From contig JAEUSY010000023.1 in the NCBI GenBank assembly GCA_016788295.1, forward strand, positions 1 through 64,000: a DNA stretch of 64,000 bases, given 5' to 3'. Under the pieces are notes generated by a model. It searched no databases, was not told the DNA's origin, and worked only from the letters and a program-made list of their open reading frames with translations. The first letter of the stretch is position 1, and the number at the start of each line of letters is the position of its first letter. This DNA comes from Flavobacteriales bacterium (GTDB lineage: Bacteria; Bacteroidota; Bacteroidia; Flavobacteriales_F; PHOS-HE28). Below are positions 1 through 64,000 of the stretch, piece by piece. The translations under genes were made by a program, and so were the position numbers.

Positions 1-488
1 AGCTCGGCGTGCACACGATCACCGTGCCCTGGAAGCTGATGAAGCAGCTCACCGACAACCACTTCACGGCCATCGGCACCAAGCAGTTCTACGTGGACAC
101 GCGCCTCATCACCATGAAGGTGAAGGACGTGCTCTCGCGCACGAACCCGACCGTGAAGGACAGCGCCACCGTGAGTGAGGCCCTGGTGGAGATGACCAAG
201 CATGGCTTCGGCGCGGTGATGGTCGTGGACGGCAAGGGCAAGAACGTCGGCGTCTTCACCGATGGTGGCCTGCGCCGCGGCATCGAGAAGGAGGGCAACA
301 AGTTTCTCGCGAAGAAGCTGAGCACGCTGAAGTTCACCGCGCCCTTCACCATCAGCCCGGAAGCCCTGCTCGACGAGGCCCAGAAGGCCTTCAAGGAGCA
401 CAAGGTGGACACGCTGAGCGTGAGCGAGAACGGCAAGCAGCTCGGCATGCTCGACATCCAGGATCTGATGAAGGCGATCGCGGGGTAG
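1..488 (+). CDS. Transaldolase-like/CBS fusion protein, C-terminal part (5' end outside window)
   Basis: The reading frame is open from the window edge, so only the last 160 or so residues are present. The first ~35 residues (LGVHTITVPWKLMKQL, then a 'T..G...F' segment) resemble the end of a TalC/fructose-6-phosphate aldolase type transaldolase. The rest is a pair of CBS motifs, the first ending in FTDGGLRR, very close to the CBS pair of arabinose-5-phosphate isomerases (KdsD/KpsF). The SIS-domain ending expected of KdsD ('HPGG.LG+RL') is absent, so I prefer a transaldolase-CBS fusion. The next gene is a KdsC-like phosphatase, suggesting a role in making a surface sugar acid. CBS identification is firm; the transaldolase part is inference from a short stretch. 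Confidence 0.6.
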   Translation, partial: LGVHTITVPWKLMKQLTDNHFTAIGTKQFYVDTRLITMKVKDVLSRTNPTVKDSATVSEALVEMTKHGFGAVMVVDGKGKNVGVFTDGGLRRGIEKEGNKFLAKKLSTLKFTAPFTISPEALLDEAQKAFKEHKVDTLSVSENGKQLGMLDIQDLMKAIAG

Positions 489-509
489 GCTGCCCGCCGG
501 CCCGGCACA

Positions 510-588
510 CGTTGCGTGTTGGCGTGTTACGTGTTGCGGGTTGGAACAACGCCGCAACACGTAACGCCTAACCCATCAACACGCAACG
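510..588. repeat. Nested intergenic inverted repeat
   Basis: Outer arms CGTTGCGTGTTG (510-521) and CAACACGCAACG (577-588) are perfect complements. Inside them GTTACGTGTTGCG (526-538) pairs perfectly with CGCAACACGTAAC (553-565). The whole can fold into a long stem of about 25 bp. It lies between the CBS protein and the KdsC-like gene and has no T-run, so it looks like a REP-type element rather than a simple terminator. Confidence 0.75.
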
Positions 589-595
589 CATTCCC

Positions 596-1273
596 TTGAG
601 CCGCCTCCAACCCTTCACCACCATCGGCCTCCACGTCATCGGCTCCGAGAAGGAGCTCCTGCGCCGCCTGGCCCGCACCAAGGCCGTGCTCTTCGACTGG
701 GACGGCGTGTTCAACGACGGCTTCAAGGATGCCGAGGGCGGAAGTCCGTTCAGCGAGGTGGGCAGCATGGGCGTGAACCTGCTGCGCTTCGCCCTGTGGC
801 TGCGCAACGGCCAGCTGCCCAAGGCAGCGGTGATCACCGGCCAGCACAACCCCTACGCAGAGCGCTTCGCCCAGCGCGAACGGCTGCACGGCGTGTACAT
901 GGGCTTCACCAACAAGCCCGAGGCCTTTGACGCCTTCCTCGCGAAGCATGGCCTGGAGGCCGATGAGGTGGCCTTCTTCTTCGACGATGTGCTGGACCTG
1001 CCCGTGGCTTCGCGCTGCGGCCTGCGGGTGATGATCGGCAGTCCGGTGACGGCATGGCTCGTGGAGCAGGCCATCGCGCGCGGCGAGGTGGATCTCGTCA
1101 CGGCGAACAGCGGCGGGAACAACGGTCTGCGCGAGGCCACGGATGCGGTGATCGCGCTGCTGGCCAATGGCGCAGAGGTGATCGACCACCGCGTGACCTA
1201 CTCTGAGACCTACCAGCGCTACCTCGGCGAACGGCAGGCGGTAGAGCCCGTGGTCGTGCGGAACGCGCGGTGA
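596..1273 (+). CDS. KdsC-like HAD-superfamily phosphatase
   Basis: A 225-residue HAD phosphatase. Motif I is LFDWDGVFND with the two aspartates at about residues 34 and 36. A VITGQ segment follows (compare the 'ITGR' of 3-deoxy-D-manno-octulosonate 8-phosphate phosphatases), then FFDDVLDLPV as motif III and a GG-N-G-LRE-tail like the GG.GAVRE end of KdsC. No ATG precedes the catalytic aspartates, so the start must be TTG at 596 or another non-ATG codon. It is probably co-transcribed with the preceding CBS protein and likely dephosphorylates a sugar-acid phosphate. The exact substrate cannot be told, because the glycines and arginines around motif I differ from classical KdsC. Confidence 0.75.
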   Translation: MSRLQPFTTIGLHVIGSEKELLRRLARTKAVLFDWDGVFNDGFKDAEGGSPFSEVGSMGVNLLRFALWLRNGQLPKAAVITGQHNPYAERFAQRERLHGVYMGFTNKPEAFDAFLAKHGLEADEVAFFFDDVLDLPVASRCGLRVMIGSPVTAWLVEQAIARGEVDLVTANSGGNNGLREATDAVIALLANGAEVIDHRVTYSETYQRYLGERQAVEPVVVRNAR

Positions 1274-1693
1274 TCAGCCTTTCATCTTGAACCTCGCGGT
1301 GGAAGTACCTGTACCCACCTTGAACGCGGCCTGCTCGAAAGATGGCGGGCCGAAGGTGCCCATGGCATCATTGCTGAATCCGTAGGGTTCCTTGGGAATA
1401 CCCATGAAGTTGGTGTCGAGCTTGCCGTTGCGGTCAATATCGTGGAAGGCCTTGATCGCGTAGGTACCAGGTGCCACATCGTTGAGCACGATCCGCACCA
1501 CACTGCCCTCGGCCTTCACCTGCACAAGGCGGCATCCCTTTTCACTCGCATAGGAATCTGCTGTGGGGCAAAGTACCAGGTTGAGCATCCCCCCTGCCGT
1601 TGGCTTGTTCAGCTGCACATCAATGATGAGCTGCTGCTGGCCATTGACAGATGTCAGAACAACTAGAGCGAAGAGAAGGACCAGGTTCCGCAT
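1274..1693 (-). CDS. DUF2141 domain secreted protein
   Basis: 139 residues with a cleavable signal peptide (MRNLVLLFALVVLTSVNGQQ). The remainder has the hallmarks of DUF2141: a beta-rich fold with 'GTYAIKAFHDIDRNGKLDTNFMG' in the middle and 'PKEPYGFSND' after it. Members are small exported proteins of unknown function common in Bacteroidota and Proteobacteria. It is the last gene of a tightly packed minus-strand run, starting 6 bp after aat ends, and its stop abuts the stop of the convergent KdsC-like gene. Confidence 0.85.
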   Translation of the reverse strand: MRNLVLLFALVVLTSVNGQQQLIIDVQLNKPTAGGMLNLVLCPTADSYASEKGCRLVQVKAEGSVVRIVLNDVAPGTYAIKAFHDIDRNGKLDTNFMGIPKEPYGFSNDAMGTFGPPSFEQAAFKVGTGTSTARFKMKG

Positions 1694-1699
1694 GAACGA

Positions 1700-2284
1700 T
1701 CAAAGGGTATCAGATGTACCAATGGCACGCGCCAGTTGCTCGCGAAAGAGGCTACGGGGGATCTCCATGGCACCCAACTGCTTTGTAAAGGGATTGATGT
1801 ACTGGGTATCGAACAGGACGTAGTTCCGTTGACGCAGCAGATCCACCAGCGCATGGAACGCCACTTTGCCTGCGTTGTTCGCCCCGAACATGCTTTCACC
1901 GAAGAAAGCACGCCCGATCGCTACACCATAGATACCGCCTGCGAGCCGGTCGCCCTCCCAGCATTCCACACTGAATGCGAAGCCTGCACGGTGCAGCCCG
2001 ATGTATGACCGGATCATCGGTTCATCCAGCCATGTCTCTTCCCGATCGGCACAGGCCCTGATCACAGCCTCGAAGTCCTTATCCACGGTTGTGCGATAGC
2101 GACCAGAGCGGATCACCCTGGCCGTCCTTGCGTCAGGCTTTATCGAGGCCAGATCGAACACTGCCCGCGGATCGGGATCATGGCTGTAGATCTTGCCATC
2201 ATGGGCCATGGGGAAGCGCCCCTCACTGTAGCCTTGCACCAGCGAATCCACTGGTATGATGGGTATCGGACGCTGCGTACTCAT
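1700..2284 (-). CDS. aat: Leucyl/phenylalanyl-tRNA--protein transferase
   Basis: Transfers Leu or Phe from its tRNA to N-terminal Arg or Lys residues, marking proteins for ClpS/ClpAP degradation. The family pattern is seen in 'GYSEGRFPMA', 'SHDPDPRAVF', 'ESMFGANNAGKVAFHALVDLL' and the C-terminal 'FDTQYINPFTKQLGAMEIPR'. The frame is open to 2455, but the ATG at 2284 overlaps the TGA of the upstream protease gene in an ATGA, which gives 194 residues, the normal Aat size. The classical WWSP motif is replaced by YSHDP, a variation I would expect in this phylum but did not verify. Confidence 0.9.
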   Translation of the reverse strand: MSTQRPIPIIPVDSLVQGYSEGRFPMAHDGKIYSHDPDPRAVFDLASIKPDARTARVIRSGRYRTTVDKDFEAVIRACADREETWLDEPMIRSYIGLHRAGFAFSVECWEGDRLAGGIYGVAIGRAFFGESMFGANNAGKVAFHALVDLLRQRNYVLFDTQYINPFTKQLGAMEIPRSLFREQLARAIGTSDTL

Positions 2285-3957
2285 TCCTTCACCACATGGG
2301 CAGCGTGCATGGTATGGCCGCTGCTGATCCTGAGCACGTAAACACCACTGTCCAATGCACGAAGGCCCGTCAACACGATACGCTCGGAACCCGCATCTCG
2401 CCCCGAAGTGCGCCATTGCACACGTCCAGCGGCATCGACCACCTCGGCGGTCCATGCACCTTGCACGGCCGCAGGAAGCAATACTTCGAGCCTATCGGCA
2501 AAAGGTACCGGTTGCACCTTCATGCGTGCGTTGTTCGCTTCTTCGGAAATGCTGGTGGTAGCATCGAGGAACAAGTGCGCCTGCATGAAGTCGGGGATCC
2601 CGTAGCCCATGGAATCATTGGGTGCCGTCCAAAGTGATGCACTGCGACGCACGGCGTCCATGATCTCCGTGGCGGTACGCCCAGGGTGCAATTGCCATAG
2701 GCAGGCCACCAGTCCGGCCAGGATCGGCGAAGAGAACGAGGTACCGCTGATGGGCACCACGAACTCACCGGCGGCATCGAGACCAATGGCGCCCCACCCC
2801 ATGGCCATCACATCGGGCTTCACACGCCCATCAGCACTGGGTCCGCGGGAACTGAACGGGGCCGCTTGCTCCTGATCGCCGACCGCACCAACGGCCAGGA
2901 TATTGATGGCATCGGCCGGAGCGCTGATGTAGTACCATTCGCTCTGACCCGAGTTGCCGGCACTGTTCACGGGCACCATGCCCTTCATGGCCGCAATGCC
3001 CGAGGCTATGCTGATGCGGGCGGTCAGTCCGTTCATGTCCGCGTACGCATGGTCCTGCGCCGGATCGTCGAACCGGGTGTAGCCCAAGGAGGTGTTGAGC
3101 ACATCGCAACCCAAGCTGTCGCAGAGCTCTGCTCCGGCCACCCAATTGTCCTCTTCAACGATGTACTCCGTGGCGGCCTCTTCCGTGCGAACGAGCACAT
3201 AATCTGCTGCGGGTGCTGTACCGATCAAGTAACCGGGCATTACAGCGGCCAAGCAGGAGAGCACGCTCCGGCCATGCCAGTGGTCCGCATACACATCACC
3301 ATCGTGGTTGACCATGTCGCGCGTAAGCACGATGCCCTCGCGATTGCGTAATTCATCAAAGGCGTTGATCGTGTTGGCCTGATCGAAGCCCGAATCGAGC
3401 ACACCGATGAGCATACCCTGGCCCTGCGCGTTCATGGCATGCAATTCATGCCCGTTGAGCATGGCGATCTGGGTGAACGATGCCCCGTAGTCACCACTTC
3501 CCCCACCCCGTTCTGTCGGGGTCATGGGCAGCGCGAACTTGTCCGGCGATACAGGCGTGCCGTGCAACTGCTGGGTGGAACGCAGTTGCTGAACGAATGG
3601 CAACTGCTGGATGGCCAGCAAAGCATCAGTATCCGACGTGCGAATGGTGATCGCGTTGAACCACTTGCTGCGGTTCACCAATTGCACATCACCCGTGGCC
3701 AGCACACCGGTGATGTAAGCCGGGTCCACCGGAAGATCAAGCTCATCGAGTGCGATGCCTTGTGCCTGTCGACGAGCAATTGCACGTGCCGAAAGGAACT
3801 GTTCCGGGGCATCCAGGGAGTACGGTGTGTTCGTTTTGTCGGTGAACTGCACCCAATAAGTATCAGGAGCGGTTTGTGCCTGCGACACCAATGAACAGAA
3901 AACAGCCACAAAGGCCAGTAGGAGCTTCTCGCGCAGCATGGTAAAAGAGCCGATCAT
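2281..3957 (-). CDS. S8 subtilisin-like serine protease with T9SS sorting domain
   Basis: 558 residues. A signal peptide (to about residue 28, ending SQAQ) is followed by a peptidase S8 domain with catalytic Asp188 (GVLDSG), His228 (DHWHGRS), oxyanion Asn335 (NSAGNSG) and Ser407 (GTSFSSP). The last ~80 residues (PVPFADRLEV..., ...DSGVYVLRISSG...) form a T9SS type A sorting domain, so the enzyme should be exported through the outer membrane. The ATG at 3957 overlaps the TGA of the upstream lipoprotein gene (ATGA), supporting this start over the internal Met at residue 7. All catalytic residues are present, so it is probably an active secreted protease. Confidence 0.93.
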   Translation of the reverse strand: MIGSFTMLREKLLLAFVAVFCSLVSQAQTAPDTYWVQFTDKTNTPYSLDAPEQFLSARAIARRQAQGIALDELDLPVDPAYITGVLATGDVQLVNRSKWFNAITIRTSDTDALLAIQQLPFVQQLRSTQQLHGTPVSPDKFALPMTPTERGGGSGDYGASFTQIAMLNGHELHAMNAQGQGMLIGVLDSGFDQANTINAFDELRNREGIVLTRDMVNHDGDVYADHWHGRSVLSCLAAVMPGYLIGTAPAADYVLVRTEEAATEYIVEEDNWVAGAELCDSLGCDVLNTSLGYTRFDDPAQDHAYADMNGLTARISIASGIAAMKGMVPVNSAGNSGQSEWYYISAPADAINILAVGAVGDQEQAAPFSSRGPSADGRVKPDVMAMGWGAIGLDAAGEFVVPISGTSFSSPILAGLVACLWQLHPGRTATEIMDAVRRSASLWTAPNDSMGYGIPDFMQAHLFLDATTSISEEANNARMKVQPVPFADRLEVLLPAAVQGAWTAEVVDAAGRVQWRTSGRDAGSERIVLTGLRALDSGVYVLRISSGHTMHAAHVVKE

Positions 3958-4646
3958 TCAGTGCCGTGGTCCAAGGCCAACATGTTCAAACGGAACCCTA
4001 CTTCTCGCACCAGTGGCGGCTGGTTCGGTGGATAGGTGGTGTTGCGGGTCATCTCCTCCCAATACTTGCACACCAACCCGACACCCTTGGCATAACGCTC
4101 CTCGTAGTTCCGCGTTTCGACCAGATTCGGCGGCATCGTGTTGCGCACCGTCACCGTTTCTCCGTAGGTGCGGCTTCCGCTGGACCAAGGCAGGCCCACG
4201 TTCCGATGGGCCACCAAGAGCTCATCATCGGTATTCAGCGCGTTAACGTCCCAACTGCGGGTCTCGCGCACCGGGAATGAGAGCTTCAGCCTGCGCTTGT
4301 TCTCCTCGGTCTGCTCTGCCGAAGTATTGCTCACGGTGAAGGTCCACACATCGCGGGGCGCCCAATTGCCTTCGTTGTCATGGACAGAGCGTAGCAGGCG
4401 GTAGGCTGTTCGTCCTTCCGTATCGGTGTATTGCTCCACCACTTCCTCCCGAAGAAGATAGCTCACGCTGTCCAGGATACCTGCCTGGTCATCGCGCCAC
4501 AGCGAGTCCACTTGGAACACCACCCATGCACCCACCTTGGCCGGGAAATAGTCGTAGCCAAGGTCCACAGGTGCTGGCTGTTCCTCTTTGGCGCAGCCTG
4601 CGAGCAACAGGATTGCGACCACACCGATATTGAACCGCTTTTTCAT
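3954..4646 (-). CDS. Lipoprotein of unknown function
   Basis: 230 residues. The N-terminus MKKRFNIGVVAILLLAGCAKEE has a lipobox (LAGC, Cys at about residue 18), predicting an acylated envelope protein. The mature part (DLGYDYFPAKVGAWVVFQVDSL...) is beta-rich with no family I can name with certainty; the 'DYFP..VG....Y.VDS' opening recurs in Bacteroidota lipoproteins. It sits between mnmA (2-bp gap) and the T9SS subtilase (4-bp overlap), so it is almost certainly in their operon. Confidence 0.8.
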   Translation of the reverse strand: MKKRFNIGVVAILLLAGCAKEEQPAPVDLGYDYFPAKVGAWVVFQVDSLWRDDQAGILDSVSYLLREEVVEQYTDTEGRTAYRLLRSVHDNEGNWAPRDVWTFTVSNTSAEQTEENKRRLKLSFPVRETRSWDVNALNTDDELLVAHRNVGLPWSSGSRTYGETVTVRNTMPPNLVETRNYEERYAKGVGLVCKYWEEMTRNTTYPPNQPPLVREVGFRLNMLALDHGTE

Positions 4647-4648
4647 GG

Positions 4649-5752
4649 TCAGTTGCTTTCGCGGTCGATGAAACCACCTCCGATCACATCGTCCCCATCA
4701 TAGAAGACGGCGCTCTGCCCCGGAGCGATGCCTGCCACTGGAGCATGGAACTCAACATGCACACGCTCACCGTCCATGTTCAGGGTGCCCGGTGTGCCTT
4801 TGTCCTTATAGCGGATCTTGGTAACGGCTTCCATCTCCCCATTCAACGCGCTGATCTTCTGGAAGTTCGGCTTGCGCACCCACATGGAGACCTTGTTCAG
4901 GTCATCCTTGCGCCCCAGCACCACGGTATTGGTCTCGGGACGGATGTCGGTGACATAGAGCGGCTCGCCGGTGGCAATACCGAGGCCTTTCCGCTGGCCA
5001 ATGGTGAAGAAGGGGTAGCCATCATGCTCGCCCAGCACCATGCCATCGGTGCCCACGAGCTTTCCGTGTGCCAATTGCGCGGTGGCCTCCGGCTCCTTCC
5101 GTTTCAGGAAACCCCGGTAGTCGTTGTCGGGTATGAAGCAGATCTCGTAGCTCTCGCTCTTGGTGGCCAGTTCGGGAAAACCGCTGTCCATGGCCATTTG
5201 CCGGATCTCGCTCTTGCGGAAACCACCAATGGGGAAGCGCGTCCGGGCCAGGTTCTTTTGTTCAAGTCCCCAAAGCACATAGCTCTGGTCCTTGCCGGGA
5301 TCGAGCCCCCGGCTGACCACCCAGCGCCCATTCTCCTCCAATTGGCGGACCCGGGCATAGTGCCCAGTGGCGATCAGCTCGCAGTCCATCATGTCGGCCC
5401 GTTTGAGCAAGGCCTCCCACTTGATGAAGGTATTGCACAGTACACAGGGATTGGGCGTGCGGCCGGCCAGGTACTCACTGGTGAAATTGCCGATGATGGC
5501 ATCGCCGAACTCCTCGCGGATGTCGATGATCATGTGGTGGAACCCTCGGCTCACCGCCATGTTCCGGGCATCGTTGATGCTGTCCAGGTCGCAGCATCCG
5601 GTAACGCGCTTGCCTCCGCTGGCATCGGCATAGTCCCAGGTCTTCATGGTCACGCCGATCACCTCGTACCCCTGCTCATGCAGCATCAATGCGGTAACGG
5701 AGCTGTCCACACCGCCGCTCATGGCCACCAAGATCCTTCCGTGCTTGCTCAT
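4649..5752 (-). CDS. mnmA: tRNA-specific 2-thiouridylase MnmA
   Basis: Forms 2-thiouridine at position 34 of tRNA-Lys, Glu and Gln. The PP-loop ATPase motif SGGVDSS lies at residues 10-16. The first catalytic cysteine sits in 'NPCVLCN' and the second in 'SYEICFIPD'. 'GQRKGLGIATGEPLYVT' and the C-terminal 'GQSAVFYDGDDVIGGG' are also typical. The frame runs upstream to 5818, but MSKHGRILVAMSGG at 5752 is the natural start and gives 367 residues, the usual length. It heads a packed minus-strand run with a lipoprotein, a protease, aat and a DUF2141 gene. Confidence 0.95.
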   Translation of the reverse strand: MSKHGRILVAMSGGVDSSVTALMLHEQGYEVIGVTMKTWDYADASGGKRVTGCCDLDSINDARNMAVSRGFHHMIIDIREEFGDAIIGNFTSEYLAGRTPNPCVLCNTFIKWEALLKRADMMDCELIATGHYARVRQLEENGRWVVSRGLDPGKDQSYVLWGLEQKNLARTRFPIGGFRKSEIRQMAMDSGFPELATKSESYEICFIPDNDYRGFLKRKEPEATAQLAHGKLVGTDGMVLGEHDGYPFFTIGQRKGLGIATGEPLYVTDIRPETNTVVLGRKDDLNKVSMWVRKPNFQKISALNGEMEAVTKIRYKDKGTPGTLNMDGERVHVEFHAPVAGIAPGQSAVFYDGDDVIGGGFIDRESN

Positions 5753-5854
5753 TCCATATCCTGATTTCACAAGGTAGTTGGCCGAGCTTAATGTTGATCG
5801 CCAACTGCCGACCTCCAACTTCCTGTCCGCCTCCCAATTGATCGCTCCCCTCCG

Positions 5855-6856
5855 CTATCGCTGCTCCACACCGCCCACATAGCGGGTCACCTTCACCAGT
5901 TTGCCCTTCTCGTCATACTCCTTCACCTCCCCCTCCAGCAGATCATTAACGTAGGTGCCTTCCCGCTTTTTGGTCTGCCCTTCCAATACGCGCTGAATAT
6001 CCGCCGGAGTGCCCATATTGGGGTCCGCGGGTACCGGCTTCATCAACCATGTCCCATTGTCGAAATACTCCGTGAACTTCCCTTCGCGCTTGCCCTTCAC
6101 GTAGGTCACTTCGCTCATGAGCTGCTCGTCGTCGTAGTATTCCTTGAAGGTGCCGTTCTCCTTTCGCTCCTTCACCATGGTCCCACGGGCATAGAGCACC
6201 TGCAGTTGAATGGTACCATCGGCATTGAAGTAATACCACACGCCGTCGCGGTCCCCGTTCACCACCTGCCCTTCGATCTCCTTCTTGCCACTGGGGAAAT
6301 AGAACGTCATGCGTCCCTCGGGCTGGCCTTTCACGTAGTTCGCCTCGCTCTTCAAGGTGCCGTTATCGAACCAGCTCTTCATTTCGCCATGAAGCTCGCC
6401 ATCCACACGGTGCTCACGCTCCGCCAATTGACCATTGGGGTAATAGGTGATCTGCTCGCCGTGCAGGGTGCCCACCTTGAAGCGCTCCACCTTACGCAGT
6501 TTGCCATCGGCCGAATAGTAGTTCCACGTGCTGTCCTTGGTCTGCCCTACGTACTTACCTGCCGCCATTAGCGCACCATTGGGGTGGAAGTGTTCGGCCC
6601 GGCTCACCTTTCCATCTCCGGCGTGGCGCTGGATCGATGTGAGCTTGCCATTCTCGTCCCAGTGCTTGAAGGTGCCCACAGGCTTGTCGTCCGTGAACTG
6701 GCCTTGGTAGCGCACCTTACCGTTCGGCCACGTTTTGGACCATGCGCCCTGCTTGCGCCCCTTGGCATCGGTGGAATTGGAGGCCGCGGGCGGTTGCGCG
6801 AAGGTGAGCGCTGTGAACAGCACCGCGAAAAGGGTGAGAAGGATGCGCTGGAGCAT
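5855..6856 (-). CDS. YwqK/MORN-variant repeat protein, secreted
   Basis: 333 residues with a signal peptide ([21 protein letters not shown]). The rest consists of about ten ~23-residue repeats of the form 'G.W..Y..nGk....y..G...G' (for example [42 protein letters not shown]), characteristic of the MORN-variant/YwqK family. Proteins of this type are abundant in Bacteroidota; the antitoxin label attached to YwqK is not supported here by any toxin partner. Start chosen at 6856 because a TACTTTTG -7 element lies at 6864-6871, which excludes the longer upstream reading frame. Confidence 0.85.
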
Positions 6857-6863
6857 GTGTGTG

Positions 6864-6871
6864 CAAAAGTA
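6864..6871 (-). promoter_or_regulatory. -7 element TACTTTTG of the YwqK-like gene
   Basis: On the minus strand TACTTTTG matches the Bacteroidota -7 consensus and ends 7 nt before the ATG at 6856. Such spacing implies a very short or absent 5' leader. No convincing -33 TTTG at the standard distance was found. Confidence 0.55.
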
Positions 6872-6919
6872 CGCCACGCCTGCAAGGGCCATGCCCAATG
6901 CCAGGTACCCGTGGCGGGT

Positions 6920-6927
6920 TACCTTTG
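6920..6927 (+). promoter_or_regulatory. -7 element TACCTTTG of the transaldolase gene
   Basis: TACCTTTG matches the TAnnTTTG consensus 17 nt upstream of the transaldolase ATG (6945). It lies back to back with the promoter of the divergent YwqK-like gene. Confidence 0.55.
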
Positions 6928-6944
6928 CAGCCAGCAGCACGACC

Positions 6945-7613
6945 ATGAAATTCTTCATCGACACGGCCAGCCTGGCCCAGATCAAGGAAGCGCAGGACCT
7001 CGGTGTCCTGGACGGCGTAACCACCAACCCCTCGTTGATGGCCAAGGAAGGCATCAGTGGCCACGACCGGGTAATGAAGCATTACGTGGACATCTGCAAC
7101 ATCGTGGACGGCGATGTGAGCGCCGAGGTGATCGCCACGGACTACGCTGGAATGATCAAAGAGGGCGAGGACCTGGCCGCATTGCACCCGAACATCGTGG
7201 TGAAAGTGCCCATGACCCGCGATGGCGTTAAGGCGATCAAGTACTTCACCGGCAAGGGCATTAAAACCAATTGCACGCTGGTGTTCAGCGCTGGGCAGGC
7301 CTTGTTGGCCGCCAAGGCCGGAGCCACCTACGTATCGCCTTTCGTGGGCCGCTTGGATGATGTGAGCACTGACGGTGTGCAGTTGATCGAGCAGATCCGG
7401 GTGATCTACGACAACTACGGCTACGGCACCGAGATCCTGGCCGCGAGCATCCGCCACCCCATGCACATCATCCAGTGCGCCGAAGTGGGTGCCGATGTGG
7501 CCACCTGTCCGCTCAGCGCCATCACGGCCCTGTTCGACCACCCCCTCACAACCATTGGGCTGGAGAAGTTCCTGGCCGACCACAAGAAGGCCGCTACGGC
7601 GGTGAAGGCCTGA
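6945..7613 (+). CDS. Transaldolase, TalC/FSA type
   Basis: 222 residues beginning [16 protein letters not shown] and containing GVTTNPSL, the Schiff-base region '[16 protein letters not shown]' and '[31 protein letters not shown]'. These mark the short (TalC/fructose-6-phosphate aldolase-like) transaldolases, which act in the non-oxidative pentose phosphate pathway. The late GADVAT segment and '[17 protein letters not shown]' tail are complete. ATG at 6945 was chosen because the family starts exactly with M(K/R)FF(I/L)DTA; the frame is open further upstream. It runs into the YciO/Sua5 gene after 7 bp. Confidence 0.94.
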
Positions 7614-7620
7614 CCACGGC

Positions 7621-8241
7621 ATGCTGCTGAGCATCCATCCCAAGGACCCCGAGCCGCGGAAGATCCGCATCGCGGTGGAGAAGCTCAACGCCGGTGGAGT
7701 GATCATCTGCCCCACCGACACGGTGTATGCCTTCGTATGCAGCGCCCACCAGCCACGCGCCATTGAACAGGTGGCCAAGTTGAAGGGAGCCAAGCCGAAC
7801 AAGGCCGACCTCTCGTTGATCTGCAACGACCTGAGCCAGTTGAGCACCTACGCCAGGGCCGTGGATACCGCGGCTTTCCGGATCATGAAGCGTGCGCTGC
7901 CCGGACCATACACCTTCATCCTGCCGGCCAGCAGCGAGATCCCCAAGTTGTTCAAGAACAACAAGCGCACGGTGGGTATCCGCGTACCGGACCACCCGAT
8001 ACCGCAAGCCATTGTGGCCGAACTGGGCCACGCCTTGGTGGTGACAAGCGTACACGACCCCGACAAAGTGGTGGACTACACCACCGACCCGGAACGGATC
8101 GATGAACACCTGGGCTATCAGGTGGACCTGGTGATCGATGGAGGTATCGGCGGGCTGGAGGGATCCACGGTGATCGACCTGAGCCAGGGTGAACCCGTGA
8201 TCCTGCGCGAAGGCAAAGGCCCAGTGGAAGACCTCCTCTGA
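7621..8241 (+). CDS. L-threonylcarbamoyladenylate synthase family protein (YciO/Sua5/YrdC)
   Basis: 206 residues of the YrdC fold: 'GGVIICPTDTVYAFVC', 'KGAKPNKADLSLICNDLSQLSTYA', 'LPGPYTFILPAS' and 'KRTVGIRVPDHPIPQAIV'. The family makes threonylcarbamoyl-AMP, the precursor for t6A37 of ANN-decoding tRNAs. The replacement of the usual KxR region by 'KPNKADLS' and the total length point to the YciO branch, whose cellular role is less clear than TsaC/Sua5. It follows the transaldolase closely and probably shares its transcript. The stop abuts the convergent nnr gene. Confidence 0.88.
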   Translation: MLLSIHPKDPEPRKIRIAVEKLNAGGVIICPTDTVYAFVCSAHQPRAIEQVAKLKGAKPNKADLSLICNDLSQLSTYARAVDTAAFRIMKRALPGPYTFILPASSEIPKLFKNNKRTVGIRVPDHPIPQAIVAELGHALVVTSVHDPDKVVDYTTDPERIDEHLGYQVDLVIDGGIGGLEGSTVIDLSQGEPVILREGKGPVEDLL

Positions 8242-9777
8242 TCAGGACCGCAGGTTCCGCCAAGCATCGGGCAGGTGGTCCGCGAGATCACCGCTGGTCA
8301 TTCCATCCATGCCCAACTGCGAAGCGGCCAGGTCGCCAGCCAACCCGTGCAGATGAACGCCCACAACGGCGGCCGCCCAACTGGACATGCCTTGTGCCAG
8401 CAGACCGGTGATGAGCCCGGTAAGCACATCGCCACTACCGCCCTTCGCCATGCCGGGGTTTCCTGTGGCGTTGTAGTGGATGCTTCCATCCGGCGAATAC
8501 ACGGCCGTAGGCGCCCCTTTCAGAACAACAATGCAGCGTGTGCGCCGTGCCAGTTCGACCGTACGTTCCGAACGTTCAGCACTTGAGCGCGAGGGACTTC
8601 CCACCAACCGATCGAACTCCTTTGGATGCGGTGTGAGCACCGACCCGGCAGGCAGGAACGCAAGCCAAGTGGGGTTGGCCGCGAGCAAGTTCAGCGCATC
8701 GGCATCGAATACCACGGGGACCTGCGACTCTTGTATCAATCGCTTGACCACCAAGGAAGTATCGGCATGCGATCCAAGCCCGGGTCCGATCCCGATGGCC
8801 TGGAACGGTTCCAGCTTGGGCAGCCCGGTGATGCGGTCCATAGCGGGGTCGAGATCGCTCATGGCCTCGGGGGCAGCGGTCTGTATCACCTGTTCCCCTC
8901 GGCCAGGTACGCGCGTGGTCACCAATCCGCAACCGCTACGTAAGGCTGCCCGGGTGGCCAATACGGCCGCACCCATGTGCCCACTTTCACCGGCCACCAG
9001 CAGCGCGTGCCCGAAGGTGCCTTTGTGACCTGTTCTTGGGCGCGGCGGCAATAGGGCCAGCACATCAGGGCGTTGGATCACATGCCGTTGCGGGGCGATC
9101 CTGGCAAGGAACCCTTCATCAAGCCCGATGGGCACCACCTCCCAATAGCCCACGTTGGGAGCCTGATCGGCAAGCAACAGCGCCGGCTTGGGCACTTGGA
9201 AGGTAAGGGTGAACGTTGCTTTAACGATCCTGTCGGAGTGATCATTCGAATTCCCATCGGCGAGAAGGCCAGATGGCAGGTCGATGGCGAATACCGGCCT
9301 GCCACTTGTATTGATCCACCGAACGGCTTCAGCAGCGATGCCGGTCATGGTGTCGGTAATGCCTGTGCCGAAGATCGCGTCGACGATAACCTCCTGAACA
9401 TCAATTGCCGGAAATCCGCCGACCTCCACCATATCATGCACCGGAATACCGAGCGCCTCGCAGCGCTTCAGATTGGTGGCATGGTCGGGCGAAGCGTTGT
9501 CGCGGTGCTTCACACGCACCACCCGCACGGGCTGCCCGCGTAGGTGGAGCAGGCGCGCGATCACCAGTCCATCGCCGCCGTTGTTGCCCATGCCCACCAC
9601 CACCAGAAAGGGGGTGCGGACCCGGGGGTCCTTGGGCCAGCGGGCCACATGCCTTAGCAGGTGCGCCGTGCAACGGGTCCCAGCCCGCTCCATCAGATCA
9701 AGCGAACTGATGGGCTCATGGGCGATGGTGTACGCATCGGCCGCACGCATCTGGGTGGCATTGAGGACCGGCAACAT
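8242..9777 (-). CDS. nnr: Bifunctional NAD(P)H-hydrate epimerase / ADP-dependent dehydratase
   Basis: 511 residues with two domains. The N-terminal YjeF_N epimerase domain (about 1-215) has 'VVGMGNNGGDGLVIARLL', 'DAIFGTG' and 'FAIDLPSGLLADG'. The C-terminal ribokinase-like dehydratase domain (about 230-505) has 'HKGTFGHALLVAGESGHMGAAVLA', 'VFDADALNLLA', 'LTPHPKEFDRL' and the active-site loop 'NPGMAKGGSGDVLTG'. Together they repair hydrated NADH/NADPH. The fused form is common in Bacteroidota. It is apparently monocistronic, between the YciO gene (convergent) and pcm (same strand, 56 bp away). Confidence 0.95.
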   Translation of the reverse strand: MLPVLNATQMRAADAYTIAHEPISSLDLMERAGTRCTAHLLRHVARWPKDPRVRTPFLVVVGMGNNGGDGLVIARLLHLRGQPVRVVRVKHRDNASPDHATNLKRCEALGIPVHDMVEVGGFPAIDVQEVIVDAIFGTGITDTMTGIAAEAVRWINTSGRPVFAIDLPSGLLADGNSNDHSDRIVKATFTLTFQVPKPALLLADQAPNVGYWEVVPIGLDEGFLARIAPQRHVIQRPDVLALLPPRPRTGHKGTFGHALLVAGESGHMGAAVLATRAALRSGCGLVTTRVPGRGEQVIQTAAPEAMSDLDPAMDRITGLPKLEPFQAIGIGPGLGSHADTSLVVKRLIQESQVPVVFDADALNLLAANPTWLAFLPAGSVLTPHPKEFDRLVGSPSRSSAERSERTVELARRTRCIVVLKGAPTAVYSPDGSIHYNATGNPGMAKGGSGDVLTGLITGLLAQGMSSWAAAVVGVHLHGLAGDLAASQLGMDGMTSGDLADHLPDAWRNLRS

Positions 9778-9833
9778 GGTGCCCCAAGTTACCGAGCGTC
9801 GCGTCGGTTCAGCTGTCAGCCATCAGGTAGGCG

Positions 9834-10490
9834 TCACTTTGCTTTGTCGCCCAACATGGGCACGAAGCGGAAAGCGCCGAGGTCGCGTTGCTCAAAGGTG
9901 CCGTCGGCATTGCGATCGATGCACAGCATGCGTTGCACATCGCCTTCACCCACGGGGATCACCATGCGACCACCGGGTTTCAATTGGCCCAGCAGATCGG
10001 GCGGCACGAAAGGCGCCCCGCAAGTGACAAGCACCCGGTCAAAAGGCGCTTCCAAGGGTAATCCCTTGTAGCCATCGCCATAGGTAAGGCTGGGCCGGTA
10101 GCCCATGAGGGCAAGACGCTCCTTGGTGCGCAGGTAGAGCGGCCGCTGCCGTTCAATGGAATACACCTTGGCCCCGAGCTCGAGCAAAACGGCCGTCTGG
10201 AACCCGCTGCCCGTGCCGATCTCCAGCACCTTCGTTCCCTTGCCAACCCCGAGCAGCTCGGTCTGGAAGGCCACTGTGTAGGGCTGCGAAATGGTCTGTT
10301 CGCAACCGATCGGGAAAGCCTTATCGGCGTATGCCAGCTCCAGAAAGGCAGAATCGTCGATGAACTGGTGCCGGGGCACCCGGCCGATGGCCTGAAGGAC
10401 CTGTTCGTTGCGAATGCCCTTGGTTCGGAGCTCCTCGACCAGCTTGCGGCGCAGGCCTTGGTGGCGGAATTCGTCCTTGAGCAGGTGCAT
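9834..10490 (-). CDS. pcm: Protein-L-isoaspartate O-methyltransferase
   Basis: 218 residues. It methylates L-isoaspartyl residues using S-adenosylmethionine to start their repair. SAM-binding motif I is 'VLEIGTGSGFQTAVLLELG'; the family-specific 'DSAFLELAYADKAFPIGCEQTISQPYTVAFQTELL' and post-motif 'ERQRPLYLRTKERL' are present, as is 'GGRMVIPVG'. I chose ATG at 10490; an in-frame ATG 12 bp upstream (10502) would overlap the TACTTTTG promoter element at 10500-10507, so it is unlikely to be translated. Confidence 0.94.
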   Translation of the reverse strand: MHLLKDEFRHQGLRRKLVEELRTKGIRNEQVLQAIGRVPRHQFIDDSAFLELAYADKAFPIGCEQTISQPYTVAFQTELLGVGKGTKVLEIGTGSGFQTAVLLELGAKVYSIERQRPLYLRTKERLALMGYRPSLTYGDGYKGLPLEAPFDRVLVTCGAPFVPPDLLGQLKPGGRMVIPVGEGDVQRMLCIDRNADGTFEQRDLGAFRFVPMLGDKAK

Positions 10491-10499
10491 GGCGGGGCG

Positions 10500-10507
10500 C
10501 AAAAGTA
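10500..10507 (-). promoter_or_regulatory. -7 element TACTTTTG of pcm
   Basis: Perfect TAnnTTTG consensus on the minus strand, ending 10 nt from the chosen ATG of pcm. It decides the start codon, since the upstream in-frame ATG lies inside it. Confidence 0.55.
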
Positions 10508-10539
10508 GAGGCTCGTCCCCTGCCCCATGCGGTACCTGT

Positions 10540-10547
10540 TATTTTCG
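10540..10547 (+). promoter_or_regulatory. -7 element TATTTTCG upstream of the Gfo/Idh/MocA gene
   Basis: TATTTTCG, a one-mismatch form of TAnnTTTG repeated before several genes in this window, lies 31 nt before the chosen ATG at 10578. It supports excluding the longer reading frame that begins at 10527. Confidence 0.45.
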
Positions 10548-10577
10548 CGGCCCGCCCGCAGGAAAGGCGCGGTCCAC

Positions 10578-11573
10578 ATGGCGAACCAACGTCCCATCCG
10601 CATTGGCGTTCTAGGAGCCGGCCACCTCGGCCGCATCCACTTGCAACAGTTGCTGGAGATACCTGAGTATCAGGTGATGGGCTTCCACGACCCGGACCCG
10701 GCACGCTGCGAAGTGATCCAACAGGAGTTCGGTGTGGCACCGGTGAGCGGCGGGCCGGAGGCCTTGTTGGCGATGGTGGACGCGGTGGACATAGTGACCC
10801 CCACCCTCTTCCACCACGACCTGGCCACCAAAGCATTGGAGCGCGGCCTCGATGTCTTCATAGAAAAACCCTTGGCCAATACCATGGACGAGGCCCGGGC
10901 CTTGGTGGCACTGACCGAACGCACCGGCAAGCGGGTGCAGGTGGGCCATGTAGAGCGCTTCAACCCAGCATTCCAAGCGGCACGGCCCTACCTGGCCAAC
11001 CCCATGTTCATCGAAACGCATCGCCTGGCGCAGTTCAACCCGCGCGGTACCGATGTGAGCGTGGTGTTGGACCTGATGATCCACGACATCGACATTGTGC
11101 TCAGCGTGGTGAACAGCCCCGTGAAAGAGGTGCATGCCAGCGGTGTGGCGGTGGTGAGCGATACACCCGATATCGCCAATGCGCGTATCGCCTTCGAGAA
11201 CGGTTGTGTGGCCAACCTCACCGCCAGCCGCATCAGCCTGAAGAACATGCGCAAGAGCCGCTTCTTCCAGCGCGATGCCTACATCGCCGTGGACATGCTC
11301 ACGAAATCGACCGAGATCGTACGCATGCGTGCAGTGGAAGGCGAACCCGATCCCTTCGCGGTAACGATCGACCTCGGCAATGGAAAAGGCTCTCGCGAGA
11401 TCAGCTTTGAGAAGCCCGAGGTGCCCACGATCAACGCGATCCGAGAAGAGCTGCGGGCGTTCGCCATGAGCCTCTTGAACGACACCCCGGTGGTGGTGCC
11501 CATTACCGATGGCGCCGCTGCCATGGAGACCGCTCACAAGGTGCTGGCTGGCATGCAATTACAAAAGGCGTGA
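10578..11573 (+). CDS. Gfo/Idh/MocA family oxidoreductase
   Basis: 331 residues. The N-terminal Rossmann domain begins 'IRIGVLGAGHLGRIHLQQLLEIPEYQVMGFHDPDP' and the signature 'FIEKPLANTMDEARALVALTE' contains the catalytic-site EKP lysine. The C-terminal domain includes 'VVLDLMIHDIDIVLSVV', with the family's histidine. Members oxidise or reduce sugars and related carbonyl compounds with NAD(P); the substrate here is unknown. A sugar transferase lies two genes downstream, so a role in nucleotide-sugar or envelope glycan metabolism is possible. The start at 10578 follows a TATTTTCG promoter box at 10540-10547. Confidence 0.88.
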   Translation: MANQRPIRIGVLGAGHLGRIHLQQLLEIPEYQVMGFHDPDPARCEVIQQEFGVAPVSGGPEALLAMVDAVDIVTPTLFHHDLATKALERGLDVFIEKPLANTMDEARALVALTERTGKRVQVGHVERFNPAFQAARPYLANPMFIETHRLAQFNPRGTDVSVVLDLMIHDIDIVLSVVNSPVKEVHASGVAVVSDTPDIANARIAFENGCVANLTASRISLKNMRKSRFFQRDAYIAVDMLTKSTEIVRMRAVEGEPDPFAVTIDLGNGKGSREISFEKPEVPTINAIREELRAFAMSLLNDTPVVVPITDGAAAMETAHKVLAGMQLQKA

Positions 11574-11620
11574 AGGCACATACTGATCGCATACGAAGCA
11601 ACGTTGAACGGTTCCGCACA

Positions 11621-12490
11621 ATGATCGGAACCATACGGACCCCGTTGCTGGCATCACTTGTTCTGGTGGGTTGCACCAAAGGGGATCGTGTGCCGGCCTA
11701 TGTGGAGGTGGCCCCGTTCACATTGACGACCACAACGGCCCAAGGCGCTGCAACCCACAAGATCACCGATGCGTGGGTATCCGTTGATGAGCGATTGATC
11801 GGCGTTTGGGAATTACCCGCCCGCATTCCGGTCCTTGGCGAAGGCCGGAAGACCATCAGCATTGTGCCGGCCGTGAAACGCAATGGCATGTTCGATGATC
11901 GGGTACGCTATCCCTTCCTGAACACCTACACCGGCCAAGTGGAACTGGTGCGGGAAGGAACCACCACTGTTGCGCCAGCCACCACCTACAAGAGCAACTC
12001 GCTGTTCTGGATAGAAGCTTTCGATGACCCCGATTTTGCACGATTGAACGTGCTTCCCGCCAGCGATACCACATTGGAACGCTATACCCCTGCATCCAAC
12101 CCCGAACTGTTGTACATCGAGGACTCACCGTGTGGTGGATTCCACGTGGATGCCACTCGCCCCTACTTCGGGCTATATACCGATGAGGACTTCACCTTGG
12201 CAAGTGGAGCGGTGTTCCTCGAATTGGATTACCGCTGCGACATCATCTTCACCATCGGTGTGCTTTATACAAGCAGCAACATTTCCTCTTATGACCCGGT
12301 GGTCTTCGTTGCACCGACCGTGCGCTCCAATGGATTCATGCCTTGGAACAAGATCTATGTGGACCTGACCGGCTTCTTCAATTCACCGGGGCTATCCCAA
12401 CGCGATATCTACATCGAGGCCCGCTCTTCCAATGGTACCAGCGGCTCAGTGTACTTGGACAACCTGAAGATCGTACGTTTCGGATCATGA
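11621..12490 (+). CDS. Lipoprotein coupled to a sugar transferase
   Basis: 289 residues. The signal sequence MIGTIRTPLLASLVLVGC ends in a lipobox (LVGC, Cys at residue 18). The mature part is beta-rich ('FTLTTTTAQGAATHKITDAWVSVDERLIGVWELPARIPVL', later 'GAVFLELDYRCDIIFTIGV') and ends with 'IYIEARSSNGTSGSVYLDNLKIVRFG', which looks like a jelly-roll carbohydrate-binding-type strand pattern. I do not recognise the family. A GTG start at 11570, overlapping the preceding stop, is possible, but the ATG at 11621 gives a normal lipoprotein signal. Its TGA overlaps the ATG of the next gene (ATGA), implying translational coupling with glycan assembly. Confidence 0.75.
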   Translation: MIGTIRTPLLASLVLVGCTKGDRVPAYVEVAPFTLTTTTAQGAATHKITDAWVSVDERLIGVWELPARIPVLGEGRKTISIVPAVKRNGMFDDRVRYPFLNTYTGQVELVREGTTTVAPATTYKSNSLFWIEAFDDPDFARLNVLPASDTTLERYTPASNPELLYIEDSPCGGFHVDATRPYFGLYTDEDFTLASGAVFLELDYRCDIIFTIGVLYTSSNISSYDPVVFVAPTVRSNGFMPWNKIYVDLTGFFNSPGLSQRDIYIEARSSNGTSGSVYLDNLKIVRFGS

Positions 12491-13905
12491 CAGGACGGCG
12501 GACACAGGTGGCCAAATATGTTGCTGCGGACCTGCTGGGATCCGCTGCCGCCTGGACACTGTTCTATATGTACCGCAAGGCCTATCTGGAGCCCATCAAG
12601 TTCGGCCAAGCCGTCCCCATCGAGCTGGATGCGAACTTCTACAAGGGCCTGGTGCTCATCCCCTTGTTCTGGTTCGGGCTCTACACGATCATTGGTGGCT
12701 ATCGCGACATTTTCCGCCGTTTCCGCATCAAGGAACTGGGCCAGACCCTGTTGATCTCGCTGATCGGCGTGGTGCTCATCTTCTTCGTGCTGCTGTTGGA
12801 CGACCAAGTGGCCGGCTACCGCTATTACTATCGGTCCTTCATGGCCCTGTTCGGCCTGCATTTCGCGCTCACATTCATCCCCCGGTTCCTGCTGACCAGC
12901 AGCACCGTACGCCGGGTCCACGATCGGCGCATCGGGTTCAATACGGTACTTGTGGGAGGGAATGAGCGTGCCTTGGCGATCTTCCAGGAGATCGAGGCCA
13001 TGCCGAAATCGCCTGGCAACAGGTTCGTCGGATTCCTCCAAGTGAACGGAGGCGACCAGCTGCTCACCAGCGTTGGCCTACCGCGTCTGGGCAAATGGCA
13101 CGAATTGCGGCCGATCATCGAGCAACAGGGAATTGAAGAGGTCATCATCGCAGTGGATTCCGGCGAGCACGAGCACATGAGCCGGATCATGAATGAACTG
13201 GAGGGTACAGGTGTGCGGATCAAGGTGATACCAGATATGTACGACATCCTTTCAGGCTCGGTGAAGATGACCAGCATCTTCGGCACCCCGCTGATCGAGG
13301 TGAACCCGGAGATCATGCCGGCATGGCAGTTCTCGCTGAAACGAATTGTGGACATCTCCGCGAGCTTCATCGCACTCCTGATCCTGCTTCCGGTGTTCGC
13401 GGTGTTCGCCCTATTGGTAAAGTTCTCCAGCCATGGCCCGGTGTTCTTTCGCCAGGAACGCATTGGCAAGTTCGGAAGGCCGTTCACCATCGTGAAGTTC
13501 CGCAGTATGTACTGCGATGCCGAGCGTAATGGCCCGCAGTTGAGCAGTACCAGCGATCCCCGGATCACCCCTTTTGGCCGCTGGATGCGCAAGACCCGAA
13601 TGGACGAACTGCCACAGTTCTGGAACGTACTTGTGGGCGACATGAGCCTTGTGGGCCCACGCCCCGAGCGCCAGCACTTCATTGACGAGATCACGAAGGT
13701 GGCCCCGCACTACCGACACCTGCACAAGGTGCGCCCGGGCATTACCAGTTGGGGGCAGGTGAAGTTCGGCTATGCCGAGAACGTGGATCAGATGGTGCGC
13801 CGCCTGAAGTACGACATCCTTTATATCGAGAACATGAGCATGGCCGTGGACCTGAAGATCCTGGCATATACAGTTCTCATCATCCTGAAAGGTGATGGCA
13901 AATAA
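12487..13905 (+). CDS. Polyprenyl-phosphate sugar-1-phosphate transferase (WcaJ/WbaP type)
   Basis: 472 residues. The first ~170 hold four to five membrane spans (for example 'LVLIPLFWFGLYTIIGGY', 'LLISLIGVVLIFFVLLL'), then a Rossmann-like cytosolic region ('TVLVGGNERALAIFQEIE'). The C-terminal bacterial sugar transferase domain shows 'GPVFFRQERIGKFGRPFTIVKFRSM', 'RKTRMDELPQFWNVLVGDMSLVGPRPE' and 'RPGITSWGQV'. It transfers a sugar phosphate from a nucleotide sugar to undecaprenyl phosphate, starting exopolysaccharide, capsule or O-antigen synthesis. No other polymer genes follow: a strong terminator lies directly after the stop. Confidence 0.93.
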   Translation: MTGRRTQVAKYVAADLLGSAAAWTLFYMYRKAYLEPIKFGQAVPIELDANFYKGLVLIPLFWFGLYTIIGGYRDIFRRFRIKELGQTLLISLIGVVLIFFVLLLDDQVAGYRYYYRSFMALFGLHFALTFIPRFLLTSSTVRRVHDRRIGFNTVLVGGNERALAIFQEIEAMPKSPGNRFVGFLQVNGGDQLLTSVGLPRLGKWHELRPIIEQQGIEEVIIAVDSGEHEHMSRIMNELEGTGVRIKVIPDMYDILSGSVKMTSIFGTPLIEVNPEIMPAWQFSLKRIVDISASFIALLILLPVFAVFALLVKFSSHGPVFFRQERIGKFGRPFTIVKFRSMYCDAERNGPQLSSTSDPRITPFGRWMRKTRMDELPQFWNVLVGDMSLVGPRPERQHFIDEITKVAPHYRHLHKVRPGITSWGQVKFGYAENVDQMVRRLKYDILYIENMSMAVDLKILAYTVLIILKGDGK

Positions 13906-13907
13906 GA

Positions 13908-13931
13908 AAGGGCGGCCCGCAGGCCGCCCTT
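13908..13931. terminator. Bidirectional terminator hairpin
   Basis: A perfect 10-bp stem AAGGGCGGCC / GGCCGCCCTT with a CGCA loop, between the convergent sugar transferase and sugar dehydrogenase genes. The A- and T-rich ends serve both strands. Confidence 0.8.
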
Positions 13932-13952
13932 TCCAATGTCCGATCGTTTCGC

Positions 13953-15572
13953 TCAGTGCATGACCGTAACACTGCCGCGCAGAGCGTTGCTAGCTGATCG
14001 GTCACGCACCACATAAACATAAGAACCGTTAGGCAAGGCACCCACCTCGGCTATCGCGGTGGTTGAATTGGCGGCCACAGGCACGGTCATCACCAACCGG
14101 CCGGTGAAGTCAAGTAATTCTATTGCGACTGCATCGGTCGGCAAACCCTCGAACCGGAGCGAACCATCGGCAGGAACCGGGAATGTGCGCACTGAGCTTT
14201 GCGGCTGCTCCTGCACGCCGGTAATAATAACGCCTACACTGTTTGACTGCAACAGGCAGTTGGCACCCTGATTGGCGATCACGTAGTAAACCCCGGAAAC
14301 CGTGGCCTCATAGATCTGCTCGGTGGCCCCGGGGATCAGGTTGCCATCCAAGTACCACGCATACCCCAGAGCCGGGCTGCTGGTCAGTGTAGCACCGTCG
14401 GCCGAGACCGTAGGCATGGGCATGGGGCAGGCATCCTTTATCCGATATAAAATGCCCGAACTGTTATTGCCGGCGAAAAGTTCACCCGCAGCATTTTCCG
14501 CGATCACCGAGAAGCCCACTTGACCGGATGCCAGCACTTGCGCACGGACCCACGTTCCTTGGTCGTTCTGGCGAAGGGAGTAAAATTGGCCTCCACAGTA
14601 ATCCGTGTAGATGTGCAACCCTGCCAATCGAGGATACTGCGACCCGCGGTACACGCGGCCGCCAATAATGGAGCACCAACCCTGCTGGCTTTGCTGATGC
14701 ACGGTTATTGGAGCTTCATAGGTGGATTGTGTGGCACACCCGGATCCATTGTACAAAGTATTCGCCTCGTAGCAACGCCAGCCGAAATTGGGTCCACTAT
14801 TGTCCCCGGCCGCCACATGGTCCATCTCCTCAAATGCGTTCTGCCCCACATCACCGATGAACAGATCACCCGTAAGCCGGTCGAAACCCATGCGATAGGG
14901 GTTGCGCAATCCACTGGCCCAGATCTCCGGCAGAGTATCATTTCCCAGCCCCACCCAGGGATTATCCGCAGGCACCTCCCAACCAGAGGGACCGCCCACA
15001 TCAATGCGGATGATATCGCCCAAGGGGTCGGTGAGGTCCTGGGCATTGTTCTGGGGGTCACCAGCGCTACCACCGTCGCCAAATGCCACGTACAACAAGC
15101 CATCCAACCCAAAATCAAGATCACCACCATTATGGTTCGAGTAGGGCTGAGGGTAGGTGTACAGGATCTCCTGGCTGGCGGGATCGGCCACGTTGGGGTC
15201 CGAAGCGCTCACCGTGAACCGTGATATACGCGATACGCCGGGGCTAGTACCCGCCGTGTAGTACACATAAAAACGACCATTCTCGGCATAGGCGGGGTCG
15301 AAGGCCAGGCCAAGCAGCCCTTGCTCATTCCCCGATGACAACACCTGCCCCGAGATATCGAGGAACGGCGTGGGCAACAAGGTGCCATTGGGCTGAACGA
15401 TGCGGATACGACCGGCTTGCAGCGTAACGAACAGACGATCGTCTCCGGCATGAGCGATGTCCGTTATACGGGTAAGACCGGTGGTCATTTGTTCCAAAGC
15501 CAGGGTCACCGGGCTTTGGGCACGCGCTCCGACCAAGGCCAGTGCGGCAAAAAGGGTAAGTGTCTTCTTCAT
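13953..15572 (-). CDS. PQQ-dependent sugar dehydrogenase-like protein with T9SS sorting domain
   Basis: 539 residues. Signal peptide [20 protein letters not shown] six-bladed beta-propeller of the glucose/sorbosone dehydrogenase family covers about residues 20-345: '[22 protein letters not shown]', '[24 protein letters not shown]', '[23 protein letters not shown]' and '[26 protein letters not shown]'. A short Ig-like segment follows and the last ~80 residues form a T9SS type A sorting domain. It is likely a cell-surface or secreted sugar oxidase; whether PQQ is bound cannot be decided from sequence. Start at 15572 gives a clean signal peptide; the frame runs on to 15731. Confidence 0.92.
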
Positions 15573-15641
15573 GTTTCCGAGCAGGTTGTTCACAAACCTA
15601 TGAACCGCAGACACATCGGCACTGTTCATTCGGCGAAGACC

Positions 15642-15649
15642 TATTTTCG
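15642..15649 (+). promoter_or_regulatory. -7 element TATTTTCG of prfC
   Basis: TATTTTCG followed by GCGGCCCC, the same box and downstream context seen before the Gfo/Idh/MocA gene at 10540. It lies 28 nt before the prfC ATG. Confidence 0.45.
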
Positions 15650-15677
15650 CGGCCCCATCAACGGGACCCGCACGACC

Positions 15678-17279
15678 ATGGGGCTTCACGAGGAGATCGC
15701 CAAGCGACGCACGTTCGCCATCATCAGCCACCCCGACGCGGGTAAGACCACGCTCACGGAGAAATTCCTACTGTACGGAGGTGCCATCCAAACGGCTGGT
15801 GCGGTCAAGAGCAACAAGATCCGTCGGGGAGCCACCAGCGATTTCATGGAGATCGAACGCCAGCGCGGGATCTCGGTGAGCACTTCGGTGATGACCTTCG
15901 AGTATGGTGGCAAGCTGATCAACCTGCTCGACACCCCCGGTCACCGCGACTTCGCCGAGGACACCTACCGCACCTTAACCGCGGTAGACAGCGTGGTGCT
16001 GGTGATCGACTGCGTGAAGGGCGTTGAGGCGCAGACCGAACGCCTCATGGAGGTGTGCCGCATGCGCAGTACCCCGGTGATCGTGTTCATCAACAAGTTG
16101 GACCTCGAAGGCCGCGATGCCTTCGACCTGCTGGATGAACTGGAAGAGAAGCTATCCATCAAGGTGCGGCCCATGAGCTGGCCGATCGGTATCGGGGCCA
16201 CCTTCCAAGGGGTTTACGATCTGTACAGCAAAGGCCTGCGCCTGTTCGACCCCGGCAAGACCAAAGTGGAGCAGAGCAGCATTCAGATCGACAGCATACA
16301 GGACCCGCAGCTCGACACCCAGATCGGTGAAGATGCGGCCGCACAGCTCCGCGAGGACATCGACCTGATCGAAGGAGTGTACGACCCGCTGAACATCGCC
16401 GACTACCAGGCCGGTCGCATTGCACCCGTGTTCTTCGGAAGCGCATTCAATAACTTCGGTGTGAAGGAGGTGCTCGACGCCTTCACGGGCATTGCCCCTC
16501 CCCCTGGCCCGCGACCCACGGACCAAGGCGAAGTGGCCCCGGACGACACCAAGTTCAGTGGCTTCGTGTTCAAGATCCACGCGAACCTGGACCCCAACCA
16601 CCGCGATCGCATCGCTTTCCTGCGCGTGTGTTCCGGTCGCTTCCAGCGCAACACGTACTACCACCACGTCCGGCTCGAAAAGCAATTACGGTTCGCCACT
16701 CCCACCAACTTCCTGGCCGCAGCCAAGACCATTGTGGACGAGGCTTGGCCGGGTGATGTGATCGGCCTGTTCGATACCGGCAACTTCAAGATCGGCGACA
16801 CCCTCACCGAAGGCGCCAAGTTCCAGTTCCGTGGCATTCCGGCCTTCTCCCCTGAGATGTTCCGCGAACTGGTGAACATGGACCCCATGAAGACCAAACA
16901 ATTGGATAAGGGGATCCGCCAGCTTACCGACGAGGGCGTGGCGCAGCTCTTCACCCAACAACCCGGCAACAAGAAGATCGTGGGGTGCGTTGGCGAGCTC
17001 CAGTTCGAGGTGATCGCCTACCGCCTGGAGCACGAATACGGCGCCAAATGCGCCTTCCAAGCCATTCCGGCACACAAGGCCTGCTGGATGACATCCACCG
17101 ACCAGGCCCAGCTGGACCAGTTCATTCGCATGAAGGCCCAGCAGATCGTTCAGGACAAGGATGGCAACGCGGTGTTCATGGCACCCAGCGCCTACATGCT
17201 CGACCTGGAAAAGCGGAACAACCCGGCCATTACCTTCCACACCACCAGCGAGTTCAAGACCGCGGTGGCCGAGGCCTGA
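15678..17279 (+). CDS. prfC: Peptide chain release factor 3
   Basis: 533 residues. A translational GTPase that recycles RF1 and RF2 from the ribosome after peptide release. P-loop '[22 protein letters not shown]', '[15 protein letters not shown]' (switch I), '[20 protein letters not shown]' (G3 with the catalytic His) and 'INKLD' (G4) are all canonical. C-terminal RF3 features such as '[23 protein letters not shown]' and '[23 protein letters not shown]' are present. Start at 15678 ([18 protein letters not shown]) matches the family; the open frame extends far upstream into the antisense of the neighbouring gene. Confidence 0.96.
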
Positions 17280-17385
17280 GCCCGTTCACAAGGCTTAACA
17301 GGTCGGCAGCGGTCGTTCCACACCGTTGAACCGTCCTTAGATCCGGAACGGCATTTGCCAGCACACGCCAGCCACGTATGGCTTC

Positions 17386-17393
17386 TACTTTTG
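17386..17393 (+). promoter_or_regulatory. -7 element TACTTTTG of the TlpA-like gene
   Basis: TACTTTTG is followed after only 5 nt by the ATG at 17399, so the transcript is probably leaderless. It rules out the in-frame start at 17378. Confidence 0.55.
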
Positions 17394-17398
17394 CGACC

Positions 17399-18898
17399 AT
17401 GATCGACCGCGTACTGCTTACCCTGCTCGCGACCGGCCTCACCGCCCTCACGCTCAACGCCCAGGACCACCCCAAGCGCACACTGGAGGTGCAGATCAAT
17501 GGCACAGCCAAGGACACCGTTTACCTGGCCAACTACTACGGAAACAAGCTCTACTACGCAGATACCGCGGTGGCCGATGCCAAGGGAACGGCTGTTTTCA
17601 AGAGCCCAAAGGGCTATGCCGCCGGTGTATACGCCGTGGTGGTGCCCGGGCCCAAGTATTTCGAGGTGATCCTGAACGAAACTGTGGTACAGCTAGCAAC
17701 GGACAAGGCCGACCTGTTGGGCAAGCTGCAAGTGAAAAAGTCCAAGGAGAACGAACTGTTCATCGGCTACATCCGCTTCCTGAACGACAAGAAACTGGAG
17801 GGTGATGCCTTGCGTGCGCAATTGGACGTGAACAAGGACCCGATCGCCCGCAGTTCCGTGAAGGCCAAGATGGAGGACCTGGACAAGGCGGTGAAACAGT
17901 ACCAGCGCGACCTGATCACCAACAACCCCGGCACCCTTGCTGCCAGCCTGGTACGTATGGGCATGACCGTGGACCTGCCCGAACCAAGAAAGGCGGATGG
18001 CTCATTGGATAGCGCGGCCAGCTACTACCAATACCGGGCGCACTTCTGGGATAACGTGGACCTGAAGGACGATCGCATCGTTCGCATACCAGTGTTCGCC
18101 AACAAGTTCGACGAGTATTTCTCCAAGCTCGTTCCGCAGGTACCCGATACCATCAACCGCCTGGCCGATGAACTGATCGCACGCATTGGCAATGCCGAGG
18201 AGGTGTTCAAGTACGTGGTGCACAACATCACCTACAAGTATGAGAACAGTGACATCATGGGCATGGATGCCGTTTTCGTGCACATGGCGCTTACCTACTA
18301 CTGTCCCCGCGACGGCAAGCCTGGACGGGTGACGTGGATGGAACAGGATAAGCTGGACAAGCTGTGCGAACGTGCCCGCAAGATGTCGCCATTGGTGCTG
18401 GGCCGGAAAGCACCCAACATCATCCTCACCGATTCCACGGAACAGAAGTGGATCAGCATGTACGACATCCCTGCGGAGTATGTGGTGATCATCTTCTGGG
18501 ACCCCCACTGTGGCCACTGCAAGAAGGAACTGCCCGACATCCACAAGGTCTACTTGGAAAAACTGAAGCCCATGGGCATTGAGGTCTATGCCGTGGCCAA
18601 GGCCGTGGACGCATCGCTGCTGAAGGATTGGAAGAAGTTCATCCGCGAGAACGACCTGAAGTGGGTGGATGTGGCATTGACCCAGACCGTTTACGAAGAA
18701 GCGAAAAAGGATGCCCGCAAGTACATCCCCCGCTACACCACCTTGGAAAGCTTGAACTATGCCGACACCTACGATGTATACAGCACTCCGAAGGTCTTCC
18801 TGGTGGATGGTGAGAGGAAGTTCGTTGGCAAGTCGCTCAGCGCCGAGCAGATCGAGGACCTGGTGACCAAGCTTCGCGAGCGCAAGGCGAAGAAGTGA
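17399..18898 (+). CDS. TlpA-like thioredoxin-fold protein with DUF4369/DUF5106-type N-terminus
   Basis: 499 residues. Signal peptide MIDRVLLTLLATGLTALTLNAQ. An N-terminal beta-sandwich (about 30-110, 'VQINGTAKDTVYLANYYGNKLYYADTAVADAKG') resembles DUF4369. A helical middle region follows. The C-terminal thioredoxin domain (about 335-499) carries the redox motif C371-G-H-C374 in 'FWDPHCGHCKKELPD'. These envelope proteins are thought to act in thiol-disulfide chemistry of exported proteins. The ATG at 17399 sits 5 nt after a TACTTTTG box. It is monocistronic by position. Confidence 0.88.
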   Translation: MIDRVLLTLLATGLTALTLNAQDHPKRTLEVQINGTAKDTVYLANYYGNKLYYADTAVADAKGTAVFKSPKGYAAGVYAVVVPGPKYFEVILNETVVQLATDKADLLGKLQVKKSKENELFIGYIRFLNDKKLEGDALRAQLDVNKDPIARSSVKAKMEDLDKAVKQYQRDLITNNPGTLAASLVRMGMTVDLPEPRKADGSLDSAASYYQYRAHFWDNVDLKDDRIVRIPVFANKFDEYFSKLVPQVPDTINRLADELIARIGNAEEVFKYVVHNITYKYENSDIMGMDAVFVHMALTYYCPRDGKPGRVTWMEQDKLDKLCERARKMSPLVLGRKAPNIILTDSTEQKWISMYDIPAEYVVIIFWDPHCGHCKKELPDIHKVYLEKLKPMGIEVYAVAKAVDASLLKDWKKFIRENDLKWVDVALTQTVYEEAKKDARKYIPRYTTLESLNYADTYDVYSTPKVFLVDGERKFVGKSLSAEQIEDLVTKLRERKAKK

Positions 18899-19137
18899 TC
18901 GTCGTCCCTTGCGATCGAAGGTCTCTCACCGTTCCAGCAAACCCTGTTGGCCCTGATTTTGTCGGAGCGAGGAACCATGGTGGACCGCTGAAATGTGCCT
19001 CAGCTAAGCACATGCGATAGAGGACGACCAAAGACGTCGCTTTGTCGGGAACGGAAATGTGGCTCGACCCTGCCTGCTCGGCGAAATGCGATCTCCATGT
19101 CCGATCGCTTTTATGGGACCGGTCAATAAGGCACGGA

Positions 19138-22100
19138 CTATCCCTCGGTCTCTTTGGCCCAGATGGCCTCCGTGATGCTTTGTCCGTTCTTGAAGTAGAA
19201 CGTGCCCCACTTCGCGATCACTTTGCTGTACTCGTCAGCCTTGTTCCCGTTCACCACCACGCGGCGGATGATGACCTTGTTGCCTTCAGTGTAGCTCTCC
19301 TCCGTAACACCAGGGGGATACTCCTGTGCCAATTTGGAGCGGTTGTAATCCGCGAAAGCACGAGGCTGGTCCTTGGGAGTGCTTTCCAACTGGGCCTTGG
19401 CAGCAGCACGATTTTCCGCACTGGCCTGGGTATAGCGTGCCTCACGGGCCTGCTGGGCACGTTTCTCATCTTCCACGGACTGACGACCACCAGCCTGCTG
19501 TAATGCGCCACGTTGCTGCTGTTCGGCCACAGCTACGGCCTGTGCCTCGGTGGCAGCACGGGCCTGTTCCGTTCGGGCACGTCCGGCATCCGCTTGTTGG
19601 GCCTGTGTGGTCCGCACGGCCTCGGTGATCTGGGCCACCTCCTGCGCACGCGCGGCTTGTTGTTCATCCATGGCACGGCCGCGCTCCTCACGCTGAGCCT
19701 GCATGGCTTGCTGCTGCTCGTAGGTGAGACCCCGGGTTTGTGCGGCCCGCTGCTGACGTTCCGCTTCGGCACGTGCCAATGCCTCGCGCTGCGCCTCGAT
19801 CGCATCAGCGTTCTGTTGGCGACGTCCTTCATCACCTTGGTACAGGCCGGCCGCTTGGTCCTGGGCCTGTTGCTTGCGCTCCACCCCTTCCATTCGGCGC
19901 TGTCCGGCCGCATCGGCATTGGCGGTCTCCTTGGCCTCCATATCGGAGCGGAACTTGCGAATGCGCTCGTACTTCTCAGCCTCCTCACGTTCGCGTGCTT
20001 CACGCATGAACTGCTCAGCTTCCTGCTCCTTCCGGAAGTCAATGGTCGAACTGGTGCGCTGTGGTGTATTGGTCTGCTCTTGGCGTTGGCGAGCTGCAAG
20101 CTCTGCCTCAGCGCGTTGGCGCTCCTGTTCGGCCAAATACTTGTCGATCTGTTCGATCTTGGAGATCGGATAGACCTCCTGCGGCTTCAGATCGCTGGCT
20201 TGGGCATAGAGCCCTCGCGCCTGCTGATGCTGACCAGCCGCCAATGCCTCATCAGCAGCGATGACGGCGCTTCTGAAGCTTTCCTCCAAGGCCTTTTGGC
20301 GTTCACGTTCGGCACGTTCACTTTCCTCTGAGGATCGCTTTGCCAGTTCAGCCTCTCTTTCCCGACGCAGTCGCTCCTCCTCCTGACGCTGACGTTCAGC
20401 CTCCGATGCCAAGCGCGCAGCTTCCGCATCCTGCGCAGCCTTTCGCTTGCGCTCTTCTTCCAGACGCCGCTGTTCTTCGGACATACGCGCAGCATCCTCA
20501 GCCGCTTTCCTGCGTCGCTCGATCTCCCCATCAATAGCGGCAAGCTTGTCCTTGGGATACTTCTCTGCGGGCTTTACGCCCAAGGCAGCATTGAATTTCT
20601 CCCGAGCGGTCTCCCACTCTGCTGAAGTGAAGGCGATATCTCCGGCTGCCACCAGTTCTCGATAACGAGCATCCACCTCGGCTGCTGCTGCGTTCCGCAT
20701 GCGCTCCTCCTCGGCCAACCGTGCCTTCTCGGCAGCTGCGAGCTCTGCAGCGAGGCGGTCCGCTTCGGCCTTGCGTGCCTTTTCAGCGGCATCGCGTTCG
20801 GCAGCTTCCTTGTCCGCCGCAGCCTTACGGGCCTGCTCAGCCAGCAGGTTCTCGATCTCGTCCAAACGGCTCTTAGGGTGCTTCTCCTCGGGCTTCACCG
20901 CAAGGGCCGCGCTGTAATCATCACGGGCCTTGTCGTATTGCTTGGCCCCGAATGCTTTGTCAGCGGAAGCGACCAGGTCGCTATAACGCTTGTCGCGGTC
21001 CTGCTTTTCACGCGCCAGTCTCTCCTCCTCGGCCTTGGCCTTGGCGGCTGCGTCCAACTGGCCTTCAATGGCGGCGATCCGCTCCTTGGGATGCGCCTCC
21101 TGCGGCTTCAGGCTGGAGGCGTCCTTGTAGTCGTTCAGTGCTTCGGAGAGCTTTTGGCCTGCGAACGCCGCATCGGCCTTGGCCACCAATGCCTTGTATC
21201 GGTCATCCAATTCCTTGGCCTTACGCTCCTCCTCGGCCTTGCGGGCAGCTTCTGCCACACGGGCATCCACCTCAGCGATGCGGTCCTTTGGATACTTCTC
21301 CTCTGCCTTCAATGTCAACGCTTCTTGGTACTTCCCTTTGGCCGTTGGGTAGTCCTGCTTGTCGAAGGCTGCATCGGCCGCACTGATCACAGCCTGATAC
21401 TTCGCATTCAGTTCCTCCTGCTTGCGACGAGCCTCAGCATCCGCCTTGGCCTTGGTGATCGCCGCCAGCTGGTCCTTCGGGTACTTCTCGGTCGGCTTCA
21501 GTGAACCTGCTTCGGTGTACTTGGCCGTTGCCGCATCCCAGTTCTCCTTTCCGAAGGCATCGTCCGCAGCAGCGATCGCCGCTTGATACTTGTCGTTCAA
21601 TTCCTTGGCCTTCAATTCCTCTTCAGCCTTCTTGGCCAGGTCCGCCTTGCGCTTGTTCAAGGCGACGATCTGGTCCTTCGGGTATTGTTCCTTGGGCTTC
21701 AGTTCAGAAGCTTCGGTGTACTTGGCAATGGCGTCATCGAGCCGCTCACCGCTTGATGCGGCCATGGCTTCGGACAGCAACGCCTTGTAACGCTCCTCAA
21801 GTTCCTTGGCCTGCCGCTCCTCATCCGCTTTCTTGGCCAGCTCGGCAAGCTTGGTCTGAATGAGGGCCAAGCGGTCCTTGGGGTATTTCTCCTCGGGCTT
21901 CAGCGTCGAAGCCTCGGTATACTTGGCCGTGGCATCGTCATACTTTGCTCCGTTGAAGGCCATATCGGCAGCGGCAACAGCGGCCTGATACTTCTCGTTG
22001 ATCTCCTTGACCTTACGCTCCTCCTCGGCCTTCTTGGCCGCTTCATCCTTCTTCAGAGCAATTGCGGCAAGTTGGTCCTTCGGATACTTTTCCTCAGGCT

Positions 22101-23331
22101 TCAAGGTGCTCGCTTCGGTGAACTTGGTGGTGGCCAGGTCCCAGTTGGATGCCTTGAAGGCCACATCACCGGCAGCTATGGCCGCCTGGTACTTCTCGTT
22201 CAGTTCCTTCGCCTTACGCTCCTCCTCAGCCTTCTTCGCCAGTTCATCACGCTTCAGTGCAATGGCCGCGAGTTGGTCCTTCGGATACTTCTCTTCGGGT
22301 TTCAGGGTACCCGCTTCGGTGTACTTCGTGGTCGCCTGGTCGAGGTTCCCCGCTTTGAACGCTGCATCGCCAGCGGTTATGGCCGCTTGGTACTTCTCGT
22401 TCAGCTCTTTCGACTTGAGTTCCTCTTCGGCCTTCTTGGCAGCTTCGGCCAGCAACCCTTCGATCTCTTTCAGCTTCTGCTTCGGGTAGGGTTCCTTATC
22501 CTTTACGTCAAGCGCTGCATCGTATTTGGTCTTAGCACCGGAATAATCCTTCTTGGCAAAGAGCGCATCGGCTTCCTTCACCAAGGCGGCGTATTGCTCA
22601 TTCGCCTTCTTGTCCGCATCCGCCCCCTCCATGCGCATTTTCGCATCGCTCAACTTCGCGGTCGCCACCGGGTCGTTGGCCTTGAACTCCAAGGCGACCG
22701 TGAACTGTTCCACAGCCTTTTTATAATCGCTCACGGTCATGGCCGTATTACCGGCCTGTATGGCTTTGGCATACTCAGCCTCTGCGTTGGCCTCCCGCTT
22801 CTTGCGCTCCTCGTATTCCTTCATCAGGCGTGCCTGGGCATCGCGCATGCGGGCGGTATACTCCATATCCCACTCGAAATTGCCTGCCGCCCCCACGAAC
22901 TTGGCCTTGCCGAAGGGTTCGTTCAGGATGGAGTAATCCACACCCTTGATCTCCACCATCATGGTGAAATCGATGTTCATACCATGGCCACCGGCCCTGT
23001 CCTCCTCAGGTACATTGCGCGTATCGATCGTGATGTTCTTGCCCACATACCCGGTCTTGACACACATCACCTTGTAGTCCGACCCATAATCCAGGTTCAC
23101 CTCGTACTTACCGCTGGCGTTGGTCTGCACTTCCAGCAGTTTCGCTCCGTTCTTGTAGACCGTGATCGTCACGCCTTCCATTTTCTTGGCGCTCACGTTG
23201 TCCTTCACCGTACCGAACACAGTGACCACGTCGAGCTGGGCCATCGATGGCAGCGTGGCACAGAACAACACAACGGGTAGGATGAAGGCCCTGAAGGCCT
23301 TGCTGGGCAGGGAACTGATCACCACGCTCAT
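19138..23331 (-). CDS. Giant exported protein with twelve TPR-like repeats and a long coiled coil
   Basis: 1397 residues. Signal peptide (to about residue 32, ending PSMAQ). A carboxypeptidase-regulatory-like beta domain spans about 35-160 ('VFGTVKDNVSAKKMEGVTITVYKNG', then 'NEPFGKAKFVGAAGNFEW'). From about 183 to 1055 there are about twelve copies of a ~66-residue unit with the pattern 'Y.aAI.AaD.AF...w..A...Y.eA..LKP.EKYPKDqLA.I', alternating with charged KAEEER helices, like TPR units joined by coiled coil. A Glu/Arg/Gln/Ala-rich coiled coil reaches about 1340. A conserved-looking tail follows (VTEESYTEGNKVIIRRVVVNG...YFKNGQSITEAIWAKE). No T9SS sorting domain is seen. The start at 23331 follows a TATTTTG box; the frame runs to 24075 only as antisense. 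Probably a periplasmic structural or envelope-spanning protein; function unknown. Confidence 0.85.
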   Translation of the reverse strand: MSVVISSLPSKAFRAFILPVVLFCATLPSMAQLDVVTVFGTVKDNVSAKKMEGVTITVYKNGAKLLEVQTNASGKYEVNLDYGSDYKVMCVKTGYVGKNITIDTRNVPEEDRAGGHGMNIDFTMMVEIKGVDYSILNEPFGKAKFVGAAGNFEWDMEYTARMRDAQARLMKEYEERKKREANAEAEYAKAIQAGNTAMTVSDYKKAVEQFTVALEFKANDPVATAKLSDAKMRMEGADADKKANEQYAALVKEADALFAKKDYSGAKTKYDAALDVKDKEPYPKQKLKEIEGLLAEAAKKAEEELKSKELNEKYQAAITAGDAAFKAGNLDQATTKYTEAGTLKPEEKYPKDQLAAIALKRDELAKKAEEERKAKELNEKYQAAIAAGDVAFKASNWDLATTKFTEASTLKPEEKYPKDQLAAIALKKDEAAKKAEEERKVKEINEKYQAAVAAADMAFNGAKYDDATAKYTEASTLKPEEKYPKDRLALIQTKLAELAKKADEERQAKELEERYKALLSEAMAASSGERLDDAIAKYTEASELKPKEQYPKDQIVALNKRKADLAKKAEEELKAKELNDKYQAAIAAADDAFGKENWDAATAKYTEAGSLKPTEKYPKDQLAAITKAKADAEARRKQEELNAKYQAVISAADAAFDKQDYPTAKGKYQEALTLKAEEKYPKDRIAEVDARVAEAARKAEEERKAKELDDRYKALVAKADAAFAGQKLSEALNDYKDASSLKPQEAHPKERIAAIEGQLDAAAKAKAEEERLAREKQDRDKRYSDLVASADKAFGAKQYDKARDDYSAALAVKPEEKHPKSRLDEIENLLAEQARKAAADKEAAERDAAEKARKAEADRLAAELAAAEKARLAEEERMRNAAAAEVDARYRELVAAGDIAFTSAEWETAREKFNAALGVKPAEKYPKDKLAAIDGEIERRRKAAEDAARMSEEQRRLEEERKRKAAQDAEAARLASEAERQRQEEERLRREREAELAKRSSEESERAERERQKALEESFRSAVIAADEALAAGQHQQARGLYAQASDLKPQEVYPISKIEQIDKYLAEQERQRAEAELAARQRQEQTNTPQRTSSTIDFRKEQEAEQFMREAREREEAEKYERIRKFRSDMEAKETANADAAGQRRMEGVERKQQAQDQAAGLYQGDEGRRQQNADAIEAQREALARAEAERQQRAAQTRGLTYEQQQAMQAQREERGRAMDEQQAARAQEVAQITEAVRTTQAQQADAGRARTEQARAATEAQAVAVAEQQQRGALQQAGGRQSVEDEKRAQQAREARYTQASAENRAAAKAQLESTPKDQPRAFADYNRSKLAQEYPPGVTEESYTEGNKVIIRRVVVNGNKADEYSKVIAKWGTFYFKNGQSITEAIWAKETEG
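20130..22785. repeat. Tandem ~200-bp coding repeats of the giant protein gene
   Basis: About twelve direct repeats of roughly 195-205 bp (longer near the 20130 end, where extra coiled-coil codons are inserted) encode the ~66-residue units. Copies around 22030-22440 are nearest to identical, with recurring blocks such as TGGTCCTTCGGATACTTCTC. Divergence rises towards the ends, consistent with growth by internal duplication. Confidence 0.8.
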
Positions 23332-23364
23332 TTTACGGGCCCGCAGGTCATGGGCCGAACGCCG

Positions 23365-23371
23365 CAAAATA
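23365..23371 (-). promoter_or_regulatory. -7 element (TATTTTG) of the giant repeat protein gene
   Basis: TATTTTGC on the minus strand, 33 nt upstream of the ATG at 23331, is close to the TAnnTTTG consensus. It supports ignoring the upstream open frame. Confidence 0.4.
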
Positions 23372-23418
23372 CGACATCTTTGGACGATGGCCGCTTCACG
23401 AAGAGCGACCTGCGCACA

Positions 23419-24543
23419 ATGCAAAGCATCTGGGAATCGGGGCATTTCCATCGTTCGCCTCATTTGGCGGTGATCGGAGGGGGTATTGTAGGGCTCTTCA
23501 CGGCCTTGTTCCATAAACGGGCGCATCCCCATCATCATGTGCTTGTTCTCGAGCGCGGTCCATTTCCGAGCGGTGCCAGCGTGAAAAATGCCGGTTTTGC
23601 CTGTTTCGGCAGCCCGAGCGAGCTTCTGGCCGACATGGACAATGAAGGCGCCGATGCCATGCTGGCCCGGGTGGAGGAACGGTGGCTTGGCCTGCTTGAA
23701 CTGCGCAACGAACTGGGCGACGATGCCATTGGTTTTGAGCCAACGGGGGGGCATGAGGTGTACCGCGCACATGACCCGCTGTACACCCGGGTGGCCGAGC
23801 GGTTCGATGCCCTGAACGACCTGATCCGCCCTCTTTTCGGCAAAACCGTGTTCCACTGGGACGACCAGGCATTGGATCGAACGGGCATGGCCGGACTCGA
23901 GCATCTGGCCCGCACCGATCTCGAAGGCCCATTGGATAGTGGTGCGCTGATGAACACCCTCTTGCGCAAGGCCATTGCAGAAGGTGTTCTTTTCCGCCCA
24001 TGCGCCGAGGTGGTCGGCTTCGAGGAAGGGTCCAATGCGGTTTTGATCCGCCTTGCGGACAGCGCGGAGATCCATGCCGCACGTATTGTTGTGGCCACCA
24101 ATGCGTGGACCCAGGAATTACTACCCCAACTGGAAGTGGTGCCCGCCCGGGGCCAGGTGCTGCTCACGAACCCCGTTCCCGGCCTGAGATTGCGTGGCAC
24201 TTACCACTACGACGAAGGCTTCTACTACTTCCGTGACCACGCAGGCGGAGTACTGCTGGGAGGAGGCCGTAACCTGGACTTTACGGGCGAGACCACCGCG
24301 CAGGAGGGTACCACCCCATTGATCCAGGATGCCCTGGTGCGGCTGCTGGACGAGGTGATCCTGCCCGGCACCAATTACACCATTGCCCGGCGGTGGAGCG
24401 GGATCATGGGCATGGGCAGCAGCAAGAGCCCGATCGTGGAACGCACCTCGGAACGGGTGGTGGCCGCGGTCCGTTTGGGCGGCATGGGCGTGGCCATTGG
24501 GATAAGAGTAGCACGGCGTGCTGCCGGGTTATTGCAGGAATGA
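23419..24543 (+). CDS. FAD-dependent amino-acid oxidoreductase (DadA/ThiO/SoxB type)
   Basis: 374 residues. The N-terminal dinucleotide-binding motif is 'LAVIGGGIVGLFTALFHKRAHPHHHVLVLERG', followed by 'SGASVKNAGFACFGSPSEL', the substrate-side loop of the D-amino-acid oxidase family. 'RIVVATNAWTQELLPQLEVVPARGQVLLT' and the C-terminal 'RRWSGIMGMGSSKSPIVER' and 'VRLGGMGVAIG' complete the FAD domain. It probably oxidises an amino acid or secondary amine; the substrate is unknown. The ATG at 23419 (MQSIWESG) is chosen; a longer start at 23350 is possible. Divergent from the giant repeat gene. Confidence 0.85.
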   Translation: MQSIWESGHFHRSPHLAVIGGGIVGLFTALFHKRAHPHHHVLVLERGPFPSGASVKNAGFACFGSPSELLADMDNEGADAMLARVEERWLGLLELRNELGDDAIGFEPTGGHEVYRAHDPLYTRVAERFDALNDLIRPLFGKTVFHWDDQALDRTGMAGLEHLARTDLEGPLDSGALMNTLLRKAIAEGVLFRPCAEVVGFEEGSNAVLIRLADSAEIHAARIVVATNAWTQELLPQLEVVPARGQVLLTNPVPGLRLRGTYHYDEGFYYFRDHAGGVLLGGGRNLDFTGETTAQEGTTPLIQDALVRLLDEVILPGTNYTIARRWSGIMGMGSSKSPIVERTSERVVAAVRLGGMGVAIGIRVARRAAGLLQE

Positions 24544-24575
24544 GCCTGCACGGCAAGGATGCTATTCAAATGAAA

Positions 24576-24603
24576 AAAGGGACCACCAAATGGTGATCCC
24601 TTT
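24576..24603 (-). terminator. Terminator hairpin after tRNA-Thr (also serves the FAD gene)
   Basis: Arms AAAGGGACCACCA and TGGTGATCCCTTT (one bulge) around an AA loop. On the minus strand it follows the tRNA by 3 nt and ends in a T-run; the plus-strand side ends the FAD oxidoreductase gene. Confidence 0.75.
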
Positions 24604-24606
24604 CCG

Positions 24607-24678
24607 AGCCTCCTTTCGGATTTGAACCGAAGACCTGCTCATTACGAATGAGCTGCTCTACCGCTGAGCTAAGGAGGC
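24607..24678 (-). tRNA. tRNA-Thr (anticodon CGT)
   Basis: The minus strand folds into a full cloverleaf: acceptor GCCTCCT/AGGAGGC, D stem GCTC/GAGC, anticodon stem GCTCA/TGAGC with loop TTCGTAA, and T arm TTCGG-TTCAAAT-CCGAA. The anticodon CGT reads ACG (Thr). The discriminator base is T and no CCA is encoded, so CCA must be added after transcription. Promoter elements lie at 24713-24746 and a terminator follows at 24576-24603. Confidence 0.95.
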
Positions 24679-24712
24679 TTATACCGCCCACTGCCACAAG
24701 GACAGCGGGCGG

Positions 24713-24746
24713 CAAATGTAAATAGCTCGGGTCGATCCCGAGCAAA
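24713..24746 (-). promoter_or_regulatory. Promoter of tRNA-Thr
   Basis: On the minus strand TTTG (24743-24746) and TACATTTG (24713-24720) are separated by 22 nt, fitting the Bacteroidota -33/-7 layout, with the tRNA 5' end 34 nt further on. The -33 region overlaps the terminator of the upstream beta-propeller gene. Confidence 0.6.
24725..24743 (-). terminator. Terminator of the beta-propeller gene
   Basis: Perfect 7-bp stem GCTCGGG / CCCGAGC with a 5-nt loop, just after the stop at 24751 on the minus strand and followed by TATTT. The two are so close that termination and the tRNA promoter share sequence. Confidence 0.6.
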
Positions 24747-24750
24747 AAGA

Positions 24751-26037
24751 TCAGCCCTTGGTGAAGCGGAGGGTGCCCTGGCCTTGCACCTGCACCGTAT
24801 AGACACCGTTCTGTAACGCGGCAATGTCAAGCTGCACAATGCCTTCAACGTTCACACTGGCGCGCTCCAAGACCACACGGCCCATGCTGTCGAACACACG
24901 TATTTGAGCGCCTTGGAGCACTCCTGAAAGTGCCACGGTCTCACTGGCCGGGTTCGGATAGAGGCCCAGCACTGGACGCTGCTGTGAGCTCACCGAAGTG
25001 CTCAAGCGAATGTCCATAGCGAGGTTGCCGGGTGAGACACCCACGGCAACTGTGGACAGCACATTGCCCTCCAGGTCCATGACATGCAGATCGCCCGTGG
25101 AAAAGAAGTCGGTGGTGGTGGCATAAAGCACCCCGTTCACTGGGTCCTCAATGAGCCCGTACACCGCTGGGCTACCAGCTAGCGTATCGGCCACCACGCC
25201 ATTGTTCAGGTCGAACCGGGCCAGTTCGTTCTGTGCATACTCCATGTAGTACACACGTCCGTTGGCACCCACCTTGGCCGAAGCGGCGCAGCTCGAATTC
25301 GCTGACACGTTGGTCGTGTAGGCGATCGTCCCTGAGGAAACATTCACCCGACTGATGCTGCTGTGCGAGAAGTCGGTGTTATTGAAGGCAATGATGTCGC
25401 CTTCGTGCTCCATGAGCTTTTCGGGATTGGTACCTTCCGGGCCAAGGTCAACCTCGGCGCCATAGGTACCAGTAAGAAGATCGACCACACCGACACGGCC
25501 CACGAAATTGCCCCACTCGAAGGCATTGCCCACGGCCAGGTAAGCCTTGTCGCCCACCACTAGAACATCCTCCGCAGCGAACTGCAGGCCGTCCGCCGGT
25601 GTGATGGTGTATTGAAGGTCCAGTGTGTTCCGGTCACGTACTTCGAAGTAGTGCGGCAGTCCACCAAGCTCACCGCGAGTGATCAGCAGCTGGCCGTTCC
25701 ACACGGCCAGTTTGCGCGCGCCTTGAACCATGGCTTCGCCGGTCTGTTGATAGGTGTCGGCATCAAATCGAAGTACACGGTCATCGGCGGCCACATAGAT
25801 GTCACCACCGTCCACCAGCACATCGCTACCGAAGCGGGGGCCGGTAATGGTGGCAACTGTCTGGTAGATACCGGTAGTGGGATCATAACTACCCAGCGTT
25901 ACCGGCACCAACTGGCCCTGGCCATTGAAGTAGTCGTAATAACCTTCATTGAGCACCACCACTTGATTTACGGTGGATTGTGCGCCAACGTGCAGCGCGA
26001 GGGCCATCAGGCCCGCTGAGAGTACTGAACGGTACAT
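24751..26037 (-). CDS. Secreted beta-propeller protein with T9SS sorting domain, BtuG-like, under a cobalamin riboswitch
   Basis: 428 residues. Signal peptide MYRSVLSAGLMALALHVGAQ. The mature protein starts 'VNQVVVLNEGYYDYFNGQGQ' and continues with propeller blades ('DVLVDGGDIYVAADDRVLRFDADTYQ', 'KLAVWNGQLLITRGELGG', 'GANGRVYYMEYAQNELARFDLNNG'), matching the DUF5074/YncE-like type with its VLNEG opening. Residues from about 350 (VLGLYPNPASETVALSG...) form a T9SS type A sorting domain. The leader holds a clear cobalamin riboswitch. In Bacteroides a beta-propeller of this class, BtuG, captures vitamin B12 at the cell surface as a lipoprotein; here the T9SS would place it there instead. B12 binding is inference from fold plus riboswitch. 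Confidence 0.85.
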   Translation of the reverse strand: MYRSVLSAGLMALALHVGAQSTVNQVVVLNEGYYDYFNGQGQLVPVTLGSYDPTTGIYQTVATITGPRFGSDVLVDGGDIYVAADDRVLRFDADTYQQTGEAMVQGARKLAVWNGQLLITRGELGGLPHYFEVRDRNTLDLQYTITPADGLQFAAEDVLVVGDKAYLAVGNAFEWGNFVGRVGVVDLLTGTYGAEVDLGPEGTNPEKLMEHEGDIIAFNNTDFSHSSISRVNVSSGTIAYTTNVSANSSCAASAKVGANGRVYYMEYAQNELARFDLNNGVVADTLAGSPAVYGLIEDPVNGVLYATTTDFFSTGDLHVMDLEGNVLSTVAVGVSPGNLAMDIRLSTSVSSQQRPVLGLYPNPASETVALSGVLQGAQIRVFDSMGRVVLERASVNVEGIVQLDIAALQNGVYTVQVQGQGTLRFTKG

Positions 26038-26179
26038 GGAAAAAAGGATTTAGTTGCCGCGTTCACCGCACGGCGTTAACGAAGTGAAACCCTGGGTTGA
26101 GCGGAAGGCCTGTACCGCAAGCCCTCTACCCTTTCCCAGGGCCGAGATCAACGGACCCGGATGAATAACCCGGGCCGCG

Positions 26180-26362
26180 TGGTGGCAGGTCTTCTGGCTT
26201 ACCGCCCTACCTGTTGCGCCTTCCCGAGGCCCCAAAGGGCATCAGTGGCATTCGGCAACAGGCGTCAGCGGCTTACAGCTGCGGGAACAGCTCCCGGTTC
26301 GCACGGGATTCCCTCTTCACCTTTGGGAAAGCGCCCTTCGATCACTCCCGGGGCACCTCTCA
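26180..26362 (-). ncRNA. Cobalamin (vitamin B12) riboswitch
   Basis: Read on the minus strand, the conserved blocks occur in order: GAGGTGCC at the 5' stem, GAGGGAATCCCGTGCGAA, CGGGAGCTGTTCCCGC, the core GCCACTG (near 26245), CGGGAAGGCGC and finally AGCCAGAAGACCTGCC near 26181. This is the textbook B12-box architecture. It lies about 140 nt upstream of the T9SS beta-propeller ATG, with a CCCTGGG/CCCAGGG stem (about 26138 and 26091) and a T-run at 26038-26044 between, which may be the expression platform. It should shut the gene off when cobalamin is plentiful. Confidence 0.95.
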
Positions 26363-26444
26363 TCGGCTCGTTCGCACCATGGTCCAGATCGAGACTTGGA
26401 AAATGGTACAAGACCACTACGCGCAGCGAATGTAGCAGGCCCGA

Positions 26445-27095
26445 TCAGAACCGGAACGCGAGAGACAGTTGCGCACCCAGGCCGCGGGTGCGAAGGGTGG
26501 CCTCGTAGCCACTGAGATCCACACTGGCTCCGTTCAGTTCATAGGCCCTTAGCGGCATGTTGGTGGTCATGTAGCGAAGCTGGAACTGCAAGGCCAGCAG
26601 GTCGCCGAGGCCAAAGGCGACACCCGTGCTCAATCCGAAGTTGCCCCCGCTGTACCGCGCATCGGTGGACACGAGCGCTTCAGAGCGTTCGATCCGTAAA
26701 GCAGATACCCCTAAAAGCACCGAAGCCATCCAAGCGAAACGGTCGTTATTCACCAGGTAGATACGGGGCTGAAGGCCTGCCAACAGGATCGCGTTGGACT
26801 CCGTAGCACTGGAGTCGAGGTAGGAACCAGGTTCCACATAGATACCGAGCGCAAAGCCCTTGGAAAGCCCAAAACCCAGCTCAAAGGGGAAGGTCACCGA
26901 AGCGGCACCATCGTCATTTGTATCGCTCAACCACTGCCCCAGGACCAATAAACGCTGCTCGTATTCGGTGGCATGGCCCGCAGCATGCACACCGAGCGAA
27001 AGGTGGAAGGTGCCCTTCCCGTTCATCTGGGCGGAAGCAGAGATCGGTGCGAACAGGAACTGGGCGGTGAGCAGAAGTAGGGACGGAACTCGCAT
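26445..27095 (-). CDS. Outer-membrane beta-barrel protein
   Basis: 216 residues. Signal peptide MRVPSLLLLTAQFLFAPISASAQ. The mature part is a series of alternating amphipathic strands ('FELGFGLSKGFALGIYVEPGSY', 'NFGLSTGVAFGLGDLLALQFQLRYM') ending in 'LRTRGLGAQLSLAFRF', with the terminal aromatic Phe typical of outer-membrane barrels. No specific family was recognised. ATG at 27095 is preferred over a TTG at 27119. It lies upstream of the cobalamin riboswitch on the same strand, but the riboswitch is downstream of this gene, so B12 should not control it. Confidence 0.75.
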   Translation of the reverse strand: MRVPSLLLLTAQFLFAPISASAQMNGKGTFHLSLGVHAAGHATEYEQRLLVLGQWLSDTNDDGAASVTFPFELGFGLSKGFALGIYVEPGSYLDSSATESNAILLAGLQPRIYLVNNDRFAWMASVLLGVSALRIERSEALVSTDARYSGGNFGLSTGVAFGLGDLLALQFQLRYMTTNMPLRAYELNGASVDLSGYEATLRTRGLGAQLSLAFRF

Positions 27096-27205
27096 GATCG
27101 GAGATGACTTGCCGAGCAAGATAACAGCGGCAAGCCCCGATCAGGAACCCAAGAAAAAGACAGGCCTGACAGTCATCGGCACTTTACAGCGGAATGAGAT
27201 GATCC

Positions 27206-27213
27206 TATATTCG
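27206..27213 (+). promoter_or_regulatory. Possible -7 element TATATTCG of the small protein gene
   Basis: TATATTCG is one base off TAnnTTTG, 71 nt before the ATG at 27285. Weak evidence without a clear -33 box. Confidence 0.3.
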
Positions 27214-27284
27214 GCCCCTCACGTGAACAAGTTGCCTTGGGGACCGTTCCTATTGCAGCAGAGCACCACGAGCGAAAGACACCC

Positions 27285-27494
27285 ATGGAACAGCGACCGG
27301 ACCCCAAGACAGTAGCTGCCGTAAAGGAGACCGAACGGAACAGCGAGGCGCAGGAACCAACCTTTGGCACCTACTGCCCCGATAAGCTCGGTTTCAACCC
27401 AACGAAAGACCTGAACCTTCCAGGCAGCTATGATGAGGTGGTGAAGCGGTTCAATCGCCTTCAAGGTGATCGGGCCGTGGAAGTGCTGAACTGA
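27285..27494 (+). CDS. Small protein of 69 residues, unknown function
   Basis: The product starts MEQRPDPKTVAAVKETERN and contains 'FGTYCPDKLGFNPTKDLNLPGSYDEVVKRFNRLQGDRAVEVLN'. It is hydrophilic with no signal or membrane segment. A strong UUCG-loop terminator follows within 20 bp and a possible TATATTCG box precedes it, so it looks like an independent small transcription unit rather than a chance frame. I do not recognise the family. Confidence 0.6.
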   Translation: MEQRPDPKTVAAVKETERNSEAQEPTFGTYCPDKLGFNPTKDLNLPGSYDEVVKRFNRLQGDRAVEVLN

Positions 27495-27512
27495 ACGCAC
27501 TGAATGAGCTAC

Positions 27513-27540
27513 AAAGCCCCACTTCGGTGGGGCTTTTTGC
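27513..27540 (+). terminator. UUCG-tetraloop terminator
   Basis: Perfect 10-bp stem AAAGCCCCAC / GTGGGGCTTT closed by a TTCG loop and followed by TT. A strong intrinsic terminator 18 bp after the small protein gene. Confidence 0.85.
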
Positions 27541-27587
27541 TTTGGGCCACCTGACGAAAGTCTTTTTTCCCCGCAGGCCCATGCCAC

Positions 27588-27595
27588 TACTTTCG
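27588..27595 (+). promoter_or_regulatory. -7 element TACTTTCG of the EF-G paralogue
   Basis: TACTTTCG lies about 140 nt before the ATG at 27737. The leader this implies is one of the longest in the window, where most genes have leaders under 40 nt, and it contains no recognised structure. Confidence 0.45.
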
Positions 27596-27736
27596 ACCCA
27601 TCCCCCGCGTGTCCCGTCCTGACCGGCGGATTGTGGAAGTTCCGAAGGTGATCGGACGAGACCTCCACGGTGGCATGAGACCCATGTTCCACTGTTCGCG
27701 CCATGGCCACCGGCAAGCGCACAAAACCCATTCGCC

Positions 27737-29866
27737 ATGAACACCTTCGATGCAAAACACATCAAGAACATCGTCCTGCTGGGCTCCCACGGATGCGGCA
27801 AGACCACGCTGGCCGAAACCATGCTCTTCGAAGCGGGTCTGATCAAACGCCGCGGCCGTGTTGAGGACAAGAACACAGTGAGCGACTTCCACGAGTTGGA
27901 ACACGAGCGGGGTAGCAGTGTGTATAGCGCTGTGCTTCACACCGAATGGAGGGACCACAAGATCAACATCATCGACACTCCGGGCCTGGATGACCTGGTC
28001 GGCGAGACCATCCCTGCCCTGCGCGTGGCGGACACGTGCGTGTTAGTGTTGAACGCCCACCATGGCGTTGAGGTGGGCACGGACCTGGTGTGGGAACACA
28101 TGTCGCATTACGACCGACCTGTAATGATCGCGGTGAACCAACTGGACCACCCGAACGCCGATTTCGATGCCACGGTGGCCCAAGCGAAAGAGCACTTCGG
28201 GAATGCGGTGACCGTGATGCAATACCCGGTAGAGCAAGGCGACGGTTTCCACCGCATCATCGATCTGCTGAAGATGACCATGTACGTCTTCAAGGATGGC
28301 GGAGGCAAGCCTGAAAAGCAGCCCATACCCGAAGGCGAAAAGGCCCGTGCCGAAGCCCTGCACAAGGAGCTGGTGGAGAAGGCCGCCGAGAACGATGAGA
28401 CCTTGATGGAGCACTACTTCGACAAAGGCGAGCTGGACGAGGACGAAATGCGCATCGGCCTGAAGCAGGGCATGATGAAGCGCACCTGCTACCCCGTGTT
28501 CTGCCTGAGCGCTCTGCGTGACATGGGCAGCGGTCGCATGATGAGCTTTATTGACAATGTAGCCCCCTGCGCCACGGAGATGCCCCCAAAACCACTTGAG
28601 GACGGCGGAACCCTGCCCTGCTCACCCGAAGGCCCAACCGTGCTGTTCGTGTTCAAGACCATGATCGAGCCTCGGGCAGGCCACATCAGCCTGTTCAAGG
28701 TGATGAGCGGCGAACTGAAGGAAGGCATGGAACTGATGAACGACAATACCGGGACCATGGAGCGGGTGAGCCAGTTATTTATTGTGGATGGCAAGGAGCG
28801 AAAGCCGGTGGAAAGGCTCGTTGCGGGTGACATCGGAGGCACCATCAAACTGAAGAACACCGCCACAGCACATACGCTACATATTCCCGGCAGGTCCATC
28901 AAGTTGCGTCCGATCGCCTTCCCCGAACCGCGGTTGCGGCAAGTGATCAAGGCCGCGGACCAAAAGCAAGAGGAAAAACTGCACGCCGCCCTGCTCGAGA
29001 TACATAAGGAGGACCCGACCATTGTGATGATCTACAGCCGCGAGACCGGAGAACAGTTGGTCGGGGCCCAAGGCGAACTCCACCTCAGCCTGCTCAAGTG
29101 GAAACTGAACCATCATTACAAGGTGGACTGTGTGTTCAGCAGCCCCCGCATACCCTATCGCGAGACCATCCGCAAGAGCGCAGAGGCAAGCCATCGGCAC
29201 AAGAAACAGACCGGCGGCAGCGGCCAGTTCGGCGAGGTACACTTGAAGATCGAACCATGGACCGAGGGTATGCCAGAACCTCATGGGCATAGTGTTCGGG
29301 GGAAAGAGGAGATCGATCTTCCCACAGGGGGCAAACTGGTATTCTACAACTGCATCGTTGGCGGCGTTATCGACAACAAGTTCATGCCCAGCATCCTCAA
29401 GGGCGTAATGGAGAAAATGGAACGCGGCCCGTTGACGGGATCACCAGCGCGCGACATCCGCGTGATCGTGCATGAGGGCAAGATGCATCCGGTGGACAGC
29501 AACGACATCAGCTTCAAGATCGCGGGGCTCCAAGCCTTCAGGGAGGCCTTCACCATGGCTGACCCACAATTGATGGAGCCCATACAGGAACTGGAGGTAC
29601 GCGTACCTGCCGACCTGATGGGCGATGTGATGACCGACCTGCAGGGCCGGCGCAGCATGGTGCTTGGCGTTGATAGCAGTGGGCGTTACCAGATCATCAA
29701 AGCGCTGACTCCGTTGGCGGAATTGGACCGATACAGCACTACGCTACGCAGCCTCACACAAGGCCGAGGGACGTACACCGAGCGCTTCCACGCCTACCAG
29801 GCCGTGCCCAGCGAACTGCAGCATAAGCTGGTGAGCGGGTATAAGGAAGAGGAAATGGTCGCTTAG
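27737..29866 (+). CDS. Elongation factor G paralogue with altered GTPase motifs
   Basis: 709 residues, all five EF-G domains by length and motifs ('YSRETGEQLVGAQGELHLSLLKWKL', 'KKQTGGSGQFGEVHLKIEP', 'RRSMVLGVDSSGRYQIIKALTPLAEL'). The G domain departs from the canon. The P-loop is G16-S-H-G-C-G-K-T23. Switch I reads ERGSSVYSA instead of ERGITI. G3 is D80-T-P-G-L84-D, so the catalytic His of DTPGH is Leu. G4 is N134-Q-L-D137 instead of NKxD. Ribosomal translocation is therefore likely to proceed without normal GTP hydrolysis. An EF-G paralogue lacking GTPase activity is known from Bacteroides and this may be its counterpart; orthology is not proven. Confidence 0.88.
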   Translation: MNTFDAKHIKNIVLLGSHGCGKTTLAETMLFEAGLIKRRGRVEDKNTVSDFHELEHERGSSVYSAVLHTEWRDHKINIIDTPGLDDLVGETIPALRVADTCVLVLNAHHGVEVGTDLVWEHMSHYDRPVMIAVNQLDHPNADFDATVAQAKEHFGNAVTVMQYPVEQGDGFHRIIDLLKMTMYVFKDGGGKPEKQPIPEGEKARAEALHKELVEKAAENDETLMEHYFDKGELDEDEMRIGLKQGMMKRTCYPVFCLSALRDMGSGRMMSFIDNVAPCATEMPPKPLEDGGTLPCSPEGPTVLFVFKTMIEPRAGHISLFKVMSGELKEGMELMNDNTGTMERVSQLFIVDGKERKPVERLVAGDIGGTIKLKNTATAHTLHIPGRSIKLRPIAFPEPRLRQVIKAADQKQEEKLHAALLEIHKEDPTIVMIYSRETGEQLVGAQGELHLSLLKWKLNHHYKVDCVFSSPRIPYRETIRKSAEASHRHKKQTGGSGQFGEVHLKIEPWTEGMPEPHGHSVRGKEEIDLPTGGKLVFYNCIVGGVIDNKFMPSILKGVMEKMERGPLTGSPARDIRVIVHEGKMHPVDSNDISFKIAGLQAFREAFTMADPQLMEPIQELEVRVPADLMGDVMTDLQGRRSMVLGVDSSGRYQIIKALTPLAELDRYSTTLRSLTQGRGTYTERFHAYQAVPSELQHKLVSGYKEEEMVA

Positions 29867-29906
29867 GCTGCTCCCTCGCTTGATCCCACTGAAAGGGAAG
29901 CCGGGG

Positions 29907-31769
29907 TCATGGCCTGATCATGCCCCCGGCCCCTTCCGGGAGTTCCACACGATCGTTTGAGCGGTCGGTGTCGGCAGTGCGCTGCAATGGGTCGATAGTC
30001 ACAGAGACCAGCTTGGCCAAGGTACCTGGCACGGTGAACGTATACTGCGCGTTTGTCCACTGCCATGCAGGCAGCGTGGTGAACGTGTACCTATCGCCAA
30101 CGCTCGGCTTATCGCCACGCATGAGGCTCAGTGGTACGTGGTAATAGTCTGTTCGACCATCGCGGTACTCCAATGCCAGATCCACGGGCATGAGCTGTTC
30201 ACCCTTTCGCGAGATCGTGATCCGTAATGAATCACCCACTTGCAGCACCTCGCGAATGCCCATGTCCAAGGTGCGCGTGGTATTGATCCACTCATCGAAA
30301 TACCAATCGAGCTCCACTCCGCTCTGTTTCTCCATCACACGCTCAAGGTCAATGGGTTCGGGATGCTTGAACTTGCATGCCTCATAATACCGCAGCATGC
30401 CTAGCGCAAGGGTCTTCTCGCCCACCACCGCACCAAGCTGGTGTACGAACAGTTCACCGAAACTGTAGGCAGTGGCCCCGTAGGCCCGGTTCGTATGGAA
30501 ATGATCGGCGTGGATGATGGGTGATTCGTGCTTGCCGCTTTCCACCAGGTCAAGGTACCCTTCAATGGAACCTGCATGTGGGTCTGCTCCATGGGGGAAC
30601 AAGTGTTCCATCACCTTGCTGCCGGCATACTCGGTCATACCCTCGTCCATCCACGCAAAACGGCCTTCATTGGAAGCGAGGACACCATAGTACCAGCTAT
30701 GTACGCTCTCGTGTACGCTAACGCCCACCAGGCTGCCCAAACGACGCTTACCGGTGATCAGGGTGAGCATCGGGTACTCCATACCACCATCCCCACCCTG
30801 GACAAAGCTGTACTGCGGCCATGGGTACTTCCCGAAATGCTCGTTCATGTAGCGGAAACTGCGTTCCATGTAGGCTGGAAGGTCCTTCCACACCGCCTCC
30901 AGTTCGGGTTGGTCCTTGTAGAAGAAGTGCAGTTCCGGTCCGTCGGTCATGGGCAGGATCACATGCTTGAACTCACGATCGGCCGCCCAAGCAAAGTCGT
31001 GCACGTTCTTGGCCACGAAACGCCATGTGAGCTTGCTTCCCGATGGCCGCTTCAACGCTTTCTTGGATGGATAGCCGTGCCCCACCTGCTCGGGGTTCTG
31101 CAACACCCCGGTGGCGGCAACGGTATAGGAACTATCCACGGTCAGCGAAACGTCGAAGTCGCCCCAGACCCCATGGAACTCACGCCCCACATACGGATAG
31201 GCATGCCAGCCGCGGTGGTCGTACTCGGCCAGCTTGGGATACCATTGGGTCATGCTGTACGCCACCCCTTCGGTATTGTCGCGACCGGTGCGGCGTATCT
31301 GCACAGGCACCTGGCCCTTAAGGTCGTAGGCCAGCACGGTCGAACGGCCGGGCAACAGTGGTTTCGGCAGTATGACCTTCAGCACCGTGCCCATGGGGAC
31401 CAAGGTGGCGGGCTTGCCTTCCTGTTTCAGCCCAAGTACCTGCAGGTCACCCACTTGGTCCGCGGTTAGTGCGGCAATGCGGTCACCCACTCGTGGATCA
31501 GGGTCTTCGATGGACCGCGAGCGTACGTCCATTTCGCTGTTCGGCTTGAACGCATTGAGATAGAGGTGAAAGAACACTTCGCGCAAGGTGTCAGGGCTGT
31601 TGTTCGTGTATTGGAGCAACGCCGCACCCGTGAACTGATGGCTGTTGTGGTCCAGGTCCACGGCCATGGTGTACTTCACGCGCTGCTGCCAGCGATCGCA
31701 CTGGGCATTGGCCAGTAGTGAAAATGATGACGCGAGCACAAAGGCTCCGGAACGGAGGATCGAAAGCAT
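29907..31769 (-). CDS. M1-family metallopeptidase, exported
   Basis: 620 residues. Signal peptide MLSILRSGAFVLASSFSLLANAQ. The gluzincin zinc site is H353-E-S-V-H357 with the third ligand Glu376 in 'WMDEGMTEY'. The substrate-binding motif GxMEN appears as GGMEYP (about 329-333). An N-terminal beta-domain ('AVDLDHNSHQFTGAALLQYTNNSPDTLREVFFHLY') is typical of the family. Probably a periplasmic or cell-surface aminopeptidase; no T9SS sorting domain is present. The ATG at 31769 gives the signal peptide; the frame continues upstream to 31931 without support. The terminator of the response-regulator gene sits between its promoter region and that gene. Confidence 0.93.
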   Translation of the reverse strand: MLSILRSGAFVLASSFSLLANAQCDRWQQRVKYTMAVDLDHNSHQFTGAALLQYTNNSPDTLREVFFHLYLNAFKPNSEMDVRSRSIEDPDPRVGDRIAALTADQVGDLQVLGLKQEGKPATLVPMGTVLKVILPKPLLPGRSTVLAYDLKGQVPVQIRRTGRDNTEGVAYSMTQWYPKLAEYDHRGWHAYPYVGREFHGVWGDFDVSLTVDSSYTVAATGVLQNPEQVGHGYPSKKALKRPSGSKLTWRFVAKNVHDFAWAADREFKHVILPMTDGPELHFFYKDQPELEAVWKDLPAYMERSFRYMNEHFGKYPWPQYSFVQGGDGGMEYPMLTLITGKRRLGSLVGVSVHESVHSWYYGVLASNEGRFAWMDEGMTEYAGSKVMEHLFPHGADPHAGSIEGYLDLVESGKHESPIIHADHFHTNRAYGATAYSFGELFVHQLGAVVGEKTLALGMLRYYEACKFKHPEPIDLERVMEKQSGVELDWYFDEWINTTRTLDMGIREVLQVGDSLRITISRKGEQLMPVDLALEYRDGRTDYYHVPLSLMRGDKPSVGDRYTFTTLPAWQWTNAQYTFTVPGTLAKLVSVTIDPLQRTADTDRSNDRVELPEGAGGMIRP

Positions 31770-31780
31770 GCCGCAAAGAA

Positions 31781-31805
31781 AAGGCGGGCCATGTAAGCCC
31801 GCCTT
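31781..31805 (-). terminator. Terminator of the lone response regulator gene
   Basis: Perfect 9-bp stem AAGGCGGGC / GCCCGCCTT with a 7-nt loop, 22 bp after the stop at 31828 on the minus strand and followed by TTCTTTG. Nearly the same hairpin occurs at 38786-38811. Confidence 0.75.
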
Positions 31806-31827
31806 CAGGTTGATAGTCAGGGTATGT

Positions 31828-32316
31828 TCAGGACAACAGGCGCTGTCGCAGGGCGAACTCCAACTGTCGGTTGGCGTCCTCCAACCGTTGTGTATAGGCC
31901 GTGCGGTCCTCTTCGGCCTTGATCTCCTCATAGGCTTGTTCCACGGCCTTTACGAGATGTTCGTTGATCCAAGGCTTGGCGAAGTACTTCGTCACCCCAC
32001 CACTGTTTATCGCTTCAATTATGGCTTCCAGATCGGCATAGGCGGTCACCAGCATACGACGCACGTGTGGGAACCGCTCCCGTACCAGTGAGAGCAATTC
32101 ACTGCCCCGGGTGCCCGGCATGCGTTGGTCGGCGATCACTACGTGTACCGAGTGAGTGGACAGCAGCGACCATACCTCTTCGAGGTTCGATGCCGTGTGT
32201 ACCTCCATGGCATGGCGGAACGCAGCCTTGAAGGCCTGACGGTTACCCGCATCATCGTCAACAAAGACCACAGAAGGTCGTGCGGCTTCGAGGGGAAGGA
32301 TCTTCGCAGTGTTCAT
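31828..32316 (-). CDS. Single-domain response regulator
   Basis: 162 residues. A REC domain with acidic pair D20-D21/D22 (VVFVDDDAGN), phospho-acceptor Asp63 (IADQRMPG), switch Thr (MLVTAYAD) and Lys in 'FAKPW'. The C-terminal ~30 residues form a coiled coil (EEDRTAYTQRLEDANRQLEFALRQR), with no DNA-binding or enzymatic output domain. The REC domain closely resembles that of the REC-PAS-kinase at 36550 (both have DQRMPG, ERFP, YADLEA, KPW). It diverges from the E1-like operon and may be a phosphate shuttle for its kinases. ATG 32316 is preferred to a TTG at 32358. Confidence 0.88.
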   Translation of the reverse strand: MNTAKILPLEAARPSVVFVDDDAGNRQAFKAAFRHAMEVHTASNLEEVWSLLSTHSVHVVIADQRMPGTRGSELLSLVRERFPHVRRMLVTAYADLEAIIEAINSGGVTKYFAKPWINEHLVKAVEQAYEEIKAEEDRTAYTQRLEDANRQLEFALRQRLLS

Positions 32317-32388
32317 GACGATGCGGATTTGGTCCGGCGGTTCGTACGCATCGACCAATGGAAGGTTTCAAAATAAATTGTTGAAAAC

Positions 32389-32418
32389 TTGTTAATAAGT
32401 CGAGGTTGACTACATTCG
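32389..32418 (+). promoter_or_regulatory. Promoter of the E1-like/acyltransferase/kinase operon
   Basis: TTG (32389-32391, part of CTTG) and TACATTCG (32411-32418) are spaced by 19 nt, the standard Bacteroidota -33/-7 distance, within an unusually AT-rich stretch (32365-32400). The ATG of the first gene follows 41 nt later. Confidence 0.65.
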
Positions 32419-32459
32419 CCTCCGCAGGGCTACTTGGACCGTGACTCTGCGACCTCAAA

Positions 32460-33614
32460 ATGACCTCTAAGCTGCAAGCGCTTTCGCGCGCTTCGGCAAC
32501 CGACCGAGACAGCTACCGGCCGGAGTTCTTCCGCTCGAATTCGGCCTCCGACCGGGCCCGAATGGACGAACTGCTGAAGCGCGAACCCCAAGTACAGGTG
32601 TTCGACCAGTTGCACGGGCAATTGACCGAACTCGTGCGCTCGCTCAACCCTTCCATCCGTTACACACGGGAGGAATTGGATGTTGCGGCCCAAGCGCATC
32701 TTCAGGGTGCTCCTTCAGAGGATTACGGCGTGTGGGTCTTCTACCCCTGGTCGAACCGCCTGGTCCATTTGCTGGACGAGGCCGAATTCGCACTTGTACG
32801 CACCGACCGCAACCGGAACAAGATCACCCGGGAAGAGCAAGCCCTGCTCGCCACCAAGAAGGTGGGGGTCATTGGCCTCAGCGTGGGCCAGAGCGTGAGC
32901 CTCACCATGGCCTTGGAGCGCAGCTTCGGAGAGATCCGTCTCGCCGACTTCGATGCGCTTGAGCTGAGCAACCTGAACCGGATACGAAGTGGCGTGCATA
33001 ACCTCGGCGTAAGCAAGGTGGTGAACGTGGCCCGCGAGATCGCCGAGATCGACCCCTTCCTGAAGGTCAATTGCTTCCACGAAGGCATCACGCGCGAGAA
33101 CATCGACCGTTTTCTTACAGAAGGTGGCAACTTGGATGTTCTGGTGGAGGAGTGCGACAGTGTGGACGTGAAGATCTATGCCCGTCAGCGTGCCAAGGCC
33201 CTGCGCATCCCGGTGATCATGGACACCAGCGACCGAGGGCTTATCGATGTGGAGCGCTTTGACCTGGAGCCGGAGAGGCCCCTTTTACATGGTCTACTCG
33301 AAGGATTGGACCTCAGTCTCGTGGAACGACCGATGACCAATGCAGAGAAACTCCCGTTCATGGGACATATCGTGGGCATGGCAACGATAAGTGATCGCAT
33401 GAAGGCCTCTCTTCATGAATTGGGGAGAACGATCATCACATGGCCGCAACTGGCCAGTGGCGTGGTCCTCGGCGGATCCATTGTTGCTGAGGTATACCGT
33501 AGGATCATGTTCAACGAACTCAAATGCTCAGGCCGTTGGTGGAATGACCCCGCCGATTCCATTGCCCCGACCAAAGGCATGCATACCGAACTCTCAACTA
33601 CATCCAAGACCTAA
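32460..33614 (+). CDS. ThiF/E1-like adenylating enzyme (Rv1355c-like)
   Basis: 384 residues. An N-terminal helical region of ~130 residues precedes an E1/ThiF Rossmann domain. The nucleotide loop is 'VGVIGLSVGQSVSLTMALE', followed by 'RLADFDALELSNLNRI' (Mg/ATP aspartate and the SNLNR motif), 'GVSKVVNVAREIAEIDPFLKV' and 'LVEECDSVDVKIYAR' in place of the usual DxxD-N loop. No zinc-binding CxxC pairs and no obvious catalytic cysteine were found. It most resembles the Rv1355c group, but the nitroreductase half usual in that group is absent. It likely activates a carboxylate with ATP. It begins a plus-strand operon with the acyltransferase-like gene 11 bp downstream. Confidence 0.8.
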   Translation: MTSKLQALSRASATDRDSYRPEFFRSNSASDRARMDELLKREPQVQVFDQLHGQLTELVRSLNPSIRYTREELDVAAQAHLQGAPSEDYGVWVFYPWSNRLVHLLDEAEFALVRTDRNRNKITREEQALLATKKVGVIGLSVGQSVSLTMALERSFGEIRLADFDALELSNLNRIRSGVHNLGVSKVVNVAREIAEIDPFLKVNCFHEGITRENIDRFLTEGGNLDVLVEECDSVDVKIYARQRAKALRIPVIMDTSDRGLIDVERFDLEPERPLLHGLLEGLDLSLVERPMTNAEKLPFMGHIVGMATISDRMKASLHELGRTIITWPQLASGVVLGGSIVAEVYRRIMFNELKCSGRWWNDPADSIAPTKGMHTELSTTSKT

Positions 33615-33625
33615 CCCGTGCTGCC

Positions 33626-34375
33626 ATGGAAAAGATCACGCTCCGTGCATTCCAAGCACCAAGTGAACCAGAGCTCTGTCAGGAATTCCTGAAAGAGCAT
33701 CGTCGCGTCCTCGAGGATTTCGGCATCCAGAACGTTAGCACGAACACCGATTCATGGATGTCCGACCCGAACGCCTATATCATCGTGGCACTGCACGACA
33801 CGCTGGGAATGGTGGGCGGCATTCGTCTGCAGATCGCCTCGAAGACCGACCCACTCCCCATGGAAGAGGCCATTGGAAAGTTGGACCCCAAGGTTCATTG
33901 TGCGCTGTCAGAACTACAGCCCCATGGCAATGGCGAGGTGTGCAGCCTCTGGAATGCCAACCGCTATGGTCACATGGGAGTACCGATCCTGCTCAGCCAA
34001 GCAGTAACGGCCATGGCCACCATGGCCAATGCCAAACGAATGGTGTGCTTGGTAGCGCACTATACGAAACGTCATCCTAGCAGGAACGGCTTCATTGTCA
34101 TGGAAGACCTTGGAGACCAAGGTGTGTTCAGCTACCCGATACCGTCCATTAAGGCGATCGCCATGGTCAATCCTGATACCATGACCTTGCCACATGCCAC
34201 GAACTCGCAAAGGCAGTTGATCTACAGTATTCGTCTCCGGCCCAAGCAAGTGCGCATTGAAACGCCCAACAGCACGCCGATCGAGGTCCACTATGATATG
34301 TGCCTTCAGACGAACATCCTGGACCTCCATGCTTACCAGAGCATTGAATCAGACAAGTTGAGCCAGGTAGGTTAA
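33626..34375 (+). CDS. LuxI/FeeM-like N-acyltransferase candidate
   Basis: 249 residues, no signal or membrane segment. The layout recalls the acyl-homoserine-lactone synthase fold: 'EFLKEHRRVLEDFGI' near the N-terminus, then 'DSWMSDPNAYIIVAL', 'GMVGGIRLQIAS' (an RL strand as in LuxI), 'SELQPHGNGEVCSLWNANRYG' (where LuxI has E..R), an alanine-rich helix 'AVTAMATMANAKRMVCLVAHYT' and 'FIVMEDLGDQGVFSYPIPS'. The assignment is by pattern only and could be a more distant GNAT. It sits between an adenylating enzyme and a sensor kinase, suggesting that the two enzymes make something the kinases sense. Confidence 0.55.
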   Translation: MEKITLRAFQAPSEPELCQEFLKEHRRVLEDFGIQNVSTNTDSWMSDPNAYIIVALHDTLGMVGGIRLQIASKTDPLPMEEAIGKLDPKVHCALSELQPHGNGEVCSLWNANRYGHMGVPILLSQAVTAMATMANAKRMVCLVAHYTKRHPSRNGFIVMEDLGDQGVFSYPIPSIKAIAMVNPDTMTLPHATNSQRQLIYSIRLRPKQVRIETPNSTPIEVHYDMCLQTNILDLHAYQSIESDKLSQVG

Positions 34376-34414
34376 AGGAGAACCCGACCGGGGCACTTTG
34401 CGTATCAGCGCGCA

Positions 34415-36553
34415 ATGTTGCCCAAGATCACACTCTTTTGCCTTGTCCTTTGCCTGCCATTTCACGGCAGGTCTCAACCTGAGCATTGGTTCAATCCACT
34501 TCAACACGGAGCCTACATTGGCAAGGACCTTGAGGTATTGAAGGACTTGTCCGATGAATTGACCATTGACGATATTGTCGGTGCAGATGGTTTTATCCGG
34601 TCCACTTCGGATGTACCCAACCTTGGACTATCGGCCGGCACTCACTGGGTCAGGTTCAAGGTTGCGAACGGCTCAAGCCAGAGCGATCTTGTCCTCAATA
34701 TTGCTCATGCTGATATCGACCTATTGGAGGTTTACTCGACCGGTCCCGACCAAGAGCATCAACTGATCGGAAGGTCCGGCCTTACGATCAGTTCCGAAAA
34801 TCGCGTACACAGGGATGCTGAACATAGTTTTAACTTACATCTATCGCGAGATGGCTCAACAACCATCTACCTGAAGGTCAGGAGCAACAAGCAGCTCCAG
34901 TTGCCTGTCTGGCTGACCACATCAGCGCAATATTCCCAAGACCGCAGCAAGCGCAACCTCATCCTGGGAGGCTACATCGGCATCATGCTCGTCATGGCGT
35001 TGTACAACTTCTTCATCTTCCTTTCGATGAGGGACAAGAGCTACCTGCTCTATGTCCTCTACATACTTTCCGTAGCGCTCACACAACTCGCATTTGCTGG
35101 GGTTGCGCCGTTCTATTTCTGGCCGGAATGGACCTGGTTCGCACCCAAGGCTACTGTGCTATTGACCATTGCCACTGCAGTACTCGCATCCGAGTTCCTC
35201 ATCGTCTTCATTCAGACCAAGGCCATTATCCCTAAACTCCATAAAGGGGTCCGCTATTTCTATATGACCCTTGGTCTCTGCGTCGCCCTTGAGGTAATGG
35301 AATTCCCGTTCCTAGCGTACAAGGCTACCCAGGTCATATCCGGAGCATTCGCGACCTACATGATCTTCATGGTGTTCATGGTTTGGAACAAAGGATCACG
35401 GCAAGCAGGTTATTTCCTGATCGCATGGTCGGTCTTCCTTGTAGGCACAGTAATGTTCGTAATGAAGGACATGGGCTTCCTCCCGTACAACTCATTCACA
35501 CTGTACACCATGCCCCTCGGCTCCGCCATCGAAGGCGTGCTCCTCTCCTTCGGTCTGGCCGACCGCATCAACATCCTGCGCCGCGAAAAGGAACGGTCGC
35601 AGGCGGAAGCACTCACGGCACTGCAGGAGAACGACCGTCTGGTGCGCGAACAGAACGCACTGCTGGAGGACAAGGTGAAGCAACGCACGGCGGCCTTGCA
35701 GGAAAGCAATGAGCATTTGAAGCGCACCCAGGCACAGCTGGTAAGTGCCGAGAAGATGGCCTCGCTCGGTCAACTGACCGCAGGCATTGCGCACGAGATC
35801 AACAACCCGATCAACTTCATCACGAGCAATATCGCACCCTTGCGTCGCAACATCGGGGAGATCGTGGATGTGATGGAAGCCTACCGCCGCGTAACTCCGG
35901 AACAGGCAGCTGAACAGCTCACCGCGCTCAAGGCACAAGAGCAAAGGCTTGGCATTCAGGAATCGATCGATGAACTCGGCGATATCATTAATAGCATCGC
36001 CGAGGGTTCCTCGCGCACGGCGGAGATCGTACGCGGCCTGCGCAACTTCTCGCGTCTCGACGAATCCGACCTGAAGGATGCCGACCTCAATGAAGGCCTC
36101 CGCAGTACGCTCGCAGTATTACAACCCCAGTTCAAGGACAAGGTTGAGTTCGGCCTTGAACTTGGCGATCTTCCTAAAGTAGAGTGCTTCCCAGGCAAAG
36201 TGAACCAGGTGTTCATGAACGTGCTGACCAATGCGGCACAGGCTACCATGGAACGCATGGAAGGCCGGGCACGGAAGGTCAACGTGACCACGCGCCAGCT
36301 GGACGATGCCGTGGAGATCGCCATCCACGACACCGGCGTAGGCATGACACCGGAAGTAAAGCAGCGCATTTTCGACCCCTTCTTCACCACCAAACCCGTA
36401 GGCGAAGGGACCGGCCTTGGCCTCGCGATCGTGTTCGGCATCATCGAGGACCACCATGGCCAGATCACCGTGGAAAGTGAGCCCGGTGTAGGCACCACCT
36501 TCCGCATCATCCTACCTATCCGTCAACACCGCCTGCAAGAACTGCGCGCATGA
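34415..36553 (+). CDS. 7TMR-DISM sensor histidine kinase
   Basis: 712 residues. Signal peptide to about residue 20. A periplasmic beta-sandwich of 7TMR-DISM extracellular type 2 spans about 25-175 ('GLSAGTHWVRFKVANGSSQSDLVLNIAHADIDLLEVYSTG'). Seven membrane helices follow at about 180-380. A coiled coil runs from 388 to 440. The HisKA domain has phospho-acceptor His460 (LGQLTAGIAHEINNPINFI), and the HATPase domain has 'NQVFMNVLTNAAQAT', 'DTGVGM', 'FDPFFTTKPVGEGTGLGLAIV'. The extracellular domain family is thought to bind small ligands such as carbohydrates. Its TGA overlaps the ATG of the next kinase, so the two are translationally coupled. Confidence 0.93.
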   Translation: MLPKITLFCLVLCLPFHGRSQPEHWFNPLQHGAYIGKDLEVLKDLSDELTIDDIVGADGFIRSTSDVPNLGLSAGTHWVRFKVANGSSQSDLVLNIAHADIDLLEVYSTGPDQEHQLIGRSGLTISSENRVHRDAEHSFNLHLSRDGSTTIYLKVRSNKQLQLPVWLTTSAQYSQDRSKRNLILGGYIGIMLVMALYNFFIFLSMRDKSYLLYVLYILSVALTQLAFAGVAPFYFWPEWTWFAPKATVLLTIATAVLASEFLIVFIQTKAIIPKLHKGVRYFYMTLGLCVALEVMEFPFLAYKATQVISGAFATYMIFMVFMVWNKGSRQAGYFLIAWSVFLVGTVMFVMKDMGFLPYNSFTLYTMPLGSAIEGVLLSFGLADRINILRREKERSQAEALTALQENDRLVREQNALLEDKVKQRTAALQESNEHLKRTQAQLVSAEKMASLGQLTAGIAHEINNPINFITSNIAPLRRNIGEIVDVMEAYRRVTPEQAAEQLTALKAQEQRLGIQESIDELGDIINSIAEGSSRTAEIVRGLRNFSRLDESDLKDADLNEGLRSTLAVLQPQFKDKVEFGLELGDLPKVECFPGKVNQVFMNVLTNAAQATMERMEGRARKVNVTTRQLDDAVEIAIHDTGVGMTPEVKQRIFDPFFTTKPVGEGTGLGLAIVFGIIEDHHGQITVESEPGVGTTFRIILPIRQHRLQELRA

Positions 36554-38097
36554 ACCTGAACATCGACAACCGTATCCGTGTGCTCTTCGTGGACGACGAA
36601 GAGGGCAACCTCAAGGCATTCAAGAGCACGTTCCGTCGAGATATGGACGTGCTGCTGGCCATGTCCGGCAGTGAAGCTTTGGAGATCCTGGAACGCGAGA
36701 CCGTCCATGTGATCATTTCGGACCAACGCATGCCGGGCATGACGGGCGATGCCTTTCTGGCCGTTGCCAAGGAACGCTTCCCAAAGGCCATGCGCATGCT
36801 CCTTACAGGTTATGCGGACCTTGAAGCCGTGGTCTCCGCAGTGAACCAAGGGGGCATTTACGCATACGCCACCAAGCCGTGGGACGAGAACGACCTGCGC
36901 CTGCGCATACAGCAAGCGTACGAGATCCAACAACTGCGCGAATCCAAGGAACATTTGTTGAACCAATACCAGCAGGTGTTCGAGGTATCCGGCGACCCCA
37001 TTGTGATCGTCGACCACAGCGGCCGGCTGATCGACGCCAACCCAGCATGTGCCAAGCTCCTCGGCAATGACCTGACTGAACTTCGCGGCATCACCTTCAC
37101 CGATTACTTGGAGGACCCCAAGGCACTGGTCCAGTCATTACGTTCCAAGCGAAAAGGGAACGCGTTCATCAACGTGGACCTGACCCTACGCCTCCCCGAA
37201 GGAAGTGTTATCGACTGCCTCATGACCGCTACCTACCTGGGCCATCAGCGCCAAGGCCGTCAACTGTTCCAAGCGGTGATCAAGGACGTTACCGACCGTA
37301 AGGAAGAAGAGAAACGCCTTCGCCAGTTGAACGCCCAACTGGACCAACGTGTGAACGCGCGCACCGGCCAACTGCTGGAGGCGCTGGAGGACATCGGCTC
37401 GTTCTCCTACACCGTGGCGCATGACCTTCGCTCACCGCTCAAGAACATCGCGGCCATGAGCGAAATGCTTCGTGCACAAATGCAGGATGCCAGTGGCGTG
37501 GAGGAATTCGCCGAATTCGCTGAGCGGATCCACCGCAGCTCCGAACGCTTGCTCGAACTGGTGGATGACCTGCTCCGCTTCTCGCAGACCAACACCCGCG
37601 AGATGGAGAAACGCGAACTGGACCTGCACGAGTTGATCGGCACGGTGATCCGCGACCAAGTGTCTGAGGACAGGAAAGAACAGATCTCCGTGGATATTGA
37701 ACAGGACGTGAAGATCATGGCGGATGCCCCCATGTTGAAGGTGGTGTTGCACAACCTGTTGTCCAACTCGCTCAAGTTCACCCGTACCCAGGAACGCCCC
37801 AGTATCACCATCGGACACCGACGTGAAGGGGAACGTGACATCCTTTTCGTTCGAGATAACGGCGTGGGCTTCGATGCCCGGCACAAGGACAAGGCCTTCG
37901 GCGTGTTCAAGCGGTTACATGGCAGCGATCAGTTCGAGGGCACTGGCGTAGGCCTGGCCATCGTGCACCGGATCGTCTCGAAACATGGCGGTGAGGCTTG
38001 GGCGGAAAGCGCTGTGGGCGCTGGTGCCACCATCAGTATTGCGTTACCACGCCATGCGTCCAGTAAAGAGTTCGCACCGTTCATCAAGGTGGCATAA
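36550..38097 (+). CDS. Hybrid REC-PAS-histidine kinase
   Basis: 515 residues, cytosolic. An N-terminal REC domain has Asp58 (IISDQRMPGMTG) and 'TKPW'. A PAS domain covers about 140-250 ('QVFEVSGDPIVIVDHSGRLIDANPACAKLLG'). A coiled coil leads to a HisKA domain with His291 (SYTVAHDLRSPLKNI), then HATPase ('LHNLLSNSLKFT', 'DNGVGFD', 'GTGVGLAIVHRIV'), resembling phytochrome-type kinases. Because REC comes first, it can take phosphate from the 7TMR kinase encoded immediately upstream (ATGA overlap at 36550-36553) and relay or modulate it. No DNA-binding output is present, so the final target is unknown. Confidence 0.92.
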   Translation: MNLNIDNRIRVLFVDDEEGNLKAFKSTFRRDMDVLLAMSGSEALEILERETVHVIISDQRMPGMTGDAFLAVAKERFPKAMRMLLTGYADLEAVVSAVNQGGIYAYATKPWDENDLRLRIQQAYEIQQLRESKEHLLNQYQQVFEVSGDPIVIVDHSGRLIDANPACAKLLGNDLTELRGITFTDYLEDPKALVQSLRSKRKGNAFINVDLTLRLPEGSVIDCLMTATYLGHQRQGRQLFQAVIKDVTDRKEEEKRLRQLNAQLDQRVNARTGQLLEALEDIGSFSYTVAHDLRSPLKNIAAMSEMLRAQMQDASGVEEFAEFAERIHRSSERLLELVDDLLRFSQTNTREMEKRELDLHELIGTVIRDQVSEDRKEQISVDIEQDVKIMADAPMLKVVLHNLLSNSLKFTRTQERPSITIGHRREGERDILFVRDNGVGFDARHKDKAFGVFKRLHGSDQFEGTGVGLAIVHRIVSKHGGEAWAESAVGAGATISIALPRHASSKEFAPFIKVA

Positions 38098-38156
38098 GGG
38101 CAATATGTAACCATTTCCCGGCCACTCCCGTAACACGACCTGAAACATCACCAACC

Positions 38157-38726
38157 ATGAAACAACGTACCCGCACCCTCGTACTGAAAGCACCCGGTTT
38201 CAGCCAGGAATGGTTGCTGCGCGGGTTCCTCTTGATCGGCACCTTGGGCATGGCCGCTATGCTGTTCGCCCAAGGTCGGCTCGTAGACCAGCGCGACCAG
38301 GCCGAAGGTTGGTATCTCCCGGTTCACGGCCACGTAATGATCGATGGCAAGAACGCCGAGGGCTTTGAACTGACCTTGTACAAGGACAACCAGCTGATCG
38401 GACCCGTGAAGCCCGGCAAGAAGGGCAAGTTCGAGCTGAGCCTGGACATTGACCAGATGTACACGCTCGTAGTGACCAAACCGGGCTACGAGATGAAAGT
38501 GATCTACATCGATGCCAGCCTGCCCAAGGACCTGGTGACCTACCCTGACTACGAGTGTTTCCTAAGCCTTGTACCGGTGAACGCACGCAACATCGATCCG
38601 TTCTACACGGACTTCCCCGGCGCCATAGTCCGCTGGAACCCAGAAATGAAAGGGTTCTACCACAGCGAACACTACCTCTCACACATCCAAACGCGGTTGG
38701 CAGGTTATGCCACTGCCACCTTCTAA
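38157..38726 (+). CDS. Membrane-anchored beta-sandwich protein, stand-alone form of the giant protein's N-terminal domain
   Basis: 189 residues. A basic N-terminus is followed by one hydrophobic helix (about 20-39, 'LLRGFLLIGTLGMAAMLFAQG'), a signal or anchor. The rest is a carboxypeptidase-regulatory-like domain: 'GHVMIDGKNAEGFELTLYKDNQ', 'GKFELSLDIDQMYTLVVTKPGYEMKVIYID', then 'IDPFYTDFPGAIVRWN'. Read side by side, it matches residues 35-165 of the 1397-residue protein at 19138-23331, including the order YK...GK.E..LD...Y...K.GY..K.I.ID...P. It follows the kinase pair by 59 bp and ends at a strong terminator, so it may belong to the same operon. Confidence 0.75.
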   Translation: MKQRTRTLVLKAPGFSQEWLLRGFLLIGTLGMAAMLFAQGRLVDQRDQAEGWYLPVHGHVMIDGKNAEGFELTLYKDNQLIGPVKPGKKGKFELSLDIDQMYTLVVTKPGYEMKVIYIDASLPKDLVTYPDYECFLSLVPVNARNIDPFYTDFPGAIVRWNPEMKGFYHSEHYLSHIQTRLAGYATATF

Positions 38727-38785
38727 CGAAGGACGATCTCCTCTCCCGCCTTACAAAACACACGAACCAAGGCAGGGAAGAGCAA

Positions 38786-38811
38786 CAAGGCGGGCCCGTA
38801 AGCCCGCCTTG
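38786..38811. terminator. Terminator between the kinase region and paaE
   Basis: Perfect 10-bp stem CAAGGCGGGC / GCCCGCCTTG with a 6-nt loop, between convergent genes. It shares its stem with the hairpin at 31781-31805. Confidence 0.8.
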
Positions 38812-38836
38812 TCCATTTCAGGTAATTGGTGTTCGC

Positions 38837-39940
38837 TCAGTGCTGGTCGTAGTCCACCACCACGCGTGCACTTCGGGGGTGCGTCTGGCAGGTCAGCACG
38901 TAGCCATCGGCCACCTCATCATCGGTAAGGGCGTAGTTCATGGCCATCTCGACCTTGCCTTCCACCACGCGGGCCTTGCACGTGCAGCACACGGCGCCTT
39001 TGCAGGCATAAGGCACATCGAGCCCAGCGTCCAAGGCCACATCCAGAATGGCATCGCCCTTTGCCGCGATCTGCAGCTCGTGTTCGCGACCATCAATGAT
39101 CACCTTCACGTTGGCCATACCGGAGAAATCCGAGGTTGAGCCGTGGGAATGGTCGGCCTCTTTTTTTGCTTCCGGAGAGACCGGCGTGGTGAAAAGCTCG
39201 ATGTGGATGTGCTTCTTGTCCACCCCGGACGCCTCCAACGCTTCGCTCACGTTCACCATCATCTGCTCGGGTCCGCAGATGAAGAACTCCTTGTCGAGCC
39301 CATCGGTAACGAACCGGGCCAGCAATTGGCGGGCCTTGTCGGTTGTGATGCGGCCGTTGAACAAGACATCTTCGTCCATGCCCTTGGAAAGGATATGGTG
39401 TACGGCCAGCCGTTCGCCATACTGGGCAGAGAGTTCCTGTAAGCGTGTGCGGAAAATGATCCGATCGGTATCGGTATTCCCGTAGAATAGGGTGAAACGG
39501 CTGTTCGGCTCGATGCGCAGCACGGTCTTCAGGATGCTGAGGATCGGCGTGATGCCACTACCGGCGGCGAAGGCCACGAAATGGCGGGAGCGGGACGCCT
39601 CGAGCGGAGTGGTGAAGCTACCCATCGGGGTCATCGCCTCGATGTGCATTCCCGGCTTCAGCTTTTCCACAAGCTGTGTGCTGGCGCGTCCTCCGGGAAC
39701 CCGCTTCACAGCGATACGGAGATGGTCAACGTCCAGCGGGGAACTACAGATGCTGTACGACCGACGCAGCTCCTCACCGTTCACGGTAAGCTTCAGTGTA
39801 ACGTATTGGCCATGCGAGAACCGGAAATCCTCACGCAGCTCAGCGGGGACCCTGAAGCCGACCACAATGGCATCAGGGGTCTCCTGGTGAACACTTTCAA
39901 CTTCAAGGGAATGGAACCGGGCCATGCGTTGGGTTGTCAT
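38837..39940 (-). CDS. paaE: Phenylacetyl-CoA epoxidase reductase subunit
   Basis: 367 residues. It supplies electrons from NADPH to the di-iron PaaABC(D) oxygenase. The N-terminal FAD domain has 'LRRSYSICSSPLD' (RxYS), the NAD(P) domain has 'FAAGSGITPILSILKTVL', and the C-terminal plant-type [2Fe-2S] ferredoxin has 'PYACKGAVCCTCKARVVEG' plus a distant Cys in 'YVLTCQTHP', that is C-x4-C-x2-C plus one more. It is transcribed divergently from paaABCD, unlike the usual co-linear order. ATG 39940 follows a TATTTTCG box at 39949-39956; an ATG five codons in is possible. Confidence 0.94.
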   Translation of the reverse strand: MTTQRMARFHSLEVESVHQETPDAIVVGFRVPAELREDFRFSHGQYVTLKLTVNGEELRRSYSICSSPLDVDHLRIAVKRVPGGRASTQLVEKLKPGMHIEAMTPMGSFTTPLEASRSRHFVAFAAGSGITPILSILKTVLRIEPNSRFTLFYGNTDTDRIIFRTRLQELSAQYGERLAVHHILSKGMDEDVLFNGRITTDKARQLLARFVTDGLDKEFFICGPEQMMVNVSEALEASGVDKKHIHIELFTTPVSPEAKKEADHSHGSTSDFSGMANVKVIIDGREHELQIAAKGDAILDVALDAGLDVPYACKGAVCCTCKARVVEGKVEMAMNYALTDDEVADGYVLTCQTHPRSARVVVDYDQH

Positions 39941-39948
39941 TGGGGCGG

Positions 39949-39956
39949 CGAAAATA
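39949..39956 (-). promoter_or_regulatory. -7 element TATTTTCG of paaE
   Basis: TATTTTCG on the minus strand, 8 nt upstream of the paaE ATG; same box as at 10540 and 15642. Implies a near-leaderless transcript. Confidence 0.5.
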
Positions 39957-40050
39957 GGGGTATGTACCTGAGCGGGACCTGACGTGAACCACGAAGCCGC
40001 CCGGATCGTTCATTCCTGACACGGATCAGTTCTACTCCACTGCCCCCCTC

Positions 40051-40058
40051 TATCTTAG
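40051..40058 (+). promoter_or_regulatory. Possible -7 element of the paaABCD operon
   Basis: TATCTTAG, two bases off TAnnTTTG, lies 17 nt before the paaA ATG. No operator-like repeat for a PaaR/PaaX type regulator was recognised in the 135-bp paaE-paaA gap. Confidence 0.3.
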
Positions 40059-40075
40059 CCACCCAAGAGAACGCC

Positions 40076-41017
40076 ATGACGGACGTAAAGAACCTTGAAG
40101 AGCTCTTTCAATCCAAGATCGACGCAGAGCAGAAGATCGAGCCGAAGGATTGGATGCCGGAGAAGTACCGCAAGACCCTCATCCGCCAGATCAGCCAGCA
40201 CGCGCACAGCGAGGTGGTGGGCATGCTGCCCGAGGGCAACTGGATCACCCGTGCCCCGAACCTGCGCCGCAAGGCCATCCTGCTCGCCAAGGTGCAGGAC
40301 GAGGCGGGTCACGGTCTTTACCTGTACAGCGCCTGCGAGACACTGGGCGTTTCCCGCGAGCAGACCATCGACGACCTTCTGAGCGGCAAGGCCAAATACA
40401 GCAGCATCTTCAACTACCCCACCCTCTCCTGGGCCGACATCGGTGCCATTGGCTGGTTGGTGGACGGTGCGGCCATCATGAACCAAGTGATGCTGTGCCG
40501 CACGAGCTACGGCCCCTACGCCCGCGCAATGGTGCGGATCTGCAAGGAGGAGAGCTTCCACCAGCGCCAGGGCTACGAGATCATGGCCGTGCTGGCCAAG
40601 GGCACACCCGAGCAGAAGGAGATGGCGCAGGACGCGCTGAACCGTTGGTGGTGGCCCAGCCTGATGATGTTCGGCCCCACGGACGCCAACAGCCCGCATA
40701 GCGCCGAGAGCATGAAATGGAAGATCAAGCGCCAGAGCAACGATGAACTGCGCCAGACCTTCATCGACCGCACGGTGCAGCAGGCAGAAGTGATCGGCCT
40801 GAGCATCCCCGATCCCGACCTGAAATGGAACGAAGCCACCCAGCATTACGACTGGGGCACCATCGACTGGACGGAGTTCAACAATGTGGTGGCCGGCAAT
40901 GGTCCCTGCAATAAGGAACGCCTGGTGGCCCGCAACAAGGCCCACGACGAAGGCGCCTGGGTGCGCGAGGCTGCGCTGGCCCACGCCGCCAAGAAGGCAA
41001 AACGCAAAGCCGCTTGA
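40076..41017 (+). CDS. paaA: Phenylacetyl-CoA epoxidase catalytic subunit
   Basis: 313 residues. The di-iron oxygenase that epoxidises the ring of phenylacetyl-CoA. The two metal-binding EXXH motifs are E76-A-G-H79 ([19 protein letters not shown]) and E159-S-F-H162 ([15 protein letters not shown]). '[19 protein letters not shown]' is a family signature. The length matches E. coli PaaA. It is the first gene of the plus-strand paa block; paaB starts after a 61-bp gap that contains an inverted repeat. Confidence 0.96.
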
Positions 41018-41028
41018 TCGAAGCGCCC

Positions 41029-41056
41029 GTAGCGTCGACCCTCAGGGTCGACCTAC
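41029..41056. repeat. Intergenic palindrome, copy 1 (GTCGACC..GGTCGAC type)
   Basis: GTAGCGTCGACC followed by CTCAGGGTCGACCTAC; TCGACCC and GGGTCGA are perfect arms. A second copy with the same GTAGCG lead-in is at 44123-44150. It lies between paaA and paaB. Confidence 0.75.
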
Positions 41057-41078
41057 CATACTGACAGAACCGGACCCA

Positions 41079-41372
41079 ATGAGCAACAACCCGAACAACT
41101 GGCCTCTCTGGGAGGTCTTCATCCAGAGCAAACGCGGCCTGGAGCACAAACACGTGGGAAGCCTGCACGCTGCAGACCCGCAGATGGCCATCGAGAACGC
41201 CCGCGACGTGTATACCCGTCGTCAGGAAGGCCAGAGCATCTGGGTGGTGCCCGCCGGCGCCATCAGCAGCAGCCAGCCCGATGATGCGGCCATGCTCTTC
41301 GACCCCGCCGACGACAAGACCTACCGGCACCCCACCTTCTACACCATGCCCGAGGGGGCCAAGTACATCTGA
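41079..41372 (+). CDS. paaB: Phenylacetyl-CoA epoxidase subunit B
   Basis: 97 residues, the normal PaaB length. It begins MSNNPNNWPLWEVFIQSKRG and has the family's 'LEHKHVGSLHAADPQMAIENARDVYTRR' and 'SIWVVPAGAISSS' segments. PaaB bridges PaaAC dimers in the epoxidase complex and has no catalytic metal site. The start at 41079 is the first ATG after the palindromic repeat; paaC begins 3 bp after its stop. Confidence 0.95.
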   Translation: MSNNPNNWPLWEVFIQSKRGLEHKHVGSLHAADPQMAIENARDVYTRRQEGQSIWVVPAGAISSSQPDDAAMLFDPADDKTYRHPTFYTMPEGAKYI

Positions 41373-41375
41373 GCG

Positions 41376-42146
41376 ATGGCCGCATCCATGAGCCAGCAGG
41401 ACGCCCTCTTCACGTACACGCTCCGCCAGGCGGACGACCTCCTCATCCTGAGCCATCGCCTGAGCGAATGGTGCGGGCACGGACCCGTGCTCGAGGAGGA
41501 CATCGCCCTCACCAACCGGGCGCTGGACCACATCGGCGAGGCCCGCAACCTGTACACGTATGCCGGGCAGGTGGAAGGCAAGGGGCGTGATGAGGACGCC
41601 CTCGCCTACCTGCGCAACGAGCGGCAGTTCGTGAACACCAAGTTGGTGGAGCAGCCCAACGGCGACTACGCGCACACCATCGTGCGCAGCTTCCTGTTCG
41701 ATGCCTACCACCTGCCGTTGGCCGAGGCCCTCACCAAGAGCGCCGATGCCCAGCTGGCCGCCATTGCCGCCAAGGCCGTGAAGGAGGCCCAGTACCACGT
41801 GAAGCACAGCAGCGACTGGCTGATCCGCTTCGGTGACGGCACGGAGGAGAGCCACCGCCGTGCCCAGGAGGCCCTGGACAACCTGTGGACCTACTCCGGC
41901 GACCTGTTCGTGATGGACGCGGTGCACCAGGACTTTGTGAAGGCCGGCATCGCGCCCGACCTCACGAAGATCAAGGCCGCCTTCGACGCCACGGTGGACC
42001 GTGTGTTGGCCGAAGCCACATTGAAGCGCCCCGCCGACGGCTTCATGGCCACAGGCGGCCGCCAAGGCAAGCACAGCGAACACCTCGGCTTCATCCTGGC
42101 CGAGATGCAATACCTGCAGCGGGCGTACCCCGGGGCCGAGTGGTAA
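41376..42146 (+). CDS. paaC: Phenylacetyl-CoA epoxidase structural subunit C
   Basis: 256 residues. Ferritin-like helical protein that partners PaaA: 'YTLRQADDLLILSHRLSEWCGHGPVLEEDIALTNRALDHIGEARNLYTYAG', 'YAHTIVRSFLFDAYHLPLAEAL' and 'AVKEAQYHVKHSSDWLIRFGDGTEESHRRAQEALD' are standard. An ATG at 41388 (MSQQDALF) is an alternative start, close to the usual PaaC N-terminus. It is separated from paaD by a 105-bp gap filled with an inverted repeat. Confidence 0.95.
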   Translation: MAASMSQQDALFTYTLRQADDLLILSHRLSEWCGHGPVLEEDIALTNRALDHIGEARNLYTYAGQVEGKGRDEDALAYLRNERQFVNTKLVEQPNGDYAHTIVRSFLFDAYHLPLAEALTKSADAQLAAIAAKAVKEAQYHVKHSSDWLIRFGDGTEESHRRAQEALDNLWTYSGDLFVMDAVHQDFVKAGIAPDLTKIKAAFDATVDRVLAEATLKRPADGFMATGGRQGKHSEHLGFILAEMQYLQRAYPGAEW

Positions 42147-42149
42147 TGC

Positions 42150-42238
42150 TCACCGCAAAGACGCCAAGAGCGCGAAGCTTGCACATGGAGTGCCCTCCCT
42201 TCGATCTCCACTTAGCGTCCTTCGCGTCTTGGCGGTGA
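42150..42238. repeat. Imperfect inverted repeat between paaC and paaD
   Basis: The left arm (42150-42177) begins TCACCGCAAAGACGCCAAG and the right arm (42211-42238) ends CTTCGCGTCTTGGCGGTGA. The arms are ~28 bp and largely complementary, with a ~33-nt spacer. It resembles the 'ACCGCAAAGACGC...' dispersed repeats seen in many environmental genomes. Confidence 0.75.
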
Positions 42239-42251
42239 ATGTCTTCCCATC

Positions 42252-42737
42252 ATGATCACCAAGGACCGCATCCTCGAGCTCCTCGACTACGTGAAGGACC
42301 CGGAGATCCCGGCCATTAATGTGCTGGAGCTGGGCGTGGTGCGGCAGGTGGAGGTGGAGGCTGACGGCAAGGCCATCGTCACCATCACCCCCACCTACAC
42401 CGGCTGCCCGGCCATGGACGTGATGGCGGCCGACATCAAGAAGGAACTGTTGGAGGCGGGCGTGCCGGCCGTTGAGGTAAAAATGAGCCTCTCCCCCGCC
42501 TGGACCACCGACTGGATCACCGAGACCGGCAAGCGCAAGCTGAAGGAGTATGGCATCGCCCCGCCCGAGAAGACCGCCGACATCCGGGCGCTGAAGGGCG
42601 AACAGCCCGTGGTGGCCTGCCCTCAGTGCGGCTCAACGAACACCGTGATGCTCTCTGCCTTTGGCAGCACGGCCTGCAAGGCACTGTGGAAGTGCAACGA
42701 CTGCTTGGAGCCTTTCGATCAGTTCAAGTGCTTGTGA
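42252..42737 (+). CDS. paaD: Phenylacetate degradation protein PaaD
   Basis: 161 residues. The N-terminal MIP18/DUF59-like domain ('LLDYVKDPEIPAINVLELGVVRQV', 'ITPTYTGCPAMDVMAADIKKEL') is followed by a zinc-ribbon-like tail with four cysteines in 'ACPQCGSTNTVMLSAFG...CKALWKCNDC'. PaaD is thought to help mature the iron centres of the epoxidase. It follows paaC on the same strand across a repeat-filled gap. Confidence 0.95.
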   Translation: MITKDRILELLDYVKDPEIPAINVLELGVVRQVEVEADGKAIVTITPTYTGCPAMDVMAADIKKELLEAGVPAVEVKMSLSPAWTTDWITETGKRKLKEYGIAPPEKTADIRALKGEQPVVACPQCGSTNTVMLSAFGSTACKALWKCNDCLEPFDQFKCL

Positions 42738-42738
42738 A

Positions 42739-42770
42739 CGATCCAATGATCGGACGATCGGATGATCAGC
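42739..42770. repeat. GATCGGATGATC-type repeat, copy 1
   Basis: A run of overlapping GATC-rich motifs (AATGATCGGACGATCGGATGATC). Reverse-complement relatives are at 43283-43316 and 44225-44262. It overlaps candidate early start codons of the DUF5063 gene. Confidence 0.55.
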
Positions 42771-42772
42771 TC

Positions 42773-43255
42773 ATGAAGCTGGTGCCTGAAATGGTGGCGC
42801 TGGCGAACGAATGGTTGCACTTCGTTGATGAGCTGGACCCGGTAGCCGAGGAAGATCTTCTTCGACTCGAAGCAATTCTGGACAAGCTCAGCGTGGTAAG
42901 GCACGAGCTGGGGTCAATCTGGGCATTAGAGTTCATCGATGGAGCCACCGATCCTCCACGCGAAGACCCAAGTGCGATGCGTGCCAAGCTATCGAAGCGG
43001 TTTCCAATGTTAGGTTTTTACAATATTCCAGAGACAGTAACAACGGACTTTTCGAGGACTGGATTGATGTTGGGCGATGCGATCGACGATATCCTGGACA
43101 TCACGAACGAACTATCCGTCGTGATCTGGTTGGTCGAACAGCAACGACCGATGGAAGCCTGCTGGAACTTTGGCTTCAGCTATGACCACCACTGGCGATA
43201 CCATCTGCGCAGTCTGCTTTGGTACCTGGAGATGCGACGCTTCGAGGCTCCTTGA
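42773..43255 (+). CDS. DUF5063 domain protein inside the paa cluster
   Basis: 160 residues from the ATG at 42773 (MKLVPEMVALANEWLHFVDEL). The C-terminal 'MEACWNFGFSYDHHWRYHLRSLLWYLEMRR' matches the end pattern of DUF5063 (W.F...F..HWG.HL..ALR.LH). Earlier starts exist (GTG 42734 overlapping the paaD stop, ATG 42746), but they would translate the GATC-rich repeat, so the later ATG is preferred. It is Bacteroidota-specific and of unknown function. GC content appears lower than that of neighbouring paa genes. No known role in phenylacetate breakdown. Confidence 0.7.
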   Translation: MKLVPEMVALANEWLHFVDELDPVAEEDLLRLEAILDKLSVVRHELGSIWALEFIDGATDPPREDPSAMRAKLSKRFPMLGFYNIPETVTTDFSRTGLMLGDAIDDILDITNELSVVIWLVEQQRPMEACWNFGFSYDHHWRYHLRSLLWYLEMRRFEAP

Positions 43256-43282
43256 ATAATGGTCCTCGCCCTAGGAGTTCCC

Positions 43283-43316
43283 ATCATCTGATCGACACAT
43301 CATCCGATCGACCGAT
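43283..43316. repeat. GATCGGATGATC-type repeat, copy 2
   Basis: ATCATCTGATCGACACATC followed by ATCCGATCGACCGAT, in the gap between the DUF5063 gene and paaG. It shares the ATCATC(T/C)GATCG core with copies 1 and 3. Confidence 0.5.
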
Positions 43317-43325
43317 CTTCGCTTC

Positions 43326-44105
43326 ATGTCCTACACCAAGATCCTCTACACCGTCGCCGAGGGCGTCGCCACCATCACCCTGAACCGTCCGGACAAGCTG
43401 AACAGCTTCGACCGGGAGATGGCGCTGGAGACCATTGATGCGCTGGACCAGGCGAAGGACGATGCCAGTGTGCGGGCCGTGCTGCTCACCGGCGAAGGGC
43501 GGGCCTTCTGCGCGGGGCAGGACCTGGCCGAGGCCATCGCGCCGGGCACCTTGATCGAGGAGATCATCACGGTGCAGTACAACCCCATCGTGCGGCGGCT
43601 GCGCGCCCTGCCCAAGCCCGTGGTGGCCGCGGTGAACGGTGTGGCGGCCGGTGCCGGTGCCAACATCGCCTACGCCTGCGACCTCACGCTGGCGGCCGAG
43701 AGCGCCAACTTCATCCAGAGCTTCATCAACATCGGCCTCATCCCTGACAGCGGCGGGACCTACACCCTGCCCCGCCTGGTGGGCATGCAACGCGCCTTCG
43801 GGCAGATGATCCTGGCGCCGAAGGTGAGCGCGAAGGAGGCCGAGGCCCAAGGCATGATCTGGAAGGCCGTGCCCGATGCCGAGCTCATGCACGAGGCCAC
43901 CGCGCTGGCCAAGAAGCTCGCCACCATGCCCACCAAGGCCATCGCCCTCACCAAGGAGGCCCTGAACCGCGCGCAGCACACCAGCCTCGACACCCAGCTC
44001 GACCACGAGAACGAGCTGCAGAGCATTGCCGGCCGCAGCCACGACTACAACGAGGGGGTCAAGGCCTTCCTGGAGAAACGGAAACCCGTCTACCGCGGCG
44101 AATAG
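43326..44105 (+). CDS. paaG: 2-(1,2-epoxy-1,2-dihydrophenyl)acetyl-CoA isomerase
   Basis: 259 residues of the enoyl-CoA hydratase/isomerase superfamily. It converts the ring epoxide to the oxepin-CoA. The oxyanion-hole segments are 'GRAFCAGQDLAE' and 'GVAAGAGANIAYACDL'; the catalytic aspartate lies in 'FINIGLIPDSGGTYTLPRLVG', diagnostic for PaaG. The length is normal. It lies downstream of the DUF5063 gene after a 70-bp repeat-containing gap. Confidence 0.94.
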   Translation: MSYTKILYTVAEGVATITLNRPDKLNSFDREMALETIDALDQAKDDASVRAVLLTGEGRAFCAGQDLAEAIAPGTLIEEIITVQYNPIVRRLRALPKPVVAAVNGVAAGAGANIAYACDLTLAAESANFIQSFINIGLIPDSGGTYTLPRLVGMQRAFGQMILAPKVSAKEAEAQGMIWKAVPDAELMHEATALAKKLATMPTKAIALTKEALNRAQHTSLDTQLDHENELQSIAGRSHDYNEGVKAFLEKRKPVYRGE

Positions 44106-44122
44106 GCCGATCGTTCGCACCT

Positions 44123-44150
44123 GTAGCGTCGACCCACCGGGTCGACCTAT
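44123..44150. repeat. Intergenic palindrome, copy 2 (GTCGACC..GGTCGAC type)
   Basis: GTAGCGTCGACCCACCGGGTCGACCTAT differs from copy 1 (41029-41056) mainly in the loop. Arms GTCGACCC / GGGTCGAC are perfect. Located between paaG and paaH. Confidence 0.75.
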
Positions 44151-44224
44151 CGTGTATTGAACCACGGAGACACCCGGATGAACACGGATAAATGCTCCAA
44201 CAGACCGTGCCGAACGCCATGTTC

Positions 44225-44262
44225 TGATCATCTCATCAGATGATCGTCCGATCATCTGATCC
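44225..44262. repeat. GATCGGATGATC-type repeat, copy 3, with perfect palindrome
   Basis: ATCAGATGATCG (44235-44246) and CGATCATCTGAT (44249-44260) form a perfect 12-bp inverted repeat with a 2-nt centre. The 207-bp paaG-paaH gap also holds the GTCGACC palindrome and a 'GAACCACGGAGACACCC' motif at about 44158, a common dispersed-repeat sequence. No gene is seen there. Confidence 0.65.
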
Positions 44263-44312
44263 GTATTCGATCTTCGCGCCCACGCCTTCGCACCAGCTTC
44301 GGCGGACCATGC

Positions 44313-45542
44313 ATGGATAGTTCGATAAAGGTCGCCGTGATCGGCGCAGGAACGATGGGCAGCGGCATTGCCCAAGTGGCCGCGCAGGCCGGGCACAACG
44401 TAGTGCTGTTCGACACCCGCCTTGAGGCCGTGGACAAGGCGCTGGCCGGTCTGCGGATGACGCTGGACAAGCTGGTGGAGAAAGGCAAGCTCACCGCCGG
44501 GCAGGCCGATCGCATCCACGGTCGCATCACCCCGGCCAGCGACCTCATGGACCTCGCGGGCAGCGGGCTGGTGATCGAAGCGATCATCGAGGACCTCGGC
44601 ATCAAGCAGAGGCTGTTCTCGGAGTTGGAAGGCATCGTGGCCACGGACGCGATCCTTGCCACGAACACCTCTTCCCTATCTGTGACGGCCATTGCCGGCG
44701 GCCTGAAGCATCCCGAGCGCATGGTGGGCCTGCACTTCTTCAACCCCGCCCCCCTGCTGCCCTTGGTGGAAGTGGTCCCCGGGCTGGCAACGGATGAAGC
44801 GCTCGCCCCGCGCATGATGGCCCTGATGCAGGCCTGGGGAAAGACCCCTGTGGTGTGCAAGGACACCCCCGGCTTCATCGTGAACCGGGTGGCACGGCCT
44901 TTTTACGGTGAAGCCATCCGCATCTACGAAGAGGGCATCGCCGACATGCCCACCATCGATGCGGCCATGAAGAGCGCCGGGTTCAAGATGGGTCCATTCG
45001 AATTGATGGACCTGATCGGCAACGACATCAACTTCACGGTAACGAAGACCGTGTGGGAGGCCTTCTTCTATGACCAACGCTACAAGCCCAGCTTCACGCA
45101 GCAACGTCAGGTGGAGAGCGGCAGGCTTGGGCGTAAGAGCGGTCGCGGTTATTACAGTTATGATGCGAACGGTGCGGTCATCGCCCCGTCGTCCAGGACC
45201 TCCGCAGGGTCTCTCGCAGAGGACCCTGCGGGAACACGGGGCAAGACCGCAGGGTCCCTTCGTGCCTCAGGAGACCCTGCGGAGGTATCCCAAATGATCG
45301 TGGAACGCATTCTGGCCATGTTGATCAACGAGGCGGCCGATGCGGTGTTCTGGCAGGTGGCCAGCGCCACCGACATCGACTTGGCCATGACCAAGGGCGT
45401 GAACTACCCGAAAGGCTTGCTGGCCTGGGCTGGGGAAAAAGGGGCTGGCCACTGGCTGGGTGTGCTTGAACGCTTGCAGGCCATCTATGGCGAGGACCGC
45501 TACCGCCCTTCGCCCCAACTGCGTCGAATGGCGCGGATGTGA
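44313..45542 (+). CDS. paaH: 3-hydroxyadipyl-CoA dehydrogenase with in-frame palindromic insertion
   Basis: 409 residues. NAD-binding 'VAVIGAGTMGSGIAQVAAQAGHNVVLFD', catalytic 'MVGLHFFNPAPLLPLVEVVPG' and 'KDTPGFIVNRVARPFYGEAIRI' mark a 3-hydroxyacyl-CoA dehydrogenase. A second C-terminal domain copy starts at about residue 328 ('MIVERILAMLINEAADAVFWQVA', 'MTKGVNYPKGLLAWA'). Between the domains, residues ~295-326 (SSRTSAGSLAEDPAGTRGKT...) are low-complexity, encoded by two DNA hairpins (45202-45282), and look inserted in the interdomain linker. The frame is kept, so the enzyme is likely functional. In this pathway it oxidises 3-hydroxyadipyl-CoA. Confidence 0.9.
   Translation: MDSSIKVAVIGAGTMGSGIAQVAAQAGHNVVLFDTRLEAVDKALAGLRMTLDKLVEKGKLTAGQADRIHGRITPASDLMDLAGSGLVIEAIIEDLGIKQRLFSELEGIVATDAILATNTSSLSVTAIAGGLKHPERMVGLHFFNPAPLLPLVEVVPGLATDEALAPRMMALMQAWGKTPVVCKDTPGFIVNRVARPFYGEAIRIYEEGIADMPTIDAAMKSAGFKMGPFELMDLIGNDINFTVTKTVWEAFFYDQRYKPSFTQQRQVESGRLGRKSGRGYYSYDANGAVIAPSSRTSAGSLAEDPAGTRGKTAGSLRASGDPAEVSQMIVERILAMLINEAADAVFWQVASATDIDLAMTKGVNYPKGLLAWAGEKGAGHWLGVLERLQAIYGEDRYRPSPQLRRMARM
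45202..45282. repeat. Double palindrome inside paaH
   Basis: CCGCAGGGTC occurs at 45202-45211 and 45247-45256; its exact complement GACCCTGCGG occurs at 45222-45231 and 45273-45282. These make two consecutive perfect 10-bp hairpins with 10- and 16-nt loops, all within the reading frame. Confidence 0.9.
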
Positions 45543-45603
45543 TCGTTCCTGAACAGTGCAAAACGGCCGAGACCACATCGGTCCGAAAAGAATTTTCACG
45601 GGG

Positions 45604-45636
45604 TTTGTTTTCCATGGAACATTTCGTCTACTTTTG
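45604..45636 (+). promoter_or_regulatory. Promoter of the YceI lipoprotein gene
   Basis: TTTG (45604-45607) and TACTTTTG (45629-45636) with 21 nt between, one of the best -33/-7 matches in the window, 28 nt before the ATG at 45665. Confidence 0.7.
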
Positions 45637-45664
45637 CGCCCCGAAACAACCACTCAACACGACC

Positions 45665-46330
45665 ATGAAGTTCCAATCCCTCACCATTGCTGCCTTGGCA
45701 GCCTCCTTCCTCGTCGCCTGCGGCCCGAGCGAAGCCGAACAGAAAGCCGCCCGCGAAAAGGCCGTTGCTGACAGCATCGCTGCTGCCGCCGCCGCTGAGC
45801 ACGCCTATACCCTCGACGCTGCCACCAGCACCATCAACTGGGCCGGCAACGTTACCGGTCCTGCTCCCTACGGCCATAAAGGCACCATCGCCTTCAACAG
45901 TGGTACGTTCAGCACCCAGGGTGGTTTCCTGAAGACCGGCACCTTCGAGGTGAACATGACCTCGATCAACCCCACCGACGATGCCTACCAACCCGAGGGC
46001 TCCAAGCAAGGCACCAAGTCGCAACTGATCGGCCACCTGAGCACCGCCGATTTCTTCGACAGCGCCAACCACCCCACCGCCAAGCTGGTGATCACCGAAG
46101 TGTCGGGTAACACCGCCACCGGCGACCTCACCATCCGCGGCACCACGAACAAGGAGAAGGTGACGGACATTGTGATCACTGAGAACGCTGACGGCACCGT
46201 GACCGCCACCGGCAAACTGACCTTCGACCGTCAGAAGTACGGCGTGGCATGGAAGCACTTCATGAAGGATGCCATCCTGGCCGACAACATCGACCTGGAG
46301 ATCAGCCTGAACGGCAAAGCGGCTCAGTAA
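45665..46330 (+). CDS. YceI-family lipoprotein
   Basis: 221 residues. MKFQSLTIAALAASFLVACGPSEAE has a lipobox (VAC, Cys at about residue 19). The YceI beta-barrel, a lipocalin-like lipid-binding fold, runs from about 45: 'YTLDAATSTINWAGNVTG', 'GTFSTQGGFLKTGTFEVNMTSI', 'LIGHLSTADFFDSANHPTAKLVITEV', ending 'DRQKYGVAWKHFMKDAILADNIDLEISL'. Family members bind isoprenoid-like lipids and are often linked with stress or respiration. It has its own promoter and terminator, so it is not part of the paa transcript despite its place between paaH and paaI. Confidence 0.93.
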   Translation: MKFQSLTIAALAASFLVACGPSEAEQKAAREKAVADSIAAAAAAEHAYTLDAATSTINWAGNVTGPAPYGHKGTIAFNSGTFSTQGGFLKTGTFEVNMTSINPTDDAYQPEGSKQGTKSQLIGHLSTADFFDSANHPTAKLVITEVSGNTATGDLTIRGTTNKEKVTDIVITENADGTVTATGKLTFDRQKYGVAWKHFMKDAILADNIDLEISLNGKAAQ

Positions 46331-46350
46331 GCGACCGTTTTGGTGAAGAG

Positions 46351-46378
46351 AGGGGCGTCCACTTCGGTGGGCGCCCTT
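46351..46378. terminator. UUCG-loop terminator after the YceI gene
   Basis: Stem GGGCG-(T)-CCAC / GTGG-(G)-CGCCC closed by TTCG, with A/T-rich ends, between convergent genes (YceI and DUF2461). Confidence 0.8.
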
Positions 46379-46391
46379 CTGCTTTTCAGGC

Positions 46392-47060
46392 CTACAGCTC
46401 CAATGCGGCCGCGAGGAACTCGTTCATCGGGCGCATGGCCTTGTAGTGGTCCATCAGCACATCCACCAGCTTGGGGTCGGTGACCATGCGCGGCGGCAGT
46501 TCGGCCATGAAATAGAACTGCTTATTGGCGATCAGCGGCTCCTGCACCAAGGCCTGTTTGAACTCCTTGGGCACCACCTTGTTCCGCTCGCCCTGGATCT
46601 CGCCGAAACGCTCCACGAACGCCTTGGCGGTGCGCAGCTTCTTGAACTGGGCAAGGTTCTCGGCAATGTGCTCACGCATCCGTTGCAACTGCTCTTTTTC
46701 CGGCATGTACTGGCCACCGTAGAAGGCCACGTTCTCCGGCCCGATCTCGAAGTAGATGCCACCGGTGCTGTGGTCCTTGCGGCCACCAGCGGCGATCACG
46801 GCGGACATACGCGATTTATAGGGCGCCTTGTCCTTGCTGAACCGAACGTCGCGATTGATGCGGAAGATGGCGTCACGGGGTGTTATCCGCACCTTCGGAT
46901 CCAGTTTGGCCACGCGCTTGATCGCCTCGGCCACGAAGGCCTCGAAAGGCTCCTTCACGCTCTGCTCGTAGCGCTTGCGATTGGCATCGAACCACTCCTT
47001 GTTGTTGTTGGGCGTCAGATCGATGAAGAAACGGTTGAAGTCGGGCGTGAACCAGGCCAT
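46392..47060 (-). CDS. DUF2461 domain protein
   Basis: 222 residues. The opening 'MAWFTPDFNRFFIDLTPNNNKEWFDANRKRYEQSVKEPFEAFVAE' and 'IFRINRDVRFSKDKAPYKSRMSAVIAAGG', 'GIYFEIGPENVAFYGGQYMPEKEQLQRMREHI' are diagnostic of DUF2461 (TIGR02453). Function is unknown; the family is cytosolic and widespread. A TATCTTCG element at 47076-47083 lies upstream of the ATG. It is convergent with the YceI gene and divergent from the methyltransferase gene. Confidence 0.93.
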   Translation of the reverse strand: MAWFTPDFNRFFIDLTPNNNKEWFDANRKRYEQSVKEPFEAFVAEAIKRVAKLDPKVRITPRDAIFRINRDVRFSKDKAPYKSRMSAVIAAGGRKDHSTGGIYFEIGPENVAFYGGQYMPEKEQLQRMREHIAENLAQFKKLRTAKAFVERFGEIQGERNKVVPKEFKQALVQEPLIANKQFYFMAELPPRMVTDPKLVDVLMDHYKAMRPMNEFLAAALEL

Positions 47061-47075
47061 GGACGTTATTTTGTC

Positions 47076-47083
47076 CGAAGATA
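47076..47083 (-). promoter_or_regulatory. -7 element TATCTTCG of the DUF2461 gene
   Basis: TATCTTCG (one mismatch to TAnnTTTG) on the minus strand, 15 nt upstream of the ATG at 47060. Confidence 0.4.
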
Positions 47084-47110
47084 TCCGGTCGGTCCTTCAG
47101 TACGGTCCAC

Positions 47111-47611
47111 ATGCACGAAGCACGGAACTCCCCTCCTCATTCGGCGGCCATCGATGGTCCGCTGGGCCGGGTGTGGGTGGCCAGCGATGGGGACGACATC
47201 ACGCAAGTGAGCTTCACCCCATTGCCTGAGCGCGACACCGCACTGCCCGGCGTGCTTACCGAGGCCCTACGGCAATTGGAGGCTTACTTCCAGGATGGCC
47301 ATGTGCGCTTCGACCTGCCCATGCGGCTTGATGGAACGGCATTCCAGCAACGGGTATGGAACCTGCTCAACACCATTCCCGTGGGTCAGGTGTACACCTA
47401 TCAGCAACTCGCCAACCGCTTGGGTGGCAAGGCCATCGGCCGAACGGTGGGCAACGCCTGTGGCGCCAACCCACTGCCGATACTGGTGCCTTGCCACCGG
47501 GTGATCGGCGGCAACGGTTCGCTCACCGGCTATGTGGGCGAGCTCTGGCGCAAGCAGTGGCTCCTGAAGCACGAAGGGGCGCTGGACAACGACCTGTTCG
47601 ACGGCCACTGA
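47111..47611 (+). CDS. ogt: Methylated-DNA--protein-cysteine S-methyltransferase
   Basis: 166 residues. It removes O6-alkyl groups from guanine by transfer to its own cysteine. The active site is in 'ILVPCHRVIGGNGSLTGYVGELWRKQWLLKHEG', and the helix-turn-helix DNA-binding segment 'TAFQQRVWNLLNTIPVGQVYTYQQLANRLGGKAIGRTVGNA' is intact. The N-terminal half is short, so it is of Ogt/MGMT type without the Ada regulatory domain. paaI starts 17 bp after its stop, with its own promoter box in between. Confidence 0.94.
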   Translation: MHEARNSPPHSAAIDGPLGRVWVASDGDDITQVSFTPLPERDTALPGVLTEALRQLEAYFQDGHVRFDLPMRLDGTAFQQRVWNLLNTIPVGQVYTYQQLANRLGGKAIGRTVGNACGANPLPILVPCHRVIGGNGSLTGYVGELWRKQWLLKHEGALDNDLFDGH

Positions 47612-47615
47612 CCGA

Positions 47616-47623
47616 TACCTTTG
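47616..47623 (+). promoter_or_regulatory. -7 element TACCTTTG of paaI
   Basis: TACCTTTG ends only 5 nt before the paaI ATG at 47629. The paaI-paaJ pair therefore probably has its own, nearly leaderless transcript, separate from the ogt gene. Confidence 0.55.
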
Positions 47624-47628
47624 GCCCG

Positions 47629-48075
47629 ATGGACGCCCAGCAGTTGGCCCTTGCGGTCGTGGCCCGCATGTACGACAATGACCCCTTCAGCATCTGGCTG
47701 GGGATCGAACGTGTGGAGGTGGTGCCCGGCAAGTGCACACTGCGCATGACCGTGCGCAAGGAGATGCTCAACGGGTTCGCCATTGCCCACGGGGGTATCA
47801 CGTACAGCCTGGCCGATAGCTGCCTCGCCTTCGCATCCAACAGCCATGGCATACAGGCCGTGAGCGTGGAGACCTCCATCAGCCACACCAAGCCGGTAAA
47901 GGAAGGCGACGTGCTCACCGCCACCAGCGAAGAGAAGAGCCTGACGCGCGGCACCGGCATGTACTACATCACCGTGACCAACCAGCGCAACGAGGCCGTG
48001 GCGCACTTCAAGGGGACCGTTTACCGCACCGGCAAGCCCTGGTTCCCCGATGAACAACCGAACCCCAACGCATGA
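47629..48075 (+). CDS. paaI: Hydroxyphenylacetyl-CoA thioesterase
   Basis: 148 residues of the hotdog-fold PaaI family: 'MYDNDPFSIWLGIERVEVVPGKCTLRMTVRKEMLNGFAIAHGGITYSLADSCLAFASNSHG' carries the family's N-G-F-x-x-H-G-G catalytic segment with the aspartate in 'LADS'. It hydrolyses dead-end CoA thioesters to recover CoA during phenylacetate breakdown. Its TGA overlaps the ATG of paaJ (ATGA). ATG at 47629 follows a TACCTTTG box. Confidence 0.94.
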   Translation: MDAQQLALAVVARMYDNDPFSIWLGIERVEVVPGKCTLRMTVRKEMLNGFAIAHGGITYSLADSCLAFASNSHGIQAVSVETSISHTKPVKEGDVLTATSEEKSLTRGTGMYYITVTNQRNEAVAHFKGTVYRTGKPWFPDEQPNPNA

Positions 48076-49286
48076 ACGCAGCCTACATCGTCGACGCCGT
48101 ACGCACCCCCATCGGCAACTTCACCGGAAGCCTTTCCCCCGTAAGGGCCGATGACCTTGCCGCCCATGTGATCAAAGCCTTGGTGGACCGCCATCCAGGG
48201 CTGGACCAGGCCGCGGTGGACGATGTGATCATGGGCTGTGCCAACCAGGCCGGCGAGGACAACCGGAACGTGGCCCGCATGGCCCTGCTGTTGGCCGGGC
48301 TGCCCGTTACCGTGCCGGGCGAGACCGTGAACCGCCTTTGTGCCAGCGGCATGAGCGCCGTGGTGGGGGCGGCACGCGCCATCGCGGCCAACAATGGCGA
48401 CCTCTTCATTGCAGGGGGCGTGGAGCACATGACCCGCGGCCCCTGGGTGATGAGCAAGACCAGCACGCCGTATGGCCGCGATGCACAGCTCTTCGACAGC
48501 AGCTTCGGTTGGCGCTTCGTGAACCCCGCCATGAAGGAGAAATACGGTGTGGACGCCATGGGCGAAACGGCCGAGAACCTCCTGGACATGCCCCGGGAAC
48601 AGGCCATCACCCGCGAGGACCAGGACCAATTCGCGCTGTGGAGCCAACAGAAGGCCACGGCCGCGCAGAGCAGCGGGCGGCTGGCGAAGGAGATCGCACC
48701 GCTATCCATCCCACAGCGCAAAGGCGACCCGGTGCTGTTCGCACAGGACGAGTTCGTGAAACCGAAGACCAACTTGGAAGGACTGGCCGGTCTGAAGCCC
48801 GCTTTCCGCAAGAACGGCAGCGTTACTGCAGGCAATGCCAGCGGCCTGAACGATGGGGCCGCCGCCGTGCTGGTGGCCAGTGACAACGGGCTGAAAGCAC
48901 ATGGCCTGAAGCCCTTGGCACGCATCGTGAGCAGCGCCGTGGTGGGCGTTGAACCGCGGATCATGGGCATTGGCCCCGTGAATGCCACCAAGCTGGCCTT
49001 AAAGCGCGCCGGGCTCACGTTGGCCGACATGGACATCATGGAGCTCAATGAGGCCTTCGCAGCTCAGGTGCTGAGCTGCACACGCAGTCTGGGTGTGGCC
49101 GACAACGACCCGCGCATCAACCCCAACGGCGGCGCCATCGCTTTGGGCCACCCTCTGGGCATGAGCGGAGCCCGTCTGCTGCAAACGGCCGCCCTTGAAC
49201 TGCAGGCCACCGGAAAGCGCTACGCCCTCTGTACTATGTGCATTGGTGTGGGCCAGGGATACGCCACCATTATCGAGCGTTGTTGA
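48072..49286 (+). CDS. paaJ: 3-oxoadipyl-CoA/3-oxo-5,6-didehydrosuberyl-CoA thiolase
   Basis: 404 residues. The degradative thiolase of the pathway, releasing acetyl-CoA. It has 'DAVRTPIGNFTGSLSPVRADDLAAHVIKAL', the acyl-accepting cysteine in 'VNRLCASGMSAV', 'ELNEAFAAQVL', 'NGGAIALGHPLGMSGARLL' and the second catalytic cysteine in 'ALCTMCIGVGQGYA'. The 'TPYGRDAQLFDSSFGWRFVNPAMK' segment is typical of the PaaJ/PcaF branch. It is coupled to paaI by overlapping stop and start. Confidence 0.93.
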   Translation: MNAAYIVDAVRTPIGNFTGSLSPVRADDLAAHVIKALVDRHPGLDQAAVDDVIMGCANQAGEDNRNVARMALLLAGLPVTVPGETVNRLCASGMSAVVGAARAIAANNGDLFIAGGVEHMTRGPWVMSKTSTPYGRDAQLFDSSFGWRFVNPAMKEKYGVDAMGETAENLLDMPREQAITREDQDQFALWSQQKATAAQSSGRLAKEIAPLSIPQRKGDPVLFAQDEFVKPKTNLEGLAGLKPAFRKNGSVTAGNASGLNDGAAAVLVASDNGLKAHGLKPLARIVSSAVVGVEPRIMGIGPVNATKLALKRAGLTLADMDIMELNEAFAAQVLSCTRSLGVADNDPRINPNGGAIALGHPLGMSGARLLQTAALELQATGKRYALCTMCIGVGQGYATIIERC

Positions 49287-49357
49287 AGCGCGCTTAACGC
49301 CGGCGTAACGATCGATCGCTGCCGGTATTAGTTTGGTCCCCCATTTCAGTGAAGCCC

Positions 49358-49963
49358 ATGGCCCCTCAGGAACAGATCAACCTCTACATCGCCGAACAGC
49401 CCGAGTGGCAGCGACGCCTGCTCGTGCGGCTCCGGCAGCTCATCCACGCAACGGATGACCAGATCGAGGAAACGTGGCGTTGGAACAGCCCCCATTTCGA
49501 CCGGGACGGCATCATGATCGGCCTGCACGGTTTCAAGACCTGTGTGAGCGTGTGGTTCCACAAGGGTGCGCTGCTGAAGGACACCCACGGCCTGTTCAAG
49601 CTCACCGAGAAGGACGAGGAACGGGGCATCCGCAAGTACAAGATCAGCGAGGGTGAGGCCATCAACGAAAAGGCCTTTGCCGACCTGGTGAAGCAGGCCG
49701 TGAAGCTGAACCTGGCCGGTACCAAGCTAAGCGATGCCAAACCGGCCCGCAAAGCGCTGGTGCTGCCCACCGAGCTGGAGAACTGCTTGAAGAAGGACGA
49801 ACAAGCCTCGGCCAACTGGGAGTCCTTCTCCTACAGCCACAAGAAGGAATACGTGGAGTGGATCTCCGACGCCAAGCAGGACGAAACGCGCAAGCGCCGC
49901 GTGGCCCAGGCCTTGGAGATGATCCGCGAAGGACAGGGCAAGGAGGACAAGCACCGGGTGTGA
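49358..49963 (+). CDS. YdeI/OmpD-associated family protein with DUF1801 domain
   Basis: 201 residues. The N-terminal half ('QINLYIAEQPEWQRRLLVRLRQLIHATDDQIEETWRWNSPHFDRDGIMIGLHGFKTCVSVWFHKG') is a DUF1801/YdhG-like domain. The C-terminal ~65 residues ('PTELENCLKKDEQASANWESFSYSHKKEYVEWISDAKQDETRKRRVAQALEMI') match the YdeI/OmdA C-terminal region. Cytosolic; function is not established. ATG 49358 is used instead of the GTG at 49349. A 12-bp stem terminator follows. Confidence 0.88.
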   Translation: MAPQEQINLYIAEQPEWQRRLLVRLRQLIHATDDQIEETWRWNSPHFDRDGIMIGLHGFKTCVSVWFHKGALLKDTHGLFKLTEKDEERGIRKYKISEGEAINEKAFADLVKQAVKLNLAGTKLSDAKPARKALVLPTELENCLKKDEQASANWESFSYSHKKEYVEWISDAKQDETRKRRVAQALEMIREGQGKEDKHRV

Positions 49964-49983
49964 TCCCGGACCAATGCCCATGA

Positions 49984-50012
49984 AAAAGCCCCCGGAGATG
50001 CCGGGGGCTTTT
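49984..50012. terminator. Bidirectional terminator
   Basis: Perfect 12-bp stem AAAAGCCCCCGG / CCGGGGGCTTTT with loop AGATG, between the YdeI-like gene and convergent rpmE2. Confidence 0.9.
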
Positions 50013-50034
50013 CGTTGGAACGATGTGCGCTCGC

Positions 50035-50289
50035 TTACTTCTCGTGGCGGGCATAACGCTTCTTGAACTTGTCCACACGACCGGCGGTGTCGATGAGCAT
50101 CATCTTGCCGGTGTAGAACGGGTGCGAGGTGTGGCTGATATCCAGCTTGATCAGCGGGTACTCATTACCGTCCTCCCACTTGATCGTGTCCTTGGTGTTC
50201 GCGCAGCTCTTGCCGAGGAACATGTATTCGTTGGACATGTCCTTGAAGACGACCGAACGATAGTTGGAGGGATGGATATCCTTTTTCAT
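50035..50289 (-). CDS. rpmE2: 50S ribosomal protein L31 type B
   Basis: 84 residues: [24 protein letters not shown]..., '[30 protein letters not shown]'. The CxxC zinc ligands of L31 type A are missing (only one cysteine), so this is the zinc-independent form that many bacteria use when zinc is scarce; in Bacteroidota it is often the only L31. The frame extends far upstream, but the ATG at 50289 is the family start. A TACATTTG box at 50312-50319 precedes it. Confidence 0.96.
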
Positions 50290-50311
50290 GACAGCTCTTC
50301 CGTTGGGGGTG

Positions 50312-50319
50312 CAAATGTA
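50312..50319 (-). promoter_or_regulatory. -7 element TACATTTG of rpmE2
   Basis: Consensus TACATTTG on the minus strand, 22 nt upstream of the rpmE2 ATG. The same box precedes tRNA-Thr. Confidence 0.55.
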
Positions 50320-50466
50320 AGTGGAAAGTCGGGAGTTCCAAATGCCCCCGCTACACCCATTTACAGGCCGTCGAAGGTAGCTGGCGGATGCGGTCTGAAC
50401 GCCCGCCACACAATGATCCGGCCCGGAACGCGTACCATTAGCGCCCATCGGCCATCTTTGCACACC

Positions 50467-51951
50467 TTGAAACGCCTCCTCGCCCTCCTCCCCTTCGTGG
50501 TCGTGCTGCTGGCATTGCCGGGCTGCCGCAAAGAGGAGATGTTCTCCGACGACACGTCCATCCGGCTGAACTTCAGCCAGGAAGAGGTGCTCTTCGATAC
50601 CATCTTCACCACGGTGGGCTCGGTGACCAAGCGCTTCGTGGCCCGCAACAGCTCCTCGAACGCGGTACGGGTGAACATCCGCTTGGAGGGTGGCAGCCCC
50701 TCCCCCTTCCGCATCAACGTGGACGGTGCGACCGGCACCACCTTCAACGACGTGGAGATCCTGGGCGGTGACAGCATCTATGTGTTCGTAGAGGCCACCC
50801 TGGGGCCCGGCGGCTCCAGCACACCCTTCATCATCGAGGACCGGATCCTGTTCAACACCAACGGGAATGAACAACCCGTGAAGCTGGTGGCCTGGGGACA
50901 GGACGCGCACTTCTTCTACCCGGACCGCAACACGCCGGGGCTCCCCCCCTACAGCATCATCGCTGGGTTGGACGACAATGGACAGACCACGTGCGAGACC
51001 GTGAACTGGCCCAACGACAAGCCCTATGTGATCTATGGCTACGCCGTGGTGGACTCGTGCAGCACGTTGAGCATCGACCCCGGCGTACGGGTGTACGTGC
51101 ATGGCGGCGGCGGTCTCTGGATCTACCGCTGGGGCAAGGTGCAGGCGAACGGCACGCTGACCGAGCCCATCACCTTCCAAAGCGACCGCCTTGAACCCGC
51201 CTACGCCGGACTACCCGGCCAGTGGGACCGCATTTGGGTAAACGATGGCCCCACCGGGAACGACAACGTGTTCACCAACGTGATCATCAAGAACGCCTTG
51301 GTGGGGGTGCAGTGCGAGACCTGGCCACTGGTGCCCGATGCCCCGACCAGTGCTGCCAAGGTGGTGCTGAACAACGTGCGGATCCTGAACTGCAGCGCAG
51401 CGGGCATCCTCAGTCGCAATTTCAGCATCGAAAGCAACAACCTGTTCGTGGGCGATTGCGGGCAGTACAGTGTCGCGCTCACTGGCGGCGGCAACTACTT
51501 CTTCAACCACAGCACCATTGCCAACTTGTGGGGCTTCAGTGTGCGTCAAACACCGGCGTTCTACTTGAACAATCTTTACGCCGACATCAACGGGACAGTG
51601 CAAGTGCGTGATATCACGGCGAGCACCTTCCAGAACAGCATCATCCACGGCACGCTGCCCAACGAGTTCCAACTGGAGTTCAACGAGCTATCGACGCCGG
51701 TGCTGAGCTTCCGGAACATGCTCCTGAAGACCGACCAGAACACCAGTGGCGCGTTCTTCGATCAGAATACCATCTACCGGAACCAGAGCCCAGGCTTCGT
51801 GAACAGCGTTGAACGCGACTTCCACCTGACGGCCAATGCTTTCGCGAGGAACCTCGGTATCACCTCTTCTGCGGTGAACGACCTTGACGGCAACCTGCGC
51901 AACTGCGACGGAGGAGGTTGGGACCTTGGCTGCTACGAGTACTGCAACTAA
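50467..51951 (+). CDS. Lipoprotein with right-handed beta-helix domain
   Basis: 494 residues starting at a TTG: (M)[23 protein letters not shown], with a lipobox (LPGC). The TTG lies 6 nt after a CATCTTTG -7-like box (50453-50460), which supports it as a near-leaderless start; no ATG precedes the signal sequence. After an Ig-like domain (about 40-130), a beta-helix occupies about 200-440 ('[14 protein letters not shown]', '[31 protein letters not shown]', '[10 protein letters not shown]'). The C-terminal '[22 protein letters not shown]' is the choice-of-anchor Q type ending. Likely a surface or periplasmic carbohydrate-related lipoprotein; substrate unknown. Confidence 0.82.
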
Positions 51952-53051
51952 GGTAGTCCCAGCAGGAACTTCAAGGTATCCACCCCATCGGCGTAGTCGC
52001 TCAGCTGAGGCTGTTGGGCCTGGCCGAACGGCACATGGCCATGGCCCACCCTGCACTGCACCTGCTCCGCCTGTTCGGCAAGGCGGGCATCGAGGGCGTT
52101 GATATCGCTGTAGCGTTCGTAGAACACGGCTGATACCGGGCTGGCCAGCGCGGCATCCTCCTTCAGCAGCACGAATCCGTTCTCCAGGAAGTCCACGCGG
52201 TCCAACAGCCAAAGAGCCCGCGTATAATCATAGTTGTTGCCGTACTTCTTGTGGTTCACAATGGGGTGCCACGGGTAAAGGCCCTTGAACACACGGTCCA
52301 GATCGAAGTCCTTCGGTACGAAGAGCTTGGCCACGTTGCGGCAGCCCAGCCCGAAATAGCGGAACACGTCCTCGCCCAGCGCCTCCAGTTCGGCCGCGGA
52401 CTCGGTGCCATCCAGCACGGCCACGCTCACCCGGCTCTTGCGCACAATGCGCGGCAGGTGGCCGAAATAGTGCTCGAAATAGCGGGCCGTGTTGGTGCTT
52501 CCCGTGGCGATGACGGCATCCACCTCGCCCAGTTTATCCGTGCTGAAGTGGATCTGCTGCGCGGTGCCCGGCGCGAAGTGATCCAGCACTTGCATGAGCG
52601 CGGGGATCAGTTCGGGGTCCTGCGAGGAGGTCTTTACCCGGGCACGGTGCCCACTGATCCATACGCACAGCACATCGTGCAGGCCCACCAAGGGCACGTT
52701 GCCGGCCAGGATCAGGCCCACCACACGTTGGGGGGCGCGGGGCGTGTTCAACTCCGGGTAGGCCGCTGTCCAGGTCGCAATGGAAGTGGGCGTCAGCTGG
52801 GCGCCCCATGCGGCGAAGGCATGGCGAACGTTCTCCTCGGTGGCCCAGCCGTTGCGCACTGCGGCTTCGCGTACCAGACGATCGAGCCGCTCGTACTCGG
52901 TACGGTCGAGGCCGATCACATGCCCAGGCCACTCCTGCGCCGCACCCACGGCGGCCATCACCTTGCCCAGTTGGGCCAAGGCCGCGCTGCGCTGCTCCAT
53001 GGAAGGGAATGCCGATCGAACCATCTCCGGTCCAGTGCTGTTGATGCTCAT
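51948..53051 (-). CDS. LuxC-type acyl-CoA reductase
   Basis: 367 residues of the LuxC/acyl-CoA reductase family, an aldehyde-dehydrogenase relative that reduces acyl-CoA or acyl-protein to aldehyde. Landmarks: 'RVVGLILAGNVPLVGLHDVLCVWISGHRARVKTSSQDPELIPAL', 'DAVIATGSTNTARYFEHYFGHLPRIVRKSRVSVAVLDG' and the cysteine of 'YFGLGCRNVAKLFVP'. No other lux-type genes are nearby. It diverges from a 4Fe-4S ferredoxin gene followed by serC-serA. The frame extends upstream to 53495 only as antisense; the ATG at 53051 is preceded by a TACTTTTG box. Confidence 0.88.
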   Translation of the reverse strand: MSINSTGPEMVRSAFPSMEQRSAALAQLGKVMAAVGAAQEWPGHVIGLDRTEYERLDRLVREAAVRNGWATEENVRHAFAAWGAQLTPTSIATWTAAYPELNTPRAPQRVVGLILAGNVPLVGLHDVLCVWISGHRARVKTSSQDPELIPALMQVLDHFAPGTAQQIHFSTDKLGEVDAVIATGSTNTARYFEHYFGHLPRIVRKSRVSVAVLDGTESAAELEALGEDVFRYFGLGCRNVAKLFVPKDFDLDRVFKGLYPWHPIVNHKKYGNNYDYTRALWLLDRVDFLENGFVLLKEDAALASPVSAVFYERYSDINALDARLAEQAEQVQCRVGHGHVPFGQAQQPQLSDYADGVDTLKFLLGLP

Positions 53052-53099
53052 ATCTTTGCCACGCCTTCGCTGCCATTCTGGCAAAGGCCCACAAAAGTA
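53051..53099. promoter_or_regulatory. Overlapping divergent promoters (acyl-CoA reductase / ferredoxin)
   Basis: A plus-strand TATCTTTG (53051-53058) sits against the start codon of the minus-strand gene, while a minus-strand TACTTTTG (53092-53099) lies 40 nt upstream of that gene. The two boxes point away from each other's genes across the same ~50 bp, so transcription of each passes through the other's promoter. Confidence 0.5.
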
Positions 53100-53111
53100 G
53101 ACCGTACCGCC

Positions 53112-53459
53112 ATGGCGATCATGATCACCGACGAATGCATCAACTGTGGTGCATGTGAACCCGAATGTCCGAACAACGCCATCTATGAGGGTGGCACGGA
53201 ATGGCGGTTGTCGGACGGCACCTCGCTGAAGGGCGCCCAGACCACGCCCATGGGGAACAGCTACGACGCGGATAGCGCGCAGAAGCCCGTGGCCATGGAC
53301 GTGTACTACATCGTTACCGACAAGTGCACCGAATGCACCGGTTTCCACGATGAGCCCCAGTGCGCCGCCGTTTGCCCGGTGGATTGCTGTGTGGACGACC
53401 CCGACCACCGCGAGACCAAGGAGCAGCTCCTCGCCAAGAAGGAGTTCATGCACCTCTGA
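53112..53459 (+). CDS. 4Fe-4S dicluster ferredoxin
   Basis: 115 residues. The first cluster is C-x2-C-x2-C-x3-CP in 'CINCGACEPECPNNAIYEGG'. The second is 'CTECTGFHDEPQCAAVCPVDCC' with an expanded loop, the pattern of the YfhL/Alvin-type bacterial 2[4Fe-4S] ferredoxins. A ~45-residue insertion separates the clusters. It probably donates low-potential electrons, possibly to the divergent acyl-CoA reductase or another oxidoreductase. ATG at 53112, 54 nt after a TATCTTTG box. Confidence 0.93.
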   Translation: MAIMITDECINCGACEPECPNNAIYEGGTEWRLSDGTSLKGAQTTPMGNSYDADSAQKPVAMDVYYIVTDKCTECTGFHDEPQCAAVCPVDCCVDDPDHRETKEQLLAKKEFMHL

Positions 53460-53524
53460 GAAGCCCGTTGCCCGGTGCCCGCAAAGGGCACGCACTTTGT
53501 CGTTCCCGGAAGCGTTCGTTCAAT

Positions 53525-54370
53525 ATGCGGATCGCACTCCTCTTCTCCGCCTTCCTCTTCCTTCTGCAGGCGCGGTCGCAGGACAATTGGCGCATGGACC
53601 TCATCGCCAGTGCCAAAGGACTGCCGGCCGCCCGCAGCGATGACGAACGCGACTCCCTCGACCTGCGCATCAAGGCCGGGCTGAAGCGCCTCTTCGAGAC
53701 CCCTGACCTGTTCACGGCCGACCTGAAGGACATCCCACTGAGCCGGGTAGACGCACCCGATGGCACCTTCCGCCTGTTCACCTGGAACCTGCCCAACGCC
53801 ATGGGAGGCCACCGCTACGAGGGCTTGCTGATGGTGCAGCTCGGTAAGAAGCGTGCCCTGCACGAGCTCCGCGACCGCACCGCTGAATTGAACACGCCGG
53901 AGATCCCTGAGCTGGGTCCCGAACGATGGTATGGCGCGTTGTACTACCAGGTGGTGCCCGTGAAAAAAGGCGGCAAGACCTACTACACCCTGCTGGGCTG
54001 GAAGGGCTACAGCAAGGTGGAGACGCGCAAAGTGGTGGAGGTACTGAGCTTCAAGGGCGGCAAGCCGCGTTTCGGGGCGCCGCTGTTCGGTGCAGGTAAA
54101 TTGAAGAAACACCGGCTGGTGTTCGGCTATTCCTTCCAAGCGAGCATGGCCTTGCGTTACGAGCCCGCCCAACAGCGTATCGTGCTGGACCATCTGGTAC
54201 CGGCACGTGCCGATCAGGAAGGCCAATGGGCGTTCTACGGACCGGACCTGAGCTACGACGCCTATGTGTGGGACAAGGGCCAATGGCAGTACGTGCGCGA
54301 CATCGATGCACGTGATGGCCAACGCGACGGCAAGCCCTACAAGGCCCCACCGAAGGCACCGAAACCTTGA
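53525..54370 (+). CDS. Secreted protein of unknown function
   Basis: 281 residues. Signal peptide MRIALLFSAFLFLLQARSQ. The mature part is polar with no membrane helix; recognisable stretches are 'FRLFTWNLPNAMGGHRYEGLLMVQLGKKRALHELRD' and 'YYQVVPVKKGGKTYYTLLGWKGYSKVETRKVVEVLSF', and a Lys/Pro-rich tail (YKAPPKAPKP). I cannot name the family, though 'ALYY.V...K.GGK.YYTLLGWKG' recurs in Bacteroidota hypothetical proteins. It lies between the ferredoxin and serC. Confidence 0.78.
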   Translation: MRIALLFSAFLFLLQARSQDNWRMDLIASAKGLPAARSDDERDSLDLRIKAGLKRLFETPDLFTADLKDIPLSRVDAPDGTFRLFTWNLPNAMGGHRYEGLLMVQLGKKRALHELRDRTAELNTPEIPELGPERWYGALYYQVVPVKKGGKTYYTLLGWKGYSKVETRKVVEVLSFKGGKPRFGAPLFGAGKLKKHRLVFGYSFQASMALRYEPAQQRIVLDHLVPARADQEGQWAFYGPDLSYDAYVWDKGQWQYVRDIDARDGQRDGKPYKAPPKAPKP

Positions 54371-54438
54371 ACGGCGCGGCCGCCGCAACACGTTGATATC
54401 TGGTGTGGATCCTTCCGGCGCGCTCGGTCGCATCCCAA

Positions 54439-54446
54439 TACCTTTG
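54439..54446 (+). promoter_or_regulatory. -7 element TACCTTTG of the serC-serA operon
   Basis: TACCTTTG, identical to the boxes before the transaldolase and paaI, lies 35 nt before the serC ATG. Confidence 0.55.
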
Positions 54447-54481
54447 CCGCCCAGAAACACCCCAACAAGAAGGTCGCCACC

Positions 54482-55555
54482 ATGAAAAAGGTCCACAACT
54501 ACAGTGCAGGCCCCTGCATCCTGCCACGTGAAGTGTTCGAGAAGGCCGCACAGGCGGTGCTCGACTTCGAGGGCAGCGGGCTCAGCATCCTGGAGATCAG
54601 CCACCGCAGCAAGCCCTTCGAGGCCGTGATGACCAAGGCCCAGGCACTGGTGAAGGAACTATTGGGGGCGCCCGATCACTACCAAGTGGTGTTCCTGGGC
54701 GGCGGTGCCAGCATGGGCTTCCACATGATCCCGCAGAACTACATGAAGCCCGGCGGGAAAGCGGCCTACGCCAACACCGGCGAATGGGCAACGCGCGCCA
54801 TCAAGGAATCGAAGATGTTCGGCGACACGGTGGTGGTGGCCAGCAGCGAGGACAAGAACTTCAGCTACATCCCCAAAGGCTTCGACATTCCCGGGGATGT
54901 CGACTACTTCCACTTCACCAGCAACAACACCATCTTCGGCACGCAGTACAAGCAGTTCCCGAAGAGCCCTGTGCCGGTGATCTGCGACATGAGCAGCGAC
55001 ATCTTCAGCCGTCCGGTGAACGTGGCCGACTTCGCGCTGATCTACGCCGGCGCACAGAAGAACATGGGACCTGCGGGCGCCACGGTGTACCTGATGGACC
55101 CCGAGAAGCTCGGCAAGACCGGCCGCAAGCTGAGCCCCATGATGGACCTGAAGAACCACGCCGACAAGGAGAGCATGTACAACACGCCGCCGGTGTATGC
55201 CGTGTACGTGAGCATGCTCACCATGGAGTGGATGAAGCGCATGGGCGGAGTAGCCGCCATGGAACAGCGCAACGCCGCCAAGGCCAAGCTGCTGTACGAT
55301 GCCATCGACCGCCTGCCGATCTTCAAGGGCACCACGGCCGTGGAGGACCGCAGCATGATGAATGCAACCTTCGTGCTGAACGATGCGTCCCTCGAACCCG
55401 CCTTCGATGCCCTCTGGAAAGAGGCCAACATCAGCGGCATCCGTGGCCACCGCAGTGTGGGTGGATACCGCGCCAGCATGTACAACGCACTGCCCATTGA
55501 GAGCGTGCAGGCACTGGTGGACGTGATGGAACATTTCGCAACAACCCACGGATAG
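54482..55555 (+). CDS. serC: Phosphoserine aminotransferase
   Basis: 357 residues. A PLP enzyme of serine and pyridoxal phosphate synthesis that converts 3-phosphohydroxypyruvate to phosphoserine. Motifs: N-terminal 'VHNYSAGPCILPREVFEKAAQ', 'SHRSKPFEAVM', 'VVFLGGGASMGFHMIPQNYM', the PLP lysine in 'YAGAQKNMGPAGATVYLMD', and C-terminal 'GIRGHRSVGGYRASMYNALPIESVQALVDVM'. The length is normal. It is the first gene of a compact run with serA (8-bp gap), DUF1015 and a YggS gene. Confidence 0.96.
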   Translation: MKKVHNYSAGPCILPREVFEKAAQAVLDFEGSGLSILEISHRSKPFEAVMTKAQALVKELLGAPDHYQVVFLGGGASMGFHMIPQNYMKPGGKAAYANTGEWATRAIKESKMFGDTVVVASSEDKNFSYIPKGFDIPGDVDYFHFTSNNTIFGTQYKQFPKSPVPVICDMSSDIFSRPVNVADFALIYAGAQKNMGPAGATVYLMDPEKLGKTGRKLSPMMDLKNHADKESMYNTPPVYAVYVSMLTMEWMKRMGGVAAMEQRNAAKAKLLYDAIDRLPIFKGTTAVEDRSMMNATFVLNDASLEPAFDALWKEANISGIRGHRSVGGYRASMYNALPIESVQALVDVMEHFATTHG

Positions 55556-55563
55556 GAACGATC

Positions 55564-56532
55564 ATGCGCGTACACGCCAACGACGGTATTGCGGCCACGG
55601 CCAATGCCGCCCTGCAGGAGGAAGGATTCAAGGTGACCACCGACAGCATTCCGCAGGAAAAGCTGGCGGACTACCTCAACGCCGAAAAGGTGGACGTGCT
55701 GCTTGTGCGCAGTGCCACCAAGGTCCGAAAGGACCTGATCGACGCCTGCCCCGGGCTTAAGCTCATTGGGCGCGGCGGTGTGGGCCTTGACAACATCGAT
55801 GTGAAGCACGCCGAGGCCAAGGGCATCCCCGTGATCAACACGCCGGCCTCCTCCTCCATCTCGGTGGCGGAACTGGTGATGGCCCATCTTTTCGGCCTGA
55901 TGCGCAACCTGCACAAGGCCAACCGCCGCATGCCCGGCGAAGGCCTCAGCAAGTTCAAGGAACTGAAGAAGGAATACGAGAAAGGCAGCGAGGTGCGCGG
56001 TAAGACGCTGGCCGTTGTGGGCTTCGGCCGCATTGGCCAATGGACCGCACGCTACGCCCTGGGCTGCGGCATGAAGGTGATCTACGTGGACAACCACGCC
56101 ACTGCCGAGGCCATTGAAATGGAGATCGGCGGAAACACCGTGCGCGTGCCCGTGAAAATGGTGACCATGGACGAGATGCTGGCCCAGGCCGATGCCATCA
56201 GCCTGCACGTTCCGGCGCAGAAGGACGGTCGCGCCATACTGGGCAAGGCCGAACTGCAGCGCGTAAAACCCGGTGTGGTGATCGTGAACACGGCCCGCGG
56301 TGGCAGTGTGGACGAGGACGCCCTGCTGGAGGCCCTGAAGGACGGCCGTGTGAAAGGCGCCGCGCTTGATGTGTTCGTTGGCGAGCCCGAACCCCGTGCC
56401 GACCTGCTGGCACAGGACAACCTGAGCCTGAGCCCCCACATCGGGGCCGCCACGGCAGAGGCCCAAGGCCGCGTGGGCGATGAACTGGTGGACCGCATCC
56501 TCAGCTGGCGTTCGAGCGTTACGGTGAACTGA
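55564..56532 (+). CDS. serA: D-3-phosphoglycerate dehydrogenase, short form
   Basis: 322 residues. It oxidises 3-phosphoglycerate, the committed step of serine synthesis. 'LIGRGGVGLDNIDVKHAEAKGIPVINTPASSSISVAELVMAHLFGLMRN' and the NAD-binding 'KTLAVVGFGRIGQWTARYALGCGMKVIYVDN' are typical, with the catalytic Arg, Glu and His carried by 'VNTARGGSVDEDALLEAL', 'DVFVGEPEPRADLL' and 'SLSPHIGAATAEAQ'. There is no ACT or allosteric domain, so serine feedback of the E. coli type is not expected. It follows serC by 8 bp and overlaps the next start by one base. Confidence 0.93.
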   Translation: MRVHANDGIAATANAALQEEGFKVTTDSIPQEKLADYLNAEKVDVLLVRSATKVRKDLIDACPGLKLIGRGGVGLDNIDVKHAEAKGIPVINTPASSSISVAELVMAHLFGLMRNLHKANRRMPGEGLSKFKELKKEYEKGSEVRGKTLAVVGFGRIGQWTARYALGCGMKVIYVDNHATAEAIEMEIGGNTVRVPVKMVTMDEMLAQADAISLHVPAQKDGRAILGKAELQRVKPGVVIVNTARGGSVDEDALLEALKDGRVKGAALDVFVGEPEPRADLLAQDNLSLSPHIGAATAEAQGRVGDELVDRILSWRSSVTVN

Positions 56533-57749
56533 TGATCGAGCTGCGTCCGTTCCGCGCCTGGCGTGCAGCGCCGGACAAGGCCCACCTGGTGGGATCGCGC
56601 AGCTATGTGTCGTACACGCCCGAACAGCTCAGCGAAAAGCTGGCCGGCAACCCGTACACCTTCCTGCACGTGGTACACCCCGACACACAGGGCAGTGCGC
56701 CGGAACCTGCCGACCGTCGCGAACGCTTCCTGCGTACCCGCCATGCTTTCAAGGCCTTCTGCGACGAGGGCATCCTGGTGCGCGATGCCGAGCCGTGCAT
56801 TTACGTGTACGAGCAGACCGGACGCGGCAACACCACGCGGGGCATCATCACCGGCGTTAGCGTGGAGGCCTACCGAGACGGCCGCATCAAGGTGCACGAA
56901 CAGACGCTTACGGCACGTGAGCAGCTTTTTGTGGACTACCTGCAACACACCGGCGTGAACGCTGAACCCGTGCTGCTGGCCACCCCCGATGGCACAGCTT
57001 GGGAAGCGCTGCTGGACCCCATCACCAACAGGCGACCCGACCACGATTTCAGCACCACCGACCGGGTGCGCCATCGCTTGTGGGCCTGCACGGACGTGAA
57101 GCTCCGCGAGGACCTTCAACGCCGATTCGCCGAGATACCCGCGCTATACATTGCCGACGGGCACCACCGCATGGCCTCCAGCGCCGGCCTCGCCGACCGC
57201 GAACAGGCCACCGACGTGGACCCCAAGGCCTGGTGCCTGGCCTACATCGTGCCGCGCCAGCAGCTCTACATCTACAACTTCGACCGGGTGGTGCGTGGCC
57301 TCAATGGCCACAGTATCGGCTCGTTCCGAGAGGCGCTTGCCCAAGTAGGCGAACTGCGGCCCGTGGCGGCACCTTGGGCCGGTCCCGGTTCCGTGGCCGT
57401 GTACCTTGCCGGCCAGTGGTACTCCCTCGCCCTACCTCATGCTGAAGGTGCAGCGGCCGACCGGCTGGATGCCGCGCGCCTCAACACCGCCGTGCTCGCG
57501 CCCGTGCTCGGCATCCACGACCTGCGCACCGACCCGCGTGTACACTTCGTGCCCGGCACCAGCGGCACCCACGAACTACAACGCCAGGTGGACAACGGCG
57601 AGGCCGACGTGGCCTTCCACCTGCACCCTGTGCAATTCGCCGAGCTGCAGGCCGTGGCGGACAGTGGCGGCATCATGCCCCCGAAAAGCACCTACATCGA
57701 ACCCAAGCTCCGCAGCGGGTTCACCGTGTATTCGCTGGAAGATGTGTGA
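56532..57749 (+). CDS. DUF1015 family protein
   Basis: 405 residues. Starts MIELRPFRAWRAAPDKAHLVGSRSYVSYTPEQLSEKLAGNPYTFLHVVHPD and has the family's 'YIADGHHRMASSAGLADRE' and 'HFVPGT' segments, then 'HLHPVQFAELQAVADSGGIMPPKSTYIEPKLRSGFTVYSLED' at the C-terminus. Function is unproven, but this gene constantly follows serC-serA in Bacteroidota, so a link with serine or PLP metabolism is likely. TGATG overlap with serA. The next gene begins right after its stop. Confidence 0.93.
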   Translation: MIELRPFRAWRAAPDKAHLVGSRSYVSYTPEQLSEKLAGNPYTFLHVVHPDTQGSAPEPADRRERFLRTRHAFKAFCDEGILVRDAEPCIYVYEQTGRGNTTRGIITGVSVEAYRDGRIKVHEQTLTAREQLFVDYLQHTGVNAEPVLLATPDGTAWEALLDPITNRRPDHDFSTTDRVRHRLWACTDVKLREDLQRRFAEIPALYIADGHHRMASSAGLADREQATDVDPKAWCLAYIVPRQQLYIYNFDRVVRGLNGHSIGSFREALAQVGELRPVAAPWAGPGSVAVYLAGQWYSLALPHAEGAAADRLDAARLNTAVLAPVLGIHDLRTDPRVHFVPGTSGTHELQRQVDNGEADVAFHLHPVQFAELQAVADSGGIMPPKSTYIEPKLRSGFTVYSLEDV

Positions 57750-57779
57750 GTGCGAGATAGCGCGCTGAAGACCGAAGGC

Positions 57780-58463
<684 letters not shown>

Positions 58464-58553
58464 GATCCCCGTCCATCGCCTGATCCTTCAGGCAACCTTG
58501 GTTGAAACCGGCGTCTACATCATATACCTTTCGGAGGCCCGAACCGATCGCCC

Positions 58554-59573
58554 ATGCGTTTCACTACCCTGCTCCTCACCTCCTCGCTCCTCTTGGCCCT
58601 TCCGCTCGCCGCCCAGCGCAATCTGGAAGTGGGTGTTGCAGTAGGCGCCACCAACTACCAGGGCGACCTCGGCAACTACGGCGGCGCCATCCAATGGAAC
58701 GGCTTCAGGCCGGGCGTGCAGGTCTCGTTCCGCGACTTCCTGAACAACCCGAAGCGCTACGTGACCCGCTCGCTCACCACCGAAGTGCGGGCCGGCTGGT
58801 ACCGCGTGGGCTACGAGGAGAGCGACATGATCAAGGGCATGGACGTGAGCGAACTGCGCAACTACAAGCGCGGCCTCGGTTTCCGCACCGACCTCGTGGG
58901 CGCATCGGGCCATTTGGTGCTCAACGCCTACCGCGAGCCCTACCAGCCGCTCTTCCAACAGCGCTTCTTCATGTTCTTCCAAGTGGGCCTCGGCGTGTAC
59001 TACGGGCGCCCAAAGGCCGACCTGTTCACGGGCGACATCAACATTGCCAACCGTTACCATTTCTGGGAAGATGGCACCGTGCGTAATGGCCCCCGCGAGG
59101 ACCCCAACGCGCAAGTGATCGAGCGCGATGGCAAGTACGAGACAGACCTCTACTCGTGGGTGACCGAAGGCTCGGGCACGGTGAGCGATGTGAACAACCT
59201 GAGCCGTCCTTCGCCCTGGCACGTGGCCATGCCCATGGGCTTCGGGCTGCGGTACATGCTCACCAAGAAGCTCAGCGTGGGCATGGAGTTCAGCTACATG
59301 ATGTTCTTCGACGACATGCTGGACAACGTGAGCGAGCGCTACGCCACCTACGCCGAGATCGACACCTACTACATGAACGACCCCACCCGGCAGGAGCTGG
59401 CGCGCTACATCAGCGACCCCACGGGCTGGGGCACCGATGGCACCGTGAGCCGCATCACCAGCCGCAGGGGCAACCCCGGACTGCTGGACAACTTCAGCTA
59501 CCTCAGCTTCGAGGTGAGCTACAAATTCAGGCGGCGCCCCGGACGGCGCAGCACCATGAGCCTGCGGATCTGA
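58554..59573 (+). CDS. DUF6089-type outer-membrane beta-barrel protein
   Basis: 339 residues. Signal peptide MRFTTLLLTSSLLLALPLAAQ. The mature protein opens 'NLEVGVAVGATNYQGDLGNYGGAIQWNGFRPGVQVSFRDFL', the 'G..NY.GDL' start of DUF6089 outer-membrane proteins. Later strands include 'HVAMPMGFGLRYMLTKKLSVGMEFSYMMFFDDMLDNVS' and the end 'YLSFEVSYKFRRRPGRR'. It is probably an envelope barrel; the family is Bacteroidota-specific and of unknown function. A TACCTTTCG sequence at 58525-58533 may be its promoter box. Confidence 0.83.
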   Translation: MRFTTLLLTSSLLLALPLAAQRNLEVGVAVGATNYQGDLGNYGGAIQWNGFRPGVQVSFRDFLNNPKRYVTRSLTTEVRAGWYRVGYEESDMIKGMDVSELRNYKRGLGFRTDLVGASGHLVLNAYREPYQPLFQQRFFMFFQVGLGVYYGRPKADLFTGDINIANRYHFWEDGTVRNGPREDPNAQVIERDGKYETDLYSWVTEGSGTVSDVNNLSRPSPWHVAMPMGFGLRYMLTKKLSVGMEFSYMMFFDDMLDNVSERYATYAEIDTYYMNDPTRQELARYISDPTGWGTDGTVSRITSRRGNPGLLDNFSYLSFEVSYKFRRRPGRRSTMSLRI

Positions 59574-59644
59574 CCGCGGCCCCTGTCAACGCCCGCCCTG
59601 CCCCACTGCATGGTGCATTGCCCCGCTGGTGCGACCTTTGCGCC

Positions 59645-60181
59645 ATGAGCGACGCAGCACCCAAGAAGAGCAAGTTGGACCTGGCCTTTGCGGCCCTATT
59701 GAGCGATGACGATGCGCAGGTGCTGACCGCGCTGGCCCGTGTGGAGGAGCAGGGCGATGCGCGCGCCATCCGTCCGCTGCTAACGGCCCTGGCCAAGAGC
59801 CGCGATGCCAAGGTGCAGCAGCGCATCACGGACATGCTCTACCAGATCAAGGTGAAGGACGCCGTGCCCGAACTGATGGCCGCCCTGGACGAGCCCACCC
59901 TGCTGGACGTGCGCCGCACCGTGCTGGCCACCTTCTGGAACGCCGGCCTCGATGTGCGCGACCACCTGGAACGTTTTGTGGACCTGGCCGTGGAAGGCGA
60001 TGCCGAAGAGTGCTTCGAGTGCTTCACCGTGATCGAGAACCAGGAGATCTGGCCCGAGAAAGCCGCCCGCCTGGGCCTCGCCAAGGCCCGCAAGGCCGCA
60101 ACTGCAGAGACCGACGCCTACAAAGGCGCCATGCTGAACGACCTGGTGACCGTGCTGGAGGAACGCTTGGGCGTGGAGTGA
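59645..60181 (+). CDS. HEAT-repeat-like protein
   Basis: 178 residues. After a short charged start (MSDAAPKKSKLDLAF), the sequence forms paired helices: 'LLSDDDAQVLTALARVEEQGDARAIRPLLTALAKSRDAKVQQRITDML' and 'VKDAVPELMAALDEPTLLDVRRTVLATFWNAGL', typical of HEAT/PBS-lyase repeats, then 'CFTVIENQEI'. There is no signal peptide. Such proteins usually act as interaction scaffolds; no partner is evident. It ends 157 bp before the recombinase gene. Confidence 0.8.
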   Translation: MSDAAPKKSKLDLAFAALLSDDDAQVLTALARVEEQGDARAIRPLLTALAKSRDAKVQQRITDMLYQIKVKDAVPELMAALDEPTLLDVRRTVLATFWNAGLDVRDHLERFVDLAVEGDAEECFECFTVIENQEIWPEKAARLGLAKARKAATAETDAYKGAMLNDLVTVLEERLGVE

Positions 60182-60338
60182 TCTGTCAGCCAGGCAAACG
60201 AGAGATCTGAGGTGGTTCACCTCCATGGTGCGAAATGGTGTCCATGGGTCATCATCCCCAATTGAGTACCGCTGTTGAGTGCGAAAACCAGGGGACTTGG
60301 AGATCATGGGATGTTGATGGTTAACTTGTTCCGTCAGC
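60182..60338. other. Leader region of the recombinase gene
   Basis: A 157-bp non-coding gap with one small perfect hairpin (GAGGTG-GTT-CACCTC, 60209-60223). GC content is lower than in flanking genes. No promoter box with full consensus was found. Confidence 0.4.
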
Positions 60339-61559
60339 ATGGACAAGAAAGTCGTCGAGCGCGAACGGGCCGTGAAGCTGGAGCACTTGGTACACAATGC
60401 CCAGCGGTGCATCGCCTTATACTTCGCCTACGACGCTGAGCTCGTGCATGCCGCGAAGCAGGCGGGCGCCAAGTGGAGCGCGACCCATCGCTGTTGGTGG
60501 ACACCGAACGCGCCGGAACACCTGCAGGCCATCTTCGCCGCGTTCAAGGGCAAGGCCTGGGTGGACATGAACGGCCTGCGGAAGAAACCGGACGCAGTGC
60601 CAACCGTGCCGAAAGCACCTTCGAAACCAACGAGCACGGTAACTACGAGCAAGCCACCGACGCGGACCGATCAGCGAACGCAGCGCAAAGAGCCGCAAGC
60701 GGTGCCCCTTACCCCGGAGCACGAGAACGCCTTGGCCGCGATGCGGAAGAAGCTGGAGATCGCGCGGTACAGCCCGCGAAGCATCCAGGTCTATCTGAGC
60801 GCGACCCGGCAGTTATTCCAGCACTTTCCCCAAAAGCACCCGAACGACATCCGCACGGAGGACATCGAGGACTTCCAGCATCACCTGGCCACTGCGCGCA
60901 AGGTGAGCAACAGCTACCTGAACCAAGTGGTGAACGCGGTGCGCTACTATTACAAGGATGTGCTTGGTGACATGCACCGGGTGAAGTTCATCGAGCGGCC
61001 GCGGAAAGAGACCAAACTGCCCTTGGTGCTCAGCAAGGCCGAAATAGCGGCCCTCCTGAAAGCGCCGAGCAACCTGAAGCATCAAGCCATGCTCGCATTG
61101 GCCTACTCGGGCGGGCTGCGTGTAAGCGAGGTACTCGCCTTGAGGACCGATGACCTGCTGATCGACCGCGGGCTGATCAGGATCCGCGCGGCCAAAGGGA
61201 ACAAGGACCGCACGACCCTGCTTGGGCGAAGCACCGCTGAATTGCTGAAGCGCTACGTTGAGCATTACCAACCGCGTACACTGCTCTTTGAAGGCCAGGG
61301 AGGTGGTGCATACAGTGCACGAAGCCTGCAGAAAGTCCTGGAGTCCGCATTGGATAAAGCCGGTATACAGAAGCCCGCCACCATGCACACCCTGCGGCAT
61401 AGCTTCGCCACCCACCTCTTGGAGCAAGGCACGGACTTGCGCTATATTCAAGCCCTGCTAGGTCATGCCAGCAGTAAGACCACGGAGATCTACACGCATG
61501 TGAGCACACGCTACCTGCAAGGCATTGTGAACCCCATGGACAACTTGGATACTCCTTGA
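60339..61559 (+). CDS. Orphan tyrosine recombinase with N-terminal accessory domain
   Basis: 406 residues. The N-terminal ~75 residues ('LYFAYDAELVHAAKQAGAKWSATHRCWWTPNAPEHLQAIFAAF') form a small domain like the HARP-type 'Y...l....k..GakW....k.W..P' modules found on some Bacteroidota integrases. A Thr/Lys/Pro linker follows. The core-binding SAM-like domain (about 130-210) and catalytic domain follow: Arg in 'YSGGLRVSEVLALR', Lys in 'AAKGNKDRTTLLG', 'HTLRHSFATHLLEQG', His in 'LLGHASSKTTEIYTHVS' and the nucleophile Tyr near 'TRYLQGIVNP'. All catalytic residues are present. No phage or transposon genes adjoin it, so it may act on a chromosomal site or be a relic. Confidence 0.88.
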   Translation: MDKKVVERERAVKLEHLVHNAQRCIALYFAYDAELVHAAKQAGAKWSATHRCWWTPNAPEHLQAIFAAFKGKAWVDMNGLRKKPDAVPTVPKAPSKPTSTVTTSKPPTRTDQRTQRKEPQAVPLTPEHENALAAMRKKLEIARYSPRSIQVYLSATRQLFQHFPQKHPNDIRTEDIEDFQHHLATARKVSNSYLNQVVNAVRYYYKDVLGDMHRVKFIERPRKETKLPLVLSKAEIAALLKAPSNLKHQAMLALAYSGGLRVSEVLALRTDDLLIDRGLIRIRAAKGNKDRTTLLGRSTAELLKRYVEHYQPRTLLFEGQGGGAYSARSLQKVLESALDKAGIQKPATMHTLRHSFATHLLEQGTDLRYIQALLGHASSKTTEIYTHVSTRYLQGIVNPMDNLDTP

Positions 61560-61645
61560 CAGCTTCCTCGACAAAACCTTCGCAAAACCACCCGCAATTG
61601 CGCAATAGCACGAAGATCCGCCCCAGCCGACACTTCCGGCGATAA

Positions 61646-61659
61646 ACGAAGATCTTCGT
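61646..61659. repeat. 14-bp perfect palindrome ACGAAGATCTTCGT
   Basis: Perfectly self-complementary, and its left half ACGAAGATC is repeated directly 36 bp upstream at 61610-61618. Candidate binding or crossover site for the neighbouring recombinase; this is inference. Confidence 0.6.
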
Positions 61660-61890
61660 CTACCCAACGTTCTTGGCAAGCGAAAAGCGACAGGTCTACG
61701 CTCGATCCCCGTACATGCGCCAGTGCAGTCGCGTTCTACACTGTTAAGTGATGAACTCACACATGGACGGGATCCAACGCAGCCTATCGCTTCGCGCCCA
61801 AAAATACAGAGAACGCCTGCCAAGAACATGGCACCTATGCGGCATTCTCCCCACGCACGACCGATGCTCACGCCGCATAGCTGCTGTGAC

Positions 61891-61932
61891 GTTGACCGCC
61901 ATTACGCGCAGAGCCGCGTAACATCGGTCAAC
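61891..61932. repeat. 42-bp two-part inverted repeat downstream of the recombinase
   Basis: GTTGACCG (61891-61898) pairs with CGGTCAAC (61925-61932), and TTACGCG (61902-61908) pairs with CGCGTAA (61915-61921). A symmetric 3-nt internal loop and a 6-nt apical loop separate them. It lacks a T-run, and the outward-facing ends are not in attC orientation. It lies 42 bp from the stop of purC, so a terminator role for purC is possible. Confidence 0.7.
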
Positions 61933-61973
61933 ACCGAATGACCACCGCATTTAGGGAACACGCGCCCCTTGTG

Positions 61974-62930
61974 CTATCCCAAGTACTCTCCCACCGCCCG
62001 TTGCACCCGGGCATTGATGTCATCGGTGGGTGCGGGGTGGAAGGCCTGGCCGGTGATGCGCTCGTAGAGCTCCACATAGCGTTCGGTAACGCTGTGTACG
62101 AAGGCATCGTCCATGGGTGGCACCTGCTGGCCTTCCTTGCCCATGAAACCGCCGGCGATGAGCCATTCGCGCACGAACTCCTTGCTCAGTTGCTTCTGGC
62201 GTTCGCCCCTGGCCTGCCGCTCAGCATAGCCGTCGGCGTAGAAATAGCGTGAGCTATCGGGTGTGTGGATCTCGTCGATGAGCAGGATGCGGCCATCGGC
62301 GGTGCGACCGAACTCGTACTTGGTGTCCACCAGCAGCAGGCCGCGATCGGCGGCGATGCGGCTCCCCTCGGCAAAGAGCACCAGGGCGTAGCGCTGCATG
62401 GTGTCCCACTCCTGCGGCGTGCAGAGACCCCGCGCCAGGATCTCGTCCGGTGTGATGTCCTCGTCGTGCCCCACATCGGCCTTGGTGCTGGGCGTGATGA
62501 GGGGCGCAGGGAAACGGTCGTTCTCGCGCATGCCCTCGGGGAGCGTGGCGCCACAGAGGGTGCGAAGGCCGCTCTGGTAGGTGCGCCAAGCGTGGCCGGC
62601 GAGGTAGCCACGCACCACCATCTCCACCTTCACGGTGCTGCACGCCGCCCCGATGACCACATTGGGATCGGGCGAGGCCTCGGCCCAGTTGGGCGCCACA
62701 TGGCGCGTAAGGCCGAGCATGTGCCAGCTGAGCTGGCTGAGCACCTGTCCCTTGTGGGGGATGCCACGCGGCAGCACCACATCGAAGGCGCTGATGCGGT
62801 CGCTGGCCACGAGGATGATGCGGCCGTCGGACAGGGTGTACACATCGCGCACTTTTCCGCGGTACACGTTGGTGATGAGCGGATGCGAGAGTTCGGCACG
62901 CATGAGCGTACCCGGGAGTGCGGTGGTCAT
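61974..62930 (-). CDS. purC: Phosphoribosylaminoimidazole-succinocarboxamide synthase
   Basis: 318 residues. It joins aspartate to CAIR in purine synthesis. 'VYRGKVRDVYTLSDGRIILVASDRISAFDVVLPRGIPHKGQVLSQLSWHML' and 'EMVVRGYLAGHAWRTYQSG' are SAICAR synthetase signatures; 'LVDTKYEFGRTADGRILLIDEIHTPDSSRYF' contains the catalytic region. The long (~300 aa) form is like the yeast-type single-domain enzyme. Its ATG overlaps the stop of phoH (ATGA), so the two are co-translated. Confidence 0.96.
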   Translation of the reverse strand: MTTALPGTLMRAELSHPLITNVYRGKVRDVYTLSDGRIILVASDRISAFDVVLPRGIPHKGQVLSQLSWHMLGLTRHVAPNWAEASPDPNVVIGAACSTVKVEMVVRGYLAGHAWRTYQSGLRTLCGATLPEGMRENDRFPAPLITPSTKADVGHDEDITPDEILARGLCTPQEWDTMQRYALVLFAEGSRIAADRGLLLVDTKYEFGRTADGRILLIDEIHTPDSSRYFYADGYAERQARGERQKQLSKEFVREWLIAGGFMGKEGQQVPPMDDAFVHSVTERYVELYERITGQAFHPAPTDDINARVQRAVGEYLG

Positions 62931-63898
62931 TGGGGTCGGTCCTTCTTGTCGGTTTTCTGCTCCAGCTCCTTGAACGCGCCGAGCACGCGGGTAACGAGCT
63001 CGTGGCGGATGACGTCCTTCTCATCGAGCTCGATGACGGAGATGCCTTCGATGTTGCGCAGCATGTGTACGGCCGGCATCAGTCCGCTGGGCTGGCGGTC
63101 GGGCAGGTCCACCTGGGTGACATCGCCGGTGATGACGAACTTGGCGTTGCGGCCCATGCGGGTGAGGAACATCTTGAGCTGGGGCAGCGTGGCGTTCTGG
63201 GCCTCGTCGAGGATCACGAAGGCGTGATCGAGGGTGCGGCCGCGCATGAAGGCGAGCGGTGCGATCTGGATGATGCCCTCATCGAGGTGATCGGCCAGGC
63301 GCGTGGCGGGGATCATCTCCTTGAGCGCATCGTAGAGCGGCTGCAGGTAGGGATCCAGCTTCTCGCGCAGGTCGCCGGGCAGGAAGCCGAGGTTCTCCCC
63401 TGCCTCCACTGCAGGCCGCGTGAGGATGATGCGGCGCACCTTGCGTTCCTTCAGCGCCTTCACGGCCAGGGCCACGGCGGTGTACGTTTTGCCGGTGCCG
63501 GCGGGGCCGATGGCGAAGACCATGTCGCTGCCCTCCACGGCCTTCACGAGCTTTTGCTGGTTGAGGGTGCGGGCCTTTACGCGCAGGCCGGCGTTGCCGT
63601 AGACCAGCACGTCGGCATCATCACCGCCGGTGGCCTCGCCGCGTTCACCGGTGCCCATGATATCATCGAGCACCTTGCGGGGCAGATCGTTGTAGCGGGC
63701 CACGTGGGCCACCAGCTCGTTGAAGCGCTCCTCGAACAAGGCGATATCGGCCTCGGCGCCGGACACCTTGAGGGTATCGCCACGGGCAATGAGGTTGAGC
63801 TTGGGGAACAGCGGCCTGATGAGGCGCAGGTTGGCATCGTTGGCGCCCAGCACGGCCACGGGATCAACGCCGGTTATGGTGAACAGCTTCTCGCTCAA
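62927..63898 (-). CDS. phoH: PhoH-family ATPase
   Basis: 323 residues. An N-terminal KH-like/PhoH-specific region is followed by the ATPase domain: Walker A 'FAIGPAGTGKTYTAVALA', 'ILTRPAVEAGENLGFLPGDLREKLDPYLQPLYD' and Walker B 'HAFVILDEAQNATLPQLKMFLTRMG', then 'ITGDVTQVDLP'. The protein is probably involved in RNA metabolism or the phosphate/stress response. The start is a TTG at 63898 (no ATG upstream of SEKLFTITG). A TACCTTCG box at 63965-63972 lies 66 nt upstream. Confidence 0.94.
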   Translation of the reverse strand: MSEKLFTITGVDPVAVLGANDANLRLIRPLFPKLNLIARGDTLKVSGAEADIALFEERFNELVAHVARYNDLPRKVLDDIMGTGERGEATGGDDADVLVYGNAGLRVKARTLNQQKLVKAVEGSDMVFAIGPAGTGKTYTAVALAVKALKERKVRRIILTRPAVEAGENLGFLPGDLREKLDPYLQPLYDALKEMIPATRLADHLDEGIIQIAPLAFMRGRTLDHAFVILDEAQNATLPQLKMFLTRMGRNAKFVITGDVTQVDLPDRQPSGLMPAVHMLRNIEGISVIELDEKDVIRHELVTRVLGAFKELEQKTDKKDRPQ

Positions 63899-63964
63899 TG
63901 GAAACTTGCGGTTGTTGAAACATTTTTCCGGAACGCGCTTATGGCCCGGAATAGTTTTGAGCGC

Positions 63965-63972
63965 CGAAGGTA
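63965..63972 (-). promoter_or_regulatory. -7 element TACCTTCG of phoH-purC
   Basis: TACCTTCG on the minus strand, one mismatch to TAnnTTTG, 66 nt before the TTG start of phoH. The remaining bases to the window end show no gene. Confidence 0.45.
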
Positions 63973-64000
63973 GCCCACGCCCGCGCTCCCGCTATTGACC

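Follow-up and report, generated by a model that had tools for sequence, protein, structure and literature searches.

A riboswitch-linked, BtuG-like beta-propeller with a T9SS sorting domain that does not co-occur with BtuB in a genus of Flavobacteriales

In gut Bacteroides, BtuG is a lipoprotein that forms the lid of BtuB. BtuG homologs have been described as linked to btuB operons and predicted to be lipoproteins of the cell surface (PMC6143338, in part), and a cobalamin riboswitch has been reported before a TonB-dependent receptor gene in F. psychrophilum (PMC9723704, in part). Additional riboswitch-controlled surface or vesicle B12 binders are known from Bacteroides, namely BtuH, BtuJ (DUF4465) and BtuK (PMC8941943, PMC12751083 and PMC13398666, each in part). 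Within the available text of the open-licence PMC literature, neither a T9SS cargo described as a B12 binder nor a report of a BtuG-like protein replacing BtuB-BtuG was found.

The locus described here lies in a window of 64,000 nucleotides from a Flavobacteriales bacterium (assembly GCA_016788295.1, contig JAEUSY010000023.1, positions 1 to 64,000) and consists of a cobalamin riboswitch followed by a single beta-propeller gene (Table 1). The encoded protein is similar to BtuG (BtuG1, BtuG2 and BtuG3 of B. thetaiotaomicron, PDB 8bmy, 8okv and 8ptf; 3dsm of B. uniformis) in fold over the whole body, in the NEG motif of the ligand-gripping loop and in control by a cobalamin riboswitch. It differs in its low sequence identity and in its export signals, with a T9SS tail but no lipobox, and whereas btuG stands beside btuB in a riboswitch operon, the window propeller is a single gene with a riboswitch but no btuB. 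BtuB-BtuG complex operons with the same regulator are present in sister species of the genus; here their place is taken by a single-gene cassette that occupies a different chromosomal site and contains no receptor gene. BtuH, BtuJ and BtuK, unlike the window propeller, are lipoproteins and occur in species that have BtuB. The folds of BtuH and BtuJ are different, and BtuK1 (9s6c) appeared only at rank 26 in a Foldseek search with the propeller model. The locus is probably a single-gene, B12-repressed capture cassette that does the job performed in sister species by the BtuB-BtuG operon, its product being a putative corrinoid-capture protein that would have taken over that job.

Table 1. Positions of the riboswitch, the propeller gene and its parts, and the edges of the cassette site in the window
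Feature	Position	Strand	Basis
tRNA gene, one edge of cassette site (context)	24607..24678	-	Rfam tRNA
T9SS-routed BtuG-like beta-propeller gene (predicted), 428 aa, ATG	24751..26037	-	ORF, fold, homologs behind riboswitch in relatives
T9SS type A C-terminal sorting domain, residues 359–421	24775..24963	-	PF18962, TIGR04183
Propeller body, residues 21–345, NEG motif 30–32	25003..25977	-	VIA-align spans model residues 21–344 on BtuG
N-terminal signal sequence, codons 1–20, ending LHVGAQ; no Cys in residues 1–45	25978..26037	-	Sequence, Cys/lipobox scan; cleavage site by eye
Leader, aptamer to start codon; presumed expression platform, stable hairpins before ATG	26038..26166	-	RNA fold
Cobalamin riboswitch aptamer, complete	26167..26375	-	RF00174
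224-aa ORF, other edge of cassette site (context)	26445..27119	-	Kept at empty site in L209, L210 and L212

A preliminary description of this DNA had placed a B12 riboswitch with all its conserved blocks in the leader of the propeller gene. Scanning of the 64 kb window with Rfam bore this out: RF00174 matched at 94.2 bits (gathering cut-off 31.5, E 3.9e-22) with model positions 1–189 of 189 aligned, and Rfam matched nothing else in the window except a tRNA. No further cobalamin riboswitch was found in the genome (3.78 Mb in 61 contigs, 96 % complete). The aptamer ends 130 nt from the start of the propeller gene. The RNA fold of 26020–26180 had a free energy of −64.4 kcal/mol (z −2.87 relative to shuffles); no intrinsic terminator was called in the leader, and the terminator scan gave two sites against 2.1 expected from shuffles. 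In 22 genomes of the genus for which both coordinates were listed, the riboswitch lies 98–132 nt from the propeller gene, and because the order and spacing recur the arrangement is more than chance. This conserved order, together with the upstream 224-aa ORF ending before the riboswitch on the same strand, led to rejection of the possibility that the riboswitch serves another unit. Judging by this arrangement, the riboswitch would repress the propeller gene at high B12.

The protein had been called a VLNEG-type beta-propeller. Its body contains VVLNEG, and an AlphaFold2 model (pLDDT 85.6, pTM 0.73) has a predicted BtuG-type beta-propeller fold; no Pfam propeller family scored above cut-off for the 428-aa protein. 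A structural comparison with BtuG, which the preliminary description had proposed, placed BtuG at the top in two methods. Ranks 1–14 of Foldseek against the PDB were all BtuG-type entries, as were ranks 1–10 of VIA-align, where the best match was 8blw_B (Z 34.6, 2.1 Å over 299 residues) and the best non-BtuG entry was 1l0q (Z 31.4). Because other propellers score not far behind BtuG, the fold of a predicted model is no proof of function by itself.

Kinship at the sequence level is distant. A single-sequence phmmer search of the PDB returned no BtuG at E≤10; its matches were mostly designed kelch-like propellers (SAKe), attributed to repeat composition, and a T9SS tail, and were set aside as low in information. 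BLASTP of the window protein against the BtuG2 chain gave 20 % identity with an E value, for this single comparison, of 6e-4, and the published cut-off for BtuG (BLASTP E 1e-10; PMC6143338, in part) was not reached. Profiles reached further. A profile of 16 propeller relatives (A1) found BtuG entries in the PDB at about 2e-8, while an alignment (A3) of 10 lipoprotein-like proteins drawn from BtuB operons in sister species and elsewhere matched solved BtuG at down to 5e-97, which identifies the A3 proteins by sequence as BtuG. In a profile-profile comparison, 293 columns of A1 and A3 aligned with a probability of 99.3 and an identity of 20 %. The label BtuG-like therefore holds for fold and for distant homology by profiles and fails at the BLASTP cut-off, and the window protein belongs to a T9SS-routed sister family of BtuG and is not itself a BtuG member.

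The ligand residues of BtuG2 have been given as the loop Asn54–Thr64, Trp194, Tyr239, Trp272, Tyr316 and Tyr335 (PMC10404256, in part). When BtuG2, A3 and A1 were aligned with MAFFT, Asn54-Glu55-Gly56 of BtuG2 fell opposite Asn30-Glu31-Gly32 of the window protein. Among the five named aromatics, only Tyr316 met an identical residue (Tyr293); Tyr335 and Tyr239 were aligned with Phe311 and Phe223, Trp272 with Ser249, and Trp194 with Gly176, the neighbour of Trp175, in a part of the alignment with many gaps. Asp334 of BtuG2 aligned with Asp310, and this position is Asp in 16 of 16 A1 members. Conservation of the B12 pocket in these aligned sequences is partial; by analogy, the propeller face would bind corrinoids as BtuG does. 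A partly conserved pocket also fits a surface propeller that is regulated by B12 without binding it and has another role when the vitamin is short, as does the occurrence of the propeller fold in enzymes and scaffolds, with non-BtuG entries scoring up to the Z value given above. We regard such a non-binding protein as quite improbable, given that BtuG entries alone led the rankings of Foldseek and VIA-align and that, as set out below, the gene excludes BtuB-BtuG and in four loci stands in an operon together with BtuF-BtuC-BtuD-like genes.

The preliminary description had contrasted the lipoprotein BtuG with a T9SS sorting domain at the end of this protein, and the sequence signals agree with it. 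The C-terminal tail scored above cut-off for both families, like that of a T9SS type A cargo (PF18962, E 2.3e-11, 44.3 bits against 27; TIGR04183, 38.1 bits against 23), and a PorU sortase is encoded in the same genome (NF033707, 1252 bits against 420). A T9SS tail was present in 16 of 16 A1 members and in 15 of 19 members of a further alignment (A7), which omits L148 and L159 (contig ends) as well as L169 and L170. In each of the 10 lipoprotein BtuG of A3 a Cys follows the hydrophobic stretch; the N-terminus of the window protein is hydrophobic as well but has no Cys in residues 1–45, and a lipobox at the signal end was absent from all 16 A1 members, as judged from their N-termini. The predicted export route differs from that of BtuG, and the protein would be secreted through T9SS. 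Release is one conceivable outcome, with a T9SS product that is shed or carried on vesicles and later recaptured as a B12-phore. The absence of a membrane anchor from the propeller sequence and of a carrier gene from the cassette are in keeping with this, and BtuJ vesicles of B. thetaiotaomicron are described as siderophore-like in action (PMC12751083, in part), but T9SS type A cargo is described as anchored to surface lipopolysaccharide (PMC9143113, in part). A released B12-phore overlaps with the capture cassette that we favour and, as an explanation of its own, seems unlikely.

As the preliminary description had stated, neither btuB nor any other B12 transport gene adjoins the propeller gene. 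Downstream are a tRNA gene and then an oppositely oriented gene for a DAO-family FAD oxidase, upstream is the 224-aa ORF, which has no Pfam match, and no receptor-like gene was recognised by length and N-terminus in the 64 kb window. The syntenic tRNA was tRNA-Thr(cgt) in nine of nine relatives' loci scanned, and one relative (G009, L218) has the gene order of the window, propeller included. An empty version of the site was found in four BtuB-bearing genomes (G038, G012, G042 and G041; L209–L212), which keep the neighbours (an EF-G-like gene, tRNA-Thr, the DAO oxidase, and TPR and TlpA-like genes) without the propeller and show no cobalamin riboswitch there at E≤0.1. A decayed cassette in G024, a genome with neither system, was considered and rejected: the site holds tRNA-Thr and an acetyltransferase-like ORF instead, the latter read by eye from a frame translation.

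The distribution of the propeller was compared with that of BtuB and BtuG across 147 genomes, comprising the source genome and its relatives, of which 45 belong to the genus. A cobalamin riboswitch was present in 132 of these genomes and a propeller match (E≤1e-50) in 33, with 24 in the genus and nine outside. BtuB, searched with a profile of the genus's riboswitch-linked BtuB (A2, E≤1e-30), was detected in 87 of 147 genomes and BtuG (A3, E≤1e-10) in 91; neither was detected at these cut-offs in any of the 33 propeller genomes. The cut-offs were strict (1e-30 for A2, 1e-10 for A3 and 1e-40 for A5), leaving weaker relatives uncounted. Within the genus (n=45), 24 genomes had the propeller, 17 had BtuB, none had both and four had neither (G001, G015, G024 and G030), and lipoprotein BtuG accompanied BtuB in 16 of the 17. 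That the propeller cassette and BtuB never co-occur in the 45 genomes is a new observation (Fisher P=5e-9 over 45 genomes, ignoring descent). This mutual exclusion among close relatives suggests that either system can stand in for the other. The preliminary description had read the locus as evidence that organisms using T9SS have evolved an alternative way of placing a B12 scavenger at the surface; a T9SS-tailed propeller is indeed found here, but the alternative is not general, with BtuB in 17 and BtuG in 16 of the 45 genus genomes.

Absence of BtuB and BtuG could arise from incomplete drafts, or presence of the propeller from a mis-binned contig, considering that the source genome comprises 61 contigs at 96 % completeness and that several genus genomes are 66–85 % complete. 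However, the 30 best genomes (at least 90 % complete, at most 5 % contaminated) gave the same picture, with the propeller in 16, BtuB in 13, both in none and neither in one (Fisher P=1e-7, ignoring descent). G010 is a single contig at 99 % completeness and G025 comprises seven contigs at 99 %, and relatives show the same succession of genes around the site, making an artefact very improbable. G024, which has neither system, is 99 % complete.

Exclusion in 45 genomes does not amount to 45 independent cases. A marker tree of the neighbouring EF-G-like gene, covering 31 genomes (30 loci and G023) and leaving 14 of the 45 genus genomes outside, requires five changes between propeller and BtuB among the 29 genomes with one or the other, and five remain when the long-branch genomes G035 and G011 are removed. 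Independent pairs separated by well-supported branches numbered two (four without the two long branches), all concordant (sign test P=0.5, or 0.125). Because such pairs are few, repeated swapping of the cassette and the BtuB-BtuG operon is indicated but not proved.

The BtuB operons of the genus showed a further feature. In 13 of 13 operons fetched (L088–L091, L093–L095 and L097–L102), the gene between the riboswitch and btuB matched the profile of a domain of about 130 aa (A6), which occurs twice in each of eight aligned members and has no Pfam family. The one member scanned for it, in L089, carries a T9SS tail. The model of the L091 member (6797–7906, minus strand) was weak (pLDDT 62.7); its 14 best rows in VIA-align were all C-terminal beta domains of transcobalamin, intrinsic factor or haptocorrin (best 2bb6_A, Z 11.1, 2.5 Å over 94 residues). 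Foldseek with the same model found nothing at E≤0.001, and a sequence-profile search of the PDB with A6 found no transcobalamin-type match. A 628-aa protein behind a second cobalamin riboswitch in L096 (G033) also matched the A6 profile (138 bits). On the strength of the weak model, the riboswitch-linked A6 protein is possibly a bacterial transcobalamin-like B12 binder.

Further propeller loci were collected by scanning named genomes with A4, an alignment closer than A1. This gave 39 loci, 37 with a strong match to the propeller profile, mostly from metagenome-assembled genomes titled Flavobacteriales, Chitinophagales, Saprospiraceae or Bacteroidetes, with one from Chlorobiota; the two samples overlap (L148 is G089:C118 and L150 is G109:C34). 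By Rfam, a riboswitch lies directly upstream of the propeller in 15 of the 21 loci L148–L168, the exceptions being L156, L160, L165, L166, L167 and L148, the last of which has the gene at the very start of its contig. Four loci (L152, L158, L161 and L168) have an operon of riboswitch, propeller, lipoprotein-like solute-binding protein, permease and ATPase. Pfam matches on representatives were Peripla_BP_2 (L161), FecCD (L168) and ABC_tran (L161), a composition that is BtuF-BtuC-BtuD-like by sequence; none of the four operons contains an outer-membrane receptor gene. Association with these operons and exclusion of BtuB-BtuG support a putative B12 role for the propeller.

Outside the genus, a distant T9SS propeller and BtuB share one riboswitch operon in four loci, L103, L104, L106 and L107, and three of these operons (L103, L106 and L107) encode lipoprotein BtuG as well. 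In view of these combinations, the reading of the T9SS form as the usual solution in organisms with T9SS must be narrowed. Because the two forms coexist in L103, L106 and L107, the T9SS form is not merely BtuG with another anchor. The L106 operon also includes a second T9SS-tail protein (5820–6809, minus strand; G074) with no other Pfam family. In L105 (1390–4245; G045), a 952-aa riboswitch-linked protein shows matches to the propeller profile in three stretches, together with two Big_9/cadherin-like stretches and a T9SS tail.

The source genome encodes a cobalamin adenosyltransferase (PF01923, E 1.1e-62) and has two PF02310 (B12-binding-domain) matches, on which grounds the possibility that the organism does not use B12 was rejected. 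Neither BtuB (no A2 match at E≤1e-30) nor BtuG (no A3 match at E≤1e-10) was found in it. A FecCD permease is present in 39 of 45 genus genomes and was not found at E≤0.001 in the source genome (G000), G009, G015, G022, G030 and G040; an A5-type BtuF was not found at E≤1e-40 in the source genome and its near relative G009. With neither the permease nor an A5-type BtuF found at these cut-offs, the inner-membrane step is unaccounted for in these two. G009, like the source genome, combines adenosyltransferase and B12-binding-domain matches with the absence of a FecCD permease.

Outer-membrane receptors bear on a second reading, in which the corrinoid-binding propeller serves as the lid of a dedicated TonB-dependent receptor that in this genus is unlinked and outside riboswitch control, in the way that BtuG acts as a lid on BtuB (PMC10404256, in part). 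TIGR01779 reached TonB-dependent receptors in all but one of the 147 genomes, the source genome weakly (best 1.2e-20). A second kind of TonB-dependent receptor, of about 720–830 aa, was seen directly behind cobalamin riboswitches in G050, G058, G088, G101 and G126. It was seen in genomes of other families and is missed by the A2 profile, and for this reason an unlinked receptor of the second kind in the source genome is possible. Near the cassette, L159 has an 818-aa receptor (5249–7702), with a plug and a barrel according to Pfam, whose gene stops immediately short of the riboswitch, and about 1.5–2 kb upstream there is a 785-aa ORF in L152 (3638–5995) and a 791-aa ORF in L168 (3810–6182; plug and barrel by Pfam). 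These may be candidate partners or chance neighbours. Such closeness favours a lid, but it was seen in only three of 20 mapped loci and may be chance, and neither the window nor the BtuF-BtuC-BtuD-like operons contained a recognisable receptor-like gene. A lid of this kind, which overlaps with the favoured reading, is on balance rather unlikely; if it were correct, the novelty would be confined to export route and gene order.

Under the favoured reading of a B12-repressed capture cassette, scarcity of B12 would cause the riboswitch to permit expression of the propeller, which T9SS would move across the outer membrane for anchoring at the surface or release. The propeller face would then catch a corrinoid as BtuG does, and the vitamin would be passed to an outer-membrane carrier encoded elsewhere. 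The fuller proposal is a B12 route without BtuB and BtuG, in which a riboswitch-controlled T9SS propeller, at the surface or as a released B12-phore, works with a carrier that is not recognisably BtuB, has been swapped several times with the BtuB-BtuG operon and is wired to BtuF-BtuC-BtuD-like genes in Chitinophagales-type loci; as a whole this is tentative and falls somewhat short of an even chance. Because paired species carry one system or the other and the site is defined, the two systems could be exchanged directly as a test. If the propeller binds B12, it would represent a second, unrecognised solution to outer-membrane uptake in environmental Bacteroidota, the cassette would be overlooked wherever B12 uptake is predicted from btuB in genomes, and T9SS would gain a role in nutrient capture under the control of a vitamin.

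Follow-up and report, generated by a model that had tools for sequence, protein, structure and literature searches.

The locus analysed here raises the question of whether two putative small-molecule enzymes make a signal that is read by the membrane histidine kinase encoded beside them. It lies in a window of 64,000 nucleotides, the whole stretch of DNA that was analysed, from a Flavobacteriales bacterium (assembly GCA_016788295.1, contig JAEUSY010000023.1). Gene content, homologies, conservation and the swapping of enzymes were observed directly in this analysis, and the functional reading is built on them.

Gene content and promoter of the block

A check of open reading frames and domains confirmed the gene positions and domains given in a preliminary description of this DNA (Table 1). 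The same description had proposed an operon of five proteins, of which the first four hold, with an overlap of 4 bp between the stop of the 7TMR-DISM kinase and the start of the REC-PAS-kinase. The fifth, a CarboxypepD_reg-like protein, is encoded in 26 congener loci, and a search of the 53 neighbourhoods from other genera gave no match to it; being conserved inside the genus only, it was rejected as part of the module. Phenylacetate-degradation genes (paaE/paaA-like onward, 38837-42146) follow directly 3' of the block, a position conserved in nearly all congeners. On the other side, the longest open reading frame of an M1 peptidase (29907-31931) overlaps the gene of the lone receiver (REC) protein, and the peptidase probably starts at an internal ATG ahead of a signal-peptide-like stretch. 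The lone REC itself most likely starts at ATG 32316, which fits the 152-164 aa of its homologues, and not at TTG 32358.

Table 1. Features of the block and their positions in the window.
Feature	Position	Strand	Basis or remark
Lone receiver (REC), 162 aa, with C-terminal helical tail	31828..32316	-	PF00072 E=3e-20; divergent from operon
Direct-repeat element GTTGAAAAC-TTGTTAATAAG, possible operator	32380..32399	+	divergent intergenic region
Operon promoter, TTG (-33) N19 TACATTCG (-7)	32389..32418	+	conserved in homologous intergenic regions
ThiF-type cyclase, cyclase half of Rv1355c/TrzS family, FDO half absent	32460..33614	+	NF005901
N-acyl amino acid synthase candidate, FeeM/TyzA/TrzA-like GNAT (AT)	33626..34375	+	profile and structure model
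7TMR-DISM membrane histidine kinase	34415..36553	+	PF07696 E=1e-21, PF07695 E=3e-47, PF00512, PF02518
REC-PAS-histidine kinase, no DNA-binding domain	36550..38097	+	PF00072, PAS, HisKA, HATPase
CarboxypepD_reg-like membrane-anchored protein, genus-level neighbour, not core	38157..38726	+	congener-only presence

The operon had been described as driven by an AT-rich promoter with -33/-7 spacing. The site consists of TTG (32389-32391), a spacer of 19 bp and the -7 element at 32411-32418, which has one mismatch to TAnnTTTG. A search of 27 homologous intergenic regions for the Bacteroidota consensus TTG-N17..22-TAnnTTTG with at most one mismatch, with mononucleotide shuffles as control, found such a site in 20 of them against 1.3 predicted by the shuffles; it therefore exceeds chance, and the promoter stands. 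The AT-rich element is better described as a direct repeat, GTTGAAAACTTGTTAATAAG, whose conserved form GTTnAwAAnTTGTTRATAAS is found in many congeners. Since the repeat has a single match in its own genome, even allowing two mismatches, it is more than a plain -33 box of the general kind and has the look of an operator specific to this locus.

The two enzymes and their predicted product

The first enzyme had been recognised as an E1/ThiF-like adenylating enzyme. The ThiF fold is borne out, and the identity can now be made specific, since the protein corresponds to the cyclase half of the Rv1355c/TrzS family: it scores 480.2 bits (E=1e-143) against NCBIfam NF005901, the cut-off being 476, and the match covers only the N-terminal half of the profile (positions 4-342 of 722). 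Aligned with actinobacterial TrzS, its motifs are intact (GLSVG loop, ECD with D233, SDRG). The aspartate of the ECD motif occupies the place at which ThiF contacts ATP, and the published D217 of M. smegmatis is its candidate counterpart. Rv1355c is TrzS, in which a ThiF cyclase and a flavin oxidase (FDO) are fused; together with the N-acyltransferase TrzA it yields N-acyl tryptazolones, and the Tyz and Oxz pathways are related to this one (PMC12856293; PMC10404671).

The window protein ends after the cyclase and has no fused FDO (nitroreductase) domain, and is therefore not a full TrzS; a search with an FDO query found no credible relative elsewhere in the genome (best E 0.58). In most congeners the ThiF protein is about 770 aa long and includes the FDO half, compared with 383-403 aa in the window and in loci L043, L044 and L065. 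Presence and absence of FDO require at least three changes on the ThiF tree and more on the AT tree, so that the oxidase has been repeatedly lost, or gained. TrzS cyclises first and desaturates second, and its FDO-impaired variant R540A accumulates the saturated ring (PMC12856293); by analogy, the product in the window is predicted to be a saturated N-acyl oxazolone. An oxidase-less ThiF of the same family is also found on a Streptomyces plasmid (L113, 4959-6757), where it overlaps an ordinary GNAT gene and adjoins a MerR regulator.

The second enzyme, the acyltransferase (AT), is probably a diverged N-acyl amino acid synthase of the TyzA/TrzA type, as suggested by profile similarity, which is weak, and by a structure model of low confidence. 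In a profile-profile comparison AT and the acyltransferase encoded next to trzS gave a collinear but weak match (186 columns, P=3.5e-5, probability 72%), and the trzS-adjacent genes of Nocardia and Rhodococcus were the two best matches to the AT family profile among the proteins of those neighbourhoods. The AlphaFold model is poor (pLDDT 52, pTM 0.52). In Foldseek alone it found mostly GNATs (best E 1.5e-3), and structural re-alignment of this same model of pLDDT only 52 placed FeeM first (Z 10.5), followed by RpaI (10.0), BjaI (9.8) and LasI. The published structural neighbours of TyzA, FeeM and BjaI, are the same (PMC10404671). The AT had been put forward as a LuxI/FeeM-like candidate, and the neighbours of its low-confidence model are indeed of the FeeM/LuxI type. 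Membership of the LuxI family in the strict sense was rejected, as the Pfam autoinducer synthase family gave no match in 22 members of the AT family at E 0.5. The AT itself matched no Pfam family, nor any entry in a sequence search of the PDB. One locus (L155 of G740, 7505-8976) has two AT copies in tandem within one module.

Conservation of the block and exchange of its enzymes

Within the genus, a kinase lies beside AT in 26 of 27 loci, the 27th stopping at a contig edge. Of 395 genomes of the class, 76 contain a match to the AT profile (A2), and these represent 43 of 196 genera. We compared 53 neighbourhoods from other genera, 40 of them retrieved after this class-wide search and the remainder from other searches. 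A 7TMR-DISM kinase accompanies AT in 52 of the 53, the lone REC is found in 47, ThiF in 44, the REC-histidine kinase in 43 and FDO in 25, with some of the absences due to contig ends. A search of a phylum sample with NF005901 added ten more strong or partial ThiF matches, all inside such blocks. Enzymes and kinases scattered over unrelated places in related genomes, which would have spoken against the preliminary description, are thus not what was found. The block is kept together across Bacteroidota, but its internal order is not fixed: AT precedes ThiF in some loci and follows it in others.

This variation bears on the idea that the genes stay together through inheritance and form no single circuit. 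In the genus itself, synteny extends to the flanking genes (EF-G-like, M1 peptidase and paa), as such linkage would predict. However, the block persists over about 20 families outside the genus, rearranged inside and without the genus-level neighbour at 38157-38726, and since gene order varies, its conservation is not mere chromosome-wide synteny; we regard linkage as the sole explanation as extremely improbable. A single locus among the 53 (L191 of G599, 8004-9877) encodes ThiF and a distant AT with no kinase, which shows that the two enzymes can occur where the sensor is missing. Genes for export, precursor supply or resistance are not a recurring part of the block.

In seven loci ThiF is replaced by a methyltransferase, always together with AT and with the kinase retained. 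Six of them (L072, L163, L167, L168, L171, L178) carry a UbiE-type SAM methyltransferase between AT and kinase, and L184 carries an ICMT-type enzyme at this place. The six UbiE-type enzymes form one family (31-53% identical), and the ATs of their loci are scattered over the AT tree, requiring five changes, of which at least three are forced. Methylation at the carboxyl or at the ring would both be possible, and the stieleriacine-type cluster also has a UbiE-like enzyme (PMC12479983). Synthase and receptor are thus the constant parts of the block and the step that finishes the molecule is the variable one, as expected of a polymorphic signal.

The exchange also weighs on a reading in which ThiF is an E1-type enzyme that activates a protein or peptide, whether for ubiquitin-like conjugation, for defence or for modification of a peptide, and in which the block would be a regulated system for modifying proteins. 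Its fold is that of ThiF/E1, and weak PADLOC E1-E2 matches were obtained (best E 2e-8). Nevertheless, ThiF can be replaced by methyltransferases, its best match by far is the small-molecule enzyme Rv1355c (480 bits), and the block in the window contains no E2, protease or carrier protein, which makes this reading very unlikely. An E1-E2 conjugation or defence system proper was rejected, as no E2 or deconjugase is found among the module genes and the PADLOC matches are at the level of the fold.

A predicted sensing relay and its relation to known systems

The 7TMR-DISM kinase, the sole 7TMR-DISM protein of the genome, combines a periplasmic DISMED2 domain with 7TM, HisKA and HATPase domains. 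Its catalytic H460 lies in HEINNP and that of the REC-PAS-kinase, H291, in HDLRSP, and N and G boxes are present; in other genera the REC-histidine kinase often has no PAS domain. The lone REC is 46% identical to the REC of the hybrid kinase over 126 aa in one comparison and 48% over 118 aa in another, and no other relative of it was found in the genome at E 1e-6, in agreement with the earlier view of the two as sisters. That view had also included the lack of a DNA-binding output, and neither the lone REC nor any other module protein has a DNA-binding domain. Some modules encode a small extra REC protein right after the REC-kinase (L106, 13163-13588; L189, 11969-12379).

In the proposed circuit, AT would couple an amino acid to a fatty acyl group, and ThiF would activate the carboxylate with ATP for closure of the ring, giving a saturated N-acyl oxazolone. 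The fused flavin oxidase of many relatives, the half presumably lost in the window, would then desaturate the ring. The product may leave the cell or enter the membrane, where it would be sensed by the 7TMR-DISM kinase, and this kinase might transfer phosphate to both sister receivers, the one in the REC-kinase and the lone REC. The receivers could act via protein contact with a transcription factor or with the synthase, and not via DNA binding, comparable to PhcR and PhcQ of Ralstonia. As the enzymes map to a known N-acyl oxazolone pathway, the signal-making proposed in the preliminary description becomes concrete, with sensing of the product by the kinase as its predicted part. The conserved block of enzymes, receptor and relay suggests that the cells make the compound themselves as a chemical signal, and we give the reading as a quorum-type circuit a probability of roughly 0.6, its product, export, ligand, phosphotransfer and output being inferred. 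Against it count the AT homology, for which the profile match is weak and the model of low confidence, and the location of oxazolones mostly inside the cells of actinobacteria (PMC12856293).

Alternatively, the kinases might sense an unrelated external cue such as envelope stress, a polysaccharide or an antibiotic, and regulate the biosynthesis of an oxazolone that serves as lipid, antibiotic or stress metabolite and is not the kinase ligand. DISMED2 domains are similar to carbohydrate-binding folds, which would suit such a cue. Furthermore, proteobacterial oxazolone production is antibiotic-inducible and the tyz locus has been linked to oxidative stress (PMC12856293). Yet the kinase is retained next to AT even where the tailoring chemistry differs, the block offers no DNA-binding output of its own that could control the operon, and the rest of a biosynthetic cluster is absent from it; we therefore consider regulated biosynthesis of this kind rather unlikely.

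Rates of divergence speak for the self-made signal. Mean distances are larger for the sensor parts (2.3 and 1.2) than for the kinase core (0.76), and larger for AT (1.28) than for ThiF (0.83). In mirror-tree comparisons receptor and synthase covary positively (p 0.0005-0.02), with a partial r of 0.27-0.35 for AT/7TM after correction for kinase and receiver distances; control pairs covary as strongly (AT/REC 0.43), so that the AT/7TM value is no specific sign of ligand matching.

The closest known architecture is phcBSRQ of Ralstonia, and the closest known chemistry is that of OxzAB/TyzABC/TrzAS. In the phc locus a synthase gene is joined by genes for a membrane kinase, for a REC-kinase that has no DNA-binding domain and for a lone REC akin to the REC of that kinase (PMC8578825; PMC6989110). 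For PhcQ, binding to the regulator PhcA is the reported mode of action (PMC13320629). This likeness, which extends to the methyltransferases used by some Bacteroidia members, is one of architecture and not of membership. PhcB is a methyltransferase that makes a hydroxy fatty acid methyl ester, whereas the window has AT and a ThiF cyclase. With TrzAS/TyzABC/OxzAB of Mycobacterium and Pseudoalteromonas the block has in common the conserved ATP-site motifs and, in many Bacteroidia relatives, the fused FDO; it differs in that the window has no FDO and in the addition of a dedicated 7TMR-DISM kinase, a REC-kinase and a lone REC. Clusters for N-acyl tyrosines (stieleriacines, thalassotalic and kyonggic acids) likewise contain an NAS gene together with genes for ThiF, a nitroreductase and, in some cases, a UbiE-like methyltransferase, but no kinase is mentioned for them (PMC12479983). 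In Vibrio, LuxM/LuxN also pairs an acyltransferase with a membrane kinase, and LuxI has the GNAT-type synthase fold that is suggested for AT. As in LuxM/LuxN and LuxI/LuxR, the candidate N-acyl transferase of the block adjoins a putative receptor; unlike them, the block has no LuxR, SAM-dependent lactone chemistry is not expected, and AT falls outside the Pfam autoinducer synthases.

Histidine kinases are unmentioned in the two open oxazolone papers, and no description of the combination of enzymes and kinases was found in the open-licence literature searched. The word "undescribed" used earlier for this module thus applies to the combination, the enzymes and their chemistry being already known, and the block is probably a new quorum-type circuit made from known chemistry. 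We know of no established quorum system of such breadth in Bacteroidota. The wider proposition, for which we see the chances as only slightly better than even, is that Bacteroidia possess a widespread undescribed class of quorum-type circuits whose polymorphic signals are derivatives of N-acyl amino acids (oxazolones, desaturated oxazolones or methylated variants), read by the co-encoded 7TMR-DISM kinase and a receiver-only relay, and that a physiological role would thereby be assigned to natural N-acyl oxazolones for the first time. If true, Bacteroidota would share a chemical circuit that has chemical diversity built into it, and the recurring loss of the oxidase and the methyltransferase swaps would be explained. 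The role of bacterial N-acyl oxazolones has been named a major unresolved question (PMC12856293), and the block, by tying an oxazolone synthase to one specific receptor, makes the signal idea directly testable. On Rhodococcus plasmids (L115, L119 and L120) the trzA-like gene has a GGDEF (c-di-GMP) gene as its neighbour, which agrees with what has been reported for Mtb; the signalling partner of actinobacterial oxazolone loci is thus a different one.
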